Assembly: GCA_024407875.1 (NCBI GenBank)
Contig: JAKSVT010000010.1
Location: 1-60,877, forward strand
Direction of reading: 5' to 3'
Source: Alphaproteobacteria bacterium
GTDB lineage: Bacteria > Pseudomonadota > Alphaproteobacteria > CAAGCB01 > CAG-977
DNA: 60,877 nucleotides
In this document: in pieces, positions 1 through 60,877 of the stretch
Numbering within the stretch: position 1 is the first letter of the stretch
Layout of the letters: each line of letters starts with the position of its first letter
Translations under genes and position numbers: made by a program
The notes under the pieces: generated by a model
What the model saw: only the letters and a program-made list of their open reading frames with translations
What the model was told of the DNA's origin: nothing
The model's database searches: none

Positions 1-71
1 TTATACAAATAAAAGTTAGTCAAGGCGAAAGATATATCTCTGAAATTGCTTTAAGAGGTAGAGATTATTAA
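1..71 (+). CDS. C-terminal end of a truncated-by-window gene, possibly a VirB11/TrbB-type ATPase
   Basis: The third forward frame is open from the first base and stops at 69-71, giving about 22 residues that end in SEIALRGRDY. A short tail of the form GxRYxSEI near the C-terminus is reminiscent of VirB11/TrbB secretion ATPases, which would fit the coupling protein and relaxase nearby. The piece is too short for a firm family call; it only shows that a forward-strand gene enters the window from the left. Confidence 0.3.
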   Translation, partial: IQIKVSQGERYISEIALRGRDY

Positions 72-189
72 AAAAAATTGACAGACTTGATTGTTTTCTA
101 CTTCACTTCTAAAGTTTTTTTAGGGGGCTAAAATCATTTTCTAAATGAAGTGATTATTTCTTTTTTTTTATAATTTTTAAATTCTTCAT

Positions 190-516
190 TTAACATGAAA
201 TTTTAGAAATAATTTCTTTTAAAGAAGGAATGTCTGTTTTTGCTGTTTGCCATAATAATTTATAATCTGTTTGACAATAATCGTGAACGAGAATATTTCG
301 CATTCCAATAATAACTCGCCAAGGAACATCGGGAAGTTGATTCTTAAATTCATTAGATAATTTGTTTGCAGCTTCCCCAATTATCATAAAATTATAAGAA
401 ACAGCATCTTGTATAGTTTCAGATTTATAAAAATCACTTTCTTCACAAGATGTTTCCTGAATGATTTTATCTATAGCTTTTAAAATATGTTCAATTCGTT
501 GTTGATCTGTAATCAT
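190..516 (-). CDS. hepT: HepT-like toxin (HEPN domain RNase family)
   Basis: This 108-residue protein belongs to the HepT (DUF86) family, the toxin half of HepT-MntA type VII toxin-antitoxin systems. The diagnostic RX4HXY motif is visible as RNILVHDY at about residues 72-79, preceded by the usual IGEAANKLS helix. HEPN toxins cut RNA; HepT is neutralised when the partner nucleotidyltransferase adds AMP to the motif tyrosine. Its start codon overlaps the end of the upstream mntA by 4 bases, so the two are co-translated. It sits in the mobile element and probably helps stabilise it. Length is normal for the family and no defect is seen. Confidence 0.88.
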   Translation of the reverse strand: MITDQQRIEHILKAIDKIIQETSCEESDFYKSETIQDAVSYNFMIIGEAANKLSNEFKNQLPDVPWRVIIGMRNILVHDYCQTDYKLLWQTAKTDIPSLKEIISKISC

Positions 517-806
517 AAAGATACCATTTCAGAATAAACGTTTTCGTAAAAGGAAACATCTTTCAATGCTGTTGCAGAAACAATATCAACATCACGCTTA
601 AAAAAATCGCTAAAATCTAATTTCATTTTAACTTGATCAAACAATGAAGCTTTATCGTTAAATTTTACCAAAAAATCTACATCACTTTTTTCATTTTCTT
701 CTTTTCGAGCACAAGAACCAAAAATAAAAATTTCTTCCCCATTATATTTTTGAGCTATTTGATAAAGAATGTCTTTATTTTGTTTAATAAAATCCAACAT
801 GCACAT
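513..806 (-). CDS. mntA: MntA-like nucleotidyltransferase antitoxin
   Basis: This is a 97-residue minimal nucleotidyltransferase. The polymerase-beta-like active site is present as FGSCARKEENEKSDVDFLV (GS near residue 31, the acidic pair DVD near 43-45), and a third acid is in the following strand (RDVDIVS). The family AMPylates the HepT toxin. It is first in the operon, with GGAG about 9 bases before the ATG at 806; a second ATG two codons on is possible. Paired with hepT by a 4-base overlap. Both catalytic motifs look intact, so the antitoxin should be active. Confidence 0.87.
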   Translation of the reverse strand: MCMLDFIKQNKDILYQIAQKYNGEEIFIFGSCARKEENEKSDVDFLVKFNDKASLFDQVKMKLDFSDFFKRDVDIVSATALKDVSFYENVYSEMVSL

Positions 807-862
807 TTATAAAATCTCCGATCTTTATAAAAATCATAACAAAAATACAATCTGTTAGCAAT

Positions 863-1116
863 AATATTTTCTCAGAAGGCGAATTAGAAAAGGCTTCAAC
901 TATCCGGAAATTCCGGATAGTTCAAATGAGGGAAAATGTCAAGCTAAGCGTAATATTGATTGCTGCAATCTTGATGTTATAATTTCGGTTGGCTATCGTG
1001 TTAAAAGTATTCGTGGTACACAATTTCGTATTTAGGCTACCAAAAAATTGAAAGATTATTTGGTTAAAGGTTTTGCTATTAATGAAAAGAGACTTCAAAA
1101 AAACAGAGCAAATTAA
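863..1116 (+). pseudogene. rhuM-family pseudogene (frameshift plus nonsense codon)
   Basis: The translation resembles the RhuM/virulence-protein family often found on pathogenicity islands and mobile elements. One frame gives FSEGELEKASTIRKFRIVQ and then runs out of homology near 922. The +1 neighbouring frame continues with NIDCCNLDVIISVGYRVKS, GTQFRI, a TAG stop where the family has tryptophan (FRxWAT), then ATKKLKDYLVKGFAINEKRL. A single lost A in the run at about 923-927 would explain the shift, and TGG to TAG at 1032-1037 the stop. The N-terminal start is missing too. It is a decayed passenger gene of the element. Confidence 0.8.
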
Positions 1117-1256
1117 ACAACTTTAACTCAGCATAAGCTTAATTAACAAATATAGAATAAAAACTAAAGATTTTTACAGCATAAAACTTTTAAAGTTAAT
1201 ATTACTTTGTGATACTCCATTATGCTACATTTTTGATATTTTGTAGACTTTAATAA

Positions 1257-1406
1257 GGTTTTATTCTTATTCAATTTAAAGGAATAAGAATATGGCTCCA
1301 TGGAGAAGAAAATGTTTCTTATGATGAAAACGGTGTAAAATGTTTTTATGAGGATGTTTGGGCAGATATTAGAAAGATTGCTGAAGAATTAGAAAAAAAC
1401 AAATAA
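1257..1406 (+). pseudogene. Small gene remnant of unknown origin
   Basis: A frame open from 1257 to a TAA at 1404-1406 encodes a tail ending YEDVWADIRKIAEELEKNK but has no ATG, GTG or TTG at a sensible place. The composition looks coding. I do not recognise the family. With the rhuM remnant it makes 807-1580 a stretch of decayed genes rather than true spacer. The start region MAPW near 1292 resembles the true start MSPW of the next gene, which may be coincidence. Confidence 0.3.
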
Positions 1407-1580
1407 TGAATTTTAAATATTCTTGAGATATAAATATTTTTTGATTATAATTCTTTTGATTTTAATCAAATCGCGGTATTTATCGCAGATCCTAATAATT
1501 TCCAAAATCGTAAATTTAATAATGTGAAATTTTCTCACGAGTTTGTTTATGTTTGGAATGTTAATTTTAGGATAATTAAA

Positions 1581-3428
1581 ATGTCTCCATGGAGTAGTAT
1601 AGAAAAAGCAAAACGTGTTTTTTATATAGAAACATTTTTATTAATAGTTTTAAGTGTTGCTTTTGCTTACTTGTTTAAAGATAGATGTTCAAATTGTAAA
1701 TCTTCTGATGCACTAAGATGTATATGGTATTTATGTGAAGTACTTAGATGGTCTGCTTATAAAGATGCAGATGTTAATGCTCTTGTAATAGGATTTGCCA
1801 GTATTATTTATGTCTTAATCTTTGGCCTTTGGATATTTAAGTTTTTAACATGTCCAATAGATAAATGCTATGGCGATGCCCATTTTGCTAATAGAATAGA
1901 TTTAAAAAAAATGGGCTTTTTTAATAAATCTAATACAGGAATTGTTGTAGGTAAAATAGGAAATTTTTTGCTTAAAATACCAGCTCTAAGGCATGGTTTA
2001 GTATTAGCCCCAACAAGGTCAGGTAAAACAGCAGGTTTTGTTATTCCAACAGCTTTATCTTTTAAGGGGTCTCTTATAATAGCAGATCCAAAAGGGGAGC
2101 TAGAGCAAATGCTCTCAGATCCTTTAAGAAGAAAAGGAAAAAAAATTTATTCTCTAGATTGGTCAAATGAGAATTCTAAAGATAAATGGAATCCTTTATC
2201 ATTAAAGGTTTTTCCTTCTGTTATAGAAAATTTTAGTAAAGCAGAAAGACAAGCTGAAAGAATAGCCGCTATGCTTGTAAATGCTGATAAAGAAGACCAT
2301 TGGACAACTAATGCAAAAAAACATATAGCAGCTTTAATTTTATTAGCTGTTTATGAAGCTGAATATCAAACTAAAATAGTAAATCCAATGGATCCTAATT
2401 CAATAAAATTTTTTAAAGTTTTAGGCGAGCCTCATTTAGATACAGTTTATCATTATATTGCTAGAGGCGTTGATAAAGAAAAAATTATGAATAATGATCC
2501 TGATGCAGTTCAATCAGCAAAACATAATTTGTATGATGTTATTGCAAGAGCAATAAAATATAAAGCTCCAGATAGAATAGTTAATGATTTGTCATCTTGG
2601 TATAACGCACCAGAAAGTGAAGCGGGATCTCATATGACAACCTTTTTATCAAAAGTTCAAATTTGGAGATCTAGAGCTGTAAGGGGAGCTACTAGTAAAG
2701 CCTCGTTTGAATGGCAAGACTTGAGAGATCAAGCTTGTGCAGTATTTATTAAGTTTCCTCAACAGGATGCTCAAACATTAGGTGTTTTAACAGCTTTGTT
2801 TTTTGAGATGTTTTTTGGATGGGCTTTAGATACACCAAGAAAATCTAATGAAGCTCCTATAGCAATACTAGCTGATGAGTTTGCAAGTTTGCCTAAGATT
2901 AATTTAATGACAGATTTTCTATCAAAAGGAGCAGGGATAGGATCTGTAATTTGGCTTATAGTTCAAGATTTTTCTCAAATAAAAGAGACTTATGGAAATA
3001 ATCAATATGAGACAATTAAAACAAATTGTTCTTATTTACTAACTTATGCTCAAAACAATTTTAATACCCAAAAAGAATTAGCTTTGATGACAGGTAAAAC
3101 AACAAGGAAAAAAATTAATAAATCAACTTCTGCCAAAGGAACTGAAAGCAAGTCTTTTTGTGATGAAGCTGTTGATTTAATGCCTGTGTCAGAATGGGGA
3201 GCTATACCTTTTGGACACCATGTACTTTTAGTTCAAAATTTTATGACGTGTCCTGTTTATTGTAAGACACCGTTGTTTTTTAAAGAGAAATGCTTTGTTA
3301 AGCAACTGCATCCAAGAAATCCAAAAATAGAAACAATAAAAGAATTTTTATATATGAAAGGAAAAGAATTATGGAAGAAGTTTGTTATTCATGTGAAATC
3401 TTTAGTACATTCAATGACAAAACTGTAA
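1581..3428 (+). CDS. VirD4/TraG-family type IV coupling protein
   Basis: A 615-residue coupling ATPase that links a relaxosome to a type IV secretion channel. Two N-terminal membrane segments (about residues 15-35 and 65-90 from the chosen start) precede the P-loop APTRSGKTAGFVIP, the DPKGEL motif and a Walker B region AILADEFASLP; these are the hallmark TraG/VirD4 elements. I place the start at the ATG at 1581, which has AGGA 8 bases upstream, rather than the GTG at 1524, which has no ribosome site. It overlaps the following membrane protein gene by 58 bases, indicating one transcript. Together with the relaxase at 6.2-7.2 kb it makes DNA transfer of the element plausible. Confidence 0.9.
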   Translation: MSPWSSIEKAKRVFYIETFLLIVLSVAFAYLFKDRCSNCKSSDALRCIWYLCEVLRWSAYKDADVNALVIGFASIIYVLIFGLWIFKFLTCPIDKCYGDAHFANRIDLKKMGFFNKSNTGIVVGKIGNFLLKIPALRHGLVLAPTRSGKTAGFVIPTALSFKGSLIIADPKGELEQMLSDPLRRKGKKIYSLDWSNENSKDKWNPLSLKVFPSVIENFSKAERQAERIAAMLVNADKEDHWTTNAKKHIAALILLAVYEAEYQTKIVNPMDPNSIKFFKVLGEPHLDTVYHYIARGVDKEKIMNNDPDAVQSAKHNLYDVIARAIKYKAPDRIVNDLSSWYNAPESEAGSHMTTFLSKVQIWRSRAVRGATSKASFEWQDLRDQACAVFIKFPQQDAQTLGVLTALFFEMFFGWALDTPRKSNEAPIAILADEFASLPKINLMTDFLSKGAGIGSVIWLIVQDFSQIKETYGNNQYETIKTNCSYLLTYAQNNFNTQKELALMTGKTTRKKINKSTSAKGTESKSFCDEAVDLMPVSEWGAIPFGHHVLLVQNFMTCPVYCKTPLFFKEKCFVKQLHPRNPKIETIKEFLYMKGKELWKKFVIHVKSLVHSMTKL

Positions 3429-4318
3429 ATTTTTGTTCAGAATTTTATAGGATGGTTGGTCCTGAATTAAAAGGCTTATTAACATATTTGTTTATGGCAT
3501 GGATGTGCTTTAGATTATGTCAAATGTTATTAGGTAAAATGGAATATTTAAATGATTGTTTAAAAGAATTTGTTGATTTAGCAATTGGAAGTGTTTTGTT
3601 GCAATCATTTGGATATTGGAAAGGATTTACCTTTTGGATTTATAATTTAGGCATGGATTTAGGTGTAAAAGTATTAAAAATTACATCTAATAATGAAGCT
3701 TATATAAATAAATCTGATATGGATGCTTTACTTTTTTATATAGAAGAAAGCTTTACGCCAGTTCTTTCTAAAATAGGATTAATGGTTAGTGATATAAGTT
3801 GGTCAAGTTTTAAGATAAGTTTAGGAATGATACCTGTTGCTGTTTTATATTTTCTGTTGCTATGGAGAATATTTGCAAGTCTATTCAATATATTTGTGCA
3901 ATTGTTTGCTATTAATTTATTGTCTCCTATATTAATTACTTTTTATGCATTACCATTATTTAAAAATTGTATTTTGGGTGCAATAAGGATTTTAATGGCT
4001 AATGCACTTAGGATTGTTTTAGCTTGTGGAACAATAGGAATAATTCTTACTTATTTAAATAGTTTAGAAATGCTGCAAAATGAGGATATTAATTTAAGTG
4101 TTGGAACTGTTGGGTATATGCAAATGTTGTTTACTGCAGCTTTGTTATGGGGAGCTTATGGAACTATAATTGAGACGCCTAGTTTAATATTTAATACAGG
4201 ACATAGCGAAAGATCTAATGCTTTAATAAATAAAATACAAAATTTAACAGGAGCTGGGATGAATTATATGAAATTACATGGAGGAGCTATTGCTACATCT
4301 CTTATGAAAATTAAGTGA
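3371..4318 (+). CDS. VirB6/TrbL-like inner membrane transfer protein
   Basis: A 315-residue polytopic membrane protein with about six hydrophobic segments, including a long pair near residues 145-200, and a hydrophilic Cys-containing N-terminus. Topology and position directly after the coupling protein match TrbL/VirB6, a channel component of type IV secretion. Sequence motifs are weak, so the family call is structural. The ATG at 3371 has a strong AAAGGAAAAG site and gives a 58-base overlap; an internal ATG at 3452 would avoid the overlap. Other secretion genes would have to lie left of the window. Confidence 0.6.
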   Translation: MEEVCYSCEIFSTFNDKTVNFCSEFYRMVGPELKGLLTYLFMAWMCFRLCQMLLGKMEYLNDCLKEFVDLAIGSVLLQSFGYWKGFTFWIYNLGMDLGVKVLKITSNNEAYINKSDMDALLFYIEESFTPVLSKIGLMVSDISWSSFKISLGMIPVAVLYFLLLWRIFASLFNIFVQLFAINLLSPILITFYALPLFKNCILGAIRILMANALRIVLACGTIGIILTYLNSLEMLQNEDINLSVGTVGYMQMLFTAALLWGAYGTIIETPSLIFNTGHSERSNALINKIQNLTGAGMNYMKLHGGAIATSLMKIK

Positions 4319-4460
4319 GATGTTTGTTGATTTAAATATGCTAAAAGTGTAGCTAATTTAGAAAAATATTTGTTGAAAATGTTTAATAAAAAGACTGTTA
4401 TTTACATTTTTATAAAATCTGTATATTATTCAAAAAGTGAACTTTGTGAATGGATTTGTT

Positions 4461-5804
4461 ATGGAAAATAATCGGGTAGAATACAAAGAAAAATTAACAG
4501 ATAATCTTGAAAAAGAAGTTGTTGCTTTTTTGAATTACAAAGAAGGGGGATCCGTTTATATCGGAATAAAAGATGACGGAACTGTTATTGGAATTGAAAA
4601 TCCGGATGAAATTCAACGCAAAATAAAAGATAGATTGGTATCAAATATTTGCCCTAATATAATGGGGCTTTTTGATGTTTTGTGTGAACAATTGGATAAC
4701 AAAAAAGTTGTTAAAATTTCTTTGGCTAGTGGAATGCAAAAACCTTACTATATAAAAAACAAAGGGATGTCAGAGAGTGGATGTTTTATCAGAATTGGAT
4801 CTTCTGCTCAACCAATGCCAACACAGATGATAGAGGATTTATTTAAGAAAAGAGTTCAATATACAATTGCTGACATTCCCTCAAGATACCAAGATTTGAC
4901 TTTTAATCAATTAAAAATTTATTACGAAGGTAAAGGTAAAAGACTTAACGAAAATTTCGCTAGAAATCTTGAATTATTAACTACAGACGGTAAATATAAT
5001 TACCTAGCGTATTTGTTAGCAGATAATAATAATTTGTCGTTTAGATATGCAGAATATGAAAATAATACAAAAATAAAATTAAAGAAATTAAGTGAGTATG
5101 GATTTTGTTCTATAATTAAGGCTCTAAATTTTATTTTAGATAAATTGGAAGTTGTTAATGATACTTTTGCCAGAATTACAGATGCTTCGTATTATCGTGA
5201 AGAAAGTAGACGATTGGATCCAGTTGCATTGAGAGAATTGATTATTAACGCTTTTGTTCATAATGATTATTCATCTGGAGATACACCAATAATTGAACAA
5301 TTTTCTGATAGAATTGTTATAACTTCGTATGGAAATTTACCACAAAATCTTTCAAAAGAAGATTATTTTAACGGGGTTTCTAGTCCAAAAAATCGAGAAT
5401 TAATGAGAATTTTTAAGGACCTTGAATTAGTTGAACAATTAGGTTCAGGCATGAATAGAGTTATGTCTGTTTACGATAGATCAAATTTTGAATTTTTAGA
5501 TAGTGTCTTGCGCGTAACTTTACCATTTAAAGAAGGATTTGAAGCTAAAGGAAAATTAAAAAGTAAGGAGAAAAGTAAGGAGAAAAGTAAGGAGAAAAGT
5601 AAGGAGAAAAGTAAGGAGAAAAGTAAGGAGAAAATTGAAAGCTTTTTAAAATTAAATCCTGCTTGTACAACGCAAGAACTTGTAAAATTGACAGGATTTA
5701 GTAGGTCTGGGGTTGAAAAAATTTTAAAAAGTTTAAAAGAAGAGGGCTGTTTGATACGCATAGGATCTGATAGAAAAGGGGCTTGGAAAATAGTTAAAAA
5801 GTAA
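4461..5804 (+). CDS. AlbA_2 (divergent AAA-4) domain ATP-binding/DNA-binding regulator
   Basis: A 447-residue protein with an N-terminal AlbA_2 domain (motifs FLNYKEGGSVYIGIKDDG and GCFIRIGSSAQPMP), a central GHKL-like ATPase region (LRELIINAFVHNDYS, then a GSGMNRV glycine motif) and a C-terminal winged-helix domain (LVKLTGFSRSGVEKILKSLKEEG). Proteins of this build are common on mobile elements and are usually called transcriptional regulators; the target is unknown. Between ATPase and winged helix is a linker of six KSKE units encoded by a perfect 12-bp repeat. The ATG at 4461 is preferred; a GTG at 4437 would add eight residues with no domain support. Confidence 0.85.
   Translation: MENNRVEYKEKLTDNLEKEVVAFLNYKEGGSVYIGIKDDGTVIGIENPDEIQRKIKDRLVSNICPNIMGLFDVLCEQLDNKKVVKISLASGMQKPYYIKNKGMSESGCFIRIGSSAQPMPTQMIEDLFKKRVQYTIADIPSRYQDLTFNQLKIYYEGKGKRLNENFARNLELLTTDGKYNYLAYLLADNNNLSFRYAEYENNTKIKLKKLSEYGFCSIIKALNFILDKLEVVNDTFARITDASYYREESRRLDPVALRELIINAFVHNDYSSGDTPIIEQFSDRIVITSYGNLPQNLSKEDYFNGVSSPKNRELMRIFKDLELVEQLGSGMNRVMSVYDRSNFEFLDSVLRVTLPFKEGFEAKGKLKSKEKSKEKSKEKSKEKSKEKSKEKIESFLKLNPACTTQELVKLTGFSRSGVEKILKSLKEEGCLIRIGSDRKGAWKIVKK
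5559..5630 (+). repeat. 12-bp tandem repeat, six perfect units, within the AlbA_2 gene
   Basis: Six uninterrupted copies of AAAAGTAAGGAG encode (KSKE)6, a charged linker. Because the unit is four codons, slippage changes linker length without breaking the frame. A further copy, identical over 19 bases including the sequence after the last unit, lies at 5797-5815 and supplies the gene's TAA stop in a different frame. Each unit contains the Shine-Dalgarno-like core AAGGAG. Confidence 0.95.
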
Positions 5805-6019
5805 GGAGAAAATTGTTTACAGTTTTTTTCTGACATCTTTATTTTAGTTTAAATTTGACAAAATCAAGTAATGATGTTAATTCAATAATAGCAGAAATGC
5901 ATAAAAGCGGTGTATCTCAGCCGTTAAATGAGAATTTTATACGTAGGTTTCTCTTGACCTTTAATAAGAATTTTATTACGTGGGTGTTTCGCAGCCCTAC
6001 AAGTGCGAACTATAACAGC

Positions 6020-6046
6020 AAGGGCATTTAGTTGCCCTTATTTTTT
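6020..6046 (+). terminator. Rho-independent terminator after the AlbA_2 gene
   Basis: The arms AAGGGCA and TGCCCTT enclose a short TTTAGT loop and are followed by TTATTTTTT. It is the only strong forward terminator between the AlbA_2 gene and the convergent relaxase gene. The preceding 5840-6010 holds no gene; it has two imperfect copies of an AGAATTTTAT/ACGT/GGTTTC-like segment near 5932 and 5968. Confidence 0.65.
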
Positions 6047-6152
6047 AGGATTATTAAATACAATTAAATAAAGTTTTATTATTATTAATAAAACCACGTT
6101 TTAAGAGGCTTGCCTCATAAAATCACGCGTTAAATGTATGCTTCAAAAGTAT

Positions 6153-7202
6153 TTAAATTTTACATACATTAAGATTTTTGGTTTCATAAATAGCCCATTT
6201 AATTCTATTAATTTGTTCTTGATTAATAGAAAAGTTTGACGAAGTTATTTTAGGTAAATTAGTAGAGTTCATATCATTTTCAAAAATATTAGGCCTGTTA
6301 TTTGCATAATAAAAAGCTGTTTTAGGATGTTCGATGTACATTTCTAAAAACTTTTGTTTTGCCATAATAGGATCATTAAATGATAAAGACCATTTGTTAA
6401 GCTGATCAGATTTTATCCATGAATAATCTATAGGAGAAGGAGAGTTTAATGGATTTTTATATCTGCTATACCAATTAGGAACTTGACGTTCTAATAATGT
6501 TTTCTTTACAGGAATTTTATCAATTTTTCGCTCATAACATCTTGAAGCAGTAAGTTCAATACCAAATTTTTTAGCAGTTTCGACTTGGTGAATACGCATA
6601 TTTTGTATTTCTTTTTTTCTAAAGTTAAGCTTTTTATGCCCATTTGATAAACGAAGTAATACATGAATATGTGATCTAGCTTGATGAGTATGGGCTGTAT
6701 AAACATATTTAAAACCATCTTCTCCAAAAGGTTTCATATATTCAGTAGCAAATTTATTTAATTGTTCTTTGGTTAGATTACAGTCTTTAGGAAAAGAGAC
6801 TATAAAATGAACCATTAGTCTTTCATTTTTTCTTTTTTGCTCCAAATTAAAGTCTTCAATTTTATCTTTAAATTCATTTTTGTTTATAGAATTATAGCTT
6901 TCATCTAAAATATTATTTGGCTTTTCTAATCCCTTAGAATGTTCTGCAATATAAGATATTGCATTATAAGTTTGTTTAGATGAATAAGTATAAGAAGCAA
7001 TTTTAAACATAGCTTCATGAGATTTATTAAATGAAGAAAAATCAGTTTTTTGATATGAAACATCGTTTTTAAATTTAGCTTCATGCTGATTATAAGTAGC
7101 TTCATTAGAACGTTTAAAACTCTTATATTGTATAGGAAAATCTCTGTCTCGATATAACCCTTTTATATGAGCTTTGAAAAAATCAAATTCAATATTAGAC
7201 AT
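6153..7202 (-). CDS. MOBP-type relaxase (mobilization endonuclease)
   Basis: A 349-residue relaxase that would nick the element's transfer origin and pilot the strand. The N-terminal third carries tyrosines in a TYNAISYIAEHSKGLE segment like the MobA/VirD2 active-site helix, followed by MVHFIVSFPKD and the metal-binding histidine motif ARSHIHVLLRLSNGHKKLNFRK (HUH motif III). The C-terminal region is short and has no helicase or primase domain. It overlaps mobC by 8 bases on the reverse strand, and an RP4-like nick sequence lies just upstream of mobC, which independently supports the MOBP class. Reading frame is intact. Confidence 0.85.
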   Translation of the reverse strand: MSNIEFDFFKAHIKGLYRDRDFPIQYKSFKRSNEATYNQHEAKFKNDVSYQKTDFSSFNKSHEAMFKIASYTYSSKQTYNAISYIAEHSKGLEKPNNILDESYNSINKNEFKDKIEDFNLEQKRKNERLMVHFIVSFPKDCNLTKEQLNKFATEYMKPFGEDGFKYVYTAHTHQARSHIHVLLRLSNGHKKLNFRKKEIQNMRIHQVETAKKFGIELTASRCYERKIDKIPVKKTLLERQVPNWYSRYKNPLNSPSPIDYSWIKSDQLNKWSLSFNDPIMAKQKFLEMYIEHPKTAFYYANNRPNIFENDMNSTNLPKITSSNFSINQEQINRIKWAIYETKNLNVCKI

Positions 7203-7512
7203 TTATGTATAAATCCAAAATTTGATCAAGACGCTTTTTTAGCTTTAAAAATTTATCTATGTTGTTTTCTAATGATGATTTATCAAGTAAACCAACAGTG
7301 TTTAATTTTGTAGCTATTTGATTAATATTAATTCCAATAGTATGAAGTTCTTTGTAAATTTCTTTTAAAGAATTTAGTTCTTCATCAGAAGGAATTTTTG
7401 AATTTAATAATCCTGAAATTATAAAAGATCTAATAGCTTTAGATTTGTTTTCAAATAGTGATAATGATTTATATTGTTTATCTGATAAACGAAAAGATAT
7501 CCTTTTAGACAT
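7195..7512 (-). CDS. mobC: MobC-like relaxosome accessory protein
   Basis: A 105-residue protein with a ribbon-helix-helix-like N-terminus (RISFRLSDKQYKSLSLF) and the MobC signature LHTIGININQIATKLN near residues 55-70, followed by a coiled-coil-like helix. MobC proteins bind oriT next to the nick site and help the relaxase open it. It is first in a two-gene operon with the relaxase, overlapping it by 8 bases, and the predicted oriT lies 90-130 bases upstream. Confidence 0.85.
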   Translation of the reverse strand: MSKRISFRLSDKQYKSLSLFENKSKAIRSFIISGLLNSKIPSDEELNSLKEIYKELHTIGININQIATKLNTVGLLDKSSLENNIDKFLKLKKRLDQILDLYINV

Positions 7513-7602
7513 AATTAAAATGCCTCGCAGAGATATTGAGCGTCAGATATGAGATGATTTTATTTTAACAAATAAAATATCAAAATCAAGCGAAATGCCT
7601 TG

Positions 7603-7641
7603 TTTGTCGGACATTTTTGTCTGACAAAAAGGCTATCCTGC
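7603..7641. other. Predicted origin of transfer (oriT) with RP4-like nick site
   Basis: An 11-bp inverted repeat with one mismatch (TTTGTCGGACA at 7603-7613 and TGTCTGACAAA at 7618-7628, four-base loop) lies 12 bases before CTATCCTGCCC at 7633-7643. That 11-mer equals the RP4/IncP nick region, so the predicted cut is between G7640 and C7641 on the forward strand. A third copy of the arm, TGTCGGACAAA, is at 7714-7724. The placement upstream of mobC-relaxase is the usual one. The rest of 7513-7825 holds no gene. Confidence 0.75.
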
Positions 7642-7837
7642 CCTTAAATTGTTTTTTTGTTATAAAAGGAGCTAGAAATGCTTGAAATTGATTGAGTTAA
7701 AGTGGCAAATTTATGTCGGACAAATTTTGAATGAAAAGTCAATCAATTTTTTGAACATAATTACAGTTATTTGTTTTGATTTTTCTTTGTTTTATAGGTA
7801 GCATTTGTTTATCGTTTAAAAAAATGGAGTGTATGAA

Positions 7838-8110
7838 ATGAATAAAACAGAATTAGTAGATTCAATTGCAAAATTATCAGGCTTAACAAAAGTTGATAGT
7901 GAAAAAGCTTTAAATGCAACATTAGATGCCGTTGTAAAAGCATTAAAGGAGAACGACGAAGTTCGCTTAGTTGGCTTCGGTACATTTGCTGTTTCAAAAC
8001 GTAAAGCAACAGTAGGTCGCAATCCTCGTACAGGAAAAGAAATTAAAATTGCTGCTTGCAATGCACCAAAATTTAAAGCTGGTAAAACATTGAAAGATGC
8101 TTTGAATTAA
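7838..8110 (+). CDS. HU-family DNA-binding protein (element copy)
   Basis: A 90-residue histone-like protein that bends DNA. The family signature GFGTFAVSKRKATVGRNPRTGKEI is complete at about residues 46-69. The ATG at 7838 is chosen because GGAG at 7826-7829 sits 8 bases upstream; a GTG at 7829 lies inside that ribosome site. It differs by about 12 residues, counted by eye, from the second HU gene at 14,160, and the two share the leader GGAGTGTATGAAATG. Being next to oriT and the relaxase genes, it may act as a relaxosome or excision architectural factor, though it could simply be a captured host gene. Confidence 0.95.
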   Translation: MNKTELVDSIAKLSGLTKVDSEKALNATLDAVVKALKENDEVRLVGFGTFAVSKRKATVGRNPRTGKEIKIAACNAPKFKAGKTLKDALN

Positions 8111-8131
8111 TTTCTTGCTAATAAAAAAATT

Positions 8132-8174
8132 AAAACGGTCTCTTATATTTTTCTATAAGAGGCTGTTTTGTTTT
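8132..8174 (+). terminator. Rho-independent terminator of the first HU gene
   Basis: A long stem with AAAACGGTCTCTTATA against TATAAGAGGCTGTTTT (two G-U-type mismatches) and a TTTTTC loop ends in a T-rich run. The T-run overlaps the end of the convergent Toprim-like gene at 8179, so it may serve both strands. Confidence 0.7.
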
Positions 8175-8178
8175 TATG

Positions 8179-9036
8179 CTATTTTTTTAAAAAAGGGATT
8201 ATTTGATTTTTTAAACAGTTTATTCCATACCAACAATGAATATCGTTAAAACTAGATGATTGATTGTCGTTTTCGTTAAAACTTGGAATAATGATTTTAC
8301 CATTAACTCCGTTAGCTATTGATTTTATATAATCAATTTCTTCATTGTTTTCTTGATTTAAAAAAGAATTATCAGAGCAAAATATCAATTCTATTTCTTT
8401 GTATTTTTCTCTTAAAATTTTTGCAACAGGTTCAATATTGCTTTTTAAAAAACAACAAACTACACAATCATCTTTAAAAGCTTGATAAATGCTTGAAGCA
8501 TTGAAAAAATCGTGACAAATAAAAATTTTTTTGTTTGGCTTCCCATACATAAAGAAGTTTCCTTTTATAAGTCCGCCTTTATAAAATCTTGTTTTGCCAT
8601 CTAAAGATATAAATTGAAGTGAATATAATTCGTCATTTATACTTTTTATTGGAACAATAATTACTTGTTCAGAAGCAATCTTTAAGCCTGTAGATAGAGC
8701 TTGTTTTTTCAAAAGATAAGGATGTGAATATGTGATATTTGATGCGTTTTCCCATATATGAGCAACTTGTTTTTTACAAGTTTCACAAAAGTTGTTTCTT
8801 TGTCTTTCAATTTCTGCAAGATCATAATAATCAATATGAAAAGGTCTATTAAATTCAGAAAAGTATTTTTGAAATCCTGTAGAAAAGTCTCCAATTAAAT
8901 AATCCTCATTAAAAAATTTTGCATAAAATCTATTTTTGTTTCCCCATCGCAAGAAGCCATTCAATTCAAATGCTTTATCAGGTTTAGGAAAATTTATTTT
9001 TTTTAAAATTGAATAAAAGTATGTAGATAATTTCAT
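8179..9036 (-). CDS. Toprim-like primase-type protein with degenerate active site
   Basis: A 285-residue protein clearly related to the neighbouring protein at 10,632-11,546: both start with an FLRWG(N/R)NN-like motif, contain HPYLLKK/HNYLIKK and a (L/Y)xMQYITPDGKxxxxKGG-type block before a Toprim fold. In this copy the Toprim catalytic glutamate is replaced (IFICHDFFNAS near residues 171-180, where the paralogue has LCEGYATGE) and the DxD pair is reduced to D222-N-S224. It is therefore unlikely to bind the metal ions needed for primase chemistry. It may be a regulatory or structural subunit, or a decaying duplicate, but the frame is intact. Confidence 0.7.
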   Translation of the reverse strand: MKLSTYFYSILKKINFPKPDKAFELNGFLRWGNKNRFYAKFFNEDYLIGDFSTGFQKYFSEFNRPFHIDYYDLAEIERQRNNFCETCKKQVAHIWENASNITYSHPYLLKKQALSTGLKIASEQVIIVPIKSINDELYSLQFISLDGKTRFYKGGLIKGNFFMYGKPNKKIFICHDFFNASSIYQAFKDDCVVCCFLKSNIEPVAKILREKYKEIELIFCSDNSFLNQENNEEIDYIKSIANGVNGKIIIPSFNENDNQSSSFNDIHCWYGINCLKNQIIPFLKK

Positions 9037-9049
9037 TATAAAAATCCTT

Positions 9050-9268
9050 TTAGATTGTTTTTTGAGAATTAAAAGCTGATAAATCGCCTTCAGTTTTGCT
9101 TTTTAAAAAGGCTTCAACAATTTCTCGTTCATATAAAATTTTGTGTGGAAGTTTTATGTGAGGAATATTAAATTTTCCTTCTTTTCTCCATCTGTGTAAT
9201 GTTGCAACATGAATTCCTATTTTCTTGGCAACTTCAAGTGCACTCATATATTGTTCTTCTTTTTTCAT
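9050..9268 (-). CDS. AlpA/MerR-like helix-turn-helix protein (possible excisionase)
   Basis: A 72-residue protein with an AlpA/HTH_17-type domain: MSALEVAKKIGIHVATLHRWRKEGKFNIPHIKLPHKILYEREIVEAFLKS. The helix-turn-helix and the winged strand with the Y-x-R end are recognisable. Such small proteins act as excisionases or regulators on integrative elements. It lies 13 bases upstream of the degenerate Toprim gene on the same strand and belongs to a reverse operon running from 12.1 to 8.2 kb. Confidence 0.75.
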   Translation of the reverse strand: MKKEEQYMSALEVAKKIGIHVATLHRWRKEGKFNIPHIKLPHKILYEREIVEAFLKSKTEGDLSAFNSQKTI

Positions 9269-9298
9269 AATTAATTGCCCCTTTAATATTATAAAATT

Positions 9299-10642
9299 TT
9301 ATGGAAGAGCCTTTGGATTTACATAATATTGAATAGCTTTGTTTTTTGTTCCAATAACTATAGGCTCACTAATGAATTGGTGTTCAATAAGTTCTAAAAG
9401 ACATTTTTTTATGAGAGAAGCTGGCATATTATGTTTTAGCTTTGTTGTTATTTCAGTTTGTGTGAAATAAGGAGTGTTCATTTTTTTTATAGCTAACCAG
9501 ACAACTTGAGATTTCCTTATTTGTTTTTTTTGAAAGAAAGAATAATTACATAGAGCATTTTTTGCATGAGGAATAAGTTGTTTTGCTAATGAAATTGCAT
9601 TGTTCATTGTTGAATAATCTATTTCATTATAATATCCACGATGTTCTATCATTTGGAATAACCCAGCGATTCTTAATGTATGACCTGCAAGTTTGCTAGC
9701 CCATCCTATGCAATCAAATAAGTCTCCTGTAGGTTCTTTTCTATATTCAATTTCTGTTTTAAAATTCCACCAAAGTTCAAAGGCATCTTTTGCTAAAGTT
9801 AAAAAATGCTGATCCTTGATTTTTAATAAATCAAAAATTAGTTTTTCATATTCATTAATGCAATTTTGTGTTATTGGAACAGGTCTTTTTATTCTATCTT
9901 CAAGTTTTATTTCTTTTGAAAAATATAAAAATCTATCAAGAAAACCTGATTCGACAAATTCTCTGTTGTTAATTAAATCTTCAAGTATAAATGGTTGTGT
10001 GGAAACATAAATTGTTAAAAACGGATTGATTTTTTGATTTCTGTCTTTGCGTTTTAATCTAATATATCCACCGTCCCATCCCTTTAGAAGGACATCTATG
10101 TTTGTTATGCCTTTTGTATAAAGTCCACTCCAAGTTCTAAAAGCTCCACCTTCATCAGATATAATACCCATTTTTTCATTATTATCTATTAAGCAATCAA
10201 TTAAACTTTCGAGCGTTGTATCATTAACAATATATTGAGGAGATTTTCCAAATTCAGATTTGTTAATAGTTTCCTCTTCATATTTTAGTATTACATTCCT
10301 AAACATGTTTATATTTGCTGTTTTTTTGCATCCAGGTTCCATAATGGTTAGTAAATATAAATTAAGTGGTTCTAAATAAGTGTCAGATACTTTAACAAAA
10401 GTCTTTTTTTGCAAAGCGACAGAAAGAGCGCTGAATGCTCCAAAAATCCCCATTCCAATAGGAGTATGTAAATTATTAGAAACTGCTTCTACATATTCTT
10501 TTAGAGGTGTTGGTAAAAAGCCTGCACATAAATCTGATAGAGCATCATCTTCAAAAGGGATTGGTGCTTTCCAATCAAAATTTAATTCTTCTTTTTGAAC
10601 TTCAGCTCTGCATTTTTCATCAAATGAAGGATTATTTATCAT
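9299..10642 (-). CDS. DUF3987 (YfjI-like) mobile-element replication protein
   Basis: A 447-residue protein of the DUF3987 family, frequent in phage and integrative elements beside Toprim/CHC2 primase proteins. Visible family blocks are FLPTPLKEYVEAVSNN, the Walker-A-like TIMEPGCKKTANINMF at about residues 94-109, IISDEGGAFRTWSG and the YVSTQPFILEDL segment. The normal GKS/T of the P-loop is seen here as C-KKT, so nucleotide binding is likely but not certain. It overlaps the intact Toprim gene by 11 bases; together they look like a helicase-primase style replication module. Confidence 0.8.
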   Translation of the reverse strand: MINNPSFDEKCRAEVQKEELNFDWKAPIPFEDDALSDLCAGFLPTPLKEYVEAVSNNLHTPIGMGIFGAFSALSVALQKKTFVKVSDTYLEPLNLYLLTIMEPGCKKTANINMFRNVILKYEEETINKSEFGKSPQYIVNDTTLESLIDCLIDNNEKMGIISDEGGAFRTWSGLYTKGITNIDVLLKGWDGGYIRLKRKDRNQKINPFLTIYVSTQPFILEDLINNREFVESGFLDRFLYFSKEIKLEDRIKRPVPITQNCINEYEKLIFDLLKIKDQHFLTLAKDAFELWWNFKTEIEYRKEPTGDLFDCIGWASKLAGHTLRIAGLFQMIEHRGYYNEIDYSTMNNAISLAKQLIPHAKNALCNYSFFQKKQIRKSQVVWLAIKKMNTPYFTQTEITTKLKHNMPASLIKKCLLELIEHQFISEPIVIGTKNKAIQYYVNPKALP

Positions 10643-11546
10643 ATTTTATCCCCCAAATATTATAAATTTGATGCCTAACACTATCTAACCCCTCAAGACA
10701 ATATAAATCATTAAAATCAGTAGGCTGCTTCGATAATTGATAATCTTTAAAAAATGGAAAAATAACATGTCCGTTAACAATTTTGGCGGCATTTATGGCG
10801 CATTCTTTACCAGTATTTCTTAAACCATATTGATCATTGTCTGAACAAAAAACGAATTCTGTATCTGGATATTTGTTTCTGATGTTAATTGCAGCATCAA
10901 TTAAATAACAAGCACTTATACAAGCGACTGTACATTCGTTTGTAGCTTTATATATTGTTTCTCCTGTTGCATATCCTTCACAAAGGAATATTCTTTTTTT
11001 ATAAGTGCCTATTTTGGTAAAATTACCTTTAGCTTTTCCACCTTTTTTTAAAAATTTTTTTCCGTCTGGAGTTATATATTGCATACTCCAAATTTTACCA
11101 TTTGCATCATATAAAGGTACTAATAGAAGAGTGTCGTTCAAGATTCGTAAGGATAAGCCTGATATTTTTTTCTTGATTAAATAATTGTGGGTATGACCAT
11201 ATAAAATATTTGAATGTTTCCATTGATCAGTAACATATTTTGATATTTTTTCATAATTTGAAGATATAGATGCGGCTTTATAATTTTCTTGAGCTTTATA
11301 AAAATCGTTATTAATTAAAATATCTTTTTTTTCAAAAGGGACGAAATCTTTAATATCTCTAGAGTAATCACCAAAAGTTATTCCAAAATCATTTGCAATT
11401 GCCCAATATTTATTGTTTCGTCCCCATCTAGTAAAACGGTTTTCAACAATTTTTGTATTTGGCAAAGAATTAAAATTATATTCTTTTAACGCGTTAATAA
11501 AATTATTTGAAAACATTAGATTGTTCCTATTTAGGATTACTTCCAT
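10632..11546 (-). CDS. Toprim-domain primase-like protein
   Basis: A 304-residue protein with a C-terminal Toprim fold whose catalytic residues are complete: E190 in FLCEGYATGETIY and the D236-x-D238 pair in FCSDNDQYG. The N-terminal half has the FTRWGRNNKYWAI and DFGITFGDYSRD blocks found in element-encoded primase-like proteins, but no clear zinc finger. It is probably the primase or primase subunit for replication of the excised element, working with the DUF3987 protein it overlaps. A degenerate paralogue lies at 8,179. Confidence 0.8.
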   Translation of the reverse strand: MEVILNRNNLMFSNNFINALKEYNFNSLPNTKIVENRFTRWGRNNKYWAIANDFGITFGDYSRDIKDFVPFEKKDILINNDFYKAQENYKAASISSNYEKISKYVTDQWKHSNILYGHTHNYLIKKKISGLSLRILNDTLLLVPLYDANGKIWSMQYITPDGKKFLKKGGKAKGNFTKIGTYKKRIFLCEGYATGETIYKATNECTVACISACYLIDAAINIRNKYPDTEFVFCSDNDQYGLRNTGKECAINAAKIVNGHVIFPFFKDYQLSKQPTDFNDLYCLEGLDSVRHQIYNIWGIKYDK

Positions 11547-11778
11547 ATAGATTTTTTAAGAAGGTTTTTAAGTCATCATTTGTATAAAAAAATCTATTTC
11601 CTCGTTGGATGGATCGTATATAAGGGAAACCTTTTTTTCTCCATCGAACTAATGTGTCATAAGAAATTCGCAGTATGCTTGCAGCTTCTTTTATGCTTAA
11701 TAAACGAGGAAATTCATCAAGATTAATGCTTTCATCTGTAGCTGTGTTATTTGTTTTTTTGCGATATTTGTTAGTCAT
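11527..11778 (-). CDS. AlpA-like helix-turn-helix protein
   Basis: An 83-residue protein whose C-terminal 55 residues form an AlpA/HTH_17 domain (LLSIKEAASILRISYDTLVRWRKKGFPYI, then GNRFFYTNDDLKTFLKNL). The N-terminal 25 residues are polar and probably flexible. It overlaps the Toprim gene by 20 bases and is one of three related HTH genes in this operon. A regulator or excisionase role is inferred from the family. Confidence 0.75.
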   Translation of the reverse strand: MTNKYRKKTNNTATDESINLDEFPRLLSIKEAASILRISYDTLVRWRKKGFPYIRSIQRGNRFFYTNDDLKTFLKNLYGSNPK

Positions 11779-11829
11779 AACAAAACTCCATAAATTAAAT
11801 GAAACTAAGAGACATAAAGTCCTAACGTT

Positions 11830-12114
11830 TTATTTGGTATCAAAAGGATTGGAATTTTGAATATATTGATTTGTCCAATTATCTATGTCTAATTTTCTAT
11901 ATCGTATTAAATTTCCAACTTTAATATAAGTAGGGCCTTTGTTTGCATATCTCCAATTTGCAAGAGTACTTGTTGAAATACCGAGTATAGAAGCTGTTTC
12001 TTTAGGCGTAAAAAAATAAGAAGGAGATTTATCGTATGTGTTTATTTCGTCGTAATTAGAATTTTTTAAATTGTTTTTTCTGTAAAGCTTTTTTAATGGA
12101 TTAAACATGAGCAA
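11830..12114 (-). CDS. AlpA-like helix-turn-helix protein, first gene of the replication operon
   Basis: A 94-residue protein with a basic N-terminus and an HTH_17/AlpA domain at about residues 35-85 (FFTPKETASILGISTSTLANWRYANKGPTYIKVGNLIRYRKLDIDNW). It is the most upstream gene of the reverse-strand operon that ends at 8179 and abuts the repeat-rich block at 12.2-12.8 kb, so it is a good candidate for the protein that binds those repeats; that is inference from position. Confidence 0.75.
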   Translation of the reverse strand: MLMFNPLKKLYRKNNLKNSNYDEINTYDKSPSYFFTPKETASILGISTSTLANWRYANKGPTYIKVGNLIRYRKLDIDNWTNQYIQNSNPFDTK

Positions 12115-12199
12115 ACCTCAATAATATTGAAAAATTATGATTAAAAAATAGATAAATGAACTTAAAACTCAAGGAAATCTTAGAGTTTGCCTTAATAAA

Positions 12200-12790
12200 A
12201 CAGATGTTATGAACTTTGCTGAAAAATAATGAAAAGTGCGTAAATTTGCTGAAAAATATTAAAATGTATTTTTTTTATAACTTATTGAAAAATAAAGAAA
12301 AAAAGCAACAAAGGTACGCCATAGGTAAGCCTAACAAATTTTTTGGGGAAGGGGTATTCGTTTTTTTTACGACTTTCCCGACTTTCCACGAATTTCCCAA
12401 TATGGGAAAATCTGTTAAACCTAAGAAAAATCAAGCTTTTGAGTGCTACGATTTTCCGGTTTTCCTGACTTTCCCTATATAAGAAAAAAACAATTGCTGA
12501 AAAGATAGTTGTGAACTTGTTGAATTTTAATAAAACGGTAAGCCAGAAAAATAGACTAACTTATTGAAAAGTAAAAGAAAAATAGAACAAAATGAAAAAA
12601 TAAGTGAAAAATATTTTCAAAAGTAAGCCAAAATGTAAAAAAAACGGTAAGCCAGAAAATTATATTAAAAAGTGTTAAAAAGTAAAATTAGTGAATAAAA
12701 ATTATTGCAGAAATCCGCCATTTGCAATATAAATGATAAACGAAGGTAAAAAAAAGGAACCTTATAAAAGGTACGCCATAGGTAAGATTG
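12200..12790. repeat. Repeat-rich non-coding block (possible replication or excision region)
   Basis: No credible gene lies between 12,115 and 12,858. The stretch has several repeat families: a perfect 20-bp direct repeat at 12,310-12,329 and 12,767-12,786; a perfect 19-bp direct repeat at 12,532-12,550 and 12,641-12,659; about six loose copies of TTGCTGAAAA/TTATTGAAAA (near 12,216, 12,245, 12,281, 12,493, 12,517, 12,561); clustered TTTCCC/TTTCC words at 12,374-12,475; and the palindrome TTTCCCA-ATA-TGGGAAA at 12,393-12,409. This resembles an iteron-bearing origin or an integrase/excisionase arm-site region beside the tRNA. Confidence 0.7.
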
Positions 12791-12828
12791 GAATAAAATG
12801 TCTAAAATTTTTAGAATTTTATAAACAA

Positions 12829-12855
12829 AAAAATCCGCAGTTTTCTGCGGATTTT
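12829..12855 (-). terminator. Terminator of the tRNA-Lys gene
   Basis: A perfect stem (AAAATCCGCAG and CTGCGGATTTT) with a TTTT/AAAA loop lies three bases past the tRNA 3' end on the reverse strand and is followed by a T-run on that strand. It marks the border between tRNA-Lys and the repeat block. Confidence 0.85.
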
Positions 12856-12858
12856 AAA

Positions 12859-12934
12859 TGGTGAGCGTGCCGGGATTCGAACCCGGGGCCACTTGATTAA
12901 AAGTCAAGTGCTCTACCGACTGAGCTACACGCCC
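12859..12934 (-). tRNA. tRNA-Lys (TTT anticodon)
   Basis: The reverse strand folds into a full cloverleaf: acceptor GGGCGTG/CACGCTC with one G-U pair, D-arm GTAGCTCAGTCGGTAGAGC, anticodon loop CTTTTAA with anticodon TTT, T-arm CCGGGTTCGAATCCCGG, discriminator A and encoded CCA. Length 76. The 3' end points at the mobile element, which makes it a likely integration target, although no second copy of the tRNA end is visible within the window. Confidence 0.96.
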
Positions 12935-12951
12935 ATCTGATTACAAGAGGC

Positions 12952-12980
12952 AATATATCCATACTAAATTAAAACGTCAA
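12952..12980 (-). promoter_or_regulatory. Promoter of tRNA-Lys
   Basis: On the reverse strand TTGACG (12,975-12,980) and TATATT (12,952-12,957) are spaced by 17 bases, about 18 bases before the tRNA 5' end. This is close to the sigma-70-type consensus. Confidence 0.75.
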
Positions 12981-13073
12981 TACTTTTTTTTAAAAAATAA
13001 TAAAAAAATTACTATTGTCTTATATTTTGTATATAAAATAAGTTTTAACATTTTGTTTTTCTGAGGAAATATT

Positions 13074-13484
13074 ATGATTAAAGACATTGTAACTGATATA
13101 GCTTTTTTATCACAAAAATCTGATGATGCATCAATATTAGATGCTCAAATAGCACAAGATTTAAAAGATACTTTGTTAGCACATAATGAAGAATGTGTTG
13201 GAATGGCTGCTAATATGATAGGATTTTTAAAAAGAATTATTATTGTTAATAATAACGGTAAATATATAATTATGTTCAATCCTGTAATTTTAAAATCTAG
13301 AGAAGAATATGAAGTAGAAGAGGGATGTCTATCTTTACAAGGAATTAGGTCTACAAAAAGATATAAAAAAATTCGTGTTCAATATTATGATGAAGAATTT
13401 AAAGAGCAGGTTATGAATTTTTCAAACTTTTCTGCTCAGATAGTTCAGCATGAAATAGATCATTTAAACGGTATTATTATATAA
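13074..13484 (+). CDS. def: Peptide deformylase, short variant
   Basis: A 136-residue deformylase that would remove formyl groups from nascent peptides. Motif 2 (EEGCLSLQG) and motif 3 (QHEIDHLNG) with the metal ligands Cys, His, His and the catalytic Glu are intact. Motif 1 reads VGMAANMIG, so the usual glutamine of GxGLAAxQ is replaced by methionine; this and the short length are features I associate with a Firmicutes-type subgroup rather than the housekeeping alphaproteobacterial enzyme, so a second def is expected elsewhere. It lies alone after tRNA-Lys. Activity on standard substrates is probable but not certain. Confidence 0.85.
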   Translation: MIKDIVTDIAFLSQKSDDASILDAQIAQDLKDTLLAHNEECVGMAANMIGFLKRIIIVNNNGKYIIMFNPVILKSREEYEVEEGCLSLQGIRSTKRYKKIRVQYYDEEFKEQVMNFSNFSAQIVQHEIDHLNGIII

Positions 13485-13555
13485 CGACAAGTTTTGTCGT
13501 GTGTATGTTTCATAATTGTAGCTATTAAAGATAGTATTTGAAAGGTAGCTCGATT

Positions 13556-13714
13556 ATGGAAGATGTGTTATTAATTTGTTTGTGGATTCAAGGCTTATTA
13601 ATTTATTTCACAATAGATATTCATATGAATTATTTAAAATGTGTTCGTGTTAAAGATTCTAAAAAGTCTAGAAAAAGTTTAGAGTATTTGTTTAATGATG
13701 AGGATTTTGAATAA
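13556..13714 (+). CDS. Small membrane-anchored protein of unknown function
   Basis: A 52-residue reading frame with one N-terminal hydrophobic helix (LLICLWIQGLLIYFTI) and a charged tail (KDSKKSRKSLEYLFNDEDFE). AAAGGT lies about 9 bases before the ATG. Its TAA overlaps the ATG of the next gene by one base (TAATG), which argues for a real translationally coupled pair. I do not recognise the family. Confidence 0.55.
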   Translation: MEDVLLICLWIQGLLIYFTIDIHMNYLKCVRVKDSKKSRKSLEYLFNDEDFE

Positions 13715-13956
13715 TGATTACAGGAACAGTTTGTGTTGATGATAGCTTTGAAAAATTGCATGATTATGATTTAGTAATTAAATTTAAAAATCCAAAGCAA
13801 GGTTTTGAATATATGCTAATGAATAATGATAATGAATTTAGTTTAATTCCAAGACTTGTTTTAAAAATGGAGCAAGCTCCAGAATTTAGAAATTTTATGA
13901 AAATTATGTTTGAAGTTTGTAAGACTTATGAAAATCGTCAATCTTTAATAAAGTAA
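13714..13956 (+). CDS. Hypothetical protein, 80 residues
   Basis: A soluble, mixed alpha/beta-looking protein with the block GFEYMLMNNDNEFSLIPRLVLKM in its middle. No family is recognised. It is coupled by a one-base TAATG overlap to the small membrane protein before it; the pair lies between deformylase and HU, in an accessory region beside tRNA-Lys. Composition matches its neighbours. Confidence 0.6.
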   Translation: MITGTVCVDDSFEKLHDYDLVIKFKNPKQGFEYMLMNNDNEFSLIPRLVLKMEQAPEFRNFMKIMFEVCKTYENRQSLIK

Positions 13957-14159
13957 TTTTGTTTTTTTTAGATTCTTTAATAGAGATTCTCTCGTTGTTT
14001 TCGTTTGGAAAAGGCAAAAAACAGATACTTTTATAATTTCTATGCAAAAATAAGCTTTTTTTTAGTAAAAATAGCTAATAAGGCCAAAAATCCTTGACCT
14101 TTTTAGTTTTTAAAGTTAGGTTAATTTTATTGTTCAATTAATTTATTGGAGTGTATGAA

Positions 14160-14432
14160 ATGAACAAAACAGAATTAGTAGATTCAATTGCAAAATTGTC
14201 TGGTTTAACAAAAGTTGATAGCGCAAAGGCTTTAGAAGCAACATTAAAATCAGTAGAAAATGCATTAAAGAAAAATGATGAAGTTCGCTTAGTTGGTTTT
14301 GGAACATTTGCTGTTTCAAATCGTAAAGCAACTGTTGGTCGTAACCCACGTACAGGTAAAGAAATCAAATTACCTGCATGCAAAGCACCAAAGTTTAGAG
14401 CTGGTAAAACATTGAAAGATGCATTAAATTAA
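14160..14432 (+). CDS. HU-family DNA-binding protein (chromosomal-side copy)
   Basis: A 90-residue HU protein with the complete signature GFGTFAVSNRKATVGRNPRTGKEI. Start ATG 14,160 has GGAG 8 bases upstream; the GTG at 14,151 lies within that site. It is about 87% identical by eye count to the element copy at 7,838 and the two share the ribosome-binding stretch and much of the first 60 coding bases. It probably serves the nucleoid; which of the two is the ancestral host gene cannot be told from this window. Confidence 0.95.
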   Translation: MNKTELVDSIAKLSGLTKVDSAKALEATLKSVENALKKNDEVRLVGFGTFAVSNRKATVGRNPRTGKEIKLPACKAPKFRAGKTLKDALN

Positions 14433-14455
14433 TCTATTAAATGTTAAAAGAATTA

Positions 14456-14492
14456 AAAGGCGGTTTCATTCATTTGAAGCCGCTTTTTTTTT
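14456..14492 (+). terminator. Terminator of the second HU gene
   Basis: A stem AAAGGCGGTTTCA / TGAAGCCGCTTTT with G-U pairs and a T-run of nine follows the stop by about 24 bases. It overlaps the last codons of the convergent YolD-like gene. Confidence 0.8.
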
Positions 14493-14661
14493 CTTCTTCA
14501 TAAAAAGGCTGGATATATTCATAATCTTTTTCAAAGTCATATTTTAGTTCGTTTTGTTGATTTAAAATTAATTCATAATAACCAACTAAAGCATTGAATG
14601 GTAAAAATTGATTTGCACGTTGTTCTCTTGTAGCTTTTGTATGTATAATTTTATTAGCCAT
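14470..14661 (-). CDS. YolD-like protein
   Basis: A 63-residue protein matching the YolD-like family by RANQFLPFNALVGYYELIL. In Firmicutes these proteins are encoded with UvrX/Y-family polymerases, and this gene indeed overlaps the polymerase gene by 8 bases. The family's biochemical role is not settled; it is thought to modulate the partner polymerase. The pairing is unusual for a Gram-negative and suggests transfer as a unit. Confidence 0.8.
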   Translation of the reverse strand: MANKIIHTKATREQRANQFLPFNALVGYYELILNQQNELKYDFEKDYEYIQPFYEEEKKSGFK

Positions 14662-15913
14662 TATGACCCCCTATTAAAGTATTTCTAATTCTGGCTGTTG
14701 CTTTGTTTTGATAGCTTATAGCTCTTAATATGATATTTTTTCCGTATTTTTGTTTTAGTTTCGATATAGCTTCGATTATTTTTTGTTCTTGTTCATCTGC
14801 TTTGGTATCGTTAAATAAATCAAGTTGGATGTTTCTATAAGAATTAGGAATAAGATTGTTAAAACTGATTGATAACTTTCTGATTTTGTGTTCTTTGTTG
14901 GTCGAAGATAAATAAATTTCTTTAAATTCTTTTATTAGATGAGAAAATAAATTTGTTGGATTTGCGAGTTTTTTGCTTCCTCCAGTTGGTAAAATTGTAT
15001 CTCTTGAATATCCAATAAATAATGAGATTCCTGATGCTAATAAGTTTTTATCAAATAATTCTATTGATAGATTGTCGACCATTTCTTCTAAACATATAAA
15101 AGCATCTTCAAAATTATAATCTTCAAATAAAATCTGACTATTAGATAAGGATGTTGTTTTTGATTTATATGCTTTAATGTCTTTTATTTCACAAGGTTCT
15201 CTTCCCCAAGCATGATCAATTAAAAATTCTGCCGTTATGCCAAATTCTTTATAAAGAATATCCTCATCAAAATTTCTTATTCCTTCTAAATCTACAATTC
15301 CATATTTGTTTAATCTGTTAACCGTTCCTTGTCCTATATTCCAAATATCTGTTAAGGGCTGATGATTTGCTAGTGAATGCAAATAAGAATTTTCATCTAA
15401 AAAGCCTATATGATCAGGAACATGTTTAGCAGTTACGTCTAAAGCAACTTTTGCAAGAAATAGGTTCGTTCCTATTCCAGCTGTTGCACATATACCTGTT
15501 TCATTAAAAACAGCATTCATTAGCATTAGTGCTAATTCTTTTGGGGTTTTGTTGTAAATATGAAGATAATTTGTTGCATCTATAAAAACTTCATCTATGG
15601 AATAAGGATGCATATCTTTAGGAGAAATATATTTTATGTATACTCCATATATTTTTGCAGAAGTCTCCATATATAATTTCATTCTTGGCAATGCTGTAAT
15701 GTAATTAACATTGTTAGGAATTTCAAATAATCTGCATCTGTTCTTAATACCTAATTTTTTCATAGCTGGTGTAATAGCTAAAGTAATTGCTCCTGGTCCT
15801 CTTGAAGAATCTGCAACAACAAGATTTACTTTAAAAGGATCTAGTCCTCGTGCTACACATTCTACGGAGGCATAAAAACTTTTTAAATCTATACATATAT
15901 ACGTTTTGTTCAT
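14654..15913 (-). CDS. Y-family DNA polymerase (UvrX/DinB-like)
   Basis: A 419-residue translesion polymerase. The catalytic acids are in IDLKSFYASVEC (residues 8-19) and YSIDEVFIDAT (about 103-113); the ADSSRGPGAITLAITPAMKK block, the helix-hairpin-helix (IWNIGQGTVNRLNKYGI) and a C-terminal little-finger region are present. The ADxSRGPGAI type sequence and the YolD partner match the Firmicutes UvrX subgroup rather than housekeeping DinB. It probably contributes to damage tolerance. No LexA-type operator is obvious in the upstream 130 bases. Confidence 0.9.
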   Translation of the reverse strand: MNKTYICIDLKSFYASVECVARGLDPFKVNLVVADSSRGPGAITLAITPAMKKLGIKNRCRLFEIPNNVNYITALPRMKLYMETSAKIYGVYIKYISPKDMHPYSIDEVFIDATNYLHIYNKTPKELALMLMNAVFNETGICATAGIGTNLFLAKVALDVTAKHVPDHIGFLDENSYLHSLANHQPLTDIWNIGQGTVNRLNKYGIVDLEGIRNFDEDILYKEFGITAEFLIDHAWGREPCEIKDIKAYKSKTTSLSNSQILFEDYNFEDAFICLEEMVDNLSIELFDKNLLASGISLFIGYSRDTILPTGGSKKLANPTNLFSHLIKEFKEIYLSSTNKEHKIRKLSISFNNLIPNSYRNIQLDLFNDTKADEQEQKIIEAISKLKQKYGKNIILRAISYQNKATARIRNTLIGGHNG

Positions 15914-16042
15914 AAAAGTTCTCTAAATGTTCTTTTAATGTTTATACTATGGAACGATATTTAAAAAATCAAGTTTTTTATTAAAAATTAGAAAAACTTC
16001 TTATATAATCGAAAGAGTTTATTTCTTTTGCAGGCTAGTGTT

Positions 16043-16645
16043 ATGAAATCGAATTGGAAAGAAATCATAGAATACAGATATAATAAGATAAAATGTGAAT
16101 GCTTTGAAAATATTATTAATTCGTATATTTCAAAAGGAATTATGAGTGATAATCCTAAGATAATACATTGCTTAGGAATTCCTGGTGCTGGCAAAAGTAC
16201 ATTTTGTGATGGTCATAAAGAGATTTGGAAAGATTGTGTGAGAGTTGGTTTTGATGATATTATGGAAAAAATTCCAAATTATCATGAAGATATAAAGAAA
16301 TTCGGAAACAAAATAGCTTTTTCAAATTGGGAAATTCCAGCAAGAATTGTTGGCTATGAACTAATTAAAAGAATTATAAATAATAAAATGAATATGTTGT
16401 TAGATCATGGAGGTCTTAATATAACTCATTTAAATATGGTAAGCTTCTTACAAAAAGAAGGATATAAAATAATAATGTATTATATCCATTGTGATGTTGA
16501 AGAAGCTTTGAAAAGAGCAGAAAAAAGGGAAAAAATTACACTAAGACATACACCAAAAGAAATGATAATTTCTAGATATAAGAAGTTAGAATTGCTTTCA
16601 CAACAGTATAGAGAAATTGTTGATGAATTTTATGATATAGATTAA
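16043..16645 (+). CDS. Zeta-toxin-like P-loop kinase
   Basis: A 200-residue protein with Walker A LGIPGAGKST near residues 46-55, followed by FDDIMEKIPNYHEDI, a mid-region DHGGLN motif and a C-terminal R-rich lid (KRAEKREKITLRHTPKEMIISRYKKL). This arrangement is seen in zeta toxins and small-molecule AAA kinases. No epsilon-type antitoxin gene is adjacent, so it may be a metabolite kinase rather than a toxin. Start ATG 16,043 is preferred to the TTG at 16,028. It ends about 70 bases before tRNA-Pro. Confidence 0.65.
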   Translation: MKSNWKEIIEYRYNKIKCECFENIINSYISKGIMSDNPKIIHCLGIPGAGKSTFCDGHKEIWKDCVRVGFDDIMEKIPNYHEDIKKFGNKIAFSNWEIPARIVGYELIKRIINNKMNMLLDHGGLNITHLNMVSFLQKEGYKIIMYYIHCDVEEALKRAEKREKITLRHTPKEMIISRYKKLELLSQQYREIVDEFYDID

Positions 16646-16673
16646 AAAAAATAAAAAAAATGATTTTTTGTGC

Positions 16674-16701
16674 TTGACAATAATAAAAAAAGTAATATAA
16701 A
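16674..16701 (+). promoter_or_regulatory. Promoter of tRNA-Pro
   Basis: TTGACA (16,674-16,679) and TATAAA (16,696-16,701) are separated by 16 bases and end 13 bases before the tRNA. A perfect -35 box makes this one of the clearest promoters in the window. Confidence 0.75.
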
Positions 16702-16714
16702 TGATACTCGATTA

Positions 16715-16792
16715 CGGGGCGTAGCTCAGCCTGGCTAGAGCGCCAGTTTTGGGAACTGGATGTCGAAGGTTCGAATCCTTTCGCCCCGACCA
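16715..16792 (+). tRNA. tRNA-Pro (TGG anticodon)
   Basis: Full cloverleaf with acceptor CGGGGCG/CGCCCCG, D-arm GTAGCTCAGCCTGGCTAGAGC, anticodon arm CCAGT-TTTGGGA-ACTGG with anticodon TGG, T-arm AAGGTTCGAATCCTT, discriminator A and encoded CCA. Length 78. The downstream AGCCATCCGAAAGGATGGCTTTT stem (about 16,800-16,821) is a terminator. Confidence 0.96.
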
Positions 16793-16797
16793 GTTCC

Positions 16798-16822
16798 AAA
16801 GCCATCCGAAAGGATGGCTTTT
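16798..16822 (+). terminator. Terminator after tRNA-Pro
   Basis: AAAGCCATCC and GGATGGCTTTT form a perfect stem around a GAAA tetraloop, followed by a short T-run, six bases past the tRNA. Confidence 0.85.
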
Positions 16823-16841
16823 CTGTATCTAAGGATTTTTT

Positions 16842-17915
16842 ATGAAGGTTTTAGTTGGTTTAAGTGGTGGTGTAGATAGTGCAACTACAGCATATTTATT
16901 AAAAAATGCAGGATATGATGTTGTCGGTGCAACAATGCGTATTTGGGATAAAAACCAGCAATTTAACTTAGATGAAAAAGCTAAAGGATGTTTTTCTGCT
17001 CATGTTGAAGATGATATTGAAGCTGCAACAAAATTGAGCCGTGAATTAGGAATTCCATATTATGTTTTAGATTGTTCTCAGATATATAGAGAAACTGTTA
17101 TAGAAAATTTTAGGAATGAATATTTAAATGGAAGAACTCCAAATCCATGTGTTTGGTGTAATGCTAAAATTAAATTCGACGCTTTGCCAAAATGTGCTAA
17201 AGAAAATGGAATAGAGTTTGATAAATTTGCAACAGGACATTATGCAAAAATAATTTATAATGAAATATCTAAACGTTATGAATTACATAAAGGTGTAGAT
17301 GCAAAAAAAGATCAATCTTATTTTTTATATAGGCTGTCTCAAGAACAATTATCTAAAGTAATTATGCCTTTAGGGGATAAAACTAAACAAGAAATTAGAG
17401 AAATTGCTTCAAAAGTAGGACTAGTAACTTGTGATAAGCCAGATAGTCAGGATTTTTATTCTGGAGATGTAAACGATATCTTAAAAGCAGAAGATAAAAA
17501 AGGGCGTTTTATAAATAAAGATGGTAAGGTCTTGGGGTATCATAATGGCATTTGGCATTATACTATAGGTCAAAGAAAAGGCTTGGGAGTTTCTGCTGAG
17601 AAACCTCTATATGTATTAGGTTTTGATGTTGAACATAATGATGTTATTCTTGGTTTTGAAGATGAAAATGTTCGTCATAAATTAATAGCTAGACAATTTG
17701 TTTGGTCAAGTGTTGATGAACAAATTGACATTAATTGTTTTGCAAAGATTCGTTCAACACAACAACCTACACCTGTAAATTTAAAGAAAATAGATGATGG
17801 TACATATGAAATTGAATTTGAATTAGTTCAAAGAGGTATAGCATCAGGTCAATCTATAGTTTTATACAAAGACGATTTGGTTTTAGGTGGTGGAATTATT
17901 GAAAAATCAGAATAG
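16842..17915 (+). CDS. mnmA: tRNA-specific 2-thiouridylase MnmA, variant lacking the second cysteine
   Basis: A 357-residue enzyme that thiolates U34 of Lys, Glu and Gln tRNAs. The PP-loop motif GLSGGVDSA (residues 7-14), PNPCVWCN with Cys103 and Cys106, the GHYA and KDQSYFLY blocks and the GQRKGLG motif are all present. The position of the second catalytic cysteine (C199 in E. coli, within the DSxxxCF block) reads DSQDFYSG, so Tyr206 replaces it; Cys197 lies nine residues earlier. Such SQDF-type sequences occur in other MnmA lineages and may use a different sulfur route. Expected length and a good ATG (AAGGATTTTTTATG). Confidence 0.92.
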   Translation: MKVLVGLSGGVDSATTAYLLKNAGYDVVGATMRIWDKNQQFNLDEKAKGCFSAHVEDDIEAATKLSRELGIPYYVLDCSQIYRETVIENFRNEYLNGRTPNPCVWCNAKIKFDALPKCAKENGIEFDKFATGHYAKIIYNEISKRYELHKGVDAKKDQSYFLYRLSQEQLSKVIMPLGDKTKQEIREIASKVGLVTCDKPDSQDFYSGDVNDILKAEDKKGRFINKDGKVLGYHNGIWHYTIGQRKGLGVSAEKPLYVLGFDVEHNDVILGFEDENVRHKLIARQFVWSSVDEQIDINCFAKIRSTQQPTPVNLKKIDDGTYEIEFELVQRGIASGQSIVLYKDDLVLGGGIIEKSE

Positions 17916-17916
17916 A

Positions 17917-17948
17917 AAAATCCCTTTAGTTTGAACTAAAGGGATTTT
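17917..17948. terminator. Bidirectional terminator between mnmA and the metallopeptidase gene
   Basis: A perfect 15-bp stem (AAAATCCCTTTAGTT / AACTAAAGGGATTTT) with a two-base centre, A-run before and T-run after, can end transcription from both convergent genes. Confidence 0.9.
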
Positions 17949-17974
17949 AACAACAAAGGAGAACTCGAAAATAA

Positions 17975-18991
17975 TTAACGGCCTTGACGACCTTTTGCAG
18001 CTTTTGAAACTGCTTGAGCATTGTTTCTGCTCTTTGCTAATTTCATTTCTTGTGCAATAGTTGTATATGTACCGTCTTCATGTGATACATGAATCTTATC
18101 TAATTCTAATTTTTCGTATCCACGACCTGTTTTACGTGTGTATGGGAGCATCATGCTAACAATTTTCTTTGCTTGTTTTTCGTTAACATTTAAATGTTCA
18201 GCATCTTCTAACAACTTTGGATTTTGAACATAGCATTCACCTTTAGAATTGATGCAGAGCTTTTCAGCCATCTTCTTAATATCCATACTGTGTTGGAAAT
18301 ATTGAGGATCACCGTCTTTTACAATTTCACTCATAAAATCAATGTATTGGTTAGCGTATCCTGGTTTTACAGGTAAGTTTACCCATTCCATTAATGCAGC
18401 GCTACGAGCTTTATCCCAATCGTGAGATTTATCAAATTCTTTTTCAAAAGCTGTTGACATTGGAGCATATGCTGTTTTTTGATGAGCTTCAAAAATTGAT
18501 CTGTCGCCCATTTCTAACATTTCGTGTGCTAATACACATTCTGCTGCGCAAGCATCAGCTTCAATTAAGAAACCATTCTTTAACAATGTACCAGGAACCA
18601 TATCTGGAGATGTGTTTGTCATGATAGAGTCTTGACGTGCGTGACGGATCTCATGGACTAATGTGATTGCTAAATCTTCATCTGAATACTTTGGAGAAAT
18701 AGCTACGCGGTTTTCATCTGGTGAGAAATATCCATAATATGGCATTTCTTCAAAACCTAATCCTGAACCTTTTTCGTCTAAAAAAGCTAAAGTTTCACGT
18801 CCAATTTTGGTTTTCTTTAACATTCCTTTTAGCTTTTCCATTCTTTCTGGAGAAGCATCAGATTTTGTTTTTGATTTTTTTGCAAAAACAGCATTTAAAG
18901 ACTTGTCTTCATTTGACATTACTACTGGACGACCACCAGCTTGAAAACTACGAATAGGTCCTTTTGCCATAAAATCTTCATACATTGTCAT
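17975..18991 (-). CDS. Putative zinc metallopeptidase (HExxH) of unknown family
   Basis: A 338-residue protein without signal peptide or membrane helix. The zinc-peptidase motif LVHEIRHARQD places H113, E114 and H117; a downstream EADACAAECVLAHEM segment may give the third ligand. Related DUF6782-like proteins are known from uncultured alphaproteobacteria, but the substrate is not. It has better-than-average codon use for this genome, suggesting solid expression. Monocistronic, convergent with mnmA and sharing its terminator. The N-terminus (MAKGPIRSFQAGGRPVV) could start at the second methionine. Confidence 0.65.
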   Translation of the reverse strand: MTMYEDFMAKGPIRSFQAGGRPVVMSNEDKSLNAVFAKKSKTKSDASPERMEKLKGMLKKTKIGRETLAFLDEKGSGLGFEEMPYYGYFSPDENRVAISPKYSDEDLAITLVHEIRHARQDSIMTNTSPDMVPGTLLKNGFLIEADACAAECVLAHEMLEMGDRSIFEAHQKTAYAPMSTAFEKEFDKSHDWDKARSAALMEWVNLPVKPGYANQYIDFMSEIVKDGDPQYFQHSMDIKKMAEKLCINSKGECYVQNPKLLEDAEHLNVNEKQAKKIVSMMLPYTRKTGRGYEKLELDKIHVSHEDGTYTTIAQEMKLAKSRNNAQAVSKAAKGRQGR

Positions 18992-19198
18992 ATTAATAGA
19001 ATCCTTCTAAAGTTTTTTTTTGTTTTATACTATTTATGAAATAAAAACGCTTTTTTGTCAATATTTTTCTCTAAATAATATCGAAAAAAATGAAATTTCC
19101 TTTATGTAGAGGGTAAATTAAATAAAATATATAATTTGACAAAAAACAAAAATATTTCTATTAAACAAGGTGTTTTTATAAATTTTAGAGAGTAAACT

Positions 19199-19654
19199 AT
19201 GAAATCAATTATTAAAATATATAAAGTAATAGAAAATTTTTGGTTCGATAAGATAAATGAAAAATTGCGTTTTTTACTAGTAGGTGGATTTAACACTGTT
19301 ATATCTTATGCAATTTTCTTTGCATTAGTTGAAATATTTAAAATTTATTATAATTACTCTCTAGTTATTCAATTTGTAATAACTGTAAATATTTCAATTG
19401 CAACAATGCGTTATTACGTTTTTCATAAGGTGTCAGGATTTTGGATTGATTATGTAAGAGGGTGGACTTCTTATGGAGTTATGTTCTTGATAAATGCTCC
19501 AGCTTTAAATGTTTTGATTATATTTGGACATATTAAACCTGTTGTTGCACAAGCTTTGTATTTGGTTATTTCAACTATTATGACATTCTTTATTCATAAG
19601 TATTTTTCATTTAGAAAAGCTAATATTAAAAATATTGATGATAATAATAAATAA
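19199..19654 (+). CDS. GtrA-family membrane protein
   Basis: A 151-residue protein with four membrane helices. The GtrA signature is recognisable: KLRFLLVGGFNTVISYAIFFALVE at residues 21-44 and a C-terminal STIMTFFIHKYFSFRK. GtrA/DPMS-like proteins flip or assist transfer of lipid-linked sugars in glycan assembly. No sugar transferase operon is adjacent, so the substrate is unknown. GAGAG lies before the ATG. It stands between the metallopeptidase and the rpsF operon. Confidence 0.8.
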   Translation: MKSIIKIYKVIENFWFDKINEKLRFLLVGGFNTVISYAIFFALVEIFKIYYNYSLVIQFVITVNISIATMRYYVFHKVSGFWIDYVRGWTSYGVMFLINAPALNVLIIFGHIKPVVAQALYLVISTIMTFFIHKYFSFRKANIKNIDDNNK

Positions 19655-19657
19655 GAC

Positions 19658-19795
19658 TTGCTTAATATAAAAAATAGAGTATATTGAAAGCTCCGTTTAC
19701 TCCTTGCCGATTAACGGGTCGGCTATGTCCCTTGGGGAATATTCATGGGGAATATTTCTTGACATGGGAATGAGATAAGCCAAAAGGAGAAAATT
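19658..19795 (+). promoter_or_regulatory. Promoter and structured leader of the rpsF operon
   Basis: TTGCTT (19,658-19,663) and TATATT (19,680-19,685) with 16-base spacing form the promoter. The 100-base leader has a GCCGA/TCGGC hairpin at 19,706-19,723 and a direct repeat GGGGAATATT at 19,734 and 19,747. In many bacteria the S6:S18 complex binds a CCG-containing leader hairpin and represses this operon; the position suits such an element, but I cannot confirm the consensus fold. Confidence 0.5.
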
Positions 19796-20176
19796 ATGGC
19801 TTTATATGAAAACGTGTTTATTGCACGTCAAGATATTGCTGCTGCTCAAGTAAATGCTTTGAGCGAACGTTATGAAAACGTTATTAAAGAAAATGGCGGC
19901 AAAGTTACAAAAAAAGAAGACTGGGGCTTGAGAGCTCTCGCTTATCGTATGAACAAGAACCGTAAAGGTTACTATGTAATGTTCAACATTGATGCACCTG
20001 CAAAAGCTATCGTTGAAATGGAACGCCAAATGCGTTTTGATGAAGACGTTATTCGCTATTTGACAGTTCGCGTAGACGAATTGGAAGAAGGTCCATCAGC
20101 CATGAAGTCCTCTAAGGAAAAAGAATTAAAGGGTCATGGTAAGAGATTCGATGAAGATGAAAGTGAGGAATTCTAA
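19796..20176 (+). CDS. rpsF: 30S ribosomal protein S6
   Basis: A 126-residue S6: [11 protein letters not shown] at the start, [26 protein letters not shown] and the [18 protein letters not shown] block are typical. It binds S18 on the small-subunit platform. The C-terminal tail from residue 100 is charged ([22 protein letters not shown]), as in many alphaproteobacteria. AGGAG lies 7 bases upstream, and the TAA overlaps the rpsR ATG by one base. Confidence 0.98.
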
Positions 20177-20412
20177 TGGCTACAGTAGTTCGTCGTCCAT
20201 TCTTCCGTCGTCGTAAAGCATGTCCGTTTGCATCTGCTGACGCACCGAAGATTGATTATAAAGATATTAAGTTATTACAACGTTTCATTTCTGAACGTGG
20301 TAAAATTGTTCCAAGTCGTATCACAGCTGTTTCTGCAAAGAAACAACGTGAATTAGCAAAAGCTATTAAGCGTGCTCGCTTCTTGGGTTTATTACCATAT
20401 GTTATGGATTAA
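20176..20412 (+). CDS. rpsR: 30S ribosomal protein S18
   Basis: A 78-residue S18 with [37 protein letters not shown] and a basic [12 protein letters not shown] end. Translationally coupled to rpsF by a one-base overlap and followed 18 bases later by rplI. The single cysteine in KACPF is conserved in this type. Confidence 0.98.
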
Positions 20413-20430
20413 TGAGTGGGAGAAATAAAA

Positions 20431-20964
20431 ATGGAAGTTATCTTACTCGAAAGAATCGAACGTTTGGGCCAAATGGGTGATGTTGTTAAGGTAAAACCTG
20501 GTTATGCTCGTAACTATTTGTTACCACAATCAAAAGCTTTACGTTCAACAAAAGAAAATATGGCTATTTTCGAATCACGTAAAGTTCAATTAGAAGCTCA
20601 AAACTTGAAACGTAAAGAAGAAGCTGAAAATGTAGCTAAGAAGATGAATGGCTTGAAGTTAGTTATCATTCGTCAAGCTGCAGAAACAGGTCAATTGTAT
20701 GGTTCTGTTACAGGTCGTGATGTTCGCGATGCTATTCGTGATGCTGGTTTCTCAGTAGAACGCCGTCAAGTAATGTTAGACCAACCTTTCAAAGAAGTTG
20801 GCGATTACAAAGTACGCGTTGTATTACATCCAGATGTAGACCAAACAGTTGCTATTACAGTAGCTCGTTCAGTTGAAGAAGCTGAACGTAATGCTAAAAT
20901 TGCTGCTAAAGCTGCTGCTGAAGCTGCAAAGAAAGCAGAAGTTGCTCCTGTTGCAACAGTCTAA
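20431..20964 (+). CDS. rplI: 50S ribosomal protein L9
   Basis: A 177-residue L9. The N-terminal domain has MEVILLERIERLGQMGDVVKVKPGYARNYLLP, the long connecting helix follows (about residues 40-75), and the C-terminal domain contains GQLYGSVTGRDVRDAI. The tail is Ala/Lys/Glu-rich. The ATG at 20,431, preceded by GGGAG, gives the canonical MEVILLE start; a GTG at 20,416 would add five residues and destroy that match. Confidence 0.98.
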   Translation: MEVILLERIERLGQMGDVVKVKPGYARNYLLPQSKALRSTKENMAIFESRKVQLEAQNLKRKEEAENVAKKMNGLKLVIIRQAAETGQLYGSVTGRDVRDAIRDAGFSVERRQVMLDQPFKEVGDYKVRVVLHPDVDQTVAITVARSVEEAERNAKIAAKAAAEAAKKAEVAPVATV

Positions 20965-20982
20965 GCTTTATTAAAATAATAG

Positions 20983-21024
20983 TGGCGGGGAGATGATACT
21001 TTTTTGTTTCCTCGCCATTTTTTT
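20983..21024 (+). terminator. Terminator of the rpsF-rpsR-rplI operon
   Basis: TGGCGGGGA pairs with TCCTCGCCA across an 18-base loop, followed by seven T. dnaB begins 30 bases later, so termination may be partial. Confidence 0.8.
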
Positions 21025-21054
21025 ATCTATGATTATTGATTGTGGAGAATATTT

Positions 21055-22527
21055 ATGGAAGATAAAAATAATTTAGTTAATGATATGCCTCATACTTTTG
21101 AAGCCGAACAGGCTTTATTAGCATCTATTATTATGAATCCTACTTCACAATTTGTATCTAATATTACAGGTTTTTTAAAAGCCGATCATTTTTATGGAAC
21201 TGTCAATGCTGAAATCTATTCAGCTATTATGAGATTAAGAGATAATGGCACAGCTGTAAATCCTGTTATCCTTAATGAATATTTACAAAATAATGAAATC
21301 TATAAGAATGCAGGCGGTATTCAATATATTACAGATTTAGTTAAAAATGTTTTGCCAACAACAAGTCTTGAAGAAATGGCAAAATTAATTGCTGATAGAG
21401 CTTTAAGAAGAAGTTTAATTGGTTTGTGTACAAAAGTTACTAGTGAAGCTTATACAATTGACATGGACCATTCAGCAACAGATGTTATGCAAAATGCTGA
21501 AAAAGAAATTTATTTATTAAGTGAAAATGGCGTAAAAAAAGATAATATGAAGCCATTTAGATCAGCTGTTAGTAGAGCTTTCGAGGTTATTACAGAAGCA
21601 GTTGAAAGAGGAACTGGAATTAGAGGTGTTTCTACAGGTTTTAAAGATTTAGATAATGTTATTGGCGGTTTAAATAAAACAGATTTGTTAATTATTGGTG
21701 GCCGACCAGGTATGGGTAAAACAGCATTTGTTACTAATATTGCTTTTAATGTTGCAAATTCATTTAGATTATATAATCAAGACGTTAATGCAGAAAAACA
21801 AACTGTTGTATTTTTCTCTTTAGAAATGTCTGCTGATCAATTAGCTACTCGTATTTTATCACAAGAAGTTCAGATTTCTATGTCTGATATGTTAAAAGGA
21901 AAACTAAACCAAGATCAAGTTCAACAAATTAGTGTTTGTTCAACTGAATTGGATGAATTGCCTTTATATATTGATGATACTCCAGGTATTACAATCTCTG
22001 AAATTAAAAGTAGATGTAGACAAATTAAACATAAACAAGGATTAGGTCTTGTTATTATCGATTATTTACAATTGGTTGATTGTAAAGATTCTGGATATAG
22101 AGGACAAAAAACTCAAGAAATTACAGAATTAACAAGACAATTAAAAATTATGGCAAAAGAATTGAATGTTCCTGTTATTGTTTTATCACAATTAAATCGT
22201 TCTTTAGAAAAACAAGACGATAAGCGTCCAGGTCTTGCTGATTTGCGTGATTCTGGATCTATCGAACAAGATGCTGACGTTGTTATGTTTGTTCATCGTG
22301 AATATTATTTTATTCAAAATAAAGAAGCTGATACAAAATTACAAACAGAAAAAGAAAGTGAATTTATAAAACGTAAAGAAGAGCTAGAACGAAAAAAAGT
22401 TGAAACTAAAAATCTAGCAGAAATTGTTGTTGCAAAAAATCGTCATGGCGGTCGTGAAAACGTTAAACTTTCATTTGTTGGTGAATATACACGTTTTGGA
22501 GATTATGTTGACGTCTCTCAATTCTAA
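21055..22527 (+). CDS. dnaB: Replicative DNA helicase DnaB
   Basis: A 490-residue hexameric helicase. The N-terminal domain (PHTFEAEQALLASIIMN) is followed by the RecA-like motor with Walker A IGGRPGMGKTAF, Walker B LVIIDYLQLV, and the arginine-finger region GQKTQEITELTRQLKIMAKEL; LSQLNRSLEKQDDKRPGLADLRDSGSIEQDAD is intact. It follows rplI as in many bacteria. ATG 21,055 has GGAG 8 bases upstream, better than the upstream TTG. No intein is present. Confidence 0.98.
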   Translation: MEDKNNLVNDMPHTFEAEQALLASIIMNPTSQFVSNITGFLKADHFYGTVNAEIYSAIMRLRDNGTAVNPVILNEYLQNNEIYKNAGGIQYITDLVKNVLPTTSLEEMAKLIADRALRRSLIGLCTKVTSEAYTIDMDHSATDVMQNAEKEIYLLSENGVKKDNMKPFRSAVSRAFEVITEAVERGTGIRGVSTGFKDLDNVIGGLNKTDLLIIGGRPGMGKTAFVTNIAFNVANSFRLYNQDVNAEKQTVVFFSLEMSADQLATRILSQEVQISMSDMLKGKLNQDQVQQISVCSTELDELPLYIDDTPGITISEIKSRCRQIKHKQGLGLVIIDYLQLVDCKDSGYRGQKTQEITELTRQLKIMAKELNVPVIVLSQLNRSLEKQDDKRPGLADLRDSGSIEQDADVVMFVHREYYFIQNKEADTKLQTEKESEFIKRKEELERKKVETKNLAEIVVAKNRHGGRENVKLSFVGEYTRFGDYVDVSQF

Positions 22528-22573
22528 GTATAAAATACACACTATTAGTTAATCTAATCTAAGGATGTTTTTT

Positions 22574-23737
22574 ATGTTGTCTGTAGGTGGTTATTTTTTA
22601 TTTAGTTTAATAAGCTTTATAATAGCAGCGAGTGTTCTTATTGGATTTTATTTTTGTAAAGAACATTCTGAAATAATGAGCTTTAATATATATGATGAAA
22701 ATGTTGGTTTCCGCCAATGTAGTTATATTGTTACTTTTCTAATTATTATATTATCTGTTGCTTGGTATTTTATTTCACCAAATGGAAGCAAATTAAATAG
22801 TGTAGAAAATTTAGCTTTTGTTGTAAGTGCGCTATTACTAATGCTTATGGGATTAATTCCATGTGGTAAAAAATGTTCTAAAATAATAGTGCCTATTTTA
22901 GAATTTGGAATTTTCTTCATCGGAATTTATTGTTATATTGTGCCAGAACGTGATTTAACTTTTAAACTAATCTCAGTTTTTAGCTGCTTTGCTTTATATA
23001 AGTTTATGGGTATTTATGAAAAATATTCAGTTGTTATATATTCTCAAGGTTTATCAATAGCACTACCTTTGTTTGTTGCAGCTTTGTTGCCAGAGATTTC
23101 ATCTCCTATTATGCCATTTGTTCAATTAGGGGGCTTAATATTTGTTGTTTGTTCTGCAATATTACCATTCTCTGTTTATTATCATGTAGAATTGTCTTTA
23201 GAAAAGCCTTTGGTGAATTTAATAAATGGTATGATTGTTTTGATAGCTTTATTTGTTGCTAAAATAAATAGTTCTACAAGTGCAGTTTTATTAATTTCAT
23301 ATCCTGTTTTTGAGATTTTGTTTTTAATTTGTCTTTTGTTACATAAATTATTCCATTTTGATTTTAAGCAAAAAACATATTTATTATTAGATATATTAGG
23401 TAGCTATGGAGCATCTGATGCTCAAAAAGCAATATTTGTGTTTAAGAGAAGTGTTTTGTTTAGCAGTTTATTCTTATTCTCAATTTGGAATAAAGAATTT
23501 CAACCAATGCTAAGAGGATTGTATTTTGTCATAGTTGTACGTTTCTGTTATAGATTTTTAAATCCAGAAGCTGCTCAAGCTTCATTTAGATCTTTGTTTA
23601 GGCAAATGAAAAATGATTTAAAAACAGGACTTAATGAAACAAATGCAGCTTATGAAAGATTAAAAGAAAAACATTTTAATAAAAAAGAAGAAAATTTAGA
23701 AAATAAAGAATTGAAAGATGATGAAAATGACGCCTGA
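22574..23737 (+). CDS. Polytopic membrane protein of unknown function
   Basis: A 387-residue protein with about ten hydrophobic helices spread over residues 1-330, then a charged coiled C-terminus (KHFNKKEENLENKELKDDENDA). I recognise no motif. The ATG at 22,574 is preferred over 22,565 because AAGGA lies 8 bases before it. The last 20 bases overlap the rsmB start, so the two are co-transcribed. Possible roles such as transporter or envelope scaffold are guesses. Confidence 0.6.
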   Translation: MLSVGGYFLFSLISFIIAASVLIGFYFCKEHSEIMSFNIYDENVGFRQCSYIVTFLIIILSVAWYFISPNGSKLNSVENLAFVVSALLLMLMGLIPCGKKCSKIIVPILEFGIFFIGIYCYIVPERDLTFKLISVFSCFALYKFMGIYEKYSVVIYSQGLSIALPLFVAALLPEISSPIMPFVQLGGLIFVVCSAILPFSVYYHVELSLEKPLVNLINGMIVLIALFVAKINSSTSAVLLISYPVFEILFLICLLLHKLFHFDFKQKTYLLLDILGSYGASDAQKAIFVFKRSVLFSSLFLFSIWNKEFQPMLRGLYFVIVVRFCYRFLNPEAAQASFRSLFRQMKNDLKTGLNETNAAYERLKEKHFNKKEENLENKELKDDENDA

Positions 23738-25019
23738 GTTAAAAACGCGTTTTTTAAGTGCTACTTTATTAAATATTATTATTCGACAAAATGGTGGCTT
23801 AGAAGAAGAATTCGCTCGGGTAATGGCTGAGATGGATAAATCGTCTCCTTTAGAACAAAGAGATAGGATGTTTGTTCGCTTGCTCTTAACAACGACGTTG
23901 AGACGTTTAGGCCAAATAGATGATATTTTATCTAAATTTTTAAAGAAAAAACCGGATGCTGTATATGTTGTAGATTTACTGCGTTTAGCTGTTGCTCAAA
24001 TATTATTTTTAAAAACTCCAGCTCATGCTAGTGTTAATACAACAGTTGATTTGGTGAAACAAAGTAAATTTAAAGGTTTTGCTGGTTTGGTAAATGCCGT
24101 TTTGCATAATGTAATTAGACAAGGAAATTCTATATTAGAAAAGCAAAATAGTGCTGAATTAAATACACCAAAATGGTTGTTAAAAATTTGGCAAGAGGAA
24201 TATGGTGTTATAGAAGCAGACAATATTGCAGATTGTTCCTTGGAAGAAGCTCCTTTAGATTTTACTGTTAAAGAAGACCCTGTTAAATGGGCTACTGAAT
24301 TAGGCGGTATTGTTATGCCAAATGGAACTGTTAGACGAAATAAAAATGCCGTTGTTCCAGAATTAAATGGTTTTAAAGAAGGATCTTGGTGGGTACAAGA
24401 TTTGTCAGCATCTATGCCTGCAAGATTATTTAAAGATATTAATGGCAAAAAAGTTGCTGATGTTTGTGCAGCTCCTGGTGGAAAAACTGCACAGTTGATT
24501 TGTTTCGGAGCTAATGTTACTGCTATCGATATTTCAAAAAATAGAATTAAAAGACTTCAAGAAAATTTATCAAGACTTGGATTTAATGCAGAAATTTGTG
24601 TTGAGGATGCATTAAAATGGGTTGAAAATCAAAAAGAAAATTCTTGGGATGCTATTTTGTTAGATGCTCCATGTTCAGCAACAGGAACTTTAAGAAGACA
24701 CCCTGATGTAGTGTTACATAGAAGTGAAAAGGATATTGATAGATTATCAAGCTTACAAAAAGAATTACTTCTTAAGATGCATAAAGTTCTTAAGAAAAAT
24801 GGAACGTTAGTTTATTGCGTATGTTCTATTATTCCCAAAGAAGGAAGATTGTTAATAGATGAAATTGAAAAAGAAAATCTGTTTAAAAGAATTCCTTTAT
24901 CAAGTGAAGTTCCTAATGAAATGATTTCTAAAAATGGTGATTTAACAATTTTACCAACTTTGTATAAACAATTTGGTGGCTGCGATGGTTTCTATGCAGC
25001 AAGACTTAAGAAAATTTAG
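23718..25019 (+). CDS. rsmB: 16S rRNA m5C967 methyltransferase RsmB
   Basis: A 433-residue enzyme with an N-terminal NusB-like RNA-binding domain (about residues 1-140; LRLAVAQILFLKTPAHASVNTTVDLVK) and a SAM-dependent catalytic domain. Motif I is VADVCAAPGGKTAQL, motif IV LLDAPCSATGTLRRHPDV and motif VI VYCVCSI, the last two holding the catalytic and release cysteines. It overlaps the preceding membrane protein gene by 20 bases. A second RsmB-type enzyme without the full NusB domain is at 33,328. Confidence 0.93.
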   Translation: MMKMTPELKTRFLSATLLNIIIRQNGGLEEEFARVMAEMDKSSPLEQRDRMFVRLLLTTTLRRLGQIDDILSKFLKKKPDAVYVVDLLRLAVAQILFLKTPAHASVNTTVDLVKQSKFKGFAGLVNAVLHNVIRQGNSILEKQNSAELNTPKWLLKIWQEEYGVIEADNIADCSLEEAPLDFTVKEDPVKWATELGGIVMPNGTVRRNKNAVVPELNGFKEGSWWVQDLSASMPARLFKDINGKKVADVCAAPGGKTAQLICFGANVTAIDISKNRIKRLQENLSRLGFNAEICVEDALKWVENQKENSWDAILLDAPCSATGTLRRHPDVVLHRSEKDIDRLSSLQKELLLKMHKVLKKNGTLVYCVCSIIPKEGRLLIDEIEKENLFKRIPLSSEVPNEMISKNGDLTILPTLYKQFGGCDGFYAARLKKI

Positions 25020-25034
25020 ATTTGGATTGTTAAA

Positions 25035-25628
25035 ATGGCATATTCTGTATTTTATCCTTTTTGTGAAGATGAATTTAATGAAAGTACACAAACTTTTATA
25101 AAATTAATAAAAACTTTGAAAAAAGCAGATTTGGTTAATCCAATTATTGCTGTTGATAGATTAGGAATGATTTCTAAAGCTTTAAAAAAAGCTAATTTAG
25201 ATTATGCTGTAGTATCTTCAACAATAAATGTTAATTCAAAGCAGTTTTGGCTTGTAACATTATTAAAATTAATGTTTGGTGCTATGCCTCAATTTAGATT
25301 TATGAATGATAATAAGATAGATTTAGTTCATTTTTCTGATATTAATTCTCTGGTTTTATGGGGGAATGCAGTTAAAATGAATAGAATACCTTATTTTTGT
25401 TCGATTGATAAAGTAGATAGTGTAAATAGATTAACTAGAATTTGTTTGATTGATAGTAAGGGAATTGTTTCTTCTTTAAAAGATTTTAATAATAATTTTC
25501 CAAAATATTTAAAAAATAAAGTATCTTATTTTTCTAATGATGAGGACGAATTAATTTTTTGGCAAGAAAGATATAATATCATAAACAAAAAGTTTTCATT
25601 TACAAAAACAACAGGTCTGTTGAATTAA
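25035..25628 (+). CDS. Hypothetical protein, possibly a lone glycosyltransferase-B N-domain
   Basis: A 197-residue soluble protein. The alternation of short strands and helices and the segment NKIDLVHFSDINSLVLWGNAVKMNRIPYFCSID look like the N-terminal Rossmann-like half of family 4 glycosyltransferases, but the donor-binding C-domain is missing. It may be a pseudo-enzyme or a fold coincidence. It lies 15 bases after rsmB and 11 bases before the ialB-like gene, so all three probably share a transcript. Confidence 0.5.
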   Translation: MAYSVFYPFCEDEFNESTQTFIKLIKTLKKADLVNPIIAVDRLGMISKALKKANLDYAVVSSTINVNSKQFWLVTLLKLMFGAMPQFRFMNDNKIDLVHFSDINSLVLWGNAVKMNRIPYFCSIDKVDSVNRLTRICLIDSKGIVSSLKDFNNNFPKYLKNKVSYFSNDEDELIFWQERYNIINKKFSFTKTTGLLN

Positions 25629-25639
25629 GGAATAAAAAA

Positions 25640-26203
25640 ATGAATTTAAAACATATTATTTTTTCAACAATGTTTGCATTGTCATTTGTTTTTACAAATA
25701 CTTCTAATGCAGCAGGTTTAAAAATCCCTTCTGAAGGAAAGTTGGAAAGATTAGAGCATATTGGTCATTTCGATGATTGGGATGCTTATGTTTATACAAA
25801 TAATGCCAAAAAAGAAAAAGTTTGCTATGTTGCTACAACACCTTGGAAGTCTTTAGGTGAATATGTAAGAAGAGGGGATGTATATTTGATGGTTTCTGAT
25901 AGACCTGATGATGACATCTTTGATACTATTACTTTTGTAGCAGGAACATTATTAATGCCAAGAACAGATGTGTTAGTTCGTGTTGGTGGAGTAAAAACAG
26001 AATTCTTTGCATCCGAGGATACAGCTTGGGCAAAAAGTTTAGAAGATGATTTCGATGTTGCTAAAGCTATGGCAAAAGCAGGAAGATTTACAATTCGTTC
26101 AACTAGCATACAAGGCGTAGAACTTCAAGATGTCTTTTCTTTAAAAGGTTATAATGAAGCTCGTGAAGCTATAAATCAGTTGTGTCGTCAACCTAGAGAT
26201 TAG
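25640..26203 (+). CDS. Invasion-associated locus B (IalB) family periplasmic protein
   Basis: A 187-residue secreted protein with a signal peptide ending NTSNA-A near residue 24. The mature part matches the IalB family: VCYVATTPWKSLGEYVRRGDVYLMVSDRP, a VxGTLLMPRTDV strand, FFASEDTAWA and the C-terminal VFSLKGYNEAREAIN. These proteins are widespread in alphaproteobacteria; IalB of Bartonella affects erythrocyte invasion, but most homologues are of unknown function and not necessarily virulence factors. Two cysteines may form a disulfide. Confidence 0.85.
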   Translation: MNLKHIIFSTMFALSFVFTNTSNAAGLKIPSEGKLERLEHIGHFDDWDAYVYTNNAKKEKVCYVATTPWKSLGEYVRRGDVYLMVSDRPDDDIFDTITFVAGTLLMPRTDVLVRVGGVKTEFFASEDTAWAKSLEDDFDVAKAMAKAGRFTIRSTSIQGVELQDVFSLKGYNEAREAINQLCRQPRD

Positions 26204-26270
26204 TATAGACAAAAATAAAAAAAAATGGTATCGGTAAATATATAGGCTTAAAGTTGTTTAGGAGTTTTGT

Positions 26271-26711
26271 ATGTCTGATGTAATCAGAGACGAATTTATC
26301 GATATGTATGAAGATGCATTAGCTGAATGTATGGATAATCATGAAGATGAATTAGACGAAACTGAAATGAAAAAAATTCGCATTGAAGCTATGGTTAATG
26401 CGGCTTTGGAAATAAGATCTACTATGGATCCTGTTTTACAAAAAAAATTAAAAGATTTAAAAAATTTGCGTGATTTTAAACAATTATTGCTTACAGAATT
26501 TAAAATGTTTGCAGAAATTGATCCTTCAAAGTTAGAGCCTATTTTTGCTGAATATATGCTGTTTTCTTTGTTGCATGAATTTGAAGTTGAGGATCATATT
26601 GACTTTGATGTTTTCGGCGAAGAATTAAATGATGCATTTAGAAAAATGAAACCTGACTATCAGGATTTACATAGAGTATTTCCTTGGGGCAAATTGGTTG
26701 ATTTAAATTAA
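26271..26711 (+). CDS. Acidic hypothetical protein, 146 residues
   Basis: A soluble, highly acidic and mostly helical protein (DEFIDMYEDALAECMDNHEDELDETEMKK at the start). No family recognised and no catalytic motif visible. AGGAG lies before the ATG. It is followed by a terminator shared with the convergent SDR gene. Confidence 0.6.
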   Translation: MSDVIRDEFIDMYEDALAECMDNHEDELDETEMKKIRIEAMVNAALEIRSTMDPVLQKKLKDLKNLRDFKQLLLTEFKMFAEIDPSKLEPIFAEYMLFSLLHEFEVEDHIDFDVFGEELNDAFRKMKPDYQDLHRVFPWGKLVDLN

Positions 26712-26715
26712 AAAA

Positions 26716-26741
26716 TAGGGCTTTGTTAAGCCCCTTTTTTT
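26716..26741. terminator. Bidirectional terminator
   Basis: GGGCTT and AAGCCC with a TGTT loop, flanked by A-run and T-run, separates the acidic hypothetical gene from the convergent SDR gene and overlaps the last codons of the latter. Confidence 0.8.
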
Positions 26742-27493
26742 GGTAATCTTGAAAGTATAAAATCGGAAAGACTTGCGGGGAGACATCCCATTATCCAAGC
26801 AACAAAAGCTAATATTAAAGGAAATGTTATTCTTGCCTTGTTTTTAGCTAATCCCTTAGCAATTATTTTTGCAGCTTTTTCTCCTTCCATTAAAAAAGGC
26901 ATAGGAAATTTATTCTTTGCTGTAATTCTTGATTTTACAAATCCTGGACATATTACATTAATTTCGATGCCAGTTTTTAAAAATGCTCCTCTCAAAGCTT
27001 CTCCCCAAGCTCTTACAGCATTTTTGGTAGCAGAGTAAGCAGGAGCAGATGGTAGGCCTTTATAACCAGTTAAAGAAGATGTAATTGCTATTTGACCTTT
27101 GTTTCTTTTGCGCATTAAAGTTAAAGCTGGAAAAACAGTGTTTAACACGCCAATTATATTAACATCAAAAAGATTACGTGTCATTTTTTCAGATTCAATT
27201 ATATCATTACCTGGACCTGCAGATACACCAGCGTTTGCAAAAACTAAGTCTAAAGCTTGTTTCTTGTCGCAACTTTTAATCCAATTTGACATTTGCTTTT
27301 GATCTTTAACGTCAATTTGCTTTGTGTATACTTTGGCGCCAAGACGTTCACAACTTTCTTTAACTTCTTCTAATCTTTTTTTATTTTGACCGCCAATAAA
27401 TAGTGTAATTTCAGGATTGGCATAATGTAGAGCCAATGCTGCCCCAATACCACTTGATGCGCCTGTAATTAAAATAGATTTTGGATTTTTCAT
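26726..27493 (-). CDS. Short-chain dehydrogenase/reductase
   Basis: A 255-residue SDR oxidoreductase. The cofactor loop is TGASSGIGAALA (residues 8-19), NAGVSAGPG follows, and the catalytic Ser-Tyr-Lys set is ITSSLTGYKGLPSAPAYSATKNAV. The last 30 residues (LILAFVAWIMGCLPASL) are hydrophobic, suggesting attachment to the membrane, as in lipid-acting SDRs. Substrate unknown. It is downstream of xerC on the reverse strand, 21 bases apart. Confidence 0.88.
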   Translation of the reverse strand: MKNPKSILITGASSGIGAALALHYANPEITLFIGGQNKKRLEEVKESCERLGAKVYTKQIDVKDQKQMSNWIKSCDKKQALDLVFANAGVSAGPGNDIIESEKMTRNLFDVNIIGVLNTVFPALTLMRKRNKGQIAITSSLTGYKGLPSAPAYSATKNAVRAWGEALRGAFLKTGIEINVICPGFVKSRITAKNKFPMPFLMEGEKAAKIIAKGLAKNKARITFPLILAFVAWIMGCLPASLSDFILSRLPKKGA

Positions 27494-27513
27494 TTTATAA
27501 TTCTCTCTAAGTT

Positions 27514-28473
27514 TTATTTGTGAGCTCTTGGATGAGAAGCATTAAATGTTTGCATCATTTTAGCTTCATCTAAAGCTGTGTATCTTTGTGTTGTAGATAA
27601 AGATTCATGACCTAAGAGCTCTTGTATAGTTCTTAAGTCGGCTCCACCGCATAATAAATGGGTTGCAAAACTATGTCTTAATGCGTGGGGTGTAACGGTA
27701 TCTGGCAAACCTAAAATTTCTCTAATTCTTCTAATTTGCCGTTGCATAACACCAGGGTTTACTCTGTCGCCTTGTGTACCAATAAATAAAGGAGATTCTA
27801 ATGGAGCTCCATCAGGACGTTCTTTTAAATAATCATCTATTGTTGCTTTTATAATAGGCAATACAGGGACAACACGTTCTTTATTGCCTTTACCTAATAC
27901 AGTCATAGTATCTGATTTGGGCTTATCTTTTACATCTAAACTTAAAGCCTCTGATATACGAAGTCCGCAGCCATAAAGTAAAGTTAAAAAAGCAACATCA
28001 CGTTTGCTAAGCCACAATTCTTTTTGTAAAGATTGAGCTGTTTTTATCAGGTCAAAAGCTTGCTCTTTTGTTAAAGGATGAGGTAAAGATTTTCCTGTTC
28101 CTGGTGATCGTATAGATGAAATAGCAGGATTTGAAATAATATTATTGTGTTCTAAATATTTAAAAAAGTTTCTAATTGCAGATAAATTTCTAGATAAAGA
28201 AACTCTATCTAAACCTTCTTTTGTTCGTGATGCTAAAAAAGCTCTAAAATCTATAATTTCTAATTTGCTTAAAATTTTACAAGACGGAGTTTTCTCTTTA
28301 TATGCAGCTAAAAATTTAAAAAAGGCTGCCATATCTCTTCCATAAGATGAAACTGTCATTCCAGAACAACGCCGTTCAGTCAATAAATATTTTTGCCATT
28401 GTTTTATATATGACAAAAGTTCATTGTCAGCTTCAAAAGTTATTATAGGTTGTTCGTAAGTTTGTCTATGCAA
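27514..28473 (-). CDS. xerC: Tyrosine recombinase XerC
   Basis: A 319-residue recombinase that with XerD resolves chromosome dimers at dif. Catalytic residues are visible: Arg in YGCGLRISEAL, Lys in GKGNKERVVPV, HxxR in PHALRHSFATHLL, His in LLGHESLSTTQRY and the nucleophilic Tyr in the same segment. The N-terminal SAM-like core-binding domain is complete. Neighbours fsa and priA match the chromosomal context of xerC in alphaproteobacteria, so it is a housekeeping gene, not the integrase of the element at 1-12.8 kb. Confidence 0.93.
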   Translation of the reverse strand: MHRQTYEQPIITFEADNELLSYIKQWQKYLLTERRCSGMTVSSYGRDMAAFFKFLAAYKEKTPSCKILSKLEIIDFRAFLASRTKEGLDRVSLSRNLSAIRNFFKYLEHNNIISNPAISSIRSPGTGKSLPHPLTKEQAFDLIKTAQSLQKELWLSKRDVAFLTLLYGCGLRISEALSLDVKDKPKSDTMTVLGKGNKERVVPVLPIIKATIDDYLKERPDGAPLESPLFIGTQGDRVNPGVMQRQIRRIREILGLPDTVTPHALRHSFATHLLCGGADLRTIQELLGHESLSTTQRYTALDEAKMMQTFNASHPRAHK

Positions 28474-28498
28474 AGTAAAAGCCTTTTTAAGAAATAAA

Positions 28499-28522
28499 GA
28501 GGGAATTAAATAATTCCCCCTT
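28499..28522 (-). terminator. Terminator of fsa
   Basis: GGGAATT and AATTCCC around AAAT, with an A-rich approach and a T-rich exit on the reverse strand, between the fsa stop and xerC. Confidence 0.65.
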
Positions 28523-28545
28523 TACTATATTAATTCCTTTAAGGA

Positions 28546-29202
28546 TTAAAGAATTGATTGACCAGTTTTAGCCCAGTCAGCAGCAAATGTCTTTAAACCA
28601 GAATCTGTTAATGGGTGATGATATAATTGACGAATTACCTTTGGAGGAGCTGTAATTACATCTGCACCAATTAAACCAGCATTAATAATGTGTTCTGGTG
28701 AACGAACTGAAGCTACTAAAACTTGAGTTTTGAAGTTTTCATAGTTTGAGTAAACTTGAACAATGTTTTCAATTAATTGCATACCATTTACGCCTAAGTC
28801 ATCTAAACGACCTACGAATGGAGAAACAAATGTTGCACCAGCTTTAGCAGCTAAGATAGCTTGACCAACTGTGAAGCATAATGTTACGTTTACCATTGTT
28901 CCTTCGCTTGATAATGCACGGCATGTTTTTAAGCCATCTTCTGTTAAAGGAACTTTAATTGTAACGTTGCGAGCAATTTTACGCAATACGTCAGCTTCTT
29001 TCATCATAGTTTCATAATCAGAAGCTGTAACTTCTGCAGAAACTGGACCAGAAACAACTTTGCAAACTTCAGCGATTAATTCTTTGAAGTTCATTCCTTG
29101 CTTAGAAGCTAAAGATGGGTTGGTTGTAACACCATCTACCATACCTGTTGCTGCTAAGTCTTTGATATCATTTAAATCTGCTGTATCAATAAAAAATTTC
29201 AT
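28546..29202 (-). CDS. fsa: Fructose-6-phosphate aldolase/transaldolase (TalC type)
   Basis: A 218-residue short transaldolase-family enzyme. [16 protein letters not shown] at the start, [13 protein letters not shown], the Schiff-base lysine in [12 protein letters not shown] and the [15 protein letters not shown] block are diagnostic. Members are either transaldolases in the pentose phosphate pathway or fructose-6-phosphate aldolases; sequence alone does not decide. High-quality codon use suggests strong expression. Divergent from priA across a 54-base gap that must hold both promoters. Confidence 0.93.
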
Positions 29203-29256
29203 TTTGTGTATCCCGTTATATAGTTTACATTAAACATACAGATAGAGTGTAAGACG

Positions 29257-31488
29257 ATGAGTGAAAAATATCAACTAAAAAAGAGAGTTAGTGTAGTTGT
29301 TCCTTTGCCACTTGCAAAAAAGTACGACTATAGTGTGCCTCAAGACCAGAATATCCCACAACCAGGAACGTTTGTGAGAGTGCCTTTTAGTGGTCAGAAA
29401 GTAATTGGTATTGTTTGGGATGAAGAAAATACAGAATCGGAAAATTGTAAAAATATTTGTCCCGAATCGAAATTAAAAGATATTGAAACTATTTATGATT
29501 TTCCTCCTTTATCAAAGCAGAATCGTGATTTAATAACTTGGACATCAAACTATACATATAATCCTATAGGATCTGTTGCCAAAATGGCATTTAGCGTCGA
29601 AGACGTGTTTTTAAAACAAGAAGAAACATATGGTTATATTCGAGGAAATGAAGATGAAATTCCAAAGAACTTTAAATGGACAGAAGCAAGACAAAAGGTC
29701 TTTATAAATTCGGATAGTAATCCTTTAAATATGTCAGAACTTGCAAGAAAAGCTGGTGTGTCATCAGCGGTTGTTAAAGGAATGGTTGAAGCAGGCGTTT
29801 TAAAAAAACAAATTTTAAAATCTGTAAAATTTGAAAATCCTATTTCAGATTTTAAAAATGTTGATTTGTCAGAAGAACAGAAAAAATGTGCTGATGAATT
29901 ATGTAATGATATAGGAAAAGGATTTAGTGTTACTGTTTTAAATGGTGTTACAGGTTCTGGTAAAACAGAAGTTTATTTTGAAGCTATTGCAAAGGCATTA
30001 AGAGAACACAAACAAGTATTAATTATGTTGCCTGAAATTAGCTTAACAGGCCAATGGCTTAGAAGGTTTAAAGAACGATTTGGGGTAATGCCTGCCCAAT
30101 GGCATTCTGATTTATCTATGATGGTAAAAAGAGAAACTTGGAAAAGTATTATCAATAATGAAGTTCAAGTTGTTGCTGGTGCTAGATCTGCATTGTTTTT
30201 GCCGTATAATAATTTAGGATTAATTATTGTAGATGAGGAACATGATGCATCTTATAAACAAGAAGATATGGTTTTATATCAAGCAAGAGATATTGCTGTT
30301 GTAAGAGCTAAAATTTCAAATATTCCTATTATTTTAGCAAGTGCAACACCGTCTTTAGAGACGATGGTAAATGTCCAAAATAAAAAATATAAGGAATTAA
30401 TTTTATCTTCGAGATTTGGCCAAGCACAAATGCCTAAGATAAATTTAATTGATATGAGAAGGTTCCCTCCTATAAAGTATGGAGAAAATAAAAATATGAG
30501 TTTTATTTCTCCTATTTTAATTGATCAGATGAAGGAGACTTTATCTAATAATGAACAGATTTTGTTATTTCTAAATAGAAGAGGTTATGCACCATTAGTT
30601 TTGTGCAGAAAGTGTGGTTTTAGATTCCAATGCAAAAATTGTTCTTCTTGGTTAGTGGAACATAGATATAAAAATGGTACTCAATTAGTTTGCCATCATT
30701 GTGGTTATCATATTGATAAACCTTGTGCTTGCCCAGAATGCAATAGTGAAGATAGTTTTTCTGCCTGTGGTCCTGGTGTTGAAAGAATTATGGAAGAAAT
30801 TAATTTTTTGTTTCCTGATGCTAGAAAGTTGAGTATTTCTACAGATTTAAATGCAACAGCATCAACAATGAGCAATTTAATGAAACAAATTTATGATCAT
30901 GAGGTTGATATTATTGTTGGAACACAAATTTTAACTAAGGGACACCATTTTCCTGATTTAACTTTGGTTGGGGTAATTGATGCTGATTTGGGATTGTTAG
31001 GCGGCGACTTAAGGGCTGGTGAACGTACTTATCAGATGCTTGATCAGGTGTCAGGACGTGCTGGGCGTGAAAAAAAATTAGGACAGGTTTTTTTGCAAAC
31101 GTACAATCCTGATGTCCCTGTAATGCAGGCTTTACAAAATAGCGATAAAAATTTGTTTTATGAAACAGAAATTACAGATAGAAAAGCACTTAGTTACCCT
31201 CCTTTCGGTAAATTAGCAAGTATACTTATATCTTCTCCAAAAGATCTATTAGCTCAAAAATTTGCTGTTGATATAAAAAATGTATTTCCTAAAAAAGTAG
31301 GGACAAGATTGTTAGGACCTTCAGCTGCACAAATGGCGTATTTAAGAAATTTGTACAGATATAGACTTTTGTTACAAACAAAAAAAGATATAAATTTGCA
31401 AGCATTGCTGCATGAATGGTTGGATAATGTAAAAGTACCAAGTGGAGTTCAGTTAAGAGTGGATGTAGATCCTTATTCTTTTGGATAG
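29257..31488 (+). CDS. priA: Primosomal protein N' (replication restart helicase PriA)
   Basis: A 743-residue helicase that reloads DnaB at broken forks. The DNA-binding N-domain begins VSVVVPLPLAKKYDYSVP; Walker A is LNGVTGSGKTEVYFE, the DEEH box VDEEHDASYKQED, and eight zinc-binding cysteines lie in CRKCGFRFQCKNCSSW, CHHCGYHI and CACPEC. The aromatic-rich loop and the QILTKGHHFPDLTLVG motif are intact. Divergent from fsa; normal length. Confidence 0.97.
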   Translation: MSEKYQLKKRVSVVVPLPLAKKYDYSVPQDQNIPQPGTFVRVPFSGQKVIGIVWDEENTESENCKNICPESKLKDIETIYDFPPLSKQNRDLITWTSNYTYNPIGSVAKMAFSVEDVFLKQEETYGYIRGNEDEIPKNFKWTEARQKVFINSDSNPLNMSELARKAGVSSAVVKGMVEAGVLKKQILKSVKFENPISDFKNVDLSEEQKKCADELCNDIGKGFSVTVLNGVTGSGKTEVYFEAIAKALREHKQVLIMLPEISLTGQWLRRFKERFGVMPAQWHSDLSMMVKRETWKSIINNEVQVVAGARSALFLPYNNLGLIIVDEEHDASYKQEDMVLYQARDIAVVRAKISNIPIILASATPSLETMVNVQNKKYKELILSSRFGQAQMPKINLIDMRRFPPIKYGENKNMSFISPILIDQMKETLSNNEQILLFLNRRGYAPLVLCRKCGFRFQCKNCSSWLVEHRYKNGTQLVCHHCGYHIDKPCACPECNSEDSFSACGPGVERIMEEINFLFPDARKLSISTDLNATASTMSNLMKQIYDHEVDIIVGTQILTKGHHFPDLTLVGVIDADLGLLGGDLRAGERTYQMLDQVSGRAGREKKLGQVFLQTYNPDVPVMQALQNSDKNLFYETEITDRKALSYPPFGKLASILISSPKDLLAQKFAVDIKNVFPKKVGTRLLGPSAAQMAYLRNLYRYRLLLQTKKDINLQALLHEWLDNVKVPSGVQLRVDVDPYSFG

Positions 31489-31594
31489 ATTTTTTAATAT
31501 AAAAAAATGTAAAAATTCAATAATTTATGTTTAATAAAAATAAAAAATGTTTTAAAAATAGTGTATTAGAAAGTGTTTTGTTAAGGGAGGGTAT

Positions 31595-32644
31595 ATGAAT
31601 AATTTAAAAAGTAATAAATACCCTTTCAAACGTAAAAAGTTTTATAGAAAACGCAATAAATATCATCAACAAAGTAAAGTATATGCTTCTATAGATTTAG
31701 GTACGACAAATTGTCGTTTGCTTATTGCTACAGAAACTGAGAACAAAAGCTTTTTAATTAAAGAGGCTTATTCTAAAATTACAAGACTTGGTGAAGGCGT
31801 TATATCTACGGGATTACTTGCAGATAGAACAATGAAAAAAACAATTAGTGTTTTAAAAACTTGTGCTAGAAAAATATCATATTATAAACCTGTTAAAATG
31901 AGATTCGTTGCTACAGAAGCATGCAGAAGAGCAAGTAATAGTAGAGCTTTTGTAGAACAAGTAAAAAAAGAAACAGGCATAGATTTTGAAATAATTAGTT
32001 TCGAAGAAGAATGTAGATTGGGTGTTTCAGGTTGTTTGCCTTTGTTTAGAAATAATACTAAATACGCATTAGTTTTTGATATTGGTGGTGGGTCTACAGA
32101 AATTTCATTTGCTAAAATAGAAAGTGAAAAAGTAAAATTGGCATCTGCAATTTCAATTCCGTATGGCGTAGTTACGGTTTCAGAAGCTTTTACAGGTAAA
32201 GGTTTATCATATACAGGATATAGGGCTGTTGCTGATAAAATCAAATCCTATTTGGTTGATTTTGATAAGCAAAATAATATATCAGAACTAATTAAAAATG
32301 ACGAAGTTCAAGTAATTGCTATGAGTGGAACAGTCACAACTATAGGGGCTTTCCATTTAAAATTGCCTGTATATTCAAGAAGAGCTGTAGATGGTTTAAC
32401 TTTGTCTGTTGATGAGTTAATGATAGCAAAGAGATATCTTGAAAAAATGACATATCAAGAAAAATTTGATCATCCTTGTATTGGACCTCAAAGAGCGGAT
32501 TTAACACTTCCAGGATGTGCTATTTTACAAGGAATTTGTGAAATGTGGCCGTTTGCAAAAGTAACAATTGCAGATAGAGGTTTAAGAGAAGGCCTAATTT
32601 TAGATTTGATTGCAAATAATAAAGGAAAAGCGGATGAGTGCTAA
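31595..32644 (+). CDS. ppx: Ppx/GppA-family exopolyphosphatase/pppGpp phosphatase
   Basis: A 349-residue ASKHA-fold phosphatase. A basic 30-residue N-terminal extension (KRKKFYRKRNKYHQQ) precedes the phosphate-1 motif YASIDLGTTNCRLLI; LVFDIGGGSTEISF is the phosphate-2 motif and MSGTVTTIG the next block. It hydrolyses polyphosphate or pppGpp. GGGAGG lies 8 bases before the ATG. Its final codons overlap the rlmE start by 11 bases, a linkage seen in many alphaproteobacteria. Confidence 0.92.
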   Translation: MNNLKSNKYPFKRKKFYRKRNKYHQQSKVYASIDLGTTNCRLLIATETENKSFLIKEAYSKITRLGEGVISTGLLADRTMKKTISVLKTCARKISYYKPVKMRFVATEACRRASNSRAFVEQVKKETGIDFEIISFEEECRLGVSGCLPLFRNNTKYALVFDIGGGSTEISFAKIESEKVKLASAISIPYGVVTVSEAFTGKGLSYTGYRAVADKIKSYLVDFDKQNNISELIKNDEVQVIAMSGTVTTIGAFHLKLPVYSRRAVDGLTLSVDELMIAKRYLEKMTYQEKFDHPCIGPQRADLTLPGCAILQGICEMWPFAKVTIADRGLREGLILDLIANNKGKADEC

Positions 32645-33323
32645 TAAAAAGCAAAATGCTACACATATGTTGACTAAACATGTTCATAAATCGACAAAGA
32701 GAACGGCATCATCTCAACAGTGGTTGAATAGGCAGCTAAACGATCCTTATGTAGCTAAAGCTAAACAAGAAGGATATAGAGCAAGATCTGCTTTTAAGTT
32801 AATAGAATTAAATGAAAAATTTCATTTTTTAAAACCTGGAAAAAGAGTTGTGGACTTAGGCGCAGCTCCTGGTGGTTGGACACAAGTAGCTGTAAAAGAA
32901 GTGAAGTCTACACAAGAAAATCCTATAGTTGTAGGCTTAGATTTGTTAGAAATGGATTCAATAGTTGGAGCAAAAACAACACAATTAGATTTTTTAGATG
33001 ATAGAGCTCCTGATGTTTTGAAAAAAATGTTGGATGGTCATAAAGCAGATGTTGTATTAAGTGATATGGCTCCAAATACAACTGGAATGAGTGAAATCGA
33101 TCATTTAAGAATTATGGGATTAATTGAAACTGCTTATGCTTTTGCTTGTGAAATTTTAAATGAAGATGGATGTTTTATTGCTAAAATATTCCAAGGTGGA
33201 ACAGAAAATGCTTTACTAAATGAAATGAAAAAGAAATTTAGTGTTGTAAAGCATGCAAAACCTGCAGCAAGTAGGAAAGAGTCTTCTGAATTTTATGTAG
33301 TAGCAACAGGTTTTAGAGGGTAA
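32634..33323 (+). CDS. rlmE: 23S rRNA 2'-O-ribose methyltransferase RlmE (FtsJ)
   Basis: A 229-residue methyltransferase for U2552 of 23S rRNA. Motifs: AKQEGYRARSAFKLIELNEKF, VVDLGAAPGGWTQVA, the K-D-K-E residues in ADVVLSDMAPNTTG, CFIAKIFQGG and ESSEFYVVATGF. The ATG at 32,634 is inside the end of ppx and gives a short basic N-terminus; the upstream in-frame ATG would overlap ppx by 35 bases with no gain. Confidence 0.95.
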   Translation: MSANKKQNATHMLTKHVHKSTKRTASSQQWLNRQLNDPYVAKAKQEGYRARSAFKLIELNEKFHFLKPGKRVVDLGAAPGGWTQVAVKEVKSTQENPIVVGLDLLEMDSIVGAKTTQLDFLDDRAPDVLKKMLDGHKADVVLSDMAPNTTGMSEIDHLRIMGLIETAYAFACEILNEDGCFIAKIFQGGTENALLNEMKKKFSVVKHAKPAASRKESSEFYVVATGFRG

Positions 33324-33327
33324 TATT

Positions 33328-34524
33328 ATGCAAAATGCTGCAAGAATTAATGCTGTAATTGAAGTATTAGATGATATTTTTAAATTTGAACAACCTGCTG
33401 ATAATACTTTAAATGTTTATTTTAGAAATAGAAGATATATTGGGTCTAAAGACAGAAAAGAAATATCAGACATTGCTTGGCAAATTTTAAGATCTTATGG
33501 CCGATTTAAAGCTATTGTTAGTCCAGATAAATTAACACCAAGAATAGCAATGGTTTTATATTTAAAAAGTAAGAAATTAAATGTTGCTGAATATTTTACA
33601 GGTGATAAATACGCTCCTTTAAAATTAGAAAATAATGAAAATTTTGAATATAAACAATTAGAAGAAATTCTAGAATGTCCAGATTGGCTAAAAGGTAAAA
33701 TAGATGATGCTGATTTAGCATTTATGACAAGGCCAGCTACTACTGATTTAAGGGTTAACACTTTAAAAATAAATAGAGAGGAATTGTTGGAGCGCTTAGG
33801 TGAATATGGTGCTGTTCCTACTCCTATATCACCTATTGGAATCAGAGTTGTTGGCAGACCAAGTTTTGTTAATAATGAATTGTTTCAAGAAGGACTGTTT
33901 GAAATTCAAGACGAAGGATCACAAATTGTCTCTTTGCTATCTAATGCAAGAGAAAACGAAAGAATTATAGATTGGTGCGCTGGTGGTGGTGGAAAAACTT
34001 TAGCTTTGGCCGCTATGATGAATAATACTGGGACTTTATATGCTGCAGATGAAAATCAATCAAGACTTAAAGATATACCAGAAAGAGCTATGAGGGCTGG
34101 TGTAAAAAATGTAATTCTTTTATCAGATTACTCTGCCATTAAAGACCAATTTGATTTAGTATTAGTTGATGCTCCTTGTACAGGTACAGGAACATGGAGA
34201 CGATCTCCTGATGCTCGCTGGAGAATAAGCGAAAAACAATCTCAGAATATAATTAAAATTCAACAACAAATATTAGAAAAATCTTCTAAAGCTGTAAAAG
34301 TGGGTGGAAGATTATTGTATATTACATGTTCTTTAGATAAAGATGAAGATGAGAATCAAATTTCTACGTTTTTATCAAATCATAAAGATTTTTGTTTGGC
34401 AGATTTATCTTTGTCTATGCAAGAACTAGCAAAATGTGTAGTTCCAAGATCTGCAACAGTTAAACTTTATCCTTCTGTTTATAAAACAGATGGTTTTTTT
34501 GCAGCTATGTTGATGAGAAAATAA
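33328..34524 (+). CDS. RsmB/NOL1-type RNA m5C methyltransferase
   Basis: A 398-residue class I methyltransferase. Motif I IIDWCAGGGGKTLALAAMM, motif IV VLVDAPCTGTGTWRRSPDARW and motif VI LLYITCSLDKDED hold the two conserved cysteines of m5C enzymes. The N-terminal domain is shorter than the NusB-like part of RsmB, so this is a paralogue whose RNA target (rRNA or tRNA) is unknown. It follows rlmE by 4 bases in a ppx-rlmE-methyltransferase operon. Confidence 0.88.
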   Translation: MQNAARINAVIEVLDDIFKFEQPADNTLNVYFRNRRYIGSKDRKEISDIAWQILRSYGRFKAIVSPDKLTPRIAMVLYLKSKKLNVAEYFTGDKYAPLKLENNENFEYKQLEEILECPDWLKGKIDDADLAFMTRPATTDLRVNTLKINREELLERLGEYGAVPTPISPIGIRVVGRPSFVNNELFQEGLFEIQDEGSQIVSLLSNARENERIIDWCAGGGGKTLALAAMMNNTGTLYAADENQSRLKDIPERAMRAGVKNVILLSDYSAIKDQFDLVLVDAPCTGTGTWRRSPDARWRISEKQSQNIIKIQQQILEKSSKAVKVGGRLLYITCSLDKDEDENQISTFLSNHKDFCLADLSLSMQELAKCVVPRSATVKLYPSVYKTDGFFAAMLMRK

Positions 34525-34551
34525 TTTTTTACTTTAAAGTGTAAAAAATAG

Positions 34552-34579
34552 TTGAAAAAAAAATAAAAAAATGTATTTT
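34552..34579 (+). promoter_or_regulatory. Promoter of the CAT-anticodon tRNA
   Basis: TTGAAA (34,552-34,557) and TATTTT (34,574-34,579), spacing 16, just before the tRNA 5' end. Confidence 0.5.
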
Positions 34580-34586
34580 ATTGAGC

Positions 34587-34663
34587 GGGCCTATAGCTCA
34601 GTTGGTTAGAGCGGGGCGCTCATAACGCCTTGGTCGGGGGTTCGAGTCCCTCTGGGCCTACCA
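34587..34663 (+). tRNA. tRNA with CAT anticodon, probably tRNA-Ile2
   Basis: Cloverleaf of 77 bases: acceptor GGGCCTA/TGGGCCT (first pair G-U), D-arm GCTCAGTTGGTTAGAGC, anticodon arm GGGCG-CTCATAA-CGCCT, T-arm GGGGGTTCGAGTCCCTC, discriminator A and CCA. The CTCATAA loop followed by TTGGTC resembles the lysidine-modified isoleucine tRNA that reads AUA; it lacks the C1-A mismatch of initiator tRNA. An elongator tRNA-Met cannot be excluded. Confidence 0.85.
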
Positions 34664-34818
34664 ATAATATCAATGAATTATATATTTTTTTTGAATATTG
34701 TGCTACGTGTTTGACACGTTTGAGTAGCAAGGATATATAAAAAGAAGTTCTCTGTTTTTTTATTTCACAATTCAGTTAACGTTTTTCTGTTTTATTTAGT
34801 GGGATTTTATATAACGCA
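34664..34818. other. Intergenic stretch with an imperfect inverted repeat
   Basis: No gene seen. TGCTACGTGTTTGACACG...GTAGCA at 34,701-34,729 can fold with an inner CGTGT/ACACG stem and an outer TGCTA/TAGCA stem, but no T-run follows on either strand, so it is not a standard terminator. Confidence 0.4.
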
Positions 34819-34992
34819 CTATAGCTCCCATTTATCTAAATCATAAACAGGAATTATGATAGAAACTTTAGGAGCAGGACTTACATTTCCTGCGGAGATT
34901 GTTCCCAATTCTTCGTCCTTTAATTCAACGATTTTATTTTCTTTTGTTTCTTTTTCGGTAACTAATTTGTTTTCTAGAATTTCTTTTTCCAA
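34819..34992 (-). CDS. Candidate leader-type (RiPP/bacteriocin) precursor peptide with TTG start
   Basis: A 57-residue peptide starting with TTG and preceded by GAAAGGAA. Its first 36 residues, with NKLVTEKETKENKIVELKDE and then ELGTISAGN, match the leader of the next upstream gene at many positions (NKL, K, N, I, EL, D, EL) and end in a small-residue motif like double-glycine leaders. The remainder, VSPAPKVSIIIPVYDLDKWEL, differs completely from the partner's core and resembles the first strand of family 2 glycosyltransferases (KVSIIIPVYN). It could therefore be a precursor or a leader fused to a decayed transferase start. It lies 30 bases after its partner. Confidence 0.6.
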   Translation of the reverse strand: MEKEILENKLVTEKETKENKIVELKDEELGTISAGNVSPAPKVSIIIPVYDLDKWEL

Positions 34993-35022
34993 GGCATTCC
35001 TTTCACAAATATAAATTATTCA

Positions 35023-35223
35023 TTAATTACAACAATTATCATCAGGATAAGAATAAGTGCAATATTCAATTTTTTTATCAAGATTAACAGGACATCCTGG
35101 GGTCTTAGCTGTGACTCTAATATTGCCATCTCCAACAATTTCTAATAATTCATTATCTGTTAATTCGGTAATTCCATTAACTTTTACGTCTTGTTTAGAA
35201 ATTAATTTATTTGCTTTTCCCAT
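35023..35223 (-). CDS. Candidate leader-type (RiPP/bacteriocin) precursor peptide, Cys-rich core
   Basis: A 66-residue peptide with a strong ribosome site (GGGAG, 8 bases) before ATG. Residues 1-33 form an acidic-helix leader, VNGITELTDNELLEIVGDG, of the ELxDxELxxVxGG style used by C39-peptidase exporters and lantibiotic-type systems. The core, about residues 34-66, holds Cys44, Cys55, Cys64 and Cys65 and ends DDNCCN. It is the first gene of a two-gene reverse operon with the TTG-start peptide. No modification enzyme or exporter is in the window, so the maturation type is unknown. Confidence 0.65.
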   Translation of the reverse strand: MGKANKLISKQDVKVNGITELTDNELLEIVGDGNIRVTAKTPGCPVNLDKKIEYCTYSYPDDNCCN

Positions 35224-35465
35224 GCCAGTTCTCCCATAAAAAGCTTCTATAATAGTATAACGTTTGAAATAGAAATTTGTTACAAAAATAGAAGGAATTT
35301 ATGGATACTTTATTAAAATAATCATAAATAGCTTATTAGAATGTTTGTATGTTTAATATGTTTGATGATGAATATTTGTGGGGCTAATGGAATCAATAAG
35401 TTAGTTTAATTTTAAACTTTAATGTCAAAATTAGATAAAAAATAATACACCTATTTGCTTTTATT
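35224..35465. other. Intergenic stretch upstream of the leader-peptide pair
   Basis: About 240 bases without a gene. The reverse strand has TATACT/TACTAT words near 35,255-35,265 suitable as a -10 box for the peptide operon but no clear -35. Nothing else recognisable. Confidence 0.35.
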
Positions 35466-36071
35466 TTAGTCCTTTGTGCTTTTATTCTTCTTCTTTATAC
35501 ATATGTAATAAAGAGGTGTATCTATTAGATTTATAAAAAATTTTACAAGATATTCTGATATAATAATTACTTTTAATTCATTAAATGGAATTATTAAATA
35601 AAATGCTATTAAGCCAAATATTAGGCTGTCAACAAATTGACTTATTATAGTTGAACCTATTTTTCTTAATAATCTACTGTTGTTTCTTTTCCTAATAAAG
35701 TTAAATATCTTAATATCAATATGGTTAGAAATTAAATAAGCGCATAATGATGCTATAACAACTCTAGCACTGTTATTAAATACTAGTTTGAAGCCATTAT
35801 CAAAGTTAGAATCAAGTGCTGGTATTAAATATGTCGAATATAAAAGAATTAAAATTGTACATAATGAAATAAAGCCAAAATTTACAACTTCTTTTGCTGC
35901 TTTTTCACCAAACTTTTCATTTATTAAATCACAAATAAAAAAGCATAAAATATAAGCTAAAGGATTACCTGCTACATTTAAATATCCAATAACGCCAATT
36001 CTATTTGCTGTAATATTGGATATTATGAGTGCAGAAATGTAAATCATGTACAAATAATTTTTTATTTTCAT
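35466..36071 (-). CDS. VUT-family queuosine precursor transporter (YhhQ-like)
   Basis: A 201-residue protein with about six membrane helices. Family blocks are NITANRIGVIGYLNVAGNPLAYILCFFICDLINEKFGEKAA, NSARVVIASLCAYLISNHIDIKIF, IGSTIISQFVDSLIFGLIAF and FFINLIDTPLYYI. It imports queuine-type bases or precursors for tRNA modification. The ATG at 36,071 is preferred because the upstream TTG at 36,101 lies in the T-run of the glgP terminator. No queuosine biosynthesis genes or preQ1 riboswitch are seen nearby. Confidence 0.85.
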   Translation of the reverse strand: MKIKNYLYMIYISALIISNITANRIGVIGYLNVAGNPLAYILCFFICDLINEKFGEKAAKEVVNFGFISLCTILILLYSTYLIPALDSNFDNGFKLVFNNSARVVIASLCAYLISNHIDIKIFNFIRKRNNSRLLRKIGSTIISQFVDSLIFGLIAFYLIIPFNELKVIIISEYLVKFFINLIDTPLYYICIKKKNKSTKD

Positions 36072-36100
36072 ATTTTTTTGTTCATTATAAAATTTAACCA

Positions 36101-36131
36101 AAAAAGAACAGCCTAAAAAGGCTGCTCTTTT
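36101..36131 (-). terminator. Terminator of glgP
   Basis: AAAGAGCAGCC and GGCTGTTCTTT (reverse strand) form a stem with a TTTTTA loop and a run of T; 25 bases after the glgP stop. Confidence 0.8.
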
Positions 36132-36155
36132 ACATAAATTGTTTAAACGTTCTTA

Positions 36156-38621
36156 TTAAAGAACAGGTTCAACATTCCAAATGTCTTTTGCATATTCTGC
36201 AATTGTTCTATCGGAAGAGAACTTACCTGAACGAGCTACGTTCAAGATAGCTTTCTTACCCCAAGAAGCTTTATTTAAGAAGTCTTTACCAACTTTAGAT
36301 TGAACATCAATGTAAGAACCAATATCTGCTAATAACAAATAGTAGTCTGATGTCATGATGTTTTGGAAGATTGGTGTAAAGATACCACGTTCAGATTCAC
36401 TAAACATATTTGAAGCCAAAGCATCCATAATACGTTTGATGCGAACATCAGAATTATAATAATCCCAAGGTTTGTGTGAACCTTCTTTGTGAATTTTGTT
36501 TACTTCTGGCGTTGTTAAACCAAATAAGTAGAAGTTTTCATCACCAACTTCTTCACGCATTTCAACGTTTGCACCATCTAAAGTACCAACTGTTAAAGCA
36601 CCGTTCATCATGAACTTCATGTTGCCTGTACCAGAAGCTTCAAAACCTGCAGTTGAGATTTGTTCTGAAACATCTGATGCTGGGAATACACGTTCAGCAA
36701 TAGAAACTTTGTAATCAGGAATGAATACAACTTTCATTTGATTCTTTACGCGAGGATCATTGTTGATAACGTTTGCCATGTTGTTAAATAATTTAATAAC
36801 TAACTTAGCAAAATCATAAGAAGGAGCTGCTTTACCACCTAAAATGAATGTACGTGGTGTAGGCAATGTTAATCCATCTTCTGTAATCAACAAATAGTTG
36901 TAAATAATGTTTAAAGCATTCAATAATTGACGTTTATATTCATGCATACGCTTTACTTGAACGTCAAATAATGATGATGTATCAACTTTTGTACCTGTTG
37001 TGTTCAAAATTATTTCTGCTAAGCGTTCTTTGTTTTTCTTTTTAATTGCAAAGAATTCTTTTACAAAGTCAGAATCAGAAGCGAATTTTTCCAACTTCTT
37101 TAAATCATCTAATTTTGTAATCCATGATGGTCCAATTCTATTTGTAATAGCTTGAGCTAATTCACGGTTTGCGCTTAATAACCAACGACGAGGTGTTACA
37201 CCATTTGTCTTGTTGTTAAAACGTTCAGGCCACATTTCATAGAAATCTGGTGCTAAGTTATGTTTTACTAATTCAGAATGGATTGCTGCAACACCATTAA
37301 TTGAGTGAGAGCCAACCATAGCTAAATTGCCCATACGTACTTTCTTGAAATCACCTTCTTCGATGATTGACATACGACGAAGTTTATCAACATTGTTAGG
37401 ATATTTTGCCATAACCTTTTTCATCAAATGATCATTGATTTCATAGATGATTGCTAAGTGGCGTGGGCAAACTTTTTCTAACAAGTCAACATTCCAACGT
37501 TCTAAAGCTTCAGGCAACAATGTGTGGTTTGTATAACCCATTGTGTTTTCTGTAATTTCCCAAGCTGTATCCCAGTCTAAACCATGAACATCCATTAATA
37601 CACGCATTAATTCTGTGATAGCTAATGTTGGATGTGTATCGTTTAATTGAATTGCTGCTTTCTTTGGAAAATCACGTAAATCTGTATTTTGTTCTAAGAA
37701 ACGACGCATAATGTCGCTGATAGAGCATGATACGAAGAAGTATTGTTGTAATAAACGTAATTCTTTACCAGCTTCAACAGCATCTGAAGGATAGAGAACT
37801 TTAGAAATTGTTTCTGACTTAATCTTCTTTTCAACAGCTTTAATGTAGCCACCTTCATTAAATGTTTTAATATCTAATTGGCTATCAGAACGAGCTGAGA
37901 ATAAGCGTAAGTAGTTAACAGTCTTGCCACCAAAACCAACGATTGGCATATCATATGGTAAACCAACTAATGTTTCTGTATCAACCCAATGAGGACGACG
38001 TTCACCATTGATTTCTTCATAAACTAAACGACCATAAACAGGAACTCTGCAAGCACGATCAGCACGTTCAATTTGCCATGGAGAAGAACGATCCATCCAA
38101 GAATCGGCTAATTCTTTTTGGTAACCATTTTCAAAAGCTTGTTTGAATAAACCAAATTGATAATTTAAACCGTATCCATAACCAGGAAGTCCCATAGTTG
38201 CCATAGAGTCAATAAAGCAAGCAGCTAAACGACCTAAACCACCATTACCTAAAGCAGGATCGTATTCGCAATCAATTACTTCACGTAATGTGTATGGACT
38301 ATCAATTTTTACTTGATCTAATAAATCATAGATACCTAAATTATCTAAGTTGTTTACTAATGAACGGCCTAATAAATATTCCATTGATAAATAGTAAACG
38401 CGTTTAGGATTCCTCTTTGAATAAAGATTTGCTGTTGCATACATATGATCAACTGCAATTTCACGAACTGCTAATGCTAATGCAGTAAATAAATCTTCTT
38501 TACTAGCTTCATTAACTTGTTTGCATAATGTATACTTCATTAAGCGTTCTATTTTTTCTGCAATTATTTCAGCTGTAACACCCTTAATTGCAGGTACTGT
38601 TGTTTCTGTTTTCTTTGTCAC
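36156..38621 (-). CDS. glgP: Glycogen/alpha-glucan phosphorylase
   Basis: An 821-residue phosphorylase releasing glucose-1-phosphate from glycogen or maltodextrin. Blocks: RVYYLSMEYLLGRSLVNNL, NGGLGRLAACFIDSMATMGLPGYGYGLNY, HEYKRQLLN, and the pyridoxal-phosphate lysine in GTGNMKFMMNGALTVGTLDGANVEM. The N-terminus is simple, without the regulatory extension of eukaryotic enzymes. It stands alone on the reverse strand, so the glycogen operon is elsewhere. It implies stored glucan as an energy reserve. Confidence 0.97.
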   Translation of the reverse strand: MTKKTETTVPAIKGVTAEIIAEKIERLMKYTLCKQVNEASKEDLFTALALAVREIAVDHMYATANLYSKRNPKRVYYLSMEYLLGRSLVNNLDNLGIYDLLDQVKIDSPYTLREVIDCEYDPALGNGGLGRLAACFIDSMATMGLPGYGYGLNYQFGLFKQAFENGYQKELADSWMDRSSPWQIERADRACRVPVYGRLVYEEINGERRPHWVDTETLVGLPYDMPIVGFGGKTVNYLRLFSARSDSQLDIKTFNEGGYIKAVEKKIKSETISKVLYPSDAVEAGKELRLLQQYFFVSCSISDIMRRFLEQNTDLRDFPKKAAIQLNDTHPTLAITELMRVLMDVHGLDWDTAWEITENTMGYTNHTLLPEALERWNVDLLEKVCPRHLAIIYEINDHLMKKVMAKYPNNVDKLRRMSIIEEGDFKKVRMGNLAMVGSHSINGVAAIHSELVKHNLAPDFYEMWPERFNNKTNGVTPRRWLLSANRELAQAITNRIGPSWITKLDDLKKLEKFASDSDFVKEFFAIKKKNKERLAEIILNTTGTKVDTSSLFDVQVKRMHEYKRQLLNALNIIYNYLLITEDGLTLPTPRTFILGGKAAPSYDFAKLVIKLFNNMANVINNDPRVKNQMKVVFIPDYKVSIAERVFPASDVSEQISTAGFEASGTGNMKFMMNGALTVGTLDGANVEMREEVGDENFYLFGLTTPEVNKIHKEGSHKPWDYYNSDVRIKRIMDALASNMFSESERGIFTPIFQNIMTSDYYLLLADIGSYIDVQSKVGKDFLNKASWGKKAILNVARSGKFSSDRTIAEYAKDIWNVEPVL

Positions 38622-38859
38622 GAGACTATATCCTTTATTGTAAAACTAAATTCTACATAAATTAAAAATTAATATCGCCTTTATATATAATAAAAATGAA
38701 TTTAAGGTAAAGAAAAAATGATTCTTTTATTCAAAATAAGTGCAAAAAAGATAAAAAAATAATAAAACAATTAAGATTAAATAAAAAAAGTTGATTTTTT
38801 GTCCATATAATACTAAAAACATCATTAGTAATATAAAGTGTGTTTTTGATGAGGGTAAT

Positions 38860-39201
38860 ATGGTTTCACATCAAACTGGACCGGAACAGGAAGGATTTTA
38901 TGATATCTTGCAAAATAGTGCAGGAGAATTATTGATATCTATTCGTGCTCGTGCAGGTGAACCTGACAGACCTCAAATAGTTTATGATGGCGGTAAGCAT
39001 GCGTTATTATACCGTCAACAAGGCTTTTCAATTACTTTAGATTTTATTCATCCTGAAGCTAGAGGACCATTATCTAAGGCAGAGAGCGTTTTAATCGTGG
39101 AATTTGAAGGAGGGGAGCTTATAAGAGAGTATATGGTTCCTGTTCGATTCGTTAAAAAACTTCCACTTTCTCCAGAAAATTTGCCATCAATGCCTAATTA
39201 A
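38860..39201 (+). CDS. Hypothetical protein preceding the complex I-like operon
   Basis: A 113-residue soluble protein from the ATG at 38,860 (GAGGG just upstream); it contains the blocks GFYDILQNSAGELLISIRARAGEPDRPQIVYDG and LDFIHPEARGPLSKAESVLIVEFEGGELI. It looks mostly beta-stranded and is not recognised. It lies 18 bases before the NuoA-like gene, so it may be the first gene of that operon; a role in the complex is possible but unsupported. The preceding 240 bases up to glgP hold both promoters and no gene. Confidence 0.6.
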   Translation: MVSHQTGPEQEGFYDILQNSAGELLISIRARAGEPDRPQIVYDGGKHALLYRQQGFSITLDFIHPEARGPLSKAESVLIVEFEGGELIREYMVPVRFVKKLPLSPENLPSMPN

Positions 39202-39219
39202 TTTTATGGTATTTGTATA

Positions 39220-39519
39220 GTGATTGAACAAGAAGTTAGCTCATTAAAAAAAGATATTATTGATGACCACCAAACTGGATTTTTTGGTGGTTTTAATGTT
39301 ATTAATGTGGGACACAGAAGGTTTCCATTAAAATTAGCTTTTGTTTTGTTAATTTTTACATTGATAATTGTAGCTCTTGTTACGTTATTTGTATTAGTTG
39401 ATATGCTCAATAATCCAGGCAACTTTAAATATACAGAACTTTTGATTTTAACGGCTATATTATTCTTATCATTTATTTGTATATCTATTCGTTACACTAT
39501 AAAAAAGGGATTAGTGTAA
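39220..39519 (+). CDS. NuoA-like small membrane subunit (shortened, divergent)
   Basis: A 99-residue protein with two membrane helices starting at GTG. The C-terminal part (RRFPLKLAFVLLIFTLIIVALVTLFVL ... NFKYTELLILTAILFLSFICISIRYTIKKGLV) aligns by eye with helices 2-3 of NuoA, including the KKGxL end. The first NuoA helix and the acidic loop ahead of it (usual YECG) are not seen. Its TAA overlaps the nuoB-like ATG by one base. Position A in a nuo-ordered operon supports the call, but sequence similarity alone is weak. Confidence 0.5.
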   Translation: MIEQEVSSLKKDIIDDHQTGFFGGFNVINVGHRRFPLKLAFVLLIFTLIIVALVTLFVLVDMLNNPGNFKYTELLILTAILFLSFICISIRYTIKKGLV

Positions 39520-39950
39520 TGAATATAATTAAAACAAAATTAGAAGAACTAAATAGATTTTGGCAAAATGAAACTTTAACCGCATTTGTTTTGAACTTAG
39601 GGTGTTGCTCTTTTCAATGTAAGATAGAAAGTTTGTTAGGATTAAGAGTTGTATATAATCCAATTTTTGCCGATGTTTTAATAGTTAGCGGAATAATTAA
39701 TGACAAAAATAAAGAAGTTATTCTAAATGTTTATAAACAAATGGCTTCTCCAAAATTTGTAATGAGCGTTGGTAATTGTGCTTTTAATGGTGGCGTTTTT
39801 GAAGATTCAAAGGGTGTAATTAAAGGTCTAAAAGAGATATTGCCTGTAGATGTTTATATTCTTGGATGTAAAGACGGTTTTTCAAATGTTAGTGTTGCAA
39901 TTTCTGAGTTGCACAATAAAGTTTTAGGAAAAGATAAAAATGAATTTTAA
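39519..39950 (+). CDS. nuoB: NuoB-like [4Fe-4S] subunit (cluster N2 carrier)
   Basis: A 143-residue homologue of complex I NuoB and hydrogenase small subunits. All four N2 ligands are retained: adjacent Cys29-Cys30 in NLGCCSF, Cys87 in SVGNCAFNGG and Cys117 in ILGCKDG (usual GCPP). The segment VYKQMASPKFVMSVGNCAFNGGVF is close to canonical NuoB. ATG 39,519 gives a standard length; the upstream extension in frame lies inside the NuoA-like gene. It overlaps the nuoC-like gene by 11 bases. It should accept electrons from the NuoI-like protein. Confidence 0.85.
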   Translation: MNIIKTKLEELNRFWQNETLTAFVLNLGCCSFQCKIESLLGLRVVYNPIFADVLIVSGIINDKNKEVILNVYKQMASPKFVMSVGNCAFNGGVFEDSKGVIKGLKEILPVDVYILGCKDGFSNVSVAISELHNKVLGKDKNEF

Positions 39951-40425
39951 ACCTATAAACTTTAAAACTTTTGATGAATTTAAATCATATTTAGAAATTA
40001 GTTTTTCTAAAAGAGATTTGCTGGGCATTGATTCCTCTGACGAACAAATTTATTTAACAATTATTCCTACTGCTAATTTTAGGGTTATAAAGCGTTTAAA
40101 AGATGATAATAAATGTTCTTTTAATAGATTAATCGATATAACTGCTTATGAAGAAGACGGAAAAACTTTTTTAGTTTATTTATTAAATTCAGAAGAAAAC
40201 AATGTTTATTTACATGTGAAAACTTCTCTTGTAGATGACAACAGTGTTATATCTCTATATAAGCTTTATAAGAATTCTGCGGTTTTAGAATGTGAAGTTA
40301 GAGATTTCTATGGGATTTCTTTTTCAAGTCATCCAGATCAGAGACACTTGTTTTTCGATGAAAAAGATTGTCTTTCTAAAGACTATGTTGAGATTTTATC
40401 TAATGATGAGGGGGATAAATGTTAG
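39940..40425 (+). CDS. nuoC: NuoC-like subunit (30-kDa type)
   Basis: A 161-residue protein with the 30-kDa subunit core: FNRLIDITAYEEDG, a LHVKTSL strand and the C-terminal signature CEVRDFYGISFSSHPDQRHLFF (usual REVWDMFGIxFxGHPDLRRIL). It supports the NuoB-NuoD pair structurally and has no cofactor. Overlaps on both sides (11 and 7 bases) show tight coupling. The sequence is divergent but full length for a separate NuoC. Confidence 0.85.
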   Translation: MNFKPINFKTFDEFKSYLEISFSKRDLLGIDSSDEQIYLTIIPTANFRVIKRLKDDNKCSFNRLIDITAYEEDGKTFLVYLLNSEENNVYLHVKTSLVDDNSVISLYKLYKNSAVLECEVRDFYGISFSSHPDQRHLFFDEKDCLSKDYVEILSNDEGDKC

Positions 40426-41531
40426 GACATTTTGTAAATGTTGCTCCTGAACCAATAGATAATGTAGGGTGCTTTAGAATTGTTGCAAATTTGCTTAATG
40501 ATAAAATACAAAGATTAGATTTTTTTGTGGGGTATACTCATAAAGGAATTGAAAAAATAATCGAAAAGAATCCTATTTATAAAGGGTTAATTTTTGCTGA
40601 TAAGGTTTTTGCGTATCCTTTTTTTGGTCAATACCCATTAGTCTTAGCTGTAGAAAAATTAATGAATATTCATGTTCCTGTTAGAGCTCAAATGATTAGA
40701 GTTATGCTAATAGAACTAGAAAGAATAGAAGTATATTTAAAATATATAGGCGTAATGTCATCTTCTTCAGGAATTCAAATGCCAAAAGCTTTAGCTAATA
40801 GGCTAATAAGTAAATGGAGAGAGATGATAAATTCTTTATTCCATACTTCATCTCAAAACTATTTTAAAATAGGTGGTGTATATCAGGATATTAATACTGA
40901 TTTTGAAAGAATAGTTAAATCTAATATTTTGGAATTAAGATCTGTTTTAAAAGATTTATTATGTTTAACAGATAATATTTTTTTCCAAAAAAAATCAATA
41001 GGTATAGGCGTAATTTCAAAACAACAAATTAAAGATTATGGTTTGACAGGGATTATTGCAAGAGCAAGTGGAATAAATGATGATGTTAGAAAAAAATATC
41101 CATATGATTTTTATGCTAATTTAGATTTTGATATTCCTTTAAAAAAAGCAAGTGATGTTTATTCTAGATTTATTTTATATTTTGATGAAATTTATCAATC
41201 ATTATCAATTGTTGAACAGTTAATTACATATATGAAAAAACAAGCTCCAAATGAGCCTATTTTGGCAGAAGAGCTTTTAAAAGAAAAAGATTTTGATGAA
41301 AAGTATATAATTCCAAAAGGAGAAATATATATTCCAACAGAATCTGTTGTTGGACAAACAGGAGTTTACTTAAAGTCTGATGGAACAGTTCGTCCTGTTA
41401 GATGTCATTATAGATCGTCATCTTTGTCAAAATTATATGCATTAAATGAAATGTTTTCTAATATGACATATCAAGATTTAAGGTTTGCTCTTTCTAGTTT
41501 GGGCATTGAGATAAGTGAATGTGATAGGTAA
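40419..41531 (+). CDS. nuoD: NuoD-like subunit without NiFe ligands and without the quinone-site histidine
   Basis: A 370-residue 49-kDa-type subunit. VGYTHKGIEKIIEKN, VPVRAQMIRVMLIELERIEVYL, YFKIGGVYQD, GLTGIIARASGIN and GVYLKSDGTVRPVRCHYRSSS follow NuoD throughout. There is no CxxC at either end, so it is not a hydrogenase. The N-terminal HPxxHG loop that lines the quinone site is replaced by PIDNVG (residues 12-17); the tyrosine of the LDY motif may survive as Tyr66 in FAYPFF. What it reduces is unclear. Frame intact, overlaps nuoC by 7 bases. Confidence 0.85.
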   Translation: MLGHFVNVAPEPIDNVGCFRIVANLLNDKIQRLDFFVGYTHKGIEKIIEKNPIYKGLIFADKVFAYPFFGQYPLVLAVEKLMNIHVPVRAQMIRVMLIELERIEVYLKYIGVMSSSSGIQMPKALANRLISKWREMINSLFHTSSQNYFKIGGVYQDINTDFERIVKSNILELRSVLKDLLCLTDNIFFQKKSIGIGVISKQQIKDYGLTGIIARASGINDDVRKKYPYDFYANLDFDIPLKKASDVYSRFILYFDEIYQSLSIVEQLITYMKKQAPNEPILAEELLKEKDFDEKYIIPKGEIYIPTESVVGQTGVYLKSDGTVRPVRCHYRSSSLSKLYALNEMFSNMTYQDLRFALSSLGIEISECDR

Positions 41532-41534
41532 AAA

Positions 41535-42509
41535 ATGAATTTAGAACAATCTAGTAATTTTTTATCATATGCAATTGGATTTGGAAAAGTTATTGCTTAT
41601 TTCCTATTTATAATTACGTGTGCATTGTTTGTTCAATATATCCAAGATGTTTATAAAAGACATATGCAACTTAAGCCTTCTAATTCATTTAAGTTTGTTT
41701 TGGGACAAAATTTTAAATGGAAAAAAAGCGAATTAATGAACGTTAAAAGTAAAAAAATATACGTTTTAGCGCCAATTATATTTTTTATAGTTTCACTTAG
41801 CTTTTGCTATATTATTCCTCTGTTTCCTGTTAAAGATGAATCTTTGAATAAAATCTCAAAGTATGGATTATATTTCTCATCATTATGCTATCCTATTATG
41901 ATTAGCCTTTGCGTGCTTTGGTCTTGGAATGTTTCTATGGTTAGTACATTCTTTGCCGATGTTTATGTAGTTATTCAATTTATTTGTGCACAATTGATCA
42001 TTTTAATGATTAATTTGATTATTTTGCTAAGTGCTCATTCAGCAGACATAGCAGAGATTTCAAATGCTCAAGAAGTTTGGTATATGTTTAAGCATTTTCC
42101 TTTGTTCTTGTTATATATTTTCGCTACATTATTAATAACAGGACAAGAGCCGTTTAATTCTTTTCTTGCTCAAAAATCTTTATCTGGTGGCATCTTAAGT
42201 CCTTATTTTGGAAAATTAGGTCAAGTTTGTAAATTAGGATTTTCTGTTTTATTCTTATATATGGTTTTATTAATAGCTTATTTGTTTATGGGAGGAACAA
42301 ATCCTGTTATAGGTTTTGAAAATTATGGCGCGGAAGTCCAAATTTCATTGAAAGTTTTGTTTTTGCTGTTTTTTATGGGATTAATAAAAGCTTGTTTGCC
42401 TTTAATTTATCCTGCTCAAATAATAAAAATTACATATAAATACATTATGCCATTTTTAACAGTATGGTTGTTTGTTTGTATGCTTTTCCAAAAAGGATTT
42501 TTAAAATGA
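41535..42509 (+). CDS. nuoH: NuoH-like membrane subunit with degenerate E-channel loop
   Basis: A 324-residue protein of about eight membrane helices. PLFLLYIFATLLITGQEPFNSFLAQKSLSGGI aligns with the NuoH block PxFxxFFxAALAETNRxPFDLPEAESELVAG, but the acidic residues of ETNR and EAESE are gone (ITGQEPFN at residues 201-208, then AQKS). In complex I these residues link the quinone site to the proton path, so coupling must differ or be absent. Identification is by this block, size and operon position between D- and I-like genes. Its TGA overlaps the next ATG (ATGA). Confidence 0.75.
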   Translation: MNLEQSSNFLSYAIGFGKVIAYFLFIITCALFVQYIQDVYKRHMQLKPSNSFKFVLGQNFKWKKSELMNVKSKKIYVLAPIIFFIVSLSFCYIIPLFPVKDESLNKISKYGLYFSSLCYPIMISLCVLWSWNVSMVSTFFADVYVVIQFICAQLIILMINLIILLSAHSADIAEISNAQEVWYMFKHFPLFLLYIFATLLITGQEPFNSFLAQKSLSGGILSPYFGKLGQVCKLGFSVLFLYMVLLIAYLFMGGTNPVIGFENYGAEVQISLKVLFLLFFMGLIKACLPLIYPAQIIKITYKYIMPFLTVWLFVCMLFQKGFLK

Positions 42510-42835
42510 AAAATAATTTTTTTGATGCTTTTAAATCCATTTTGAGCGAATTAAAAATTGCGATTAAATATGCTTTTATGAACAAAACTTATAACGACAA
42601 TAATTCTCATAATATTAAAGATGCTAGATTTAATGTTATGCTTTATAAAACTTTGTGTAATAACTGCAGAAAATGTGTGAAAGTTTGTCCTGCAAATGCA
42701 ATAATTTATAATGAAAAAAATACTTCCAATGCTTGTAATGTTCAATTGGTTAGAAATAAATGTATTCAATGTGCTTTGTGTGCTGATGTTTGTGATAAAA
42801 ATGCAATTAAATATATAAAGGAAAATGAAAAATAA
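42506..42835 (+). CDS. nuoI: NuoI-like 2[4Fe-4S] ferredoxin subunit
   Basis: A 109-residue protein with a short amphipathic N-terminus and two intact CxxCxxCxxxC sets: CNNCRKCVKVCPANAI and CIQCALCADVCDKNAI (clusters N6a and N6b in complex I). With NuoE, NuoF and NuoG absent, this subunit is the probable electron entry point, presumably from a soluble ferredoxin. ATG 42,506 overlaps the nuoH stop by 4 bases; TAA overlaps the following ATG by one base. Slightly shorter than canonical NuoI. Confidence 0.88.
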   Translation: MKNNFFDAFKSILSELKIAIKYAFMNKTYNDNNSHNIKDARFNVMLYKTLCNNCRKCVKVCPANAIIYNEKNTSNACNVQLVRNKCIQCALCADVCDKNAIKYIKENEK

Positions 42836-43308
42836 TGGATAATTTGATTTGTTCAATTTTGATTATCTTGTTTGCTTTTTTATCTTTGTTTGAAAAAGAT
42901 ATTCTTAAAGTTTTAATGTATCATTTCGAAACTGTATTGGTAATTGGTATTTGGTTTGCTTTATCTCATTATCAACAAGCTTCGTACTTAATTGTGTTTA
43001 TAAAAATCTTTGAAATTTTAATATTAGGAATATTTGTTCTTTTCATTATTAGTCATAATACTTTGAAGTTCGGCGAAATTAAAAAAAGATATTATTTTAT
43101 ATTGCCTGTTATAATTTCTTTGTTTGGCGTACTAGGATATAATTTTGGAAAAGAAAAGGTTTTACAAAGATTTATAGATACTACAAATGCCACAGTTGTT
43201 ACTGATTTTTGCATTAATGTATCTTTATTAGGAACAATTATTATGGCTTCTATCATTGGAACAGGGATTGTTTTTATAAATTATCGTGTAGATGAGGTTA
43301 GAAAATGA
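42835..43308 (+). CDS. nuoJ: NuoJ-like membrane subunit
   Basis: A 157-residue protein with about five membrane helices, the right size and position for NuoJ. The N-terminal half (ILFAFLSLFEKDILKVLMYHFETVLVIGIWFAL) loosely follows NuoJ, and the middle helix LIVFIKIFEILILGIFVLFI stands where the TM3 pi-bulge helix (VIVYVGAVAVLFLFVVMM) would be; the conserved YVGA pattern is not kept. The call rests mainly on gene order. Four-base overlap with the next gene. Confidence 0.55.
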   Translation: MDNLICSILIILFAFLSLFEKDILKVLMYHFETVLVIGIWFALSHYQQASYLIVFIKIFEILILGIFVLFIISHNTLKFGEIKKRYYFILPVIISLFGVLGYNFGKEKVLQRFIDTTNATVVTDFCINVSLLGTIIMASIIGTGIVFINYRVDEVRK

Positions 43309-43604
43309 GTTTTATTATGCAATTACCTTTTTTCGAGATTACTTCATTTGCATTATTTGCTTTTGGTATATGTGGAATTTTTATTTACAAAGATCGCCAA
43401 ATTAGAATTTTAATTTATAGCTCTATGATTGTATTAGCAGCTTCAATAAATTTTATTAAAGCAGATTTGTTTTTTAATCAAAAAGACGGAGTTTCAATAA
43501 GCTTTATGGGCTTGTGTGTAGAGTGTGTTTATCTTGTTTGTATTTTATCAATGATGATTAATTATGTAAGACAAGTAGAACTGAAAAATACAGAAGGTGA
43601 ATAA
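43305..43604 (+). CDS. nuoK: NuoK-like membrane subunit lacking one channel glutamate
   Basis: A 99-residue protein with three membrane helices. FALFAFGICGIFIYKDRQIRILIYSSMIVLAASINF matches NuoK (ALFxIGxxGxxxRRNxIRxLMSLELMLNAVNLNF), with Ser40 where canonical Glu36 sits. The second channel glutamate, canonical Glu72, is kept as Glu73 in LCVECVYL. Loss of one of the pair would weaken or change the proton path. Overlaps the nuoJ-like gene by 4 bases. Confidence 0.7.
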   Translation: MSFIMQLPFFEITSFALFAFGICGIFIYKDRQIRILIYSSMIVLAASINFIKADLFFNQKDGVSISFMGLCVECVYLVCILSMMINYVRQVELKNTEGE

Positions 43605-43607
43605 GCA

Positions 43608-44549
43608 ATGACACATTTTTCTTTATTGTTTGTCTTAATGATTTTGCCTTTGATTGGATGCCTTTTTATTTGTTTTGTAAGAGGTAATGAAAATTTTGTA
43701 CGCTTAAACACTGTTCATATAGGAGTTTTGATATCAGGTTGTACGATAGCTACAGCTGTGCAATTTAGATATGCATTGAATAATTTAATAGAAGACACAT
43801 CTAAATTTACTTTAATGTTTGCAAAAAGTTTAGGTGTCGGGATAAGTCTTGGAATGGATGGCCTGTCATTTATATTTGTGATGTTGGCTACATTTTCTTT
43901 TTTAATTTGCGTTTTGTTAAGAAAAAAAAGAGTATTGATTCATTTTAGAGAACAAATGTTCTTAGTTCTTTTGTCTGAGTTTTTCTTAATATTAACATTA
44001 TGTGCAAGAGATTTGTTCTTGTTTTATATTTCATATGAATCAATGTTGATTTCGACTTTTGCATTATGTGTTTGTTCTGAAAAAGAAGAACAAATTAATG
44101 CTGTTAGAATAAATTGCTTATATTCAATTGCTGGATCTGGAATGCTATTGTTAGCCTTGTTAATGCTCTATAATATTTCAGGTAATTCTAGCTTTGAATA
44201 TATTAATTTGGAAAATATACCCAAAGATTATCAGTATATAATATTGACGTTATTGTTATTAAGTATAGCTTTAAAAATTGTACTTCCTATAATTCATGAT
44301 TGGTTGTTGTATAAAGAGTATAATGATAAAACAATTCCATTAACAGATAGAATAATTGAAGCTTTATACGTAAGAATTCCTGTATATGTTGTTTTCAGAA
44401 TTCTTTTGCCTTCCATGAATGTTGATAAAAACAAATTTATTTTAATTTTAGTTTTATCATTGATTTTGAGTGCTCCAAAAATTTGCTATCAATTAGTAAA
44501 TAGAGGTTATCAAAATTTATTAGAAGCTTTAAAAGAAAAAGAGGCCTAA
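43608..44549 (+). CDS. nuoM: NuoM-like antiporter-type subunit, C-terminally shortened
   Basis: A 313-residue protein against about 490-500 for NuoM. The N-terminal half is clear: SLGMDGLSFIFVMLATF, LCARDLFLFYISYESML with Glu144 (canonical Glu144), a GSGMLLLALLMLY block and LSIALKIVLPIIHDWL with Lys223 (canonical Lys234). The second antiporter half with its lysine and C-terminal helices is absent, and the stop is clean three bases before the next gene. A one-half-channel subunit is unusual. There is no NuoL gene. Confidence 0.75.
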   Translation: MTHFSLLFVLMILPLIGCLFICFVRGNENFVRLNTVHIGVLISGCTIATAVQFRYALNNLIEDTSKFTLMFAKSLGVGISLGMDGLSFIFVMLATFSFLICVLLRKKRVLIHFREQMFLVLLSEFFLILTLCARDLFLFYISYESMLISTFALCVCSEKEEQINAVRINCLYSIAGSGMLLLALLMLYNISGNSSFEYINLENIPKDYQYIILTLLLLSIALKIVLPIIHDWLLYKEYNDKTIPLTDRIIEALYVRIPVYVVFRILLPSMNVDKNKFILILVLSLILSAPKICYQLVNRGYQNLLEALKEKEA

Positions 44550-44551
44550 AA

Positions 44552-45955
44552 ATGATAGGATTTATACCAGAAACTATAGTATTTTTAGGTTGTTTATTAA
44601 TAGGATTTATTCTTCCTATTAATAAGTTTGTTCGCTATAAAACAAAGATAGCTGTAGGTGTTTTGATTTTATCATTAATGTCTCAATTCGTTATTAATAA
44701 AACTCTTGAAACAACGCGTTATTTTAATAATGCTATGACTAATGATAAGTTTGTTATTATTTTGGAAAGCGTATTAACTTTTGGGGGCATTTTTGCATTA
44801 ATTTTAAGTGATGAATGGTTAAGATTAAAAGCTCACAAAGGTTTTGAATTCGTTTGGTTCGTTCTATTATCAATATTTGGGATGTTAATAGGTATATCCT
44901 CAAATAGTTTTATGGTTATGTTTTTGGGAATAGAACTAGCTGAGATTTCAATTTCTTATTTGTTAACTCATAAACAATTTAGTGAAAAATCCATATATTC
45001 AGAAATTAAATATGGAAATATTTCTAAAATTTGTTCTGCTGTTTTTTTGTTTGGTATTTCACTTGTTTATTTAAAAACTGGATACTTGAACTTTGATTAT
45101 GTCGAGGAAACTCTACTATTAGATGAATACAGCAAATCAAATGTTATGATGTTTGGTGTATTTGCCTGCTTGTTAATTTTATTAATAAGATTGGGGTTAA
45201 TTCCCCCATATAGTTTAAAAATAAATTTTTATGAAAGAGCTCCTGGTGCTGTTAGCTCATTTTGGGGGATTTGTGAGTCTGTATTTTTAATTTCTTGTCT
45301 AGGCCGTTTAGGTTTTGATGTTTTTCATCCGTTGTTAAAAGACTATATTAATATAGCTTTGAAAATAATAGGCGTCTTTGCTGTTTTGTTCGGATCTCTT
45401 GGAATGTTAAGAGAAAAAAATATAAAAAGATTTTCAGGCTATTGTGTTTTGATGATGAATGGGTTAGCTGTCTCTTGTTTATCTTCATTAAACAATAATC
45501 ATTTCTTGTGCTTCGTTATTTTAAACTGCTTTATTATGATTGGCTTGTTCTCAATTCAATTGTCTTTAAAGGAAGATAATAATTATGTAGATGATATTAA
45601 TTGCCTTGAAGGTTTAGGACATATAAGCCCTTTATATGGAGCTATGCTTGGTGTAATTTTATTATCTATTGTTGGCTTGCCTCCAATTGGTAGTTTTTGT
45701 GCAAAGATTTTTATATATGAGGCTCTAAGAAAATCCGGTGATTTTATAACAATCTTTTGTTTAATATTAGCATCATTGCCCGCAGTATACTCTGTTTTAA
45801 GAATTATTTGTTTAATGTATGCATATAAAAACAAATTTGAAATCTTTAAGGTTTCTAATTCATGTAAATGGGGTATTTTTTTAGGATTTTTAATTTCAAT
45901 TATAGCTCCATTTTTCGTTGAGTATTTAAACAATTTAATTGAGACAATTAAATGA
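44552..45955 (+). CDS. nuoN: NuoN-like antiporter-type subunit
   Basis: A 467-residue protein with about 13-14 membrane helices. MFLGIELAEISISYLL with Glu128, IRLGLIPPYSLKINFYERAPGAVSSFWG (canonical FKLxxxPFHxWxPDVYEGAPTPVTAF, lysine changed to arginine), YCVLMMNGLAVS and LSIVGLPPIGSFCAKIFIYEALR identify it as NuoN. It is full length. Its stop overlaps birA by 4 bases, the same junction as in typical alphaproteobacterial nuo operons. Confidence 0.8.
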   Translation: MIGFIPETIVFLGCLLIGFILPINKFVRYKTKIAVGVLILSLMSQFVINKTLETTRYFNNAMTNDKFVIILESVLTFGGIFALILSDEWLRLKAHKGFEFVWFVLLSIFGMLIGISSNSFMVMFLGIELAEISISYLLTHKQFSEKSIYSEIKYGNISKICSAVFLFGISLVYLKTGYLNFDYVEETLLLDEYSKSNVMMFGVFACLLILLIRLGLIPPYSLKINFYERAPGAVSSFWGICESVFLISCLGRLGFDVFHPLLKDYINIALKIIGVFAVLFGSLGMLREKNIKRFSGYCVLMMNGLAVSCLSSLNNNHFLCFVILNCFIMIGLFSIQLSLKEDNNYVDDINCLEGLGHISPLYGAMLGVILLSIVGLPPIGSFCAKIFIYEALRKSGDFITIFCLILASLPAVYSVLRIICLMYAYKNKFEIFKVSNSCKWGIFLGFLISIIAPFFVEYLNNLIETIK

Positions 45956-46662
45956 CGATTTTTGTATATAAAGACATAACCAATAGTACAAATGATGATG
46001 TCCTCTCTTTTTGTGAAGAAGATATAGCTAATTGTGTTTGTGTCGTTGCAAAAAAACAAATTATGGGTAGAGGTAGATCCGGAAGAAAGTGGATTGGTGA
46101 AGAAGGAAATTTGTATTTATCAATTGGCGAATATATAGAAAATCTCGATAAAGCTTCTAATTATACTTTTATTGCAGCGTTAAGTGTTTTTTTTGTATTA
46201 AAAGAATTGTTAAAAGGTTGCAAAGCAGAAGTAAAAATTAAATGGCCAAATGATATTTTGATTAATTCAAAAAAGTGTTGCGGCATATTATTACAATGTG
46301 ATGGAAATCATAAGTTAGCAATAGGGGTTGGAATTAATATTAATCCTGTAAATTCTGATGAATTAATTTATCCTGTTGTTTCATTAAAAGAATTTAATAT
46401 TGAAATAGAAGCAAATACACTAGCAGAAAAAATTTTAGAACAATTTAATTTGTTGAAAGCTAAAAACTTTTCATATATTTTATCAACTTGGAAAGAAAAT
46501 GCTTTGGGAATTGGTGAAAAAATAGGAGTTTCTCTTGTAAATGAAAAGCTAGAGGGGACTTTTGTTGATTTAGATAGTTCTGGAGCATTACTTTTAAAAG
46601 TTGGAGAAGAAATTAAAAAAATTACAGCAGGGGATGTGTTTTTCCCAAATAAACAAAATTAG
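45952..46662 (+). CDS. birA: Biotin-[acetyl-CoA-carboxylase] ligase BirA
   Basis: A 236-residue biotin protein ligase without the N-terminal DNA-binding domain, so it is a ligase and not a repressor. TNSTNDDVLSF, the biotinyl-AMP loop MGRGRSGRKWIGEEGNLYLSI and KIKWPNDILINSKKCCGILLQ are present, with the small C-terminal SH3-like domain. Overlap with the nuoN-like gene preserves the alphaproteobacterial nuoN-birA arrangement; type III pantothenate kinase, which often follows, is absent here. Confidence 0.93.
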   Translation: MTIFVYKDITNSTNDDVLSFCEEDIANCVCVVAKKQIMGRGRSGRKWIGEEGNLYLSIGEYIENLDKASNYTFIAALSVFFVLKELLKGCKAEVKIKWPNDILINSKKCCGILLQCDGNHKLAIGVGININPVNSDELIYPVVSLKEFNIEIEANTLAEKILEQFNLLKAKNFSYILSTWKENALGIGEKIGVSLVNEKLEGTFVDLDSSGALLLKVGEEIKKITAGDVFFPNKQN

Positions 46663-46671
46663 GAAGATAAA

Positions 46672-48339
46672 ATGGATAATAATGTAGAGCCTGTATATGT
46701 TGATGTTCCAAAAGAAGGTTTATACCTTGTACCACTAGGTGGTGTTGGTGAAATTGGAATGAATTTTTATCTTTATTGCTGTGATGGGCAATGGATAGTT
46801 GTTGATTGTGGTGTAGGTTTTGCTGGGGATAATTGTCCTGGAATTGATATGCTTATTCCAAGTGTTGAATTTATTCAATCAAAAGGAATTAAGGTTGACG
46901 CATTAATTATTACTCATGCTCATGAAGATCATTTGGGGGCTGTAGGATTTTTGTGGCGTGATTTACATTGTCCTATCTATACAACAGATTTTTGTGCAGA
47001 AATGCTAGAAACAAAATTAGATGAAGCAGGCTTGTTAGGTAGAGTAAATGTTGAACGCTTTAATGATGGTGATGAATTAGAATTAGGAAATTTTGATATT
47101 GAATTTTATGGCGTTAACCATTCAGTTCCAGAAGCTTGTGCTTTATTAATTAAAACAAAATATGGAAATGTTTTCCATACGGGTGATTGGCGTTTTGATA
47201 AAGATCCTGTTGTTGGAAAATTAGAAGATTTAAATAAATTAAAAAAAGAAAAAATATTAGCTGTAGTAGGTGATTCTACTAATGTTTTTGTAGAAGAAGA
47301 TATTGCTTCTGAAATGGAAGTTAGAGAATCTTTAGTAGAACTATTTAGTAAATATAAAGGACGCGGTATTGCTGTTACTTGTTTTGCTTCAAATGTTGGA
47401 AGAATTGAAAGTATAGCTTATGCGGCTAATAGAAATAATAGAGAAGTTTGTTTGGTAGGTAAATCTTTGTGGCGTGTTGAAGGCGCTGGTAGAGCTTGTG
47501 GATATTTTAGAGATTACCCTGCTTTATTAACAGATGATGAAGCCAGAGAATATGAGCCGGATAAAATTGTTTATGTATGTACAGGTTGTCAAGGCGAATC
47601 AAGAGCCGCATTAAATAGTTTATCTTATGATGTAGGTCCAATTCATTTAAAGAAAAATGACGTTGTTATTTTCTCTTCAAGAGTTATTCCTGGTAATGAA
47701 ACAGCTATTAATAATATTCAAAATAGATTTATAGCAAAAGGCATTGAAGTTGTTACAACAAAAGAAGCTTTAACTCATGTATCAGGCCATTCAAGTAAGA
47801 AAGATATTCAAAAATTATATGATATTTTAAAGCCTGAAATTTCTATTCCTGTTCATGGTGAAACTTCACATTTGTATGAACATGCTGATGTTGCACAAGA
47901 AAAAGGTGTAAAAAAAGTACATATTATTAAAGATGGTGATGTAGTTAGAATTGAAAAAGATAATTCTGAAATAATTGGTGAAGTTGTAACAGGCATTTTA
48001 GCATTAGACGGAAAGAAATTAATTCCTCTTCGTTCGGATGTTTTAAAGAAAAGACGTCGTATGATTGAAGATGGATCTGTTGTAGCAACAGTTGTTCTTG
48101 ATAAAGAAGGAAATGTATTTGGAAAAGTACAATTTTCAGCAGTTGGATTAATTGAAGAAAATTCTCCAGAATTTGATAAAATGGATGAAAACGTTAAGCT
48201 GGAATTATCAAGATTAACCCCAGAATCTAGATTGATAGATCAGACTGTAATAGATACTGTTAAATCTGCTTCTAGAAAAATAGTTATGGAAGTTTATGGA
48301 CGTCGTCCTATGGTCGATGTTCATTTAGTAAGAATTTAG
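46672..48339 (+). CDS. rnj: Ribonuclease J
   Basis: A 555-residue metallo-beta-lactamase/beta-CASP ribonuclease. Metal motifs HAHEDHLGAVGFL, HTGDWRFD and the CASP block (GDSTNVFVEE, FASNVGRIESI, VSGHSSKKDI, PVHGETSHL) are complete, with the C-terminal domain. It processes and degrades mRNA and rRNA. It follows birA by 9 bases, completing the nuo-birA-rnj order used here to identify the upstream operon. Confidence 0.95.
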   Translation: MDNNVEPVYVDVPKEGLYLVPLGGVGEIGMNFYLYCCDGQWIVVDCGVGFAGDNCPGIDMLIPSVEFIQSKGIKVDALIITHAHEDHLGAVGFLWRDLHCPIYTTDFCAEMLETKLDEAGLLGRVNVERFNDGDELELGNFDIEFYGVNHSVPEACALLIKTKYGNVFHTGDWRFDKDPVVGKLEDLNKLKKEKILAVVGDSTNVFVEEDIASEMEVRESLVELFSKYKGRGIAVTCFASNVGRIESIAYAANRNNREVCLVGKSLWRVEGAGRACGYFRDYPALLTDDEAREYEPDKIVYVCTGCQGESRAALNSLSYDVGPIHLKKNDVVIFSSRVIPGNETAINNIQNRFIAKGIEVVTTKEALTHVSGHSSKKDIQKLYDILKPEISIPVHGETSHLYEHADVAQEKGVKKVHIIKDGDVVRIEKDNSEIIGEVVTGILALDGKKLIPLRSDVLKKRRRMIEDGSVVATVVLDKEGNVFGKVQFSAVGLIEENSPEFDKMDENVKLELSRLTPESRLIDQTVIDTVKSASRKIVMEVYGRRPMVDVHLVRI

Positions 48340-48403
48340 TTCTTTATACTTTTTATTGATAACATAAGAGTTAATTATATCTTGTCTTGGAGATGTTTAT
48401 AAT

Positions 48404-50632
48404 ATGCAAAAATTAAACGTTAAAAAGTTGATTTGTTTTGTAACTGTAATTTTGCTTTATTCTAATGTTGCAAAATCAGAAGGAGAGCCTACTGATATAA
48501 CAGAAACACTAATTAACTCTTATGTTTCTAAATATACTAAAGATAATTCTGATATTATAATAAAATCAGGAACTTTAGGTGGAGATACTTCTGTTCCAGA
48601 TTTACAAAGAAATCTTAATACTGTTATTGAAGTTTCTTCTAAATGTTCTGCATCTGCAGGAGGAGAAGGCTGTAAAGTGGATTTTTCAAATGAAAATGGA
48701 GTAGCCCCTTTTATCGTCGGAGGAAGAAGTTATGAAGGGACCTCATATAATGATACACTTACAGTTCAAGCAGAGAAAATGTATTCAGGATCTGCTACGA
48801 AATTAAATGTTAGGGTTGAGCAAGGATCTACTTTTAATTTAAAAGGTTTAAATTTAGTTACTCCTGTTGGTAGAATAGAAAATAAAGGAACTGTAAATTT
48901 TGAAAATGTAAAATTTGATCATGAAAATTATCTTGAAGTAGTTGGAGTAGCAAGTGAAAATGATCCTGTTATAAATTCTAATATTAATTTCTCAGGGACA
49001 ACTACTTTTGTTCAAGGATATATTGATATTTCAGGAACTCCAAAAGACAAAATTAATGTTAACTTAAATGGCGGTATTTTTGATATTAGAGATTCTCAAC
49101 TCTATATAGGAAGGAAAGATAATACTACATTGAATGTATTAGGAAGTACTATTAGAATTAATTTATATGAAAGAGATCCTGGCAGTGGAGAATATTCTTA
49201 TGGCAGAATTTCTCTTTCAAATATACCTGTTATAAAAGGAGGAACTCTCGAATTAGTTGTTGATGATACAATTGTTCTTGAAGACGAAGAAACAATAGAA
49301 GATTTGCATTTAATGGATGTTGAACAAACAAATGTCGATTATAGTTTTATTAAAGATTTAAATTTAACATCAAATTTGTATAGTTTAATGTTTAATTATG
49401 AAAAAAATTATTTTTATTTAATAAATTCAAAAAAACATTCTAAAGCAATGGAAAATATAAATGGTTCATCAGAACAAATAAAACAAGCTCAAGCTTTAGA
49501 TAATGTTGATAGAAGTGCACTAAATTCTGAAGGCCAAGTTATGATGAATGAGCTTGATGATTTGGCAAGAAAAGCAAATCAAAATCCTGCATTATATGCA
49601 AATGATTATAAAAAGGCTGTATCAGCATTGTTTGATACAGATGGTAGTAAAGACACAATTGCTCCTCAAGATCAAGCACAAATGGATATTACAAATTCTA
49701 TTGGTGATATTGTAGAAGGACGTGTGAGTGATGTTCTTGAGATTTCTGAAGAACCAGAAATTCCTTATTTAAGCAAACAGTATTCAATGAATGACACTAT
49801 CGTAAGATATGGTCGTAACGCTGGTGAAATTCGTTCTAAAAATGGTATTAGTGCTTTATGGGTTCAGGGAATGCATACTCATAGTAAATATTCAAAAGGT
49901 AGTGCTTTTCATATGGATGCAGATGGTGCAACTATGGGAGCGGACTTCCTTTTAGGTAATAATTTTACTGCAGGTGGTAGTTATTCATATACTTTCAGTG
50001 AAGTTAATATGATTGGTATGGATTCAATAAGTAAAACTAATAGCAATACATTTTCAGCGTATTTGGGATATAGAGCTGGTAAATTTATGTATCGTTTAAA
50101 TTCAAGCTATATGTTATCTAGAGTGAAGAGTGATACAGAAGTTACTAAAAATTCAAGAAAGATTTATAAGAAAGATTCTCATAATAATACTATTATGGCG
50201 TCTGTTACATATAAGCCAAATGCTTTTTCTTATACAGCAGGTTTAAGATATATTAAATTACATAATGCTACATACGAAACAAATACAAAAATGCGTGTAG
50301 AAGGATATAATAGTCATACAACTATTGCTTCAGCAAGTGTAGGCTATAGTAAATTTATAAAATTGGATAATTCTGTATCATTAATTCCTAATGCAAATGT
50401 TGGTTTTGGATATGAATTAAATAGAGATAACAATGTGTTGCTAATTCATTTGCCTGCAAATGTTACAATGTCTCAAAAAGTTAAGAATAATAAGAGAGAT
50501 TTTTATTCTTTAGGAGCAGGTTTGACTGCTAATGTTAAGGATGTAGGAATGTTTACTTTAGGTTATTCAGGGGCGTTTAAAGCAAATTTAAAATCTCACA
50601 CTATTACTTTAAATTATAAATATTCTTTCTAA
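48404..50632 (+). CDS. Autotransporter (type Va) with C-terminal beta-barrel
   Basis: A 742-residue protein. A signal peptide ends near residue 25 (NVAKSEG). Residues 30-330 form a beta-helix-like passenger with short repetitive strands (INNKG/FENVKF/INFSGTT style). A helical linker, about residues 340-450, leads to a 12-strand autotransporter domain starting ISALWVQGMHTHSKYS and ending ITLNYKYSF with the terminal aromatic. The passenger carries no recognised protease or adhesin motif. Surface display or adhesion is likely. Single-gene unit with its own terminator. Confidence 0.88.
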   Translation: MQKLNVKKLICFVTVILLYSNVAKSEGEPTDITETLINSYVSKYTKDNSDIIIKSGTLGGDTSVPDLQRNLNTVIEVSSKCSASAGGEGCKVDFSNENGVAPFIVGGRSYEGTSYNDTLTVQAEKMYSGSATKLNVRVEQGSTFNLKGLNLVTPVGRIENKGTVNFENVKFDHENYLEVVGVASENDPVINSNINFSGTTTFVQGYIDISGTPKDKINVNLNGGIFDIRDSQLYIGRKDNTTLNVLGSTIRINLYERDPGSGEYSYGRISLSNIPVIKGGTLELVVDDTIVLEDEETIEDLHLMDVEQTNVDYSFIKDLNLTSNLYSLMFNYEKNYFYLINSKKHSKAMENINGSSEQIKQAQALDNVDRSALNSEGQVMMNELDDLARKANQNPALYANDYKKAVSALFDTDGSKDTIAPQDQAQMDITNSIGDIVEGRVSDVLEISEEPEIPYLSKQYSMNDTIVRYGRNAGEIRSKNGISALWVQGMHTHSKYSKGSAFHMDADGATMGADFLLGNNFTAGGSYSYTFSEVNMIGMDSISKTNSNTFSAYLGYRAGKFMYRLNSSYMLSRVKSDTEVTKNSRKIYKKDSHNNTIMASVTYKPNAFSYTAGLRYIKLHNATYETNTKMRVEGYNSHTTIASASVGYSKFIKLDNSVSLIPNANVGFGYELNRDNNVLLIHLPANVTMSQKVKNNKRDFYSLGAGLTANVKDVGMFTLGYSGAFKANLKSHTITLNYKYSF

Positions 50633-50664
50633 TAAATTATTTATAATAAATAACTTTAATAATG

Positions 50665-50697
50665 TTTGGCTCTGTGATATATCGAGAGCCAAATTTT
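50665..50697 (+). terminator. Terminator of the autotransporter gene
   Basis: TTTGGCTCT and AGAGCCAAA enclose an 11-base loop and are followed by TTTTA. Confidence 0.75.
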
Positions 50698-50716
50698 ATA
50701 TGGGGAGATTTATATT

Positions 50717-51052
50717 ATGAAAGCTTTGTATCCAGTTTTGTTGTTGATTTGCTCAAATGTGTTTATGACATTTGCTTGGTATGGACATTTAAAATTTAAG
50801 TCAACATCGTTAATTACAGTTATTTTAGTTAGCTGGGGAATTGCATTTTTTGAATATTGCCTACAAGTTCCAGCAAATAGAATGGGACACGAACTTTTTT
50901 CTGCAGCTCAATTAAAAGGTATGCAAGAAGTTATAACTTTAAGTGTTTTTGCTGTTTTTTCTATTTTTTATTTGGGTGAACAAATAAAATGGAATCATAT
51001 TGCAGGCTTCGTTTTGCTTATATTAGCAGGGGCTTTGATATTTAAAAAATAA
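50717..51052 (+). CDS. DUF486 family DMT-like membrane protein
   Basis: A 111-residue protein with four membrane helices of the DUF486 family, related in topology to small multidrug-resistance/EamA half-transporters: LLLICSNVFMTFAWYGHLK, ISWGIAFFEYCLQVPANRMGHE and LKGMQEVITLSVFAVFSIFYLGE. Function unknown; probably dimeric. GGGGAG precedes the ATG. Confidence 0.85.
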   Translation: MKALYPVLLLICSNVFMTFAWYGHLKFKSTSLITVILVSWGIAFFEYCLQVPANRMGHELFSAAQLKGMQEVITLSVFAVFSIFYLGEQIKWNHIAGFVLLILAGALIFKK

Positions 51053-51057
51053 AATGC

Positions 51058-51085
51058 TTGAAAAGATAATAAATTTATCTATTAT
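51058..51085 (+). promoter_or_regulatory. Promoter of the ferredoxin gene
   Basis: TTGAAA (51,058-51,063) and TATTAT (51,080-51,085), spacing 16, 35 bases before the ATG. Confidence 0.55.
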
Positions 51086-51120
51086 GTGTCTATCATTTAA
51101 CAAACTTAGGAGTTAAAAAT

Positions 51121-51339
51121 ATGCCTTCAGTAATTACAGATAAATGTGCAAAATGCTTAACATGTGTTGAGGCTTGCCCAGTAGGTGCTATTAAAGAAGC
51201 AGCAACACAAGCTGTTGTAAATCCTGATGAATGCATTGATTGTGGTGCTTGCATTTCAGAATGCCCAGTTGGTGCAATCGTAACATCAGATGAAGCTGAC
51301 GAAAAAGACGTTAAGTTTAACGCAGAAAATTCAAAGTAA
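51121..51339 (+). CDS. 2[4Fe-4S] ferredoxin
   Basis: A 72-residue clostridial-type ferredoxin with two perfect cluster motifs, CAKCLTCVEACPVGAI and CIDCGACISECPVGAI, and a short acidic tail. AGGAG before the ATG, own promoter and terminator, and good codon use suggest high expression. It is a low-potential electron carrier and a natural partner for the NuoI-like subunit encoded 8 kb upstream, though this link is inference. Confidence 0.95.
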   Translation: MPSVITDKCAKCLTCVEACPVGAIKEAATQAVVNPDECIDCGACISECPVGAIVTSDEADEKDVKFNAENSK

Positions 51340-51362
51340 TTTTTGCTTTAATTTAATGGACA

Positions 51363-51400
51363 AAGAGGCTCTTGCAATTTATGTAGGAGCTTCTTTTTTT
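51363..51400 (+). terminator. Terminator of the ferredoxin gene
   Basis: An AAGA-GCTC / GAGC-TCTT stem with single-base bulges around a loop of about 15 bases, then seven T. Confidence 0.65.
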
Positions 51401-51477
51401 ATTAGACTTTTAGTGCTTAGTATTATATAAACGGGAAAAATTATTTAATAAAAAATCTTAATAAAAGACATAAAAAA

Positions 51478-52689
51478 ATGGCTTATTTTTCAAATAAAGA
51501 AATCAACTTATTAAATATTCATTATGGCTTAAAAGAAATGGGTTGGCAGATGTGCTCAGCTTTTACCTTGGCTTATTTATATAAACAAGGATTAAGCCTT
51601 TCAAATGTTTTCTTTATTTATGCTATTACCTTGTTTACAAGGACGCTAACAAGACCAATTTCTTTATATTTTTGTACCAATAAAGGCGTTCATTGGACTT
51701 TAATTCTTGGATCTTTTATGTTTTCTTTAAGATATCCAGCAATGCTTTTAGTTGATGGTGTTGGTTTAAAATTAATTCCTTTTATTTTAATTTCAGGATT
51801 AGCAGATGTTTTATATTGGGTTCCATATCATAACTATTTTGCTCAAGTAGGTACATCAAATGATAGAGGGAAGTCAGTTGGAACGCGTGAAGCAATTTCA
51901 ACAATTGTATCTGTTTTAGGTCCTTTGTTAGGAGGAATCTTCTTAGCAGTTAATAAATATGTAGCTTTTACTATTCCTTTTGCTTTAGCGATTATAGGCA
52001 TTATTCCTTTATTAAAAACTCACGAAATTTCATTACCAAATATTCCAACAAAGGAAGAAAGAAAGCAAATTGATTCTTTTGGCTTTAAGGTTTTTATTGG
52101 GGATGGATTCTTCTATCAGGCTGGATCAATTTGGTCTTTAATAGTATTTATGCTTTTAAATGATAGTTATAATAATTTTGGCTATATAATGGCTCTTGCT
52201 GCTGTATTCAGAGCAGTCGGGTCAATATTGTTTGGTGGTTTGATAGATAAGGGAAATGGTAAACTTATTTGTATAATAGGCTATGGAATTCAAATAGTCA
52301 TAATAGGAATAAGAGGATTTTTTGCTTATAGTATTCCTGTTGTTGTTGCATGTGATTTCTTTTATTCAATTGCTTTTTGTTTTTCTATGACAGGTTTAAT
52401 GACAGCTGTTTATAATGCAACAAAAGGGGCATCTTACCCAATATATTTTACATATTATACAGAATTAGGTTGGGATGTTGGTGCTGTTTTATCAATGGTG
52501 TTTATTGGTATAATGACATACTTTGGTATTAATGTACGTTTTGGATTAATATGGTCTGTTGTTGGGGCAATAATTTCTGTAGTTTGCTTATGCAAATACT
52601 ATGACAGAAAATCAGATAAAGACAAGCATCATAGTGAGTTAAAACATTTGCCACAAAGAAATATGACACAAGAATTTAAAGCGTCATAA
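51478..52689 (+). CDS. MFS transporter
   Basis: A 403-residue protein with 11-12 membrane helices and the major-facilitator layout: a central cytoplasmic loop at about residues 180-200 (KTHEISLPNIPTKEERKQ) and pseudo-repeat motifs NDRGKSVGTREAIS and GGLIDKGNGKL. No specificity is evident; the substrate is unknown. Its last codons overlap the convergent HAD-amidase gene by 6 bases. No ribosome site is strong at the ATG. Confidence 0.8.
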   Translation: MAYFSNKEINLLNIHYGLKEMGWQMCSAFTLAYLYKQGLSLSNVFFIYAITLFTRTLTRPISLYFCTNKGVHWTLILGSFMFSLRYPAMLLVDGVGLKLIPFILISGLADVLYWVPYHNYFAQVGTSNDRGKSVGTREAISTIVSVLGPLLGGIFLAVNKYVAFTIPFALAIIGIIPLLKTHEISLPNIPTKEERKQIDSFGFKVFIGDGFFYQAGSIWSLIVFMLLNDSYNNFGYIMALAAVFRAVGSILFGGLIDKGNGKLICIIGYGIQIVIIGIRGFFAYSIPVVVACDFFYSIAFCFSMTGLMTAVYNATKGASYPIYFTYYTELGWDVGAVLSMVFIGIMTYFGINVRFGLIWSVVGAIISVVCLCKYYDRKSDKDKHHSELKHLPQRNMTQEFKAS

Positions 52690-53997
52690 TAAGTTAGATA
52701 TAGCTTTTATTCTCATATAGGTTTTATCTAAATTGTTTTCGTTTAATCCTTCTTTGTAGAAGTGCCTTTGAAATGCTATTAAGGTTTCATTGATATTCGT
52801 TATATCATAGCCTATTTTTGATAAGTTTTCTTTAAAGTTGTCTCCATTTCCTGTTGGATCAAATTCATTAGTAAAAATGCCAATTCCATTTTTGTTTAAT
52901 TCATTCCAAGGAAAGAGTTCTCCAGGGTCTTGTTTCCTCGTTGGAGCAACATCGCTATGAGCTAATACGTATTTTATATTATGGCGTTTCATTATGTCTT
53001 TACATAAAGAAATAACACTTAAAATTTGTTGGCTAGTAAATGGAATATATCCAAATTCATGACCTGGATTTACGATTTCGATTCCTATTGATGCACTATT
53101 AATGTCTGTAGTGCCTTTCCAAAACGAAACCCCAGCATGATATGCACGTTTTTCTTCATCAACCAATTGAGTTATAATACCATTTGTATTAATGACATAA
53201 TGAGAGCTTACACAAGCATTTTCATCACATAAGCGTTCAATAGCTTCTTTGGCGGTTTTCATACCAGTATAATGTAAAATTATATGAGTAATTGGAAGCT
53301 TACGATCATTAAAATTTGGAGAGTGTAAATGTTTAATATCACATACATCTATTAAATCAGAAAAGTCATCTAATAAATAATCAGGATTAATTTCTTCAAA
53401 AGGTATTTTTGCATATCCAAAAGAAAATAATACTACAGGAATGTTTGCATTTTTTGCGGCTAAAGCATCAGTTTCACTATCGCCAATCATAATAGCTTCT
53501 TCTAAGGAGCCGTTCATCTTTTTAATCGCAAAAAGTAAAGGCTCAGGATTAGGCTTTCTTTCAGGTAAACTATCGGCATCAACAATAACGTCAAAATATT
53601 TAGCTAATTCCAATTTTTCTAATATAACTTTTGTAGGACCTTTAGGTTTATTTGTAACAACAGCTAATTTATGCCCGGTTGCTTTTAATTTAGATAAAGT
53701 TTCAATGCAATTTGGCCATGGTTTTGTTAAATACATATCTGCATTTTCGTAATGAACGAGCCATTTTTTTAATAAATTTTCATATTCTTCATCATTTAAT
53801 TTTATGTTTGCAAAATTAAGAGATCTTTGGAGCATGATTCTCGCTCCATCACCGATACATTTTATGACTTGTTTTTCATCTAGTGACTTAGCATTTTGAA
53901 AGTTCTTTGATAGGAATAAGTTAATTTCTCTACAAATATCAGGTACAGAACTAATCAAAGTGCCATCTAAATCAAATAAAATGTATTTTTTTTGCAT
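52684..53997 (-). CDS. Fusion of a Gph/MupP-like HAD phosphatase with an AmpD-type N-acetylmuramoyl-L-alanine amidase
   Basis: A 437-residue two-domain protein. Residues 1-215 are a HAD hydrolase of the phosphoglycolate phosphatase type: nucleophile LFDLDGTLIS, VVTNKPKGP, and MIGDSETDALAAKNA. Residues 225-400 are an Amidase_2 domain with zinc ligands in IILHYTGMKTA and AHSDVAPTRKQDPGELFPW and the SIGIEIVNPG block. AmpD enzymes trim muropeptides during wall recycling; in Pseudomonas a Gph-like phosphatase, MupP, removes phosphate from MurNAc-6-P in the same route, so one fused recycling enzyme is plausible. ATG 53,997 is preferred to an upstream TTG. Divergent from glmU-glmS. Confidence 0.88.
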   Translation of the reverse strand: MQKKYILFDLDGTLISSVPDICREINLFLSKNFQNAKSLDEKQVIKCIGDGARIMLQRSLNFANIKLNDEEYENLLKKWLVHYENADMYLTKPWPNCIETLSKLKATGHKLAVVTNKPKGPTKVILEKLELAKYFDVIVDADSLPERKPNPEPLLFAIKKMNGSLEEAIMIGDSETDALAAKNANIPVVLFSFGYAKIPFEEINPDYLLDDFSDLIDVCDIKHLHSPNFNDRKLPITHIILHYTGMKTAKEAIERLCDENACVSSHYVINTNGIITQLVDEEKRAYHAGVSFWKGTTDINSASIGIEIVNPGHEFGYIPFTSQQILSVISLCKDIMKRHNIKYVLAHSDVAPTRKQDPGELFPWNELNKNGIGIFTNEFDPTGNGDNFKENLSKIGYDITNINETLIAFQRHFYKEGLNENNLDKTYMRIKAISNLL

Positions 53998-54103
53998 TTT
54001 TTTTATACCTAAACTAATAATCAACTTTAATTTAACAATGTTTTACTTTAATATGTGTTAAATTTATAAAAAATTCATTTAAAAAGTGCAAAGAGGATAA
54101 ATA

Positions 54104-55438
54104 ATGAATAATTACGCAATCATATTAGCAGCAGGTCAGGGTACTAGAATGAAATCTTCATTGCCAAAGGTTATGCATAAAATTGCAGGTCAACCTATGG
54201 TATGCCATTTGTTGTCAACTATTTCAAAACTAAATGATGTAAAAGAATCTGTAGTTGTTGTTGGACCAAATATGGACATCGTTGCTAAAGCCGTTGCTCC
54301 TAACAAAGTTGCACTTCAAGTAAAACAGCAAGGAACAGGTGATGCTGTTAAAGCAGCTAAGGATCTTTTAAATGGGGTTAAAGGCAATATTTTGATACTT
54401 TATGGGGATACTCCATTAATCAAATTGGAGACTCTTGAAAAAATGATAGCTCGTAGAGAAAGTGGCTATGATGTTGTTGTTTTAGGCTTTACTCCTGCAG
54501 ATGCTGGTCGATATGGACGCTTAGTTGTAAAAAATGAAAAATTAGAAAAAATTGTTGAATTTAAAGATGCTTCAGATGAGGAGAAAGCTATTCGTTTGTG
54601 CAATTCAGGTGTTATGTGTGTTAATGCAGAAAAGTTGTTTAAATGGTTGGATAATTTAAATAATAACAATGCTGCAAAAGAATACTACTTAACTGATATT
54701 GTTGAAATGGCAAATAAAGAAGGAGCAAAGTGTTCTGTTGTTGAAGGTAGTGAAGAAGAATTATCTGGAGCAAATTCTAGAGCAGATTTGGCAATGATTG
54801 AAAAAATTGCTCAAAAAGAATTAAGAAATAAATTCTTAAACCAAGGTATTACAATGGTTGATCCTGAAACAGTATATTTTTCATATGATACTGTAATGGG
54901 AAAAGATATTACAATTGAGCCAAATGTAATATTTGAAACAGGATGTGTTGTTGATGACGAAGTTGAAATTAAAGGCTTTTGTCATTTTGAAGGAGCTCAT
55001 ATTAGAAAGGGTGCTAAAGTTGGTCCTTTTGCTAGATTGCGCCCAGAAGCTGATATTGGTGAAAATTGTCATATTGGCGATTTCGTTGAAGTTAAAAAAT
55101 CTGTAATTGATGCCGGAGCAAAAGTTAACCACTTGTCATATATTGGTGATGCTCATATTGGTTCAAAAACTAATATTGGGGCTGGTACAATTACATGTAA
55201 TTATGATGGATATTTTAAATCAAAAACAGATATTGGTGCTGATGTGTTTATTGGTTCTGATACAGTTATAGTAGCTCCTTGTAAGATTGAAGATGGAGCT
55301 ATGACAGCTGCAGGATCTGTTATTACAAAAGATGTTCATGCTGATGCTATGGCTGTTGCTAGAGGAAGACAGCAAGAATATCCTGAATGGTCAAAGAACT
55401 TCCGTGAACAAAAGAGAAAATTAAAAGAAGGAAAATAA
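54104..55438 (+). CDS. glmU: Bifunctional UDP-N-acetylglucosamine pyrophosphorylase/GlcN-1-P acetyltransferase
   Basis: A 444-residue enzyme making UDP-GlcNAc. The uridyltransferase domain starts AIILAAGQGTRMKSSLPKVMHKIAG and contains QQGTGDAVKAA; the C-terminal half is a left-handed beta-helix (hexapeptide repeats from residue 250) with the acetyltransferase motif HLSYIGDAHIGSKTNIGAGTITCNYDG. It is followed 4 bases later by glmS, giving both steps of amino-sugar supply. Confidence 0.97.
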   Translation: MNNYAIILAAGQGTRMKSSLPKVMHKIAGQPMVCHLLSTISKLNDVKESVVVVGPNMDIVAKAVAPNKVALQVKQQGTGDAVKAAKDLLNGVKGNILILYGDTPLIKLETLEKMIARRESGYDVVVLGFTPADAGRYGRLVVKNEKLEKIVEFKDASDEEKAIRLCNSGVMCVNAEKLFKWLDNLNNNNAAKEYYLTDIVEMANKEGAKCSVVEGSEEELSGANSRADLAMIEKIAQKELRNKFLNQGITMVDPETVYFSYDTVMGKDITIEPNVIFETGCVVDDEVEIKGFCHFEGAHIRKGAKVGPFARLRPEADIGENCHIGDFVEVKKSVIDAGAKVNHLSYIGDAHIGSKTNIGAGTITCNYDGYFKSKTDIGADVFIGSDTVIVAPCKIEDGAMTAAGSVITKDVHADAMAVARGRQQEYPEWSKNFREQKRKLKEGK

Positions 55439-55442
55439 GACG

Positions 55443-57269
55443 ATGTGTGGAATAGTTGGAATTATATCAAAAAGACCTGTAGTTGATTTATTGATTGATG
55501 GTTTAAAGCGCCTTGAATATCGTGGATACGATTCTGCTGGTGTTGCAACATTAGTTGACGGTCAAATTCAACGTCGTCGTGCAAAAGGTAAAATTATTAA
55601 TTTGGAAAATAAAATTAAAGAAGAACCTTTAGCAGGAACAATTGGTATTGCTCATACTCGCTGGGCTACACATGGCGTTCCAAATGAAGCTAATGCTCAT
55701 CCTCACGCAACAAAACACGTTGCTGTTGTTCATAATGGTATTATTGAAAATTATCGTGATTTAAGAGCTGAATTATTAAGAAAAGGTCACAAGTTTGAAT
55801 CCGAAACAGATACAGAAGTTGTAGTACATTTAATTTCTGAAGAAATCGAAAACGGAAAATCTGCAGAAGAAGCTGTAAAAGCTTCATTAAAAAGATTAAA
55901 AGGTGCCTTTGCTTTATCTATTATTTTCTCAGGAAGAAATGATATTATTATCGGTGCAAGAAAAGGTTCTCCTTTAGCTGTTGGTTTTGGTGAAGGTGAA
56001 ATGTTCTTAGGATCAGATGCTTTAGCATTAGCTCCTTTAACACATAAAATTATGTACTTGGAAGAAGGCGATTGGGCTGTATTAACTCATGATTCTGTAA
56101 AAGTATTTGATGAAAACGATAAAGAAGTTGTTCGTAAAGTTGTTCAATCTGCTGCATCTGGAGCTATGATTGGTAAGGGTGAATACAGACACTTTATGTT
56201 AAAAGAAATCTACGAACAGCCACAAGTAATTGGTGATACATTGAATACAATGATTAACCAAGATCGTAGCACAATCACATTACCATCAATTCCATTTGAT
56301 TTAAAAGAGGTCTCAAGATTAACAATTGTTGCTTGTGGAACTTCTTTCTATGCGGGTTTGGTCGGTAAATATTGGATTGAAAAAGTTGCTAAAGTTCCTG
56401 TTGATATCGATGTAGCTTCTGAATTTAGATATCGTAAACCAATTATGCAAGACAAAGGTGTGTCTTTGTTTATTTCACAATCAGGTGAAACAGCTGATAC
56501 ATTAGCCGCTTTGCGTTATTGTAAAGCTCAAGGCCAAAAGATTGTATCTATTGTTAACGTTGAAACAAGTACAATGGCTAGAGAAGCTGATTGTGTTTTA
56601 AAAACATTAGCTGGTCCAGAAATCGGTGTTGCTTCAACAAAAGCATTTACTACACAATTAACATTACTAGCATGTTTTGCAATTGCTTTAGGCCGTGCAA
56701 AAGGAACATTAGAACGTGAAGAAGAAATTAAACTTTCACGTGCATTAGTTGAAGTTCCTTCTCGTGCTGCTGATGTTTTAAATAACGACGAAAAAATTGA
56801 AAAAATTGCTCAAGAAATAGTTTCTTCAGCAAGAGATGTTTTGTATTTAGGAAGAGGCAGTAATTATCCTATTGCATTAGAAGGCGCTTTAAAGTTAAAA
56901 GAAATTTCTTATATTCATGCAGAAGGCTATGCTGCTGGTGAAATGAAGCATGGACCAATTGCATTAATTGATGAAGATGTTCCTGTCATTGTTGTAGCAC
57001 CTTCAGATGAATTGTTCGATAAAACATTATCTAATATGCAAGAGGTCTTAGCTAGAGGTGGTAAGGTTATATTCTTTGGGGATGAAGATGGGGTTGCTAG
57101 TGTTAAAGATAAATCAGCAGCTTCAATTACATTACCTAAGGTAAATCCATTTGTAGCACCAATTTTATATTCTATACCTGTTCAATTGTTGGCATATCAT
57201 ACAGCTATTGCTAAAGGAACAGATGTTGATCAACCACGTAATTTGGCAAAATCTGTTACAGTAGAATAA
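55443..57269 (+). CDS. glmS: Glutamine-fructose-6-phosphate aminotransferase (isomerizing)
   Basis: A 608-residue enzyme. Cys2 of MCGIVGI is the glutaminase nucleophile; RRLEYRGYDSAGVA-type block, HTRWATHGVPNEANAHPH and two SIS domains (VACGTSFYAGLVGKYW, SQSGETADTLAAL, LGRGSNYPIALEGALKLKEISYIHAEGYAAGEMKHGP) are intact, ending LAKSVTVE. It commits fructose-6-phosphate to peptidoglycan and LPS precursors. No glmS ribozyme is present upstream. TAA overlaps the next ATG by one base. Confidence 0.98.
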   Translation: MCGIVGIISKRPVVDLLIDGLKRLEYRGYDSAGVATLVDGQIQRRRAKGKIINLENKIKEEPLAGTIGIAHTRWATHGVPNEANAHPHATKHVAVVHNGIIENYRDLRAELLRKGHKFESETDTEVVVHLISEEIENGKSAEEAVKASLKRLKGAFALSIIFSGRNDIIIGARKGSPLAVGFGEGEMFLGSDALALAPLTHKIMYLEEGDWAVLTHDSVKVFDENDKEVVRKVVQSAASGAMIGKGEYRHFMLKEIYEQPQVIGDTLNTMINQDRSTITLPSIPFDLKEVSRLTIVACGTSFYAGLVGKYWIEKVAKVPVDIDVASEFRYRKPIMQDKGVSLFISQSGETADTLAALRYCKAQGQKIVSIVNVETSTMAREADCVLKTLAGPEIGVASTKAFTTQLTLLACFAIALGRAKGTLEREEEIKLSRALVEVPSRAADVLNNDEKIEKIAQEIVSSARDVLYLGRGSNYPIALEGALKLKEISYIHAEGYAAGEMKHGPIALIDEDVPVIVVAPSDELFDKTLSNMQEVLARGGKVIFFGDEDGVASVKDKSAASITLPKVNPFVAPILYSIPVQLLAYHTAIAKGTDVDQPRNLAKSVTVE

Positions 57270-57952
57270 TGAAAATTACATTTGAAAATTTTAAAAGAAC
57301 GCTTAAGCATATAAAGGAAGAAATAAGATTTAATTTAAAAATTTTTATTCCTGCTATTATTGTTTTAATTGTTTTTGGACTATTTTTAGGACTCGCTTTT
57401 AAAGTAAAAGAAGGAAGCTTTTATTATTGTTCAAGGAAACTAGAAAGTTGTTTGTTGAATAATAGTGAAGATGAAAAAATTAGTTTTAGTAATGTTCTTT
57501 TGATGCCAAAGTGCTCTTTTGAAGTTTTGGTTTGTGATTTAAATTTATTATTTGAAGAAAAAACTTATGAAAATTCTGACCAAATTCCTGAAGAATGTTT
57601 GAAAAAAACAAGTGAAGGTGAATTTGAAATAGATAAGGAAAACGCAGCTTGTTCAAAATATGATGAAAATAGTGTTGTACTTACAGAAAAAGAAAAAAAA
57701 GCTTTGGATGATTTAATTAAAATCTTAGAAAAAGATTCTCCTAAAGAGGAAAAAAAAGAAGAAGACTTAAATAAAGTTATGGAACAAGCAAGGGAAGAAA
57801 GAATTAAATTTGAAAAAGAATTTAACTTTAATTTAAATACAAATATTGAAAAAAATAAAATAAGTAGTAAAAAACAAAACTTAGGTAAGAAAAACTCAAA
57901 AAAGAAAATAAAAAAGACAGCGAAAAAAAGAGCAAAAAAAGTAGGTGAATGA
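57269..57952 (+). CDS. Single-pass membrane protein with charged Lys/Glu-rich tail, unknown function
   Basis: A 227-residue protein with one membrane helix at about residues 26-47 (IFIPAIIVLIVFGLFLGLAF), a Cys-containing middle region (YYCSRKLESCLL, MPKCSFEVLVCDL) and a long Glu/Lys-rich region that ends in a nuclear-like basic tail (KKIKKTAKKRAKK). I do not recognise it. It is coupled to glmS by a one-base overlap and overlaps the RBS of the DAHP synthase gene, so it sits mid-operon. Confidence 0.55.
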   Translation: MKITFENFKRTLKHIKEEIRFNLKIFIPAIIVLIVFGLFLGLAFKVKEGSFYYCSRKLESCLLNNSEDEKISFSNVLLMPKCSFEVLVCDLNLLFEEKTYENSDQIPEECLKKTSEGEFEIDKENAACSKYDENSVVLTEKEKKALDDLIKILEKDSPKEEKKEEDLNKVMEQAREERIKFEKEFNFNLNTNIEKNKISSKKQNLGKKNSKKKIKKTAKKRAKKVGE

Positions 57953-57956
57953 TTCT

Positions 57957-59303
57957 ATGTTAGAATGGATGCCAGATAGTTGGAGAAGCAAAAAAGCTGA
58001 ACATATTCCATATTACGATGATCAAGATGATTTACATCGTGTGGAACAAAAGTTGCGTAAATATCCTCCATTAGTGTTTGCTGAAGAAAGTGCTTTATTA
58101 AAAGCAAAATTAGCAGATGTATGTAATGGAAAGGCTTTCTTGCTTCAAGGCGGAGATTGTGCTGAAAGCTTTGATGACTTTAGTGCTAATAACATTAAAG
58201 ATATGTTCCGTATTTTCTTGCAAATGGCTGTTGTATTAATGTATGGAAGTGGATTACCTGTTATTAAAGTTGGAAGATTAGCAGGTCAGTTTGCAAAGCC
58301 AAGGTCTAAAGAAACAGAAACTATTAATGGCGTAACATTACCTTCCTATAAAGGAGATAATATTAATGGTTATGAGTTTACTCCTGAAGCAAGAAAGCCT
58401 CAACCTCAAAGAATGATTAGAGCATATCATCATGCTTCAGCAACTTTGAATTTAATTAGAGCTTTTTCTCAAGGAGGTCTTGCTGACTTAAATAAAGTTC
58501 AAGAATGGAATCTTGGTTTCGTTAAGGATTCATTACAAGGAGAACTCTATAAAAAATTTGCTCAAAGTATTAGTGAGACTTTGGCATTTATGTCAGCATG
58601 TGGAATATCAGCTGGTAATGTTCCTTTAGTTCGTCAAACGAATTTTTATACATCTCATGAAGCTTTATTGCTTCCTTTTGAAGAGGCTATGACCAGAGTT
58701 GATTTGTCAACAGGTGATTGGTATGATTGTTCAGCCCATTTCTTATGGATTGGTGAAAGAACGCGTGATCCAGAATGTGCACATGTAGAGTTCGCAAGAG
58801 GAATTTGTAATCCTATTGGTGTTAAGATTGGTCCAAATGCACAGATAGATGATGTTCTTAGATTGTGTGAAAAATTAAATCCTTTAAATGAAGCAGGAAG
58901 ATTAACATTCATTGTTAGAATGGGAACAAGAAAAGTATATGATGCTTTGCCTTTGTTAATTAGAGCAATTGAAAAAGAAGGCTTAAAAGTTGTTTGGTCT
59001 TGTGACCCAATGCATGCAAATACTTTAACAACAAATGAAGGATATAAAACAAGAGATTTTGAAGCTATACTTTCAGAAGTTCAAGCATTTTTCGATATTC
59101 ATAGGGCTGAAGGAACTTTTCCTGGCGGTTTACATTTTGAAATGACTGGTAAAAATGTAACAGAATGTGTTGGTGGAATTCAAGCTATTACACCAGAAAA
59201 TTTGGCTAAAAACTATGATACATTGTGTGATCCTAGATTGAATGCTTGTCAATCCCTTGAATTAGCTTTTTTAGTTGCTGAAATTTTAAAATCTAAAAAA
59301 TAA
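57957..59303 (+). CDS. Class II 3-deoxy-7-phosphoheptulonate (DAHP) synthase
   Basis: A 448-residue plant-type (class II) DAHP synthase, first enzyme of the shikimate pathway. PPLVFAEESALLKAKL, FLLQGGDCAESFDDF, VIKVGRLAGQFAKPRS, GICNPIGVKIGPNA, WSCDPMHANT and GGLHFEMTGKNVTECVGG carry the metal and substrate residues. ATG 57,957 is preferred: the GTG at 57,945 lies within the AGGTGA ribosome site. Ends 18 bases inside the convergent hypothetical gene. Confidence 0.95.
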   Translation: MLEWMPDSWRSKKAEHIPYYDDQDDLHRVEQKLRKYPPLVFAEESALLKAKLADVCNGKAFLLQGGDCAESFDDFSANNIKDMFRIFLQMAVVLMYGSGLPVIKVGRLAGQFAKPRSKETETINGVTLPSYKGDNINGYEFTPEARKPQPQRMIRAYHHASATLNLIRAFSQGGLADLNKVQEWNLGFVKDSLQGELYKKFAQSISETLAFMSACGISAGNVPLVRQTNFYTSHEALLLPFEEAMTRVDLSTGDWYDCSAHFLWIGERTRDPECAHVEFARGICNPIGVKIGPNAQIDDVLRLCEKLNPLNEAGRLTFIVRMGTRKVYDALPLLIRAIEKEGLKVVWSCDPMHANTLTTNEGYKTRDFEAILSEVQAFFDIHRAEGTFPGGLHFEMTGKNVTECVGGIQAITPENLAKNYDTLCDPRLNACQSLELAFLVAEILKSKK

Positions 59304-60230
59304 TTTCTTCTTCTTTTTCGAAGGATTCGTGTTTTTGCTTATGAAGTCAAATAATTCATCATTAGAAAAATAGTCCGTGCTAGAACATCTTTCTAAAGTT
59401 TTAAATATAAAATCAGAATATTTTAATTGTTTGTTTTTAGGTAGTGCGTCTTCGAAAAGAAAAATATAATTAATAATCTTATAAATATATTTTTCAGCGT
59501 TATCATTAAATGTTAAGGTTTTAACAAAATGGTCACATTCATATTGCAATTTTTTATCTTCTTTTTTGTTTAATCTTTTATAGAGAAATTCATATTCTAA
59601 AGCATCATTAAACCCTTCAATAGAACTTTTTGTTGCAATATATTTTAATACATTATATTCATCTAAATCCTTTTTTGGATTTTTTATTGTTTTAAAATAA
59701 TCACCATTTATTTTAACATAATCATTTACAGTTGTTTCATTAGCTTTAAACAAAGAAAAACGGTTTTTCTCTATTTCGTTAATATCTAATTTAGAATTAA
59801 GAGATTTTTCCAATAGTTCTTTGTTTTTTAAACAATCTTTATATTTGTTAAAAAGTAAATCGCTATAAATAATATAGTTTCCTTTAATATCTTTAATTTC
59901 TTTATCTTTATATTCATCATAAATTTGATCTTGAAATATTAAAGGATGCATATTAAAACATGCTTCGTTTTCTGGCGTCTTTAGTTTCTTATTTAATTCG
60001 TTGAATAAATATTTTATGCCATCATTATAACCTTCTTGATATGATATTTTATATAATTTATTTTCTAAATGAACTTCTTTATCTGAAGAAATTTCTTCTT
60101 TATTGATTTGTTCCATATAATGATTAAATTCAAATAAAGATAGAGCTCCCATTTGGCCAGCCTTAACTTTTAATGGATTTAATAATAAAATTGTCAAAAA
60201 AATTATAAAGAATGTTTTATGTATTCTCAT
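59286..60230 (-). CDS. Secreted hypothetical protein, 314 residues
   Basis: A lysine-rich, mostly helical protein with an N-terminal signal peptide (FFIIFLTILLLNPLKVKAG, cleavage near residue 25). Two similar segments, SYQEGYNDGIKYLFNELN and STKSSIEGFNDALEYEFLY-like, suggest an internal duplication of a helical unit, and single cysteines occur in each (ACFNMHP, QYECDHF, LERCSS). No family recognised. Probably periplasmic. Confidence 0.6.
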   Translation of the reverse strand: MRIHKTFFIIFLTILLLNPLKVKAGQMGALSLFEFNHYMEQINKEEISSDKEVHLENKLYKISYQEGYNDGIKYLFNELNKKLKTPENEACFNMHPLIFQDQIYDEYKDKEIKDIKGNYIIYSDLLFNKYKDCLKNKELLEKSLNSKLDINEIEKNRFSLFKANETTVNDYVKINGDYFKTIKNPKKDLDEYNVLKYIATKSSIEGFNDALEYEFLYKRLNKKEDKKLQYECDHFVKTLTFNDNAEKYIYKIINYIFLFEDALPKNKQLKYSDFIFKTLERCSSTDYFSNDELFDFISKNTNPSKKKKKLFFRF

Positions 60231-60246
60231 ATTATTTTTCTCATTT

Positions 60247-60798
60247 CTAAAAAATTTTTTCTTCTACAATTTTCCATTGGCCAGGTAACAAATTTTCAAG
60301 TTTTATATTTCCTATTTTTGTTCTTATTAAACGTAAAGTAGGAAAACCAACTGCTGCTGTCATATGTCGTACTTGCCTATTTTTACCTTCTGTTAATGTT
60401 AATTCAATCCAAGATGTTGGAATGTTAGCTCTATACCTAATAGGAGGATTTCTATCCCATAAATTTTCAGGTTCAGATACAATTTTAGCTTTGCATTTTT
60501 TTGTATGATACCCTTTTATTATGACGCCATTTTCTAATTGTTGTATAGCTTCTTGTGTGATTTGTCCTTCTACTTGAGCTAAATAAGTTCTAGGATGATT
60601 TAAATCAGGATCTAATAATTTTTTTATTAGTTTTCCATTATCAGTTAATAATAGAGCTCCTTCACTATCATAATCTAATCTTCCTGCGGCATATACTTTA
60701 GGAGGTAAATTAAATTCATTTAAAGCCTTATGTCCACCTTCAGGTGTAAATTGGCTTAAAGTATTAAAAGGTTTGTTAAATAGAATTACAGTAGACAT
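60247..60798 (-). CDS. rluE: Ribosomal large subunit pseudouridine synthase, RluE type
   Basis: A 183-residue RsuA-family synthase without the N-terminal S4 domain, matching RluE. The catalytic Asp is in YAAGRLDYDSEGALLLTDNG, and TWIELTLTEGKNRQVRHMTAAVGFPTLRLIRTKIG is the C-terminal signature. It modifies U2457 of 23S rRNA in E. coli. It is 16 bases upstream of the secreted hypothetical gene on the same strand. The final 79 bases of the window hold no gene. Confidence 0.9.
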   Translation of the reverse strand: MSTVILFNKPFNTLSQFTPEGGHKALNEFNLPPKVYAAGRLDYDSEGALLLTDNGKLIKKLLDPDLNHPRTYLAQVEGQITQEAIQQLENGVIIKGYHTKKCKAKIVSEPENLWDRNPPIRYRANIPTSWIELTLTEGKNRQVRHMTAAVGFPTLRLIRTKIGNIKLENLLPGQWKIVEEKIF

Positions 60799-60877
60799 TA
60801 TATTTACTTGGTTTTTAGTTTGTATTAATTATGGTATTAATATTAAAAAAAATCAAATTTTTTAAGATGCTTAGATA

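Follow-up and report, generated by a model that had tools for sequence, protein, structure and literature searches.

A two-gene locus of an alphaproteobacterium belongs to a dispersed family of putative exported peptides that may share a promoter type with T6SS genes

What are two very small, adjacent genes whose products resemble each other only at the N-terminal end, and which machinery would act on them? Such a pair lies on the minus strand of the window analyzed here, an alphaproteobacterial stretch of 60,877 nt. The initial annotation read the two genes as candidate RiPP or bacteriocin precursors with a shared leader and unrelated cores, and supposed that a leader-directed system acts on them in trans. 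In our reading, to which we give a probability of about 0.68, they belong to a dispersed family of small exported peptides that is transcribed by an ECF sigma factor along with T6SS genes and is served by one NHLM-type exporter, the cargo being probably unmodified.

Results

Structure of the two-gene locus

Both open reading frames were found on the minus strand where the initial annotation had placed them. Gene 1 (35023..35223; ORF list and leader HMM) encodes a 66-aa precursor from an ATG codon, and gene 2 (34819..34992), which begins 30 bp downstream, encodes a 57-aa precursor from a TTG codon; a tRNA-Met gene is convergent with the pair. Gene 1 is preceded by a Shine-Dalgarno sequence GGGAG (35231..35235, minus strand) and by an ECF-type promoter, TGTAAC-N16-CGTTA (35258..35284, minus strand), the same box that stands before 11 leader genes and two hcp genes of this genome. 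Gene 2 has no promoter box of its own, and the pair is predicted to form a two-gene operon of the family. The TTG start of gene 2, as originally proposed, is well supported, because it coincides with the MEKE start of the family and is preceded by a Shine-Dalgarno sequence, AAAGGA (34998..35003, minus strand). A consensus search found no terminator after gene 2, and the fold at that point is weak.

The leader of gene 1 comprises residues 1–32 (35128..35223, minus strand) and ends in IVGD; its core of 34 aa (35026..35127, minus strand) contains four Cys and has no homologue that we could find. The leader of gene 2 comprises residues 1–35 (34888..34992, minus strand) and ends in ISAG; its core of 22 aa (34822..34887, minus strand) shows a likeness to the first strand of GT2 glycosyltransferases that is not significant (E 0.31). 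The leader ends had been given as GDG and SAG. The second of these holds, S-A-G being the commonest form in the family, but the first does not: in the family register the residues of gene 1 equivalent to the GG site are V-G-D, with Asp at P1, and the cleavage site is therefore off-consensus. Elsewhere in the window (39477-42509), genes resemble by eye those for subunits of a hydrogenase-4 or formate-hydrogenlyase-type complex.

The shared leader and its family

To keep the leader from being tested on itself, the HMM used to assess the similarity between the two leaders was trained exclusively on those of a sister species (36 leaders); it was then run on every one of the 1,506 open frames in the window. 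Gene 2 was retrieved with E 2.4e-11 and gene 1 with E 4.9e-7 (40.1 and 26.3 bits, respectively, vs. 9.2 bits for the best of 20 shuffled sets); the remaining frames were noise, with a next best E of 0.066. With an HMM built on the 30 remaining leaders of this genome, the corresponding E values were 9.5e-15 and 3.1e-6. By these scores the leader similarity is not due to chance, and both frames are almost certainly genuine members of a family with double-glycine-type leaders. The shared leader noted in the initial annotation was thus recovered by both models, and the cores that follow it are almost all unrelated to one another.

When the assembly (47 contigs, 1.77 Mb) was searched at the DNA level with a region of 601 bp, 28 matches were obtained. 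The leader HMM matched 30 times in this genome and 30 times in the sister species, which is one of three congeners; it had no match in the other two congeners, in eight further members of the taxonomic family or in 84 genomes from elsewhere in the class. Searching for the promoter first added two members here and four in the sister, for a total of approximately 32 leader genes in this genome and 36 in the sister. The search for further copies that the initial annotation had called for therefore yielded about 30 of them. Family genes are solitary on contigs C5, C6, C8, C19 and C23, paired in the window, and arranged in arrays on C12 (at 44 and 73–75.6 kb), C11 and C21. At the site of the sister genome that corresponds to the window pair there is no ortholog; the site is empty, and the region downstream of RsmB differs there. 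Some copies lack a good start codon or carry deletions. A phage or viral source of the family was considered and dropped, as no match was found in phage records or viral contigs.

Several further features adjoin the family genes. A toxin-antitoxin pair of AbiEi/AbiEii-like type (DUF6088 and PF08843) lies within the C11 array (L011:1135-2737). Repeated intergenic elements, TTGGTGAGGGGGCT in the sister species and GGGACACACAAAAATGAG in this genome, adjoin leader cassettes (L044, L041, L043, L045 and L051; L010). Some cores appear to run through intergenic repeats. A second, longer and distinct class of leader is possible in the sister, where two genes that carry the family's promoter box (starting at L133:3450 on the minus strand in one case; L107 in the other) have leaders of the form KAKDVD(F/Y)LI(N/K)AAFDLPAPEMP...VIELT(D/E)(D/E)DME.

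Leader anatomy and constraint

Among 68 members of both species, hydrophobic residues occupied positions −4, −7, −12 and −15 in 96, 91, 91 and 79% of leaders, respectively. P1 was Gly in 63 of the 68, and P2 was Ala in 37 and Gly in 17; most leaders end in AG and not in the textbook GG, and gene 1 of the window deviates with GD. Leader length is roughly 20–38 residues. The four hydrophobic positions and the small residues at P2-P1 (GG, GA or GS in the general motif) are those of double-glycine (PCAT) leaders, and the pattern agrees with the rule published for peptides docking to C39 peptidase domains: hydrophobics at −15/−12/−7/−4 (PMC7018657) and Leu-12...Glu-8-Leu-7 (PMC6363468). Paralogous leaders differed at 47–48% of synonymous sites vs. 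27–29% of nonsynonymous sites (uncorrected; pN/pS of about 0.6). Because nonsynonymous divergence is the lower, the leaders are most likely translated and under protein-level constraint in both species.

A single NHLM-type exporter with an altered C39 domain

The genome encodes a single protein with a C39 domain. It belongs to a run of genes on contig C18 in the order HlyD, ABC1 (720 aa), ABC2 (849 aa), an ANF-receptor-like protein and TolC. HlyD scored above the TIGR03794 cut-off (165 > 156 bits), and the best matches of ABC1 and ABC2 were TIGR03796 and TIGR03797, both below the equivalog cut-off (661 of 853 and 628 of 709, respectively). All three families belong to the NHLM exporters described by Haft et al. 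2010 (PMC2887384), and the HlyD/ABC1/ABC2 order is that of the NHLM three-gene operon. No maturase lies near the window genes, as had been remarked, and the trans-acting system then postulated has a candidate in this exporter, encoded elsewhere in the genome; leader homologues and candidate processing machinery are both present.

Within the genus (four species), the C39 transporter occurs in the two species with leaders and in neither of the two without. The more distant genome G005 has a C39 protein of another architecture and none of these leaders; among named GTDB genomes, the search for exporter homologues returned only ABC proteins of 27–34% identity in three genomes, which is uninformative. 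Because of this co-occurrence and of the fit to the docking rule, the NHLM operon is the likely exporter of the leader peptides.

The catalytic motifs of the C39 domain are ECGAAS and EHFVV in the sister vs. ESGAAS and NQYVV in this genome. The peptidase domains of ABC1 are thus intact in the sister (L041:9024-11210) and have Cys replaced by Ser and His by Gln in the window species (L018:10582-12744). With both Cys and His gone, the domain of this genome should dock its substrate without cutting it, as in the C39-like domains of type I secretion (PMC6363468). P1 Gly is nevertheless kept in 28 of the 32 leaders here, despite the dead-looking domain. A tie between loss of the peptidase and loss of the cleavage motif was rejected, since the sister, with its intact C39 domain, also has mostly AG endings. 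In both species the ABC genes are followed by an ANF-receptor or periplasmic-binding-like protein (L018:15292-16440 and L041:5303-6424; 30% identical).

A promoter in common with T6SS genes

In most operons TGTAAC-N16/17-CGTTA stands upstream of the first gene, with (A)GGAGAAC and then the start codon after it. Counted against its reversed form as a control, the pattern occurred 17 vs. 4 times in this genome and 26 vs. 6 times in the sister, and 1 vs. 3, 0 vs. 0 and 0 vs. 6 times in three relatives without leaders; among the five genomes compared, the enrichment was confined to the two that bear leaders. The 17 sites of this genome comprise 11 before leader genes, two before hcp and four that are unassigned, a number close to that of the control. 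Of the 26 sites in the sister, 20 are upstream of leader genes, one of a VgrG-like gene and one of a ClpV gene, the last being less certain because it lies within the preceding reading frame. One further site is upstream of a 589-aa frame without a family match. The T6SS locus of the sister, as identified by HMM, includes TssA, TssB, TssC, TssF, ClpV, VgrG and Hcp. Genome G002 has a T6SS and neither leaders nor the promoter.

The box resembles alphaproteobacterial ECF promoters; that of EcfG is GGAAC-N16-CGTT, with a nearly invariant AAC (PMC7083833). It has a −35 element with AAC and a −10 element CGTT at a spacing of 16–17 nt, and an ECF sigma gene (C12:71905-72435) is present approximately 1 kb from the C12 array, the only one retrieved by that query in this genome. 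This sigma factor is 79% identical to its counterpart in the sister and has homologues of 43–46% identity in relatives without leaders, whereas RsmB, used as a yardstick, is 54–57% identical in all congeners (56% vs. the sister). A shared promoter for the exporter and the ECF gene was rejected: the box was found upstream of neither. The pairing of this ECF sigma factor with the box is therefore one that we infer. Few sites underlie the link to the T6SS: two for Hcp in this genome, and those for VgrG and, less certainly, ClpV in the sister. That leader genes and T6SS genes constitute one ECF regulon is, in our view, probable. A T6SS under ECF control is already on record for Xanthomonas citri (EcfK/PknS; PMC6653060).

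Neither this promoter nor the degenerate C39 domain was foreseen by the initial annotation.

Maturases and cores

No LanC-like or SPASM protein was found in this genome or in four related genomes, and no maturase was present at the leader-array or exporter loci read. The RiPP part of the original proposal is therefore not supported. The NHLP and Nif11 precursor families (TIGR03793 and TIGR03798) were not among the 25 NCBIfam families most often matched by 55 members at E 0.1, and neither matched any of the members scanned singly; by HMM scan, the leader family appears to fall outside both.

Cores are 8–65 aa long (median 31), mostly neutral to acidic and hydrophilic, and half of them have no Cys. 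Core sharing is scarce: some pairs or groups span the two species, and a few lie within them. One core of the sister corresponds to the last 30 residues of a Bacillus-type flagellin (E 7e-7 vs. PDB 6t17; above the Pfam Flagellin_C cut-off) and has three related cores across the two species; the cores that resemble the flagellin C-terminal D0 helix are at L014:8080-8331, L009:8345-8542, L042:2760-2936 and L042:2962-3240. An origin from the organism's own flagellins was rejected, as these have different C-terminal ends. Another core exceeds the cut-off for the Chlamydia Pmp repeat, and one weakly resembles the NlpC/P60 Cys motif (E 0.15). Two more, one per species (L055:3665-3844 and L047:5742-6002), have in common the motif LY(K/A)(N/S)GHVG(V/I)(Y/W)L, which is reminiscent of the NlpC/P60 His motif. 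A few cores may imitate other proteins, most clearly Bacillus-type flagellin, or may resemble them by chance. Capture of cores from genes of the same genome was also rejected, because tblastn of 11 concatenated cores against it returned only the cores themselves. We likewise rejected the idea that cores are left over from longer genes broken by frameshifts: when the DNA downstream of nine examples was translated in three frames, no continuation was obvious by eye.

Discussion

A model of peptide export

We propose that the ECF sigma factor transcribes the leader operons, that of the window among them, from TGTAAC-N16/17-CGTTA promoters, along with genes for Hcp and VgrG. The hydrophobic face formed by leader positions −15/−12/−7/−4 would dock in the groove of the C39 or C39-like domain of the exporter, and the complex of HlyD, ABC1, ABC2 and TolC, encoded on another contig, would move the peptide, with its hypervariable cargo, across both membranes. 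Cleavage after (A/G)G is expected of the C39 domain in the sister; the domain of this genome would only dock, and the leader would be either retained or removed by another protease. The odds that the cargo is both unmodified and active in competition or signalling are, in our estimate, slightly short of even.

Alternative explanations

If the products were RiPP precursors, their cores would be modified before export by a maturase acting in trans. The combination of leader and variable core would fit, NHLM exporters usually accompany RiPPs (PMC2887384), and there are weak matches, below cut-off, to lantibiotic-family HMMs; yet the genome is devoid of LanC-like and SPASM proteins, no maturase was seen at the array or exporter loci read, and half of the cores offer no Cys, so that we consider this improbable. 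That the peptides are classical bacteriocins (microcins), each with an antibacterial core and its own immunity, was the other half of the original proposal. We rate it as a minority prospect: the exporter type, the leader type and the promoter in common with T6SS genes agree with it, but in the arrays leader gene closely follows leader gene, which leaves scant room for immunity genes (none was recognized), and the cores are mostly neutral or acidic and hydrophilic.

The promoter in common with hcp and vgrG could instead mean that the leader addresses the peptide to the T6SS, for loading onto Hcp or VgrG, and not to the NHLM exporter. This is very unlikely, because the leader, compared residue by residue, follows the rule for docking on C39 and its presence tracks the exporter and not the T6SS, G002 having a T6SS without leaders. 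A selfish or decaying cassette, made of a promoter-leader unit that is copied and spreads, with random, functionless 3′ sequence as cores, would account for the seldom conserved cores, some of them apparently running through intergenic repeats, for the copies with poor starts or deletions, and for the catalytic residues lost from the C39 domain here. Against it, leaders are constrained in both species, a few cores are conserved between them, and approximately 32 members have been retained in a small genome; such a cassette also seems improbable to us. An extension of the exported-peptide reading is that the more than 30 peptides form one ECF regulon with the T6SS, use the single, docking-only NHLM exporter and include cores that mimic proteins of other bacteria (the flagellin D0 helix; possibly GT2, NlpC/P60 and the Pmp repeat) and act as decoys or assembly poisons. 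We regard this extension as speculative and rather unlikely.

Relation to known systems

From its sequence features, the leader system appears to work like a PCAT/NHLM precursor system. NHLM/NHLP systems (PMC2887384) share with it the three-gene HlyD/ABC-peptidase/ABC exporter and the co-occurrence of exporter and precursors, and their paralogous precursor families are likewise large. Unlike theirs, the leaders here are short and related to neither nitrile hydratase nor Nif11, no maturase was found, ABC1 and ABC2 fall below the equivalog cut-offs, the C39 catalytic residues are lost, and an ANF-receptor-like protein is part of the operon. Prochlorosins and synechococsins (Nif11 leaders, ProcM; PMC10783134) likewise have many dispersed precursors with a conserved leader, unrelated cores and one trans-acting system, but require a LanM-type enzyme, and no LanC-like protein is found here. 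Double-glycine peptides of PCATs (ComAB/BlpAB/RtgAB, PMC7018657; bacteroidetocins, PMC6671954) have the hydrophobics at −15/−12/−7/−4 and the small residues at P2-P1. The present family differs from them in its approximately 32 copies in one genome, its Gram-negative three-part exporter, its mainly AG instead of GG endings and the lack of a recognized immunity gene.

Substrates of HlyB carry a C-terminal signal, whereas those considered here keep an N-terminal leader. The HlyB-type ABC proteins of type I secretion are alike in having a C39 fold without the catalytic Cys, which is thought to dock the substrate (PMC6363468). EcfK/PknS (PMC6653060) is alike in that an ECF sigma factor transcribes T6SS genes, but in the present case the promoter type of the T6SS genes is also found before tens of genes for small, putatively exported peptides. 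In the open-access literature we found no report of such a leader family tied to a T6SS regulon.

If this reading is correct, a bacterium with a small genome maintains a large and diversifying set of small peptides for export, members of which ordinary gene callers may miss, and for which the promoter provides a sequence handle where leaders have drifted. C39-type peptide export and T6SS, which are usually studied apart, would be united under one promoter type. The two sister species, with near-identical leaders and an intact vs. a degenerate C39 domain, would constitute a natural test of double-glycine leader export without cleavage.

What the first reader, a model, noticed from the sequence alone, without database searches (positions are those of the whole stretch)
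39220..45955. A stripped complex I operon: NuoA-B-C-D-H-I-J-K-M-N without NuoE, F, G or L
Seen: ten tightly overlapping genes whose order equals the canonical nuo operon with E, F, G and L removed, and which run directly into birA and RNase J as normal alphaproteobacterial nuo operons do. Known: NuoEFG is the NADH-oxidising module; complexes lacking it usually take electrons from ferredoxin or F420. Inference: this is the ordinary nuo locus reshaped by lineage-specific loss into a ferredoxin-fed or otherwise repurposed membrane complex. All ten frames are open, so it is under selection rather than decaying. It is much more divergent than the 11-subunit ferredoxin complexes known in other phyla, and it is not a hydrogenase.
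Basis: partly seen in the sequence, partly recalled or inferred. Interest (0 to 1): 0.88.

Follow-up and report, generated by a model that had tools for sequence, protein, structure and literature searches.

The report
Shrunken complex I without quinone site
A gut-type anaerobic bacterium keeps a pared-down descendant of the respiratory enzyme complex I that has lost its NADH end, its quinone site and part of its pump but still keeps its iron-sulfur wiring, and its relatives preserve intermediate stages of this change.

Summary
By descent it is the ordinary alphaproteobacterial nuo operon: synteny is shared by the family, and NuoD falls beside Alphaproteobacteria (support 97 without one long branch, 27 with it), not with [NiFe] hydrogenases. 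The stripping was stepwise: the basal relative has all 14 subunits, seven relatives have no E,F between D and G, one lacks E,F,G, and the window also lacks L and half of M. The stronger finding is family-wide: the quinone-site histidines of NuoD are gone in 11 of 11 genomes, the NuoK proton glutamates in 10 of 10, key NuoH glutamates too; no quinone prenyltransferase was recognised in 8 genomes searched, no bd oxidase in 12. Yet the window keeps all 12 Fe-S ligand cysteines, and a sister genus shows purifying selection. Best reading: a quinone-independent, probably ferredoxin-fed electron-transfer complex with unknown acceptor, in the window at an advanced, possibly terminal, stage of reduction. 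A decaying relic is the main rival. New variant of a known kind.

The parts
39220..39519 (+). nuoA (99 aa; GTG start); FDxE motif lost (Asp->Ile, Glu->Ala)
   Evidence: PF00507 E 2.5e-4, just below cut-off; residues
39519..39950 (+). nuoB (143 aa); all four N2-cluster cysteines kept
   Evidence: PF01058 8e-18, NuoB NF005012 1e-28
39940..40425 (+). nuoC (161 aa)
   Evidence: PF00329 5e-20
40419..41531 (+). nuoD (370 aa); quinone-site His (T. thermophilus Nqo4 H38) -> Val16, Tyr87 column -> Phe; no NiFe cysteines
   Evidence: PF00346 3e-53; alignments; predicted fold
41532..41534 (.). junction where nuoE, nuoF and nuoG stand in the basal relative G004
   Evidence: ORF coordinates; gene table
41535..42509 (+). 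nuoH (324 aa); all eight glutamates that are invariant in the five outgroups are replaced
   Evidence: PF00146 9e-22
42506..42835 (+). nuoI (109 aa, or 123 aa from an upstream ATG at 42464); both 4-Cys motifs (8 Cys) kept
   Evidence: Fer4 9e-12, best NCBIfam hit NuoI
42835..43308 (+). nuoJ (157 aa), by position and alignment only
   Evidence: no library hit; aligned with relatives' NuoJ
43305..43604 (+). nuoK (99 aa); Glu36 -> Ser, Glu72 -> Tyr in the alignment
   Evidence: PF00420 4e-5, below cut-off
43605..43607 (.). junction where nuoL stands in relatives
   Evidence: gene table; no third PF00361 protein in the genome
43608..44549 (+). nuoM, shortened (313 aa): eight long helices plus a stub; TM5 Glu and TM7 Lys kept, TM8 Lys -> Arg, second half-channel absent
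44552..45955 (+). nuoN (467 aa); TM5 Glu and TM12 Lys kept, TM7 Lys -> Arg, TM8 Lys -> Ser
   Evidence: PF00361 1e-25, NuoN TIGR01770 2e-52
45952..46662 (+). birA, syntenic anchor
   Evidence: PF03099 and PF02237; neighbours
46672..48339 (+). RNase J gene, syntenic anchor
   Evidence: PF22505 and PF17770; neighbours

Best explanation
The locus encodes a shortened, vertically inherited descendant of alphaproteobacterial complex I that no longer works on quinone. Shown: the NADH module, NuoG, NuoL and half of NuoM are gone from the operon; the quinone-headgroup residues and most of the charged path from the quinone chamber to the pumps are gone; the ligands of the iron-sulfur wire (two clusters in NuoI, N2 in NuoB) are kept. 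Inferred: reduced ferredoxin from pyruvate:ferredoxin oxidoreductase docks on NuoI, and electrons run N6a-N6b-N2 to a small non-quinone acceptor in the old quinone chamber, or to an unidentified protein, as in MBS or the Fpo-like complexes of phenazine-free methanogens. In relatives that keep L, M and N the electron flow may still drive ion pumping by an altered coupling path. In this genome the pump is reduced to NuoN plus half of NuoM and the coupling axis is so degraded that the complex is more likely a weakly coupled or uncoupled redox outlet at an advanced stage of loss.
For: Both NuoD histidines lost in 11/11 family genomes and the Tyr column changed in 10/11. UbiA-type quinone prenyltransferase not recognised in 8 of 8 family genomes searched (5 without any PF01040 hit; 3 hits are decaprenyl-phosphate phosphoribosyltransferase-like). 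bd oxidase 0/12; Rnf 0/12; PF01855 (PFOR family) 12/12, in the window's genome a full single-chain PFOR. Fe-S ligand cysteines 12/12 in the window and in G003, against 2 of 85 other cysteine positions shared, at 27.5% overall identity. Neutral simulation: all ten frames stay open in 0.4% of 500 runs at 0.01 substitutions/site and in none at 0.02. Purifying selection in the sister genus g3: dN/dS D 0.086-0.125, L 0.082-0.104, M 0.084-0.110 over four pairs. Nested loss order on the tree.
Against: Donor and acceptor are unidentified. The window's nuo branch is very long (1.51 against 0.47 for BirA+RNase J) and its dN/dS against G003 is high (0.43-0.94 over eight subunits, dS saturated), so very recent relaxation is possible. 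G009 lacks NuoD and any PF00361 protein, so the complex may be dispensable, although birA also gave no match there, which may be an assembly gap. Loss of the NuoK glutamates family-wide makes canonical coupling doubtful even in the relatives.
Confidence: 0.52

Rival explanations
1. A decaying relic: once quinones were lost in a fermentative lineage, complex I had no substrate, and it is eroding from both tips; the window shows one of the last stages and has little or no redox function.
For: Graded loss of E,F then G then L and half M; strong acceleration of G000 and G003; dN/dS 0.43-0.94 between G000 and G003; coupling residues lost; G009 without NuoD or PF00361.
Against: 12/12 Fe-S cysteines against 2/85 other cysteines; ten open frames; purifying selection in genus g3 long after quinone-site loss; NuoK Gln at both positions kept in 8 of 10 genomes, unlike random decay.
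Confidence: 0.33
2. [quoted passage not shown]
For: Same missing NuoEFG as the 11-subunit enzymes (PMC11238625, passages); intact Fe-S ligands; the basal genome G004 still has a Tyr aligned at the Tyr87 position.
Against: Quinone-site His lost in 11/11; no UbiA/MenA/MqnP-type prenyltransferase recognised; no bd oxidase; coupling glutamates lost.
Confidence: 0.06
3. A purely ion-conducting or structural membrane assembly in which redox no longer matters.
For: Antiporter-type residues partly kept in N and M while redox-coupling residues are lost.
Against: The iron-sulfur ligands are kept completely while other cysteines are not, which a non-redox role would not require.
Confidence: 0.05
4. Assembly artefact: nuoL and the second half of nuoM were dropped by the assembler.
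For: The genome is a 47-contig assembly, 96.6% complete.
Against: Clean in-frame junctions with close stop-start spacing; no stray L or M fragment rang elsewhere in the genome.
Confidence: 0.04

Closest known systems
Canonical 14-subunit complex I of Alphaproteobacteria (nuoA-N)
   Same: Homologous subunits, gene order, downstream birA and RNase J (as in outgroup stretches such as L044), Fe-S ligands of NuoB and NuoI; the basal relative G004 still has all 14 genes.
   Different: No NADH module, NuoG or NuoL here; NuoM halved; quinone-site and coupling residues lost.
[quoted passage not shown] e.g. Desulfitobacterium, NDH-1, Fpo-like)
   Same: Lacks NuoEFG; electron donor presumed to be ferredoxin or similar.
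   Different: Those keep NuoL and NuoM, and their quinone module is described as having the same function as in the 14-subunit enzyme (PMC11238625, passages read); here the quinone site and apparently quinones are gone, and the reduction is derived from a 14-subunit ancestor.
MBS (sulfane sulfur reductase, Pyrococcus furiosus)
   Same: Works like it in principle: ferredoxin-fed, no NiFe site, H38/Y87 equivalents absent, electrons end at the proximal cluster (PMC7684303, passages read).
   Different: MBS has a three-Cys proximal cluster, a charged axis (MbsM glutamates) and an antiporter module; here four Cys are kept and the axis is largely lost. Not a phylogenetic member: NuoD groups with Alphaproteobacteria.
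[quoted passage not shown]
   Same: Complex I relatives without NiFe ligands (Ehr) or with an unidentified acceptor (Methanomassiliicoccales), in organisms lacking quinone or methanophenazine pathways (PMC6349859, PMC7886697, passages read).
   Different: Those belong to hydrogenase-like or archaeal branches; this one descends from true respiratory complex I, with intermediates surviving in one family.
Campylobacterota-type Nuo without NuoE and NuoF (recalled)
   Same: E and F missing while G is kept, as in seven family members.
   Different: Those are quinone reductases (recalled); the Campylobacteraceae NuoDs fetched here keep HPxxH and the Tyr.

Membership tests
Respiratory complex I (NADH:quinone oxidoreductase) | Homologous core subunits in nuo order | tested here: met
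   Nine of ten by library hits (two below cut-off), NuoJ by position
Respiratory complex I (NADH:quinone oxidoreductase) | NADH module NuoE, F, G | tested here: not met
   Absent from operon; the only NuoF-like protein belongs to an [FeFe] hydrogenase; E and G not searched genome-wide
Respiratory complex I (NADH:quinone oxidoreductase) | Quinone-headgroup His and Tyr of NuoD | tested here: not met
   H38 -> Val, Y87 column -> Phe
Respiratory complex I (NADH:quinone oxidoreductase) | N6a/N6b/N2 cluster ligands | tested here: met
   12 of 12 cysteines
Respiratory complex I (NADH:quinone oxidoreductase) | Three antiporter-like subunits L, M, N | tested here: not met
   L absent, M halved
[quoted passage not shown]
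   L missing and M halved; of the 11 family genomes with NuoD only G003 has this 11-gene content
[quoted passage not shown]
   PFOR present; no interaction data
Group 4 [NiFe] hydrogenase | Two CxxC motifs binding NiFe in the large subunit | tested here: not met
   N-terminal CxxC absent at the aligned position, where hydrogenase rows show ERICGIC; C-terminal end reads ISECDR without CxxC
Ehr / MBS | No NiFe ligands and no quinone His/Tyr | tested here: met
Ehr / MBS | Phylogenetic placement with Ehr/Mbx, or three-Cys proximal cluster | tested here: not met
   Four Cys kept; NuoD beside Alphaproteobacteria, support 97 without the long Melainabacteria branch; support only 27 with it. No MBS sequence was in the tree.

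The most novel reading that the evidence does not exclude
A whole gut-associated alphaproteobacterial family runs a new, quinone-independent enzyme made from true respiratory complex I, with a new acceptor and a charge-neutralised coupling path (NuoK Glu->Gln twice in most members); the window carries a still-working ten-subunit version with a half-antiporter NuoM, the smallest complex I descendant that I know of (recalled, not searched exhaustively).
Probability: 0.35. Interest if true: 0.9.

Novelty: new variant of a known kind. Interest (0 to 1): 0.74.

Why it matters
Complex I is normally regarded as inseparable from quinone. Here a lineage descended from the ordinary 14-subunit enzyme has dropped the quinone site, then the NADH module, then the distal pumps, while keeping the Fe-S wire, and living relatives preserve most steps. 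That gives a natural dissection of which parts can be removed independently, a derived counterpart to the 'ancestral' MBS/Ehr complexes, and a test case for whether electron transfer without quinone and without the usual coupling glutamates can still do useful work.

Tried and rejected
Hydrogenase reading: rejected (no NiFe ligands; fold; tree). Hidden second nuo operon: not found for NuoC and NuoD. NuoEF elsewhere acting for this complex: the C47 genes are a [FeFe] hydrogenase (best model NADH-dependent group A6 at 745 bits, just under its cut-off of 765; general group A model above its cut-off); an interaction with the Nuo remnant cannot be excluded. Horizontal origin: not favoured (synteny; tree). 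PF01040 hits in G001, G005 and G007 first looked like quinone synthesis; they score best as decaprenyl-phosphate phosphoribosyltransferase, although below the curated cut-offs of those models. G009 as proof of complete loss: inconclusive, because birA gave no match either and the tool warned that an empty answer shows nothing. A scan of viral contigs for close relatives of the window NuoD found none. Only four genomes of the genus are held, so no unsaturated dN/dS for the window itself was possible. dN/dS values are from my own Nei-Gojobori script with mostly high or saturated dS; NuoA and NuoJ were not included. The NuoD tree with the Melainabacteria sequence L119 gave only 27% support for family plus Alphaproteobacteria; removing that one sequence gave 97, and removing G000 and G003 as well gave 90. 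In G011 the contig ends between NuoD and NuoG, so its lack of E,F is not shown; absence of E,F in relatives means absence between D and G, not a genome-wide search. Whether the NuoM change is an internal deletion or a C-terminal truncation cannot be told; MAFFT places the last ~24 residues at the C terminus of homologues. Paper searches that gave nothing on this lineage in the titles and abstracts listed: (12 of 384 listed).
Full report
Observation. The ten frames reported at 39220-45955 are there, on the + strand, stop-free, with junctions from an 11-base overlap to a 3-base gap, followed by birA and RNase J. Library scans name A, B, C, D, H, I, K, M and N, A and K below the curated Pfam cut-off; NuoJ has no hit and is assigned by position and by alignment with relatives. 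A predicted structure (mean pLDDT 77.6) gives eight long helices and a stub.

Genome context. The window lies in a 1.77 Mb, 47-contig genome, 96.6% complete. PF00361 (L/M/N family) rings twice, for M and N only. PF01512 (NuoF) rings once, in a three-gene set on contig C47 that is a trimeric [FeFe] hydrogenase with NuoE-, NuoF- and NuoG-like parts; the best model is NADH-dependent group A6, 745 bits against a cut-off of 765. One NuoC and one NuoD ring. The genome has a single-chain pyruvate:ferredoxin oxidoreductase and two ATPase a-subunits, one in an operon of N-ATPase type by its c-subunit and gene-1 models. No match rang for Rnf (PF03116), bd oxidase (PF01654) or the UbiA family (PF01040). 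It looks like a fermenter.

Relatives. Of 12 held family genomes including the window's, 11 have NuoD. G009 has neither NuoD nor any PF00361 protein, but birA gave no match there either, so an assembly gap is possible. In the 11, birA and RNase J stand behind nuoN on the stretches held. A small conserved ORF without NCBIfam or Pfam hit stands upstream in 10 of 11 (not on the short G010 contig); the glycogen phosphorylase gene lies further upstream in 9 of 11, with an extra ORF between in G005 and G007. Names include MAGs from rumen (roe deer, sheep, water buffalo) and horse faeces.

Stepwise loss. Subunit content: G004 has all fourteen; in G001, G002, G005, G006, G007, G008 and G010 (7 genomes) nuoG follows nuoD directly, with no E,F; in G011 a contig end lies between D and G, so E,F are unresolved there; G003 lacks E, F and G (nuoH 3 bases behind nuoD); the window lacks E, F, G and L and has half of M. 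For G010, A, I, J and K were not on the stretches held. Trees of BirA+RNase J (14 genomes) and of eight Nuo subunits (16 genomes) agree that G004 separates from the rest of the family (supports 81 and 100) and that G000 and G003 are sisters (98 and 100), so the losses nest; the position of G001 and G002 relative to each other is unresolved in the first tree (41). [quoted passage not shown]

Quinone site and coupling. In NuoD the motif GPQHPxxHG is replaced by [A/S]PxPxxxxG in 11 of 11 family genomes, so both histidines are gone; the Tyr87 column holds other residues in 10 of 11, G004 keeping a Tyr. H38 and Y87 are the quinone-headgroup residues of T. thermophilus Nqo4 (PMC7684303, passages read; numbering checked). 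NuoK Glu36 is Gln in 8, His in 1 and Ser in 1 (the window) of 10 genomes; Glu72 is Gln in 9 and Tyr in 1 (the window) (residue numbers recalled). Of the invariant NuoH glutamates, those of YEVS, AETNR and the first of PEAE are lost in every family row that covers them. The Asp of NuoA's FDxE is changed in 10 of 10 (Glu in one). The window has lost still more: all eight NuoH glutamates invariant in the five outgroups are replaced. The antiporter residues proper are better kept: NuoN TM5 Glu in 11 of 11, NuoM TM7 Lys in 10 of 11.

Quinones. PF01040 covers UbiA, MenA and MqnP (recalled). Of 8 family genomes searched, 5 have no match and 3 have proteins whose best models are decaprenyl-phosphate phosphoribosyltransferase (E 2e-52 to 3e-57, against 7e-8 to 2e-9 for the proteobacterial UbiA model), below those models' own cut-offs. 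bd oxidase: 0 of 12 family genomes, present in the one outgroup searched, G017. So the family very probably makes no quinone.

Function or decay. For function: the four N2 cysteines of NuoB and eight of NuoI are all kept in the window and in G003, while only 2 of 85 other aligned positions with a Cys in either are shared, and overall identity is 27.5% (one further outgroup-invariant NuoB Cys, not a ligand by recall, is Leu in both). A simple neutral simulation (500 runs each, substitutions only, no indels) keeps all ten frames open in 38% of runs at 0.002, 6.6% at 0.005, 0.4% at 0.01 and none at 0.02 substitutions per site. In genus g3, four pairs give dN/dS of 0.086-0.125 for NuoD, 0.10-0.15 for NuoG, 0.13-0.17 for NuoH, 0.082-0.104 for NuoL, 0.084-0.110 for NuoM, 0.09-0.14 for NuoN, against 0.19-0.25 for BirA and 0.06-0.09 for RNase J; NuoB and NuoI are more variable (up to 0.39, some dS saturated). 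The intermediate pair G001/G002 gives 0.24-0.39 for the subunits with finite dS. NuoG of 9 of 9 genomes keeps the N4 and N5 ligands; the N1b cysteines are complete in six, all of g3 (cluster names recalled). Against: G000 and G003 differ with dN/dS 0.43-0.94 over eight subunits (dS saturated; RNase J 0.26, BirA 0.41, GlgP 0.07), and terminal Nuo branches are 1.51 and 1.21 against 0.47 and 0.51 for BirA+RNase J, whereas the outgroups in both trees show the reverse (G021 0.35 against 0.94, G060 0.40 against 1.36, G023 0.43 against 0.98). Of 706 non-ligand sites invariant in the outgroups the window keeps 250. So the family complex is maintained; the window's version is maintained at its Fe-S wire but much relaxed elsewhere, and recent loss of constraint cannot be excluded.

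Placement. NuoD of the family is monophyletic (100) and far from group 4 hydrogenases. It joins Alphaproteobacteria plus a Holosporaceae-labelled MAG with support 97 when one long Melainabacteria branch is left out, 27 when it is kept, and 90 when G000 and G003 are left out too. With the synteny this supports vertical descent from ordinary complex I. The predicted NuoD (mean pLDDT 86.9) matches NuoD chains of complex I best.

Mechanism. Best supported: ferredoxin, reduced by PFOR, gives electrons to NuoI (via NuoG in relatives that keep it); they pass to N2 and leave to a non-quinone acceptor. Shown: parts kept and lost. Inferred: donor, acceptor, and weak or absent proton coupling in the window. 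Precedents: MBS reduces polysulfide at its proximal cluster without H38/Y87 (PMC7684303); [quoted passage not shown] Ehr complexes occur in bacteria in which quinone synthesis was not identified (PMC6349859); 11-subunit enzymes lack NuoEFG (PMC11238625); the chain of charged residues between quinone site and pumps is described for E. coli in PMC8357420. In each case passages were read, not whole papers. None of these is a member relation.

Novelty. New variant of a known kind. I saw nothing on this lineage's complex I in the listings, which cover open-licence papers only and, for the larger result sets, only the top of the list.

Noticed in passing
L035 / L060 (genome G004): Full 14-gene nuo set including NuoE and NuoF, but NuoD has already lost the quinone-site histidines and NuoK both glutamates: loss of the quinone-site His came before loss of the NADH module.
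   Followed up: partly
L142:5785-10042 (G000 contig C47): Trimeric [FeFe] hydrogenase gene set (best model NADH-dependent group A6) in an alphaproteobacterium, directly upstream of flagellar genes (Flg_bb_rod, Bac_export_1).
   Followed up: partly
L149:3559-10437 and L150:996-3413 (G000): Two ATPases: an N-ATPase-type operon and an ordinary F0 cluster; 11 of 12 family genomes have two a-subunit matches.
   Followed up: partly
NuoD of Bathyarchaeota-labelled loci such as L071, L073, L083: These NuoD homologues also lack the H38 and Y87 equivalents (WGPQHPM-SG, ERMVMxD).
   Followed up: no
L119 (Melainabacteria MAG): NuoD homologue on a long branch that joins the family's NuoD in one tree; probably long-branch attraction to an Ehr-like sequence, but a real link is not excluded.
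   Followed up: partly
window:38791-39201: Small conserved ORF upstream of nuoA, 88-95% identical in five genome pairs, without NCBIfam or Pfam hit.
   Followed up: partly
NuoG of nine family genomes (alignment): A new cysteine near the N5 cluster motif (column 149) in 9 of 9 family NuoGs and in none of five outgroups.
   Followed up: no
window:48404-50632: Autotransporter with a PF03797 beta-domain (E 2e-18).
   Followed up: no
genome G009: No NuoD, no PF00361 protein and no birA match in a 98% complete genome: either a joint deletion or an assembly gap.
   Followed up: partly
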